Shown here piece by piece: positions 1 to 11,724 of a stretch of 11,724 nt of DNA. The stretch comes from Deltaproteobacteria bacterium RBG_13_61_14. Its GTDB lineage: Bacteria; RBG-13-61-14. The notes beneath the pieces were generated by a model. The model made no database searches. It had not been told where the DNA came from and was given only the letters and a program-made list of their open reading frames with translations. Location: NCBI GenBank assembly GCA_001797815.1, contig MGQK01000113.1, forward strand, positions 21,431 through 33,154, read 5' to 3'. Position 1 is the stretch's first letter; each line of letters starts with the position of its first letter. Position numbers and translations under genes: made by a program.

Positions 1-261
1 CCAGAGCGCCTTAAGCAGGAGCATCTCCGGCACCATCACCAGGAGCTCCCCGAGCAGGGAGGTGTGCCGGGGCTTGGTCCACCAGTTGAGCTGCTCCAGG
101 TAGGACCCGCCGTGGCCGACCCGCTCAAGGTCATGCGCCACCGGATACAGCTCCCAGCGCAGGTGCACGGGCAAGCGGTAAAACTTGACGGCCCGCGCCG
201 CCACGGACACCACCAGGGTGGCCAGCGACGCATACGTAATCACATGGAGTAATTCCGCCAT
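1..261 (-). CDS. NarI/DsrM/TmcC-like membrane cytochrome b subunit (N-terminal part, cut by window edge)
   Basis: The first 87 residues of a gene that runs off the left edge in an open frame. The start is the ATG at 261, preceded at a normal distance by a purine-rich GAGGAG site. The protein begins MAELLHVITYASLATLVV, a hydrophobic stretch at about residues 5-25 that looks like a first membrane helix. A conserved-looking soluble patch follows, with HLRWELYPVAHD at 33-44, GGSYLEQLNWW at 51-61 and then TKPRH. This pattern recalls the nitrate reductase gamma-like subunits of sulfate reducers (TmcC, DsrM and related cytochrome b proteins), which exchange electrons between haem b, the quinone pool and a partner HdrD-like iron-sulfur protein. 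It lies 51 bp downstream of the PEP-synthase-like gene and probably shares its transcript. The haem ligands and the partner gene are outside the window. The family assignment is from remembered sequence character, not a search. Confidence 0.62.
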   Translation of the reverse strand, partial: MAELLHVITYASLATLVVSVAARAVKFYRLPVHLRWELYPVAHDLERVGHGGSYLEQLNWWTKPRHTSLLGELLVMVPEMLLLKALW

Positions 262-312
262 GTTTTCTTTCTCCTCAACTTACCGAAAGGAAGGAAACAG
301 CTTCTCGGCCAT

Positions 313-2853
313 TCACCCGTTGTCGGATCCGCTCAGTTTGCTCCCTTTCATAAATTCCTCCAGGAACCATTGGGCGGCCCGGTCATCCGACAGGATCATG
401 TCCATCTGCTTGGTATAGACCGTGAGCCGGCCCAGCATCTGAAGCTGCTGCTCCATCTCCTCCCAGCCGCATTTCTCGGCCAGGGCCTCGATCAAGTCCT
501 GCCGGCGCCGGACCGAAAACCCGTGCCGCTCCAAAATGGCGGACAGCATCCACATCCGGCGGTCGCGCCGGTCCTGGGAAGCGGCCCCGCCCGCGAAATA
601 AAAGCGGATGTAGTTATCATTCCGGTTTCCCGTGCACAGGCCCTCGACGTTGGAAAGGTGATACCCCAGGCGCACGCTGAAGTTCATGTAGCTCTCGGTC
701 AGCACCGCCAGCGTCCGTTCCGCCAGCCGCCGCTGCAGCTCCGGCTCGGACAGGGTGTGGGTGAGCACGGAGAGGAACCCGCCGGCCGCGGGCCGCGGCT
801 TTGGCCAGGGGATGCTCTTCATCCCTTGCCAAAAGGCGCGCATGGGCAGGGAAACGATGTGCTCGGGCGTGATCGCCTCTCCCTTTTCGGTCGGTTTCAA
901 TCCCCCGCCCAGGTCCAGGATATGCACGTCCAGCGGGATGTCGCTCTGCAGCCGGATGGCCTCCCCGGCCTCCCGCGCCGCCTCCTCCGCGATCTTGAAC
1001 ATCTCGTTCATGGCCGCCTGGTGGAGGTAGCGGGTGAGGTCGTGGAAGCTCTGACACGACTCGGGCCGGAAATCGGGCTGGTCGGCAGAGATCAGCTTCA
1101 GCGGCGTAATCCAGGGCTGAATCCGCTCCAGCACCGAAAACACCGGCGTGTTCTGGAAAATGCCCGGCCGACCCCGGCCCCGCTCCAGGAGCTCTTCCAC
1201 CCGACCCGCGTAAACGCGGCGGCGGGTGGCATCCACCGTCACCTCCTGGCCCGGCCGCAGCACCTGGGTCGCCACCAGGGTATTGACCAGGGCCGGCACC
1301 TGGAATTCCCGGGCCAGGGTGGCCATGTGCCCGGTGGGGCTGCCCACGTCGGTCACCAGGGCCCGCACCTTGTTCATGGCGATCACGAGCTTGGGAGAGG
1401 AATTCCTTGCCACCAGGACTGCCCCGTTGGGCACCCGGGCCAGGTCCGACTCTTTTTCGAGAATAAACACCGGGCCGGCGCCCACGCCCGGCGCCGCGGT
1501 GGAACCCTGGCTGAGGAGCAACTGGTGGCGGGAGGGGTCCACCGCCACCGCGGCCTCGGGCCGGCGGGTGATCCGAAGCGGGCCGGTTTGCAAAACCAGG
1601 ATCTGGTCGTCCTGATCCTTCACCCACTCCATCACCTGCGGCATCTGGTAATATTGCTCCACGGTCCGGGCCACCTGCACAAGCTCCTGGACCTGCTCGG
1701 CAGTCAAGGAAGGCGCGTCCTGAAGCGACACCGGGACCGGCGCTTCCACGGTCCCCTCCTTCGAGGCCAGGGTCACCATCAACTCCTTGTGCGGCACCCG
1801 GGACTCGGTGATGATCCCGGCGCTCTTGGAAACCCGGAACCAGTCAAAGGTCGCCGTGCCCTTGACCAGATATTCGCCCAGGCCCCACACCGAGCTGATG
1901 ATCATCTCCTCCGACTGAAGCGCATTCGGGTCCACGGTCTGCAAGACCCCGCTGGCCTTGGCCTGGACCATGGCCACGCAGCCCACGGCCATGGCCGTCT
2001 CGTCCTCTTGAAAACCCCGGTTGACCAGGTAAAACAACGCCCGCGGGGAGAACTTGCTGGCCACGATCTCTTTGTAATAGCGCGGCACTTCCGCGCAGGG
2101 CACGTTCAAACAGGTGGCATATTGCCCGGCAAAACTGAACTCGCTCCCCTCTCCCACCGCGCTCGAACGCACCGCCAGCCGCTCCACCCCGCCGCGGAGC
2201 AACTCCGAGCAGGCGCCGGCAATCGCGCGCTCGATTCCTTCCGGCAGCGGGGCTTGCCGGATCCGCTCCTGGATGCGACGGCTAAGCTCCTCGGTGCCCT
2301 CGTAATCGTTGGTATCCACCTGGGCCAGGAGCAGACGGATCTCGTCCTGCAACCCCTGGCGCTCCAGGAAGACCTGGTAGGCATGGGCGCTGATCGCAAA
2401 GCCCTCGGGCACCTTGAGCCCCAGCCGGTTTTTCATCTCGCCCAGCTGCGCCATCTTGCCGCCCACGCTGTCGGCCCGCTCCCGGCCGAGGCTGGCCAGG
2501 GGGATGGTGAATTCATCCGCCGGGATTTCTTTTTTGCGCTTAAGCTCGGCCGCCACCTTCTGGTAAATCTCCTCGAACTTAGCGCGCAGGACCGGCTTCT
2601 TCCGGCCCGAGATCCCTTCCAGGTCCAAGAGAAGGTTGTTGACGGCCGAGGCCAAAGCCTCGGCATTGAGCCTTAAATACTCCATTTCGAACAGGTAATC
2701 CCCGCTGGACATATCCTTGAACTCGGCAATCAACCGCAACGCCACATGATCCTCCGCGAGCAAGTGCATGAACCGATCAAACTTTTCCCGCGCCAGCCGG
2801 CGCTTGCTGACTTTTCCCTTTCGGCTGAAGAGTTTTTTCAGGCTGCCGACCAC
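313..2853 (-). CDS. PEP synthase/PPDK-like phosphotransferase with atypical C-terminal domain
   Basis: An 846-residue soluble protein. The start is a GTG at 2853; an in-frame TGA lies three codons upstream and a GAGGG site just before it. Residues 1-110 are a charged helical region. Residues about 115-430 are the ATP-grasp PEP/pyruvate-binding half: DSVGGKMAQLGEM at 128-140, LAVRSSAVGEGSEFSFAGQY at 226-245, WGLGEYLVKG at 323-332 and LQTGP at 421-425. Residues about 445-555 are the swivelling phosphohistidine domain, with GSPTGHMATLARE at 504-516 and the likely phosphoryl-carrying His509. From about 570 to the end I find none of the PEP/pyruvate TIM-barrel motifs of PEP synthase. That part instead has LDLGGGL at 646-652 and GNRNDNYIRFYFAGG at 742-756. 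True PEP synthase makes PEP, AMP and Pi from pyruvate, ATP and water; this protein probably does only the nucleotide and phosphohistidine steps, with an unknown acceptor. It follows qmoC by 30 bp, so is likely co-transcribed with the APS pathway. Family-level call is good; function is unknown. Confidence 0.8.
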   Translation of the reverse strand: MVGSLKKLFSRKGKVSKRRLAREKFDRFMHLLAEDHVALRLIAEFKDMSSGDYLFEMEYLRLNAEALASAVNNLLLDLEGISGRKKPVLRAKFEEIYQKVAAELKRKKEIPADEFTIPLASLGRERADSVGGKMAQLGEMKNRLGLKVPEGFAISAHAYQVFLERQGLQDEIRLLLAQVDTNDYEGTEELSRRIQERIRQAPLPEGIERAIAGACSELLRGGVERLAVRSSAVGEGSEFSFAGQYATCLNVPCAEVPRYYKEIVASKFSPRALFYLVNRGFQEDETAMAVGCVAMVQAKASGVLQTVDPNALQSEEMIISSVWGLGEYLVKGTATFDWFRVSKSAGIITESRVPHKELMVTLASKEGTVEAPVPVSLQDAPSLTAEQVQELVQVARTVEQYYQMPQVMEWVKDQDDQILVLQTGPLRITRRPEAAVAVDPSRHQLLLSQGSTAAPGVGAGPVFILEKESDLARVPNGAVLVARNSSPKLVIAMNKVRALVTDVGSPTGHMATLAREFQVPALVNTLVATQVLRPGQEVTVDATRRRVYAGRVEELLERGRGRPGIFQNTPVFSVLERIQPWITPLKLISADQPDFRPESCQSFHDLTRYLHQAAMNEMFKIAEEAAREAGEAIRLQSDIPLDVHILDLGGGLKPTEKGEAITPEHIVSLPMRAFWQGMKSIPWPKPRPAAGGFLSVLTHTLSEPELQRRLAERTLAVLTESYMNFSVRLGYHLSNVEGLCTGNRNDNYIRFYFAGGAASQDRRDRRMWMLSAILERHGFSVRRRQDLIEALAEKCGWEEMEQQLQMLGRLTVYTKQMDMILSDDRAAQWFLEEFMKGSKLSGSDNG

Positions 2854-2883
2854 AATCCCTCAAACCTTTCCTTCCCTGCGCGA

Positions 2884-4074
2884 TCATGACGCCGGCACGG
2901 CCACGGCCTCGCCCGCCACCGACTCTCCTTTCTCCGCGTACCGGGCATAGACCATCGCCTCGGTCCGGTAGAAGAAATGGGCAAACTTCGAATAGGGCGA
3001 ATAGATCAGGAGCGCAAAGATCGTGACCAGGTGCACGAAATAAACCGGGTAAGCGACCTCGGGCGCATCCACGAAGCGCATGGTCTCGGCCAGCACCCCG
3101 GTGAGCGCCACCGTGGTCAGCACGAGCAGGAAGAACCAGTCAAAGTAACCGGTCTTCATGGTCGTGTCCTCGGTCGTCATCCGATTATAGACCATGAGGC
3201 CGCAGCCGAAAAGCAAGGCCGCGGCGCTCAAGTTGCCGAAAATTTTGACCGGGTGGGTGAGCGGCAGCGGGTAGGCCAAGAGGAAGCTGCCCTCAGCCAC
3301 CTCGGGCGCGACCAGGTGGACCACGATGATGCCCACCGCCACCGCGGTGGTGATCAAAAGCCCGATGAACCCGTAGAGCACGCCCAGGTGGGCGAAATAG
3401 CGCAGCCGGTTGGCCCCGCAGTCCTTGAACTTGCGATGAAGCAGAATATCCTGGATGGCCTCCACCGCGCTCAAGATCAAGCGCCCCAGGTCTAAATTTC
3501 CCAGGCGCAGCGGCTGGCCGCTCAGGTTCCGCCATAAGCGGAGCCCGCCGACCAGGAACGCGAGCGCCGCTAAGCCGGTAAAAAACGGGAAAAAGAGGTT
3601 CAGCGTCAGGTGCGAGAACATTTTGCTGAACTCGACCTCCCCCAACGGATAAAAGGGCTTGCCGGTGACGAGCAGCGTCAGGTAAAGGAGCACGGCCGGG
3701 ATGATGAAGACTAACGGCAGGAATACCGGCCGGGCCAGCAGCCGGCCCATGAATCGGGGAAAAGAAACCTCCTGGATGGTGAGCGCCCGGAGCGCGGCCA
3801 GGACGTCGCCCGGCCGGCTGCCGCGCGGACAATAGGTGGAGCAGTCCGTGCACTGGTGGCAGAGCCAGAGGTTGGGGTCCCGGAGCAATTGGTCCTTAAG
3901 CCCCCACTGGGCCCAGATCATTTCCTGGCGGGGAAAGGGGCGCGCGTCGGGCGAGAGGGTGCAGACCACCGAGCAGGTGGCGCACTGGAAGCATTTCTTG
4001 AGGCTCTCGCCCCCCTGGCCCATGACCCGGGAGATGTAGTCCGCATCCGGCCTGATCCGTATTAGCTCGGCCAT
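2884..4074 (-). CDS. qmoC: Quinone-interacting membrane-bound oxidoreductase subunit QmoC
   Basis: A 396-residue fusion of a HdrC-like iron-sulfur domain with a haem b membrane domain; it links the quinone pool to QmoAB. Two ferredoxin-type motifs are visible: C28, C31, C34, C38 and C72, C75, C78, C82 followed by proline. Six hydrophobic segments follow at about 114-136, 155-180, 226-252, 275-295, 311-331 and 341-360. Histidines in or near them (155, 229, 253, 274, 348) are candidates for haem b ligands. The frame stays open to an ATG at 4182 inside qmoB, but the ATG at 4074 is chosen because it has an ideal AAGGAGG site 8 bases upstream and gives the usual QmoC beginning, MAELIRIRPD. The gene starts 13 bp after the qmoB stop, so the two are probably translationally coupled. 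In the sulfate-reducing direction QmoC would oxidise menaquinol at the cytoplasmic membrane. Confidence 0.95.
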   Translation of the reverse strand: MAELIRIRPDADYISRVMGQGGESLKKCFQCATCSVVCTLSPDARPFPRQEMIWAQWGLKDQLLRDPNLWLCHQCTDCSTYCPRGSRPGDVLAALRALTIQEVSFPRFMGRLLARPVFLPLVFIIPAVLLYLTLLVTGKPFYPLGEVEFSKMFSHLTLNLFFPFFTGLAALAFLVGGLRLWRNLSGQPLRLGNLDLGRLILSAVEAIQDILLHRKFKDCGANRLRYFAHLGVLYGFIGLLITTAVAVGIIVVHLVAPEVAEGSFLLAYPLPLTHPVKIFGNLSAAALLFGCGLMVYNRMTTEDTTMKTGYFDWFFLLVLTTVALTGVLAETMRFVDAPEVAYPVYFVHLVTIFALLIYSPYSKFAHFFYRTEAMVYARYAEKGESVAGEAVAVPAS

Positions 4075-4082
4075 GAACAAGG

Positions 4083-4090
4083 CCTCCTTA
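4083..4090 (-). promoter_or_regulatory. qmoC ribosome binding site overlapping the qmoB stop codon
   Basis: Read on the minus strand the sequence is TAAGGAGG: the qmoB stop codon TAA (4088-4090) supplies the first bases of a near-perfect Shine-Dalgarno site. It ends 8 bases before the ATG at 4074. This decides the qmoC start over the in-frame ATG at 4182, and suggests that ribosomes ending on qmoB can re-start on qmoC, which would keep the two subunits in step. Confidence 0.8.
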
Positions 4091-6349
4091 CATCCCTTTA
4101 TAAGGGTTCGGCCCCACTCTCTTGATGGTTTCCATGAACTCGGTAAACAGGGCCGGCAATTTATCGTATTCATTGATCGCAAGCTGTTCCACCCGCACCC
4201 GCTCCGACTCCAGCACCAGCTTGGTCAGGGTCTCCTTGATGTTCTCCATGCGCCGGTTGGCCAGCTCGGAACCCTTGATGTAGTGGCACTGGTAGTCGTC
4301 CCCGTATTTGCAGCCGATGAGCAGGATCCCGTCAATCCCGCGCGCGAGCGCGTCCGCGATCCAGACCAGGTTGATGGACCCCAGGCAGCGCAAGGGAATG
4401 AACCGGATGTAGGGGTTGAGCTTCAGCCGGTGCAGCGCGGCCATGTCCACCGTCGGGTAGGCGTCGTTCTCGCAGATCAGCGCCAGCACCCGCGGCTTCT
4501 CCTCGTCTTCCTCGGGCACTTCGATCGCCTTGATCATGGACCCGATCATGTCCACGCTGTAGTTGGCAAAGGACACGATCCGCTCCGGGCAGGCCCCCAT
4601 GCACACCCCGCAGCGCCGACAGCGGTTGGGATTGGGCTTGGGCGTGCCCTTCTCGTCCTCATCCAGCGTCCCGAAGGGGCACTCCTCGGTGCAGCGCTTG
4701 CACTGGGTGCAGCGTTGCAGGAAGAATTCGGGAAAAGAGGCGTCGCCGGCGCGCGGGTGCACCGCTCTTCCCTGGCTGGTAAGCTCCACGCACTGAATGG
4801 CCTTCATCGCGGCCCCGGCCGCGTCTTCCATGCACGCCCGGCTGTCGGCGGGGCTGCGCATCGCCCCGGCCGCGTAGATGCCGGTGCGCTGGGTCTCATA
4901 GGGGAAACAAATATAGTGCGAGTCGGGGAATCCGTATTTCAGCACCGGCAGGTCCGGGCCCTGGCGGTAGGTGAGGTTAAGGATAGCCGTGCCCTGGTGG
5001 CGCTTAAGCTCCTCCACTTTCTTCTTGGCCTCGGCCAGTTGCACTTCGCCGGCGTCGCCCTTGGCAATCACCTTCTCCGCGTCCTCATAAGCCCGGATCG
5101 CCGGCCCGTCGGCCGAGACCGGGACCAAGCCGGTGGCCAGCACCACCAGGTCCGCCTCGATCTCGATCTTCTCGCCCACCAGCGTGTTCTCGGCCTCGAC
5201 CAGGAGCTTGTCGCCCGCGGCCGGCTTGACCGCGGCCACTTCACCCTTGGTGAAAAAGGTCCGGGGGCTTTGTTCCTGCACCTGCTTGTAGAAGTTCTCA
5301 TACTGCGCCGGGGTGCGCATGTCCTTGTAGATGATATAAAACAGCGCCTCCGGGTTCTGCTCGCGGAGATATACCGCCTGCTTGAGCGTGTTCATGCAGC
5401 AGATGCCCGAGCAGTAAGGCAGGTGGGCAGGGTCGCGGGAGCCGGCGCACTGGATAAAGACCACGCTCTGAGGCTGCTTGTGATCCGAGGGCCGGCGGAT
5501 GGCCCCGGTCTTGGCCATTTCCTCCACCTCCACGCTGCTGACCACGTTCGGGCTTTGACCATAGCCCAGGTGCCCGAGCTTCTTCGCGTCGTAAGGCTTG
5601 AAACCCGTAGCCATGATGATCGAGCCTGCGCGGAACGACTCCTTGGCGCCGTTCCGGGCGACGGTGACATCGAAGAGCCCGGGCTGGCCGGAGATTTCCT
5701 CGATCAGGGCCGAGGCGAGCACCTTGATCCTCGAGTGTTTCTGAACCGCCTGAACTTTTTCCGCCACCGGCGGCGCTTCCAGCTCCAGGTAAGGCGGCTT
5801 TTGCGGATAACTTTTGTGCAGGCGGTTCAAGAACCCGCCCAAATGGGCTTCTTTTTCCACCAGGACCACCGAGTAGCCGGCATCCGCGGCTTCCAGGGCC
5901 GCGCTGAGCCCGGTGATCCCGCCGCCCACCACCAGGATGGTCTTGTCCGTGGCTTCGAGATGCGGTTCGGGCAACTCGGTCTTCTTGGCCTTGACCAGCC
6001 CCATGCGCAGGTAATCGTCAGCCAGCATCTGGGTGTCTTCGTGCTTCGGCTCCTGGGTCCAGGCCACCTGCTCGCGCAGGTTCACCCGCTCCAGGATGAC
6101 TTCCGGCGGAAAGGAGAAGACCTCCCAGTTGTAGCGGGGCGAGCAGGCCCCGATCACCACGGTGTTGATCCCTTCCTGGGCCAGGTCCTCCCGGATCATG
6201 CCAGCGCCTTCCGGCCCGCACAGCGCCGGATGGCTCTTGCACAGGGCCGCCTTGCCCTCTTTCATGGCAAGCTTATTTAAGCTCACCAGGTCCAGGGCTT
6301 CGGAAAGCCCGCATCCCTCACACAAGTAAACGCCGATCTTCTTTTCCAT
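4088..6349 (-). CDS. qmoB: Quinone-interacting membrane-bound oxidoreductase subunit QmoB
   Basis: A 753-residue cytoplasmic flavin and iron-sulfur protein, built as an HdrA-like part fused to an MvhD-like part. It would carry electrons between QmoC and QmoA/AprBA. Domains in order: a short N-terminal region with C10, C13, C37 and C44; the FAD-binding fold with VGGGITG at 141-147; the HdrA signatures CAGSRD at 301-306 and CSGICC at 313-318; a second nucleotide-binding strand LVVLATG at 401-407; two [4Fe-4S] ferredoxin motifs (C547, C550, C553, C557 and C577, C580, C583, C587); then an MvhD/FrhD-like domain at about 618-750 with C626, C655, C680 and C688. The ATG at 6349 has an AGAGGA site. 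The length fits QmoB and sets it apart from QmoA, which lacks the C-terminal MvhD part. The gap to qmoA is 24 bp and contains part of a palindrome. Confidence 0.96.
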   Translation of the reverse strand: MEKKIGVYLCEGCGLSEALDLVSLNKLAMKEGKAALCKSHPALCGPEGAGMIREDLAQEGINTVVIGACSPRYNWEVFSFPPEVILERVNLREQVAWTQEPKHEDTQMLADDYLRMGLVKAKKTELPEPHLEATDKTILVVGGGITGLSAALEAADAGYSVVLVEKEAHLGGFLNRLHKSYPQKPPYLELEAPPVAEKVQAVQKHSRIKVLASALIEEISGQPGLFDVTVARNGAKESFRAGSIIMATGFKPYDAKKLGHLGYGQSPNVVSSVEVEEMAKTGAIRRPSDHKQPQSVVFIQCAGSRDPAHLPYCSGICCMNTLKQAVYLREQNPEALFYIIYKDMRTPAQYENFYKQVQEQSPRTFFTKGEVAAVKPAAGDKLLVEAENTLVGEKIEIEADLVVLATGLVPVSADGPAIRAYEDAEKVIAKGDAGEVQLAEAKKKVEELKRHQGTAILNLTYRQGPDLPVLKYGFPDSHYICFPYETQRTGIYAAGAMRSPADSRACMEDAAGAAMKAIQCVELTSQGRAVHPRAGDASFPEFFLQRCTQCKRCTEECPFGTLDEDEKGTPKPNPNRCRRCGVCMGACPERIVSFANYSVDMIGSMIKAIEVPEEDEEKPRVLALICENDAYPTVDMAALHRLKLNPYIRFIPLRCLGSINLVWIADALARGIDGILLIGCKYGDDYQCHYIKGSELANRRMENIKETLTKLVLESERVRVEQLAINEYDKLPALFTEFMETIKRVGPNPYKGM

Positions 6350-6361
6350 CTTTTCCTCTGA

Positions 6362-6388
6362 GTGCCACCGGTTTTAAACCGGTGACAC
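6362..6388. repeat. Palindrome at the qmoA-qmoB junction (GGTTT-n-AAACC core)
   Basis: CACCGGTTT (6366-6374) and AAACCGGTG (6376-6384) form a perfect 9-bp inverted repeat around a single T. Outside a C/A mismatch, GTG (6362-6364) and CAC (6386-6388) extend the arms to about 13 positions. It covers the qmoA stop codon (6374-6376) and its last codons as well as the spacer before qmoB. The core has the same design as the palindrome between aprB and aprA. No U-tract follows on the minus strand, so it is not a usual terminator. It may be a small dispersed palindromic repeat or an RNA processing or stability signal. Confidence 0.6.
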
Positions 6389-7627
6389 AAGAGTTTGAAT
6401 CGCCTTCAAGGCCGCGCCGGTCGCGTCCTGGATGGAATTGGCCACATCCGCGGGCCGCTTGGCCGTGCCCGCGGCCCCCGGGCCGCCGTTCCGGGCGACC
6501 AGGAACCCGAACTCGTCGCGGACGGCCGGGAGGGGCGGGTTGGCGCCCAATTCGGGCATCATGCCGGTGGCCAGCACCACCAGGTCCACGGTCTCCCGCC
6601 GCTTGCGGCCGGCCAACACTTCCTCCGCTTCCACCGTCACCCGGCCGGTGCCCGCCTCTTCGCTGACCTTGGCCACCTTGCCCTTGATCAGCTCAAGCCC
6701 GGTCTCGGCCTTGATCTTTTCCAGGAAATCTTCCATCCGGCCGAGCGCGCGCAGGTCAATGTAAAACATGTAGAGCTTGGCTTCCGGATATTGGGACCGC
6801 ACGTAGCTCGCCTGCTTGAGCGAGGCGAGGCAGCAGACCGAAGAGCAATAGGCCAGATGGTTTTCGTCCCGCGAGCCGGCGCACTGGACAAAGGCCACGC
6901 TCGAAACCGGCTTTAAGTCCGAAGGCCGCAAGATTTTGCCCTGGGTGGGGCCGTTGGCCGCGGCCAGCCGCTCCATGATCACGTTGGTGATGACGTTCGG
7001 GATCTTGCCAAAGCCCAAGTTGTCAATCTTCTCCGCCGGGTAAGGCTTCCAGCCGGTGGCATAGACCACGGCGCCGGCTTTCAGCTCGATAGTCTGCGGC
7101 TTCATCATCAGGTCTATCGCCTGATATTTGCAGGCGGACAGGCACTGGCCGCAGGAAACGCCGGGGCAGACCTCCGAGTCAATCACGTAGCGCATGGGCA
7201 GGGCCATCTCGTGGGGCAGGTAAATGGCCTTGGTCTGGTCCAAGCCGTAATTGAAGGGGTTCGGCCGCTCCTTGGGGCAGGCCGCGACGCAGGCGTCGCA
7301 GGCCGTGCATTTCTCGTTGACCAAGCGGGGCTTCAGTTCCACCGTGGCGGTATAATTTTTCGGCTCGCCCGTGATCCGGGTGACCTCGGCCAGGGTGTGG
7401 ATCTTGATCTTGGGGTTGCTGCGCAGCCGGCGGTAGTTGATCTCCAGCCCGCAGAAGGGAGGGCAGAGCTTGGGGAAATACAGGTTCAATTGGGCAACCC
7501 TCCCGCCCAGGGAGGGAGATTTTTCAAGTAAGGTGACTTCGTAGCCGGCCTCGGCGGCTTCCAGGGCCACGGTGATCCCGCTGATCCCGCCGCCGATGAC
7601 GAGGATGTTTTTCTGCTCGGCACTCAT
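6374..7627 (-). CDS. qmoA: Quinone-interacting membrane-bound oxidoreductase subunit QmoA
   Basis: A 417-residue HdrA-like flavoprotein, cytoplasmic; with QmoB it forms the soluble part of the Qmo complex that exchanges electrons with APS reductase. The FAD-binding motif IGGGISG is at 11-17, with LGGRVAQLNLYFPKL just after. A first cluster motif is C107, C110, C113, C117 followed by proline; a second set is C154, C159, C162, C166. The HdrA signatures CAGSRD (249-254) and CSSVCC (261-266) match those of QmoB, consistent with common descent of the two subunits. LVVLATG at 349-355 is the second dinucleotide-fold strand. The ATG at 7627 has a GGAG site about 9 bases upstream. It begins 42 bp after the YkgJ-like gene. 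The length agrees with QmoA and it has no MvhD-like extension. Confidence 0.96.
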   Translation of the reverse strand: MSAEQKNILVIGGGISGITVALEAAEAGYEVTLLEKSPSLGGRVAQLNLYFPKLCPPFCGLEINYRRLRSNPKIKIHTLAEVTRITGEPKNYTATVELKPRLVNEKCTACDACVAACPKERPNPFNYGLDQTKAIYLPHEMALPMRYVIDSEVCPGVSCGQCLSACKYQAIDLMMKPQTIELKAGAVVYATGWKPYPAEKIDNLGFGKIPNVITNVIMERLAAANGPTQGKILRPSDLKPVSSVAFVQCAGSRDENHLAYCSSVCCLASLKQASYVRSQYPEAKLYMFYIDLRALGRMEDFLEKIKAETGLELIKGKVAKVSEEAGTGRVTVEAEEVLAGRKRRETVDLVVLATGMMPELGANPPLPAVRDEFGFLVARNGGPGAAGTAKRPADVANSIQDATGAALKAIQTLVSPV

Positions 7628-7669
7628 CGGATGACTCCATCTTCTGGGAGCGGCCGCCGCCGGGACGGG

Positions 7670-8551
7670 CTAGCCACTCCGTTTCTCCTGGGGCGCGATG
7701 CCCCGAAGCTGGGTTTGGGCCCATTCCCGGGCTTCCTTTTTCAACTCCATGATCGGCTCGCCGAACAGGGCGAAGCAGAGCCAGCGGAAGCCGAACTTCA
7801 TGAGTTCGAGGTCATCGTCCCGGAGCTTGGCTTCCAGGCCGGGTTCGATCTGGAAGCGTTTGAGGAAGCTGCTTTCAAACACAAACTGACGAAACTTGTC
7901 GAGGTTGTAGCAGGCCTGGTAAAACATCTCCATCTGGCCGGGGTCCAGGTTCTGGCCCTTAAGCAGCCGGGGATGGAGGCTGATTTCCTTGAACAGCTCG
8001 CCCAGGGCGTTGTATTGGTCAATGCCCTGCTCGGAAAGCCACTGGCGGATGGTCACCGAGCGCTGGGCTCGGTTTCGACCCGAGCTCACCGTCGAGGGTT
8101 CGTGACCGGCGCAGGGCTCTTCTTTCATCAAGAAGAAAAATTCTTGCTCGTTCGGCACCCGCTCCCCTGACTTCGCCGGCGAGGCCAGGCCCAACGGATA
8201 CATCCGGCAGGCCCAGGGCCGGTCGGGATAGACCGAGCAGCCCTGCGCACCGACAAAGGGGCAGGACTTTTTTTCGTTTTCGAGAAGGCGCAGGATCACC
8301 ACCGGCACGCGCGATTCCTGGTCAAAGGGGATCAAGGTGTAGCGGGTGAGGAATTCTTCGGACGAGATCCCCAGCCCCCGCTTGAGGCGGAGGACATCAT
8401 AGGGGGTGAGGGCAATGGTGACGTCGGCGCAGCAGACCGTGAAGCAGGAAACGCCGGGCCCGCAGGCAAAAGCGAAGGAATCGTCCCGTCCCAGGCGCGG
8501 ATATTCCTGGAGGATGGTTTCTTTCAACCGCTGTTGGTCGGAAAAATTCAT
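7670..8551 (-). CDS. YkgJ-family cysteine-cluster protein
   Basis: A 293-residue soluble protein with no signal peptide. Cysteines are grouped as expected for the YkgJ (CxxxxCxxxCC-like) family: C30, C36, C40, C41 in FACGPGVSCFTVCC, then C97, C105, C115 in SCPFVGAQGCSVYPDRPWAC, and C147. These probably bind a metal, zinc or an iron-sulfur cluster; which one has not been settled for the family as far as I know. The C-terminal half (about 170-280) has no motif I recognise. The ATG at 8551 lies 6 bp after the stop of the zinc-ribbon gene and has only a weak GAGTGAG site, so translation probably depends on ribosomes arriving from upstream. The place between aprA and qmoA suggests a helper role for the Apr or Qmo proteins, such as cluster assembly or protein contact; this is inference. 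Residues about 151-168 look like an inserted loop and overlie a small inverted repeat. Confidence 0.82.
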   Translation of the reverse strand: MNFSDQQRLKETILQEYPRLGRDDSFAFACGPGVSCFTVCCADVTIALTPYDVLRLKRGLGISSEEFLTRYTLIPFDQESRVPVVILRLLENEKKSCPFVGAQGCSVYPDRPWACRMYPLGLASPAKSGERVPNEQEFFFLMKEEPCAGHEPSTVSSGRNRAQRSVTIRQWLSEQGIDQYNALGELFKEISLHPRLLKGQNLDPGQMEMFYQACYNLDKFRQFVFESSFLKRFQIEPGLEAKLRDDDLELMKFGFRWLCFALFGEPIMELKKEAREWAQTQLRGIAPQEKRSG

Positions 8552-8557
8552 GGTTGC

Positions 8558-8839
8558 TCACTCTTTCCGGTCGTGGTCCGGAACAATCCGGTCCTTGAGC
8601 GCGCCCGGCGACCAGACCGGGAGCGGCCCGGACCTTCCGGTCTTCGGGTCGAGGCGGTGGCGATAGGACACGCGGACCTGGTATTGGCTCTGCATCCATT
8701 CCCAGCCGCGCACGTAATACGGACACTCGTCGTTAAAACACACATACAGAAATTCGCTTTCCCAAGAAAGTTCGGGGGAACTTTGCCACTGGGACATGGT
8801 CTGACCGCAGTGCGGGCATGTTGGAGAGCTGTCGGACAA
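8558..8839 (-). CDS. Small zinc-ribbon protein (ogr/Delta-like zinc finger type)
   Basis: A 93-residue protein with one four-cysteine zinc ribbon: C8 and C11 (CPHC), then C34 and C39 (CFNDEC). The aromatic segment PYYVRGWEWM follows, then SYRHRLDP and GPLPVWSPGALKD near the end. The whole resembles the ogr/Delta-like zinc finger proteins found beside apr and qmo genes in sulfate reducers, as I recall them. The start is taken as TTG at 8839: it keeps the first cysteine pair and has AAGGA 9 bases upstream. The frame is also open up to an ATG at 8953, but that start lies inside aprA and would translate the hairpin at 8864-8898. An ATG at codon 15 would lose two metal ligands. The role is unknown; metal delivery, protein contact with AprBA, or RNA binding are all possible. 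Confidence 0.8.
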   Translation of the reverse strand: MSDSSPTCPHCGQTMSQWQSSPELSWESEFLYVCFNDECPYYVRGWEWMQSQYQVRVSYRHRLDPKTGRSGPLPVWSPGALKDRIVPDHDRKE

Positions 8840-8848
8840 AACTACCAA

Positions 8849-8853
8849 TCCTT
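8849..8853 (-). promoter_or_regulatory. Ribosome binding site for the zinc-ribbon gene (supports the TTG start)
   Basis: On the minus strand an A-rich run ends in AAGGA, 9 bases before the TTG at 8839. The other TTG in the same frame, at 8848, touches this site and is too close to be served by it. This spacing is the main reason for choosing the 8839 start. The site lies just after the aprA hairpin. Confidence 0.5.
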
Positions 8854-8863
8854 TTTTGAGAGG

Positions 8864-8898
8864 GGATTCCTCCCGGCGCCCGGCGCCGGGAGGAATCC
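8864..8898 (-). repeat. 17-bp perfect inverted repeat (strong RNA hairpin) just after aprA
   Basis: GGATTCCTCCCGGCGCC (8864-8880) and its exact reverse complement (8882-8898) flank a single C. The hairpin starts 15 bp past the aprA stop codon and ends 25 bp before the zinc-ribbon start. The stem is long and GC-rich and must form in the transcript. The minus-strand sequence after it is CCTCTCAAAAAAGG, with no U-tract, so it is not a standard intrinsic terminator. It could block 3' exonucleases and leave aprBA message more abundant than the qmo message, or cause partial attenuation. The roles are inference; the inverted repeat is seen directly. Confidence 0.8.
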
Positions 8899-8913
8899 GC
8901 CTGATTTCGCCGG

Positions 8914-10809
8914 TTACACGATCGAGACCACCGGACGTTTCAGCATTTCCCACTTATCGGCCTTGGGGTCGTACTTGCAGTTGGCAAAGGCAAGCCACTC
9001 CTGCTTCATCTCCGGGAAGTCGGCCCGCCGGTAATAGCCCGGCCACCGGGTCTCTTCGCGGAAGAGGATGGTGCGGACGTGCGCCTCCGCCTGCCACATG
9101 CGTTGCACGTTCTCCCAGCACCGCATCAGCTCGTGCAGGTCTTCGGCCGCCAACTTGGTCGAGTCTTCCTTGAGATAGGCGAGCAGTTCCAGCGCCCGCT
9201 CCAGGCCGACCTTGTTGGTGCAGAACTGGGCCGAGACGCCGCCGGCGTATTCGTCCATGATCTTCTGCAGCCGGAACATGAACATCTTGGGCTTGATGAA
9301 TTCGGGGTTGATGTTGGGGTCGCTGGACTTGCCCTTGTTTTCCTGGAACGTGTCCAGCGGTTTGGTGATCTCGGACTGCAGTTTCTGCGCCTCGGCGTTA
9401 TCCACCTTGGGCTGGGTGTTGTTCTCGACGATGAAGCGGATCGCTTCCTTGGCCGCGATCCGGCCCTCGGCATGGGAGCCGGACGAGAACTTGTGGCTGG
9501 AAGCGCCCGTGGCGTCGCCGGCGCAGAACAGGCCCTTGACCGTGGACATGTGGCCGTAGCCCCAGAAGTAGCCGGCCTTCTTGGTCGCCTCGGTCTGCAG
9601 GTCTTCCGGCCCGCTCACCCAGGCGCCGGAAGCGCCGGAGTGCGAGCCGATGAAGTAAGGCTCGGACGCGGCGATCTCGGAGGACTTGACTTCCGGCTCC
9701 ACGTTGGTGCTGGCCCAGAGGATGGCCTGGGAAATGGTCATGTCCAGGAAGTCTTCCCACGCCTCGGATTCCAACTCCTTGAGTTTTTTCTTTCTCTCTT
9801 TCTCGTCCACGACGGCCGAGGCAATCTTCTGGATCGCTTCCTCGGTCCGCATGTAGATGGGCCCCTTGCCGGCCATCAGATCGAGCATACCCAGCCAGTT
9901 GCGGAGGTTAGCCGGCACCGGCTTCACCTTGCCGTAGGGCCCCCATTTTTCCAGCTCGCCCTTGTTGGTCTGCATGTAGTCCTCGCCCATGGCATTGGTG
10001 GCGCGGGACTTGAAGAGCAGGAACCATGCGCCCACCGGGCCATAGCCGTCCTTGAACCTCACCGGGATGAAGCGCACTTCCTGGCAGGTCATCTCCGCGC
10101 CCGCCCGGATGGTGAAATAAGCGCTCGAGCCCGAGTTCCAGGGCGGATACCAGGCGCGGCCAAGGCCTTCCCCGGTCGAGCGCGGCTTGAACACGTGGAC
10201 CGCGCCGCCCATGGCCGCGAGCACCGCCTTGGCCTTGAACACGTAGAACTTCTCTTCCCGCACGCTGAAGCCGACGGCGCCGGCAACGCGATCGCCGTCG
10301 AGCAGCGGAGCGACCACAAAGACGCGCTCGAAAATCTGACCCTTGTCGCCCAGGCTGGACATGTGGTTCTTGGCCGCCTCGGCCACCACCACCTTGTAGG
10401 ACTCGCCGTTGATCATAAGCTGCCAGCGGCCTTCGTGCACATACTTGCCGGCCTCGTCTTTCCAGATGGGCAGGCCCCATTTCTCAAAAAGGTGCACGGT
10501 GGAATCCACGTGCCGGGCGATGTTGGCCACCAGGTCCTCCCGGGTGATGCCCATGAGGTCGTTGCGCACGTAGTTGATGTAATCCTTGAGCGTGTTCTCG
10601 CCGTCCTTCAGCCCCACATACTGGTTGATGGCGGAAAGACCCATAGCCACGGCGCCGGAGCGGTCCATGGCCGCCTTGTCCACCACCACCACCTTGAGGC
10701 CGTGCTTCTTGGCCCAATAGGCCGCTTCCACCGCGGCCCCGCACGCGGCCATGCCCCCGCCCAGGATGAGCAGGTCGGTTGTTACTTCAACAGTTTGAAA
10801 GTTCGCCAT
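8914..10809 (-). CDS. aprA: Adenylylsulfate (APS) reductase alpha subunit AprA
   Basis: A 631-residue FAD protein of the fumarate reductase superfamily, cytoplasmic, catalytic subunit of dissimilatory APS reductase. It interconverts APS and AMP plus sulfite. The dinucleotide-binding motif LGGGMAACGAAVEAA is at 16-30, followed by VDKAAMDRSGAVAMG at 43-57. The active-site segments are plain: RFIPVRFKDGYGPVGAWF at 246-263 (Arg251 probably the substrate-binding arginine) and IGSHSGASGAWVSGP at 387-401 (His390 probably the conserved active-site histidine). CAGDATGASSHKFSSGSHAE at 429-448 is the FAD-contacting strand. The end, with WPGYYRRADFP, is typical of AprA. The ATG at 10809 has a perfect TAAGGAGG site. 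It lies 55 bp after aprB and forms the AprBA heterodimer with it. The gene looks intact and its residues support a working enzyme, but not the direction of the reaction. Confidence 0.98.
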   Translation of the reverse strand: MANFQTVEVTTDLLILGGGMAACGAAVEAAYWAKKHGLKVVVVDKAAMDRSGAVAMGLSAINQYVGLKDGENTLKDYINYVRNDLMGITREDLVANIARHVDSTVHLFEKWGLPIWKDEAGKYVHEGRWQLMINGESYKVVVAEAAKNHMSSLGDKGQIFERVFVVAPLLDGDRVAGAVGFSVREEKFYVFKAKAVLAAMGGAVHVFKPRSTGEGLGRAWYPPWNSGSSAYFTIRAGAEMTCQEVRFIPVRFKDGYGPVGAWFLLFKSRATNAMGEDYMQTNKGELEKWGPYGKVKPVPANLRNWLGMLDLMAGKGPIYMRTEEAIQKIASAVVDEKERKKKLKELESEAWEDFLDMTISQAILWASTNVEPEVKSSEIAASEPYFIGSHSGASGAWVSGPEDLQTEATKKAGYFWGYGHMSTVKGLFCAGDATGASSHKFSSGSHAEGRIAAKEAIRFIVENNTQPKVDNAEAQKLQSEITKPLDTFQENKGKSSDPNINPEFIKPKMFMFRLQKIMDEYAGGVSAQFCTNKVGLERALELLAYLKEDSTKLAAEDLHELMRCWENVQRMWQAEAHVRTILFREETRWPGYYRRADFPEMKQEWLAFANCKYDPKADKWEMLKRPVVSIV

Positions 10810-10833
10810 GATCTTCCTCCTTAGATCTGCGGG

Positions 10834-10854
10834 GAACAGGTTTGAAACCTGTTC
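10834..10854. repeat. Palindrome in the aprB-aprA spacer (GGTTT-n-AAACC core)
   Basis: GAACAGGTTT (10834-10843) and AAACCTGTTC (10845-10854) form a perfect 10-bp inverted repeat around one G, within the 55-bp gap between aprB and aprA. It ends just upstream of the aprA ribosome binding site. It shares the core GGTTT-n-AAACC with the qmoA-qmoB palindrome, which suggests two members of one small palindromic repeat family. It could also modulate aprA translation or mRNA stability. There is no U-tract on the minus strand. Confidence 0.65.
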
Positions 10855-10864
10855 TCCTCAGCGA

Positions 10865-11302
10865 TTACAGCTTGGCCACGCCCGACATCCCCAAGGAGTC
10901 CGGCTCGGTGAAGAGCAGCGGGCTCTTGAGGTCATCGGTCCCGGTCTTCCAGCCGCCATCGGGAACGGCCTTGCCCTCTTCCGTGGTCCGGATCGGGAAC
11001 TTGAACCGCTTGAGCTGGCCGTTGCGGAATTTGACCGTCCACATGATCGAGTCCGAGCTCCGCAAGGGCACCACGTTGGCGCCCAGAGGCACGAAGTCCG
11101 CATAGCCCCGGACTTCCACGGCCTGGGTGGGGCAAATCTTGACACAGTTGTAGCATTCCCAGCACATCTCCGGCTCCCGGTTGAACGCCTTCATGATTTC
11201 CTTGTTCAGGACCATGAGGTCGTTGGGGCAGATGTGCTGGCAGGCGGTCTTATCGAGCGCCTTACACCCGTCGCACTTCTCCGGAATCACAAAGCTTGGC
11301 AT
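10865..11302 (-). CDS. aprB: Adenylylsulfate (APS) reductase beta subunit AprB
   Basis: A 145-residue iron-sulfur protein that passes electrons between the donor (probably Qmo) and the FAD of AprA. Two [4Fe-4S] motifs are clear: C10, C13, C21, C25, where the longer gap between the second and third cysteine (KALDKTA) is a mark of AprB, and C47, C50, C53, C57 followed by proline. The region after residue 60 (RGYADFVPLGANVVPLRSSD) and the tail ending GMSGVAKL form the AprB-specific part that wraps AprA. The ATG at 11302 has an AGGAGG site. It is the first gene after sat, with a 127-bp spacer, and is followed by aprA in the usual aprBA order. Length is normal for the family. Confidence 0.97.
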   Translation of the reverse strand: MPSFVIPEKCDGCKALDKTACQHICPNDLMVLNKEIMKAFNREPEMCWECYNCVKICPTQAVEVRGYADFVPLGANVVPLRSSDSIMWTVKFRNGQLKRFKFPIRTTEEGKAVPDGGWKTGTDDLKSPLLFTEPDSLGMSGVAKL

Positions 11303-11335
11303 GAATAAATCCTCCTGTCTCCATCGTCAATTTCG

Positions 11336-11351
11336 GGGCTGAATCCAGCCC
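11336..11351. repeat. Small inverted repeat in the sat-aprB spacer
   Basis: GGGCTG (11336-11341) and CAGCCC (11346-11351) can pair around the loop AATC. It lies in the middle of the 127-bp spacer between sat and aprB. It is short and has no U-tract on the minus strand, so it is weak evidence for any signal. The rest of the spacer is purine-rich on the transcribed RNA strand and shows no convincing promoter. Confidence 0.35.
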
Positions 11352-11429
11352 GCTACCTAACCCTCCATTCCCTTTGAGCCTATTCCCGACTTTTCCTTTT
11401 GCTGCCCCCCTCTCTATTCTTGATTTCCT

Positions 11430-11724
11430 TTACTTCTTCTCCACATCCCCGGTGGCGAACTGGTGGAGTTTGATTTCCACTTTCTTTTCCAGATTGGCGT
11501 AATAGTCCTTGAGCACTTCCAGCACCTCGGGCCGGCTGAAGTCGGCCGGGACTTCCGCCCCCTCCGAGAGCATCTTGCGGAGCAGGGTGCCGCTCAAGAG
11601 CAGCCGGTCTTCCTTGCCGTGCGGGCAGGTGCGGTTGCTGGCCATGCCCCGGCACTTCGAGCAGAAGAAGGTCCAGTCAATGTTGAGCGGCTTCAGCTCG
11701 AGCGAGCCTTTGGGGATCTCGTTA
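11430..11724 (-). CDS. sat: Sulfate adenylyltransferase (ATP sulfurylase) Sat, C-terminal part, cut by window edge
   Basis: The last 97 residues of a gene that enters from the right edge in an open frame; the start is outside the window. The segment has [17 protein letters not shown], where the CxxC pair and the later cysteine and histidine are the zinc-binding site typical of bacterial and archaeal Sat. It is followed by [15 protein letters not shown] and [14 protein letters not shown], both hallmarks of the C-terminal domain, and the end [14 protein letters not shown]. Sat makes APS and pyrophosphate from sulfate and ATP in the cytoplasm, or runs in reverse in sulfur oxidisers. An internal ATG at 11645 lies within this conserved part and is not the start. 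It is the first gene in view of the sat-aprBA-qmoABC block. Confidence 0.95.

Follow-up and report, generated by a model that had tools for sequence, protein, structure and literature searches.

A gene for a relative of PEP synthase (PEPS) lies directly behind qmoC in Deltaproteobacteria bacterium RBG_13_61_14, and the question it raises is what such a protein may do among the genes of sulfate respiration. A literature search found no paper naming a dikinase beside qmoC. To our knowledge it is largely unresolved how, in sulfate reducers, the ATP invested by Sat, the release of AMP and PPi, and the delivery of electrons by Qmo are matched to the supply of sulfate, and a conserved PEPS relative with an altered ATP site in the apr-qmo operon is a concrete, testable candidate for that matching.

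The gene and the sulfur island around it

The window, that is, the whole stretch of 11,724 nucleotides that was analysed, holds the ORF where the preliminary description had placed it, 3' of the qmoC stop and on the same strand, and a purine-rich stretch precedes its start. The sulfur neighbourhood described there was also found again, sat, aprB, aprA, qmoA, qmoB and qmoC all being recognised by NCBIfam or Pfam. The upstream order, on one strand, is sat, aprB, aprA, Ogr/Delta-like zinc-finger gene, ykgJ-like gene, qmoABC. The genes of the window are:

1..261, (-) strand: start of the next gene, a membrane protein (about 250 aa in L012), which precedes a DsrK-like protein
313..2853, (-) strand: gene of the PEP-synthase-like protein (846 aa), starting with GTG 30 bp past the end of qmoC
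2884..4182, (-) strand: qmoC (NCBIfam/Pfam); the listed ORF runs into qmoB
4088..6349, (-) strand: qmoB (NCBIfam/Pfam)
6374..7627, (-) strand: qmoA (NCBIfam/Pfam)
7670..8551, (-) strand: ykgJ-like CxxCxxCC protein; a homologue lies 3' of the PEPS-like gene in genomes G022, G041 and G042
8558-8953: Ogr/Delta-like zinc-finger protein, between aprA and the ykgJ-like gene
8914..10809, (-) strand: aprA (NCBIfam/Pfam)
10865..11302, (-) strand: aprB (NCBIfam/Pfam)
11430..11723, (-) strand: sat, C-terminal end (NCBIfam/Pfam)

The true start of qmoC is probably the ATG near 4074, since the family match begins at residue 45 of the listed frame. Downstream of the PEPS-like gene follow the membrane protein, the DsrK-like protein and a CoA-disulfide-reductase-like flavoprotein with a rhodanese domain, and further on dsrA, dsrB, cbiA/dsrN, dsrC, a ferredoxin and dsrMKJOP, where dsrC and dsrMKJOP were named by eye, from sequence resemblance. 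With sat-apr-qmo upstream and the dsr genes downstream, the PEPS-like gene thus lies midway in an island of dissimilatory sulfur genes.

It was also possible to follow sat, aprBA, qmoABC, dsrAB, dsrN, dsrC and dsrMKJOP as one island of about 27 kb (window 313-11723 and L012 1320-19998); dsrD was not seen 3' of dsrB within the stretch of the island that was read. The membrane protein and the DsrK-like protein make up a second DsrMK-like pair (L012 14334-16710), located between the PEPS-like gene and the flavoprotein and separate from dsrMKJOP, and the score of its DsrK-like member was 343.9 bits, the cut-off for DsrK being 400. The ykgJ-like and zinc-finger genes occupy the same place, between aprA and qmoA, in several lineages (L209, L217, L224-L227).

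Domain order and known relatives

The ATP-grasp half and the phosphohistidine domain with His509, which had been read from the letters alone, were both recovered by Pfam, as PPDK_N (E 1.6e-84) and as the PEP-utilisers mobile domain (E 2.8e-19). In addition to what had been described, the protein has about 110 residues before the ATP-grasp domain and about 290 after the swivel domain. Its parts are:

2512..2853, (-) strand: N-terminal segment, residues 1-114; helical in a low-confidence model, with no Pfam match above cut-off
1549..2472, (-) strand: ATP-grasp domain (PPDK_N), residues 128-435; K133, R229, T247, E409 and Q422 kept
1222..1431, (-) strand: phosphohistidine swivel domain (Pfam PEP-utilisers mobile domain), residues 475-544
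1327..1329, (-) strand: His509 codon; invariant in 88/88 homologues
316..1188, (-) strand: C-terminal domain, residues 556-846; invariant H604, D605 and H611, near-invariant R608

Residues 1-114 and 556-846 gave no confident match to any known family. The C-terminal domain had no Pfam or NCBIfam match and its family consensus no PDB sequence match, and residues 550-846 had zero Pfam matches even at E 10, which implies that the PEP/pyruvate-binding barrel is absent. A motif C...HD..R..H(E/Q) in this domain (residues 600-612, window 1018-1056) is conserved in the family, although three of the four proteins linked to qmo have Ile in place of the Cys, and it is possibly an acceptor or metal site. 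AlphaFold models of the C-terminal domain (pLDDT 56) and of the whole protein (pLDDT 48), built with only five sequences, were of low confidence, and a structure search with the model of the C-terminal domain gave no hit with E below 0.001 or with Z of at least 8.

Homology extends over the full length, N- and C-terminal parts included; most members match over about 800 residues, with 33-45% identity. Judged from its sequence, the window protein belongs to a PEPS-like family of sulfate reducers whose members have four parts, a helical N-terminus, an ATP-grasp, a phosphohistidine swivel and a C-terminal domain, as delimited in this analysis with a tree of 83 rows. Apparent fusions of 1067-1364 aa among the homologues carried no added domain that passed its Pfam cut-off, and their length seems to come from ORF starts set too far upstream.

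PEP synthase itself (pyruvate, water dikinase; TIGR01418) has the same type of ATP-grasp and the same swivel histidine in the same order, with E down to 2e-63 between the window protein and solved PEPS, but the window protein lacks the barrel and has the extra N-terminus and a distinct C-terminal domain. Its score with the TIGR01418 equivalog is 321.9 bits, below the cut-off of 739.75, and with the barrel absent as well, a genuine PEP synthase was rejected. PPDK (TIGR01828) shares both domain types, but here the score is 39.5 bits against a cut-off of 843.45, and the sequence of the nucleotide site is PEPS-like: the ATP-grasp domain matched PEP synthases at E about 1e-40, whereas PPDK aligned over only 35-45 N-terminal residues at E about 0.2. 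The rifampin phosphotransferase (RPH) and the HpeHI/PpsAB dikinases likewise join an ATP-grasp and a swivel to a different acceptor domain, and the window protein could be aligned to 5hv2/5hv6. The swivel of RPH is C-terminal (PMC4844700), whereas it is central in the window protein (475-544 of 846), and the counterpart of the acceptor domain shows no sequence match.

The family, its neighbours and its link to qmo

The genome of the window has two full paralogues, C132 (41% identity) and C67 (38% over the best part), and one scan of its contigs gave only three loci. The C67 paralogue lies near a TauE/SafE gene (L015 6333-11190), like family members elsewhere, and C132 is followed by genes which by eye resemble a histidine kinase, a response regulator and a DASS-type symporter (L014 8799-18730). 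In two other genomes of the same phylum no family member was found at the E threshold used.

The neighbours of the family are of a recurring kind. Among 55 family regions, two-component proteins were found in 47 and TauE in 26; DASS sulfate/anion symporters and CBS proteins each occurred in 19, and Usp proteins in 10. All are nearly absent from 70 qmoC regions, a contrast which is somewhat inflated because the family regions themselves supplied the queries and which was made against qmoC operons, not random regions. The recurrent gene orders are DASS-CBS-PEPS-two-component and TauE-x-PEPS-two-component.

The proposed association with sulfate respiration was borne out by co-occurrence with qmoC and by operon linkage in two phyla, and more loosely in a third lineage. 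Three genomes of another phylum (G022, G041, G042) have the order sat-aprBA-qmoABC-TauE-homologue-ykgJ; their homologues are 44-45% identical to the window protein, and one TauE/SafE gene separates each of them from qmoC. The third lineage (G427) shows apr-zf-ykgJ-qmoABC-sat and then, on the same strand, a more distant homologue and TauE, with about 6.5 kb from qmoC to the PEPS-like gene. In this lineage sat is separated from the PEPS-like gene by two tandem genes that by eye resemble cytidylate kinase (L209 10540-12219), and such a gene is also near homologues in four other regions.

The placement 3' of qmoC is not general in Desulfobacterota, where the homologue was present in 0/60 fetched stretches around qmoC, so that sulfate respiration there needs no homologue beside qmoC. 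A general replacement of qmoD, whose place the gene had been said to hold, was rejected for the same reason.

In a domain-wide sample of 386 genomes, with a homologue threshold of E 1e-120, qmoC was found in 10 of the 11 genomes with a homologue as compared to 27 of 386 overall (Fisher p 5e-12). Within 198 Desulfobacterota, 68 had homologues, 69 had qmoC (64 over cut-off) and 52 had both, which is qmoC in 52/68 homologue genomes against 69/198 overall (p 5e-19). Both p-values ignore phylogeny and shared ancestry, and scoring was limited to a few top candidates in each genome. The homologues might have turned up mostly in non-sulfur organisms, an outcome the preliminary description had named as one that would speak against it; instead, the genomes that carry them mostly have qmoC.

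ATP-site residues and possible roles

The four qmo-linked proteins, from four genomes only, form a clade with an SH-aLRT of 99, and of 89 when the ATP-grasp domain is left out (quick trees). In an alignment of 88 members, exactly three conserved positions are lost in 4/4 of them, D236, D407 and R424, and no other. The number of conserved positions in the 82 other members is 134, 104, 70 and 56 at 85, 90, 95 and 97%, and the same three are lost every time. All of them fall in the ATP-grasp domain, at the ATP site, where the window protein has G, V and G:

2146..2148, (-) strand: G236 codon; Asp in 80/82 other members, D124 of RPH-Lm
1633..1635, (-) strand: V407 codon; Asp in 81/82 others, D295 of RPH-Lm
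1582..1584, (-) strand: G424 codon; Arg in 82/82 others, R311 of RPH-Lm

We take positions 407 and 424 to be D321 and R337 of C. symbiosum PPDK, which are presumably required for catalysis. The solved PEP-synthase and RPH sequences keep the equivalents of all three wherever the alignments cover them, and the G427 protein has lost D236 alone. Kept in the window protein are K133, R229, T247, E409, Q422 and H509, which correspond to K22, R117, T136, E297, Q309 and H825 of RPH-Lm (numbered by counting along the alignment, and for H825 from the matching domains). The qmo clade keeps His509, K133, R229, E409 and Q422, and H604, D605, R608 and H611 of the C-terminal domain. In RPH, three of these residues position the nucleotide, K22 and, at the alpha-phosphate, R117 and T136, whereas even Glu297, which coordinates Mg, can be dispensed with (PMC4844700). 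Losing D236, D407 and R424 may alter catalysis rather than abolish it.

The residues on the alpha-phosphate side, the swivel histidine and the C-terminal HD..R..H site are kept while three residues are lost, which makes a pseudo-dikinase the most likely explanation. The protein would bind an adenylate (AMP, ADP, ATP or APS) and would no longer run the normal cycle from ATP to AMP and Pi, and a movement of the swivel or a partner would control how sulfate is taken up, or how it is activated at the step of Sat, Apr and Qmo. We give this adenylate-binding regulator a probability of roughly 0.45; the loss of catalysis, the ligand and the regulatory output are what we infer from the observed anatomy, clade, residue loss, operon linkage and co-occurrence. 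Sensing of adenylates or regulation, which the preliminary description had listed as alternatives, is now the best reading. A precedent is PspR of Haloferax mediterranei, a PPS-like protein turned repressor (PMC10948481): it too is a PEPS relative, a regulator without enzyme activity, as would be supposed for the window protein. PspR differs in having the RPH-like domain order, and DNA binding was demonstrated for it. In a narrower version, which we think decidedly unlikely, the pseudo-dikinase would be a sensor of APS, or of AMP as Apr releases it. The lost residues are expected at the beta- and gamma-phosphate and metal end and the alpha-phosphate side is kept, so that in this version the protein could read the flux through Sat and Apr, and its swivel would then gate the entry of sulfate or the activity of Apr/Qmo; if true, such a sensor would be a dedicated controller encoded within the sulfate-activation operon.

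Two main rivals have to be weighed against a pseudo-dikinase. One is an enzyme altered but still at work as a dikinase or phosphotransferase, its nucleotide site having been rebuilt, in which His509 would pass its phosphoryl group to an acceptor at the C-terminal domain, in the manner of RPH and HpeHI on small molecules. The residues kept by the qmo clade in both domains are consistent with it, as is the likeness in architecture to these small-molecule dikinases (PMC4844700, PMC12167813), but almost all of the 82 other members retain the residues at the three lost positions, as do the solved PEPS and RPH sequences where the alignments cover them, and we regard this activity as improbable, if the best placed of the rivals. 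Scarcely more doubtful is that the protein is an accessory of anion transport, a partner of TauE- or DASS-type permeases for sulfate, sulfite or thiosulfate and not of Apr/Qmo. The frequency of TauE (26/55) and DASS (19/55) in family regions, the TauE gene that separates qmoC from the homologue in G022, G041 and G042 or adjoins the homologue in G427, and the uptake of thiosulfate suggested as a role for a Desulfovibrio cluster (PMC4001038) all point this way, but no permease adjoins the window gene, whose next genes encode DsrMK-like electron-transfer proteins.

That the gene is an operon passenger with no part in sulfate respiration would suit the Desulfobacterota, most of whose qmoC regions are without a homologue, and the sister lineages, where an FAD oxidoreductase directly follows qmoC; it is quite improbable for a linkage that recurs in two phyla with TauE and ykgJ partners, and for a clade with a targeted change that keeps every other conserved position. 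Regeneration of ATP by way of His509 from the AMP of Apr and the PPi of Sat, the PPDK half-reaction first proposed, has the domain kinship and the place of the gene among the Sat/Apr and Qmo genes in its favour, but we hold it for very improbable because the ATP-grasp is of the PEPS type, the barrel is absent, D236, D407 and R424 are all lost only in the qmo clade, and adenylate kinase and membrane H+-PPase genes are present in 4/4 qmo-linked genomes.

A second precedent for a regulatory role, and one for which the PEPS relative with its altered ATP site also offers a frame, is the unexplained nitrate-resistance cluster of Desulfovibrio, DVU0251-DVU0245, which includes the TauE gene DVU0251, a kinase, the regulator DVU0247 and the PPDK-like DVU0246 and confers sensitivity to nitrate (PMC4001038). 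Compared by annotation only (domain composition and neighbours), DVU0246 resembles the window protein in having PPDK_N and the mobile domain and in lying beside TauE, a histidine kinase and a response regulator, and differs in its own cluster, with no apr or qmo gene listed, and in its 2235-bp gene. Mutants of the TauE, regulator and PPDK-like genes were alike in their resistance to nitrate (PMC4001038).
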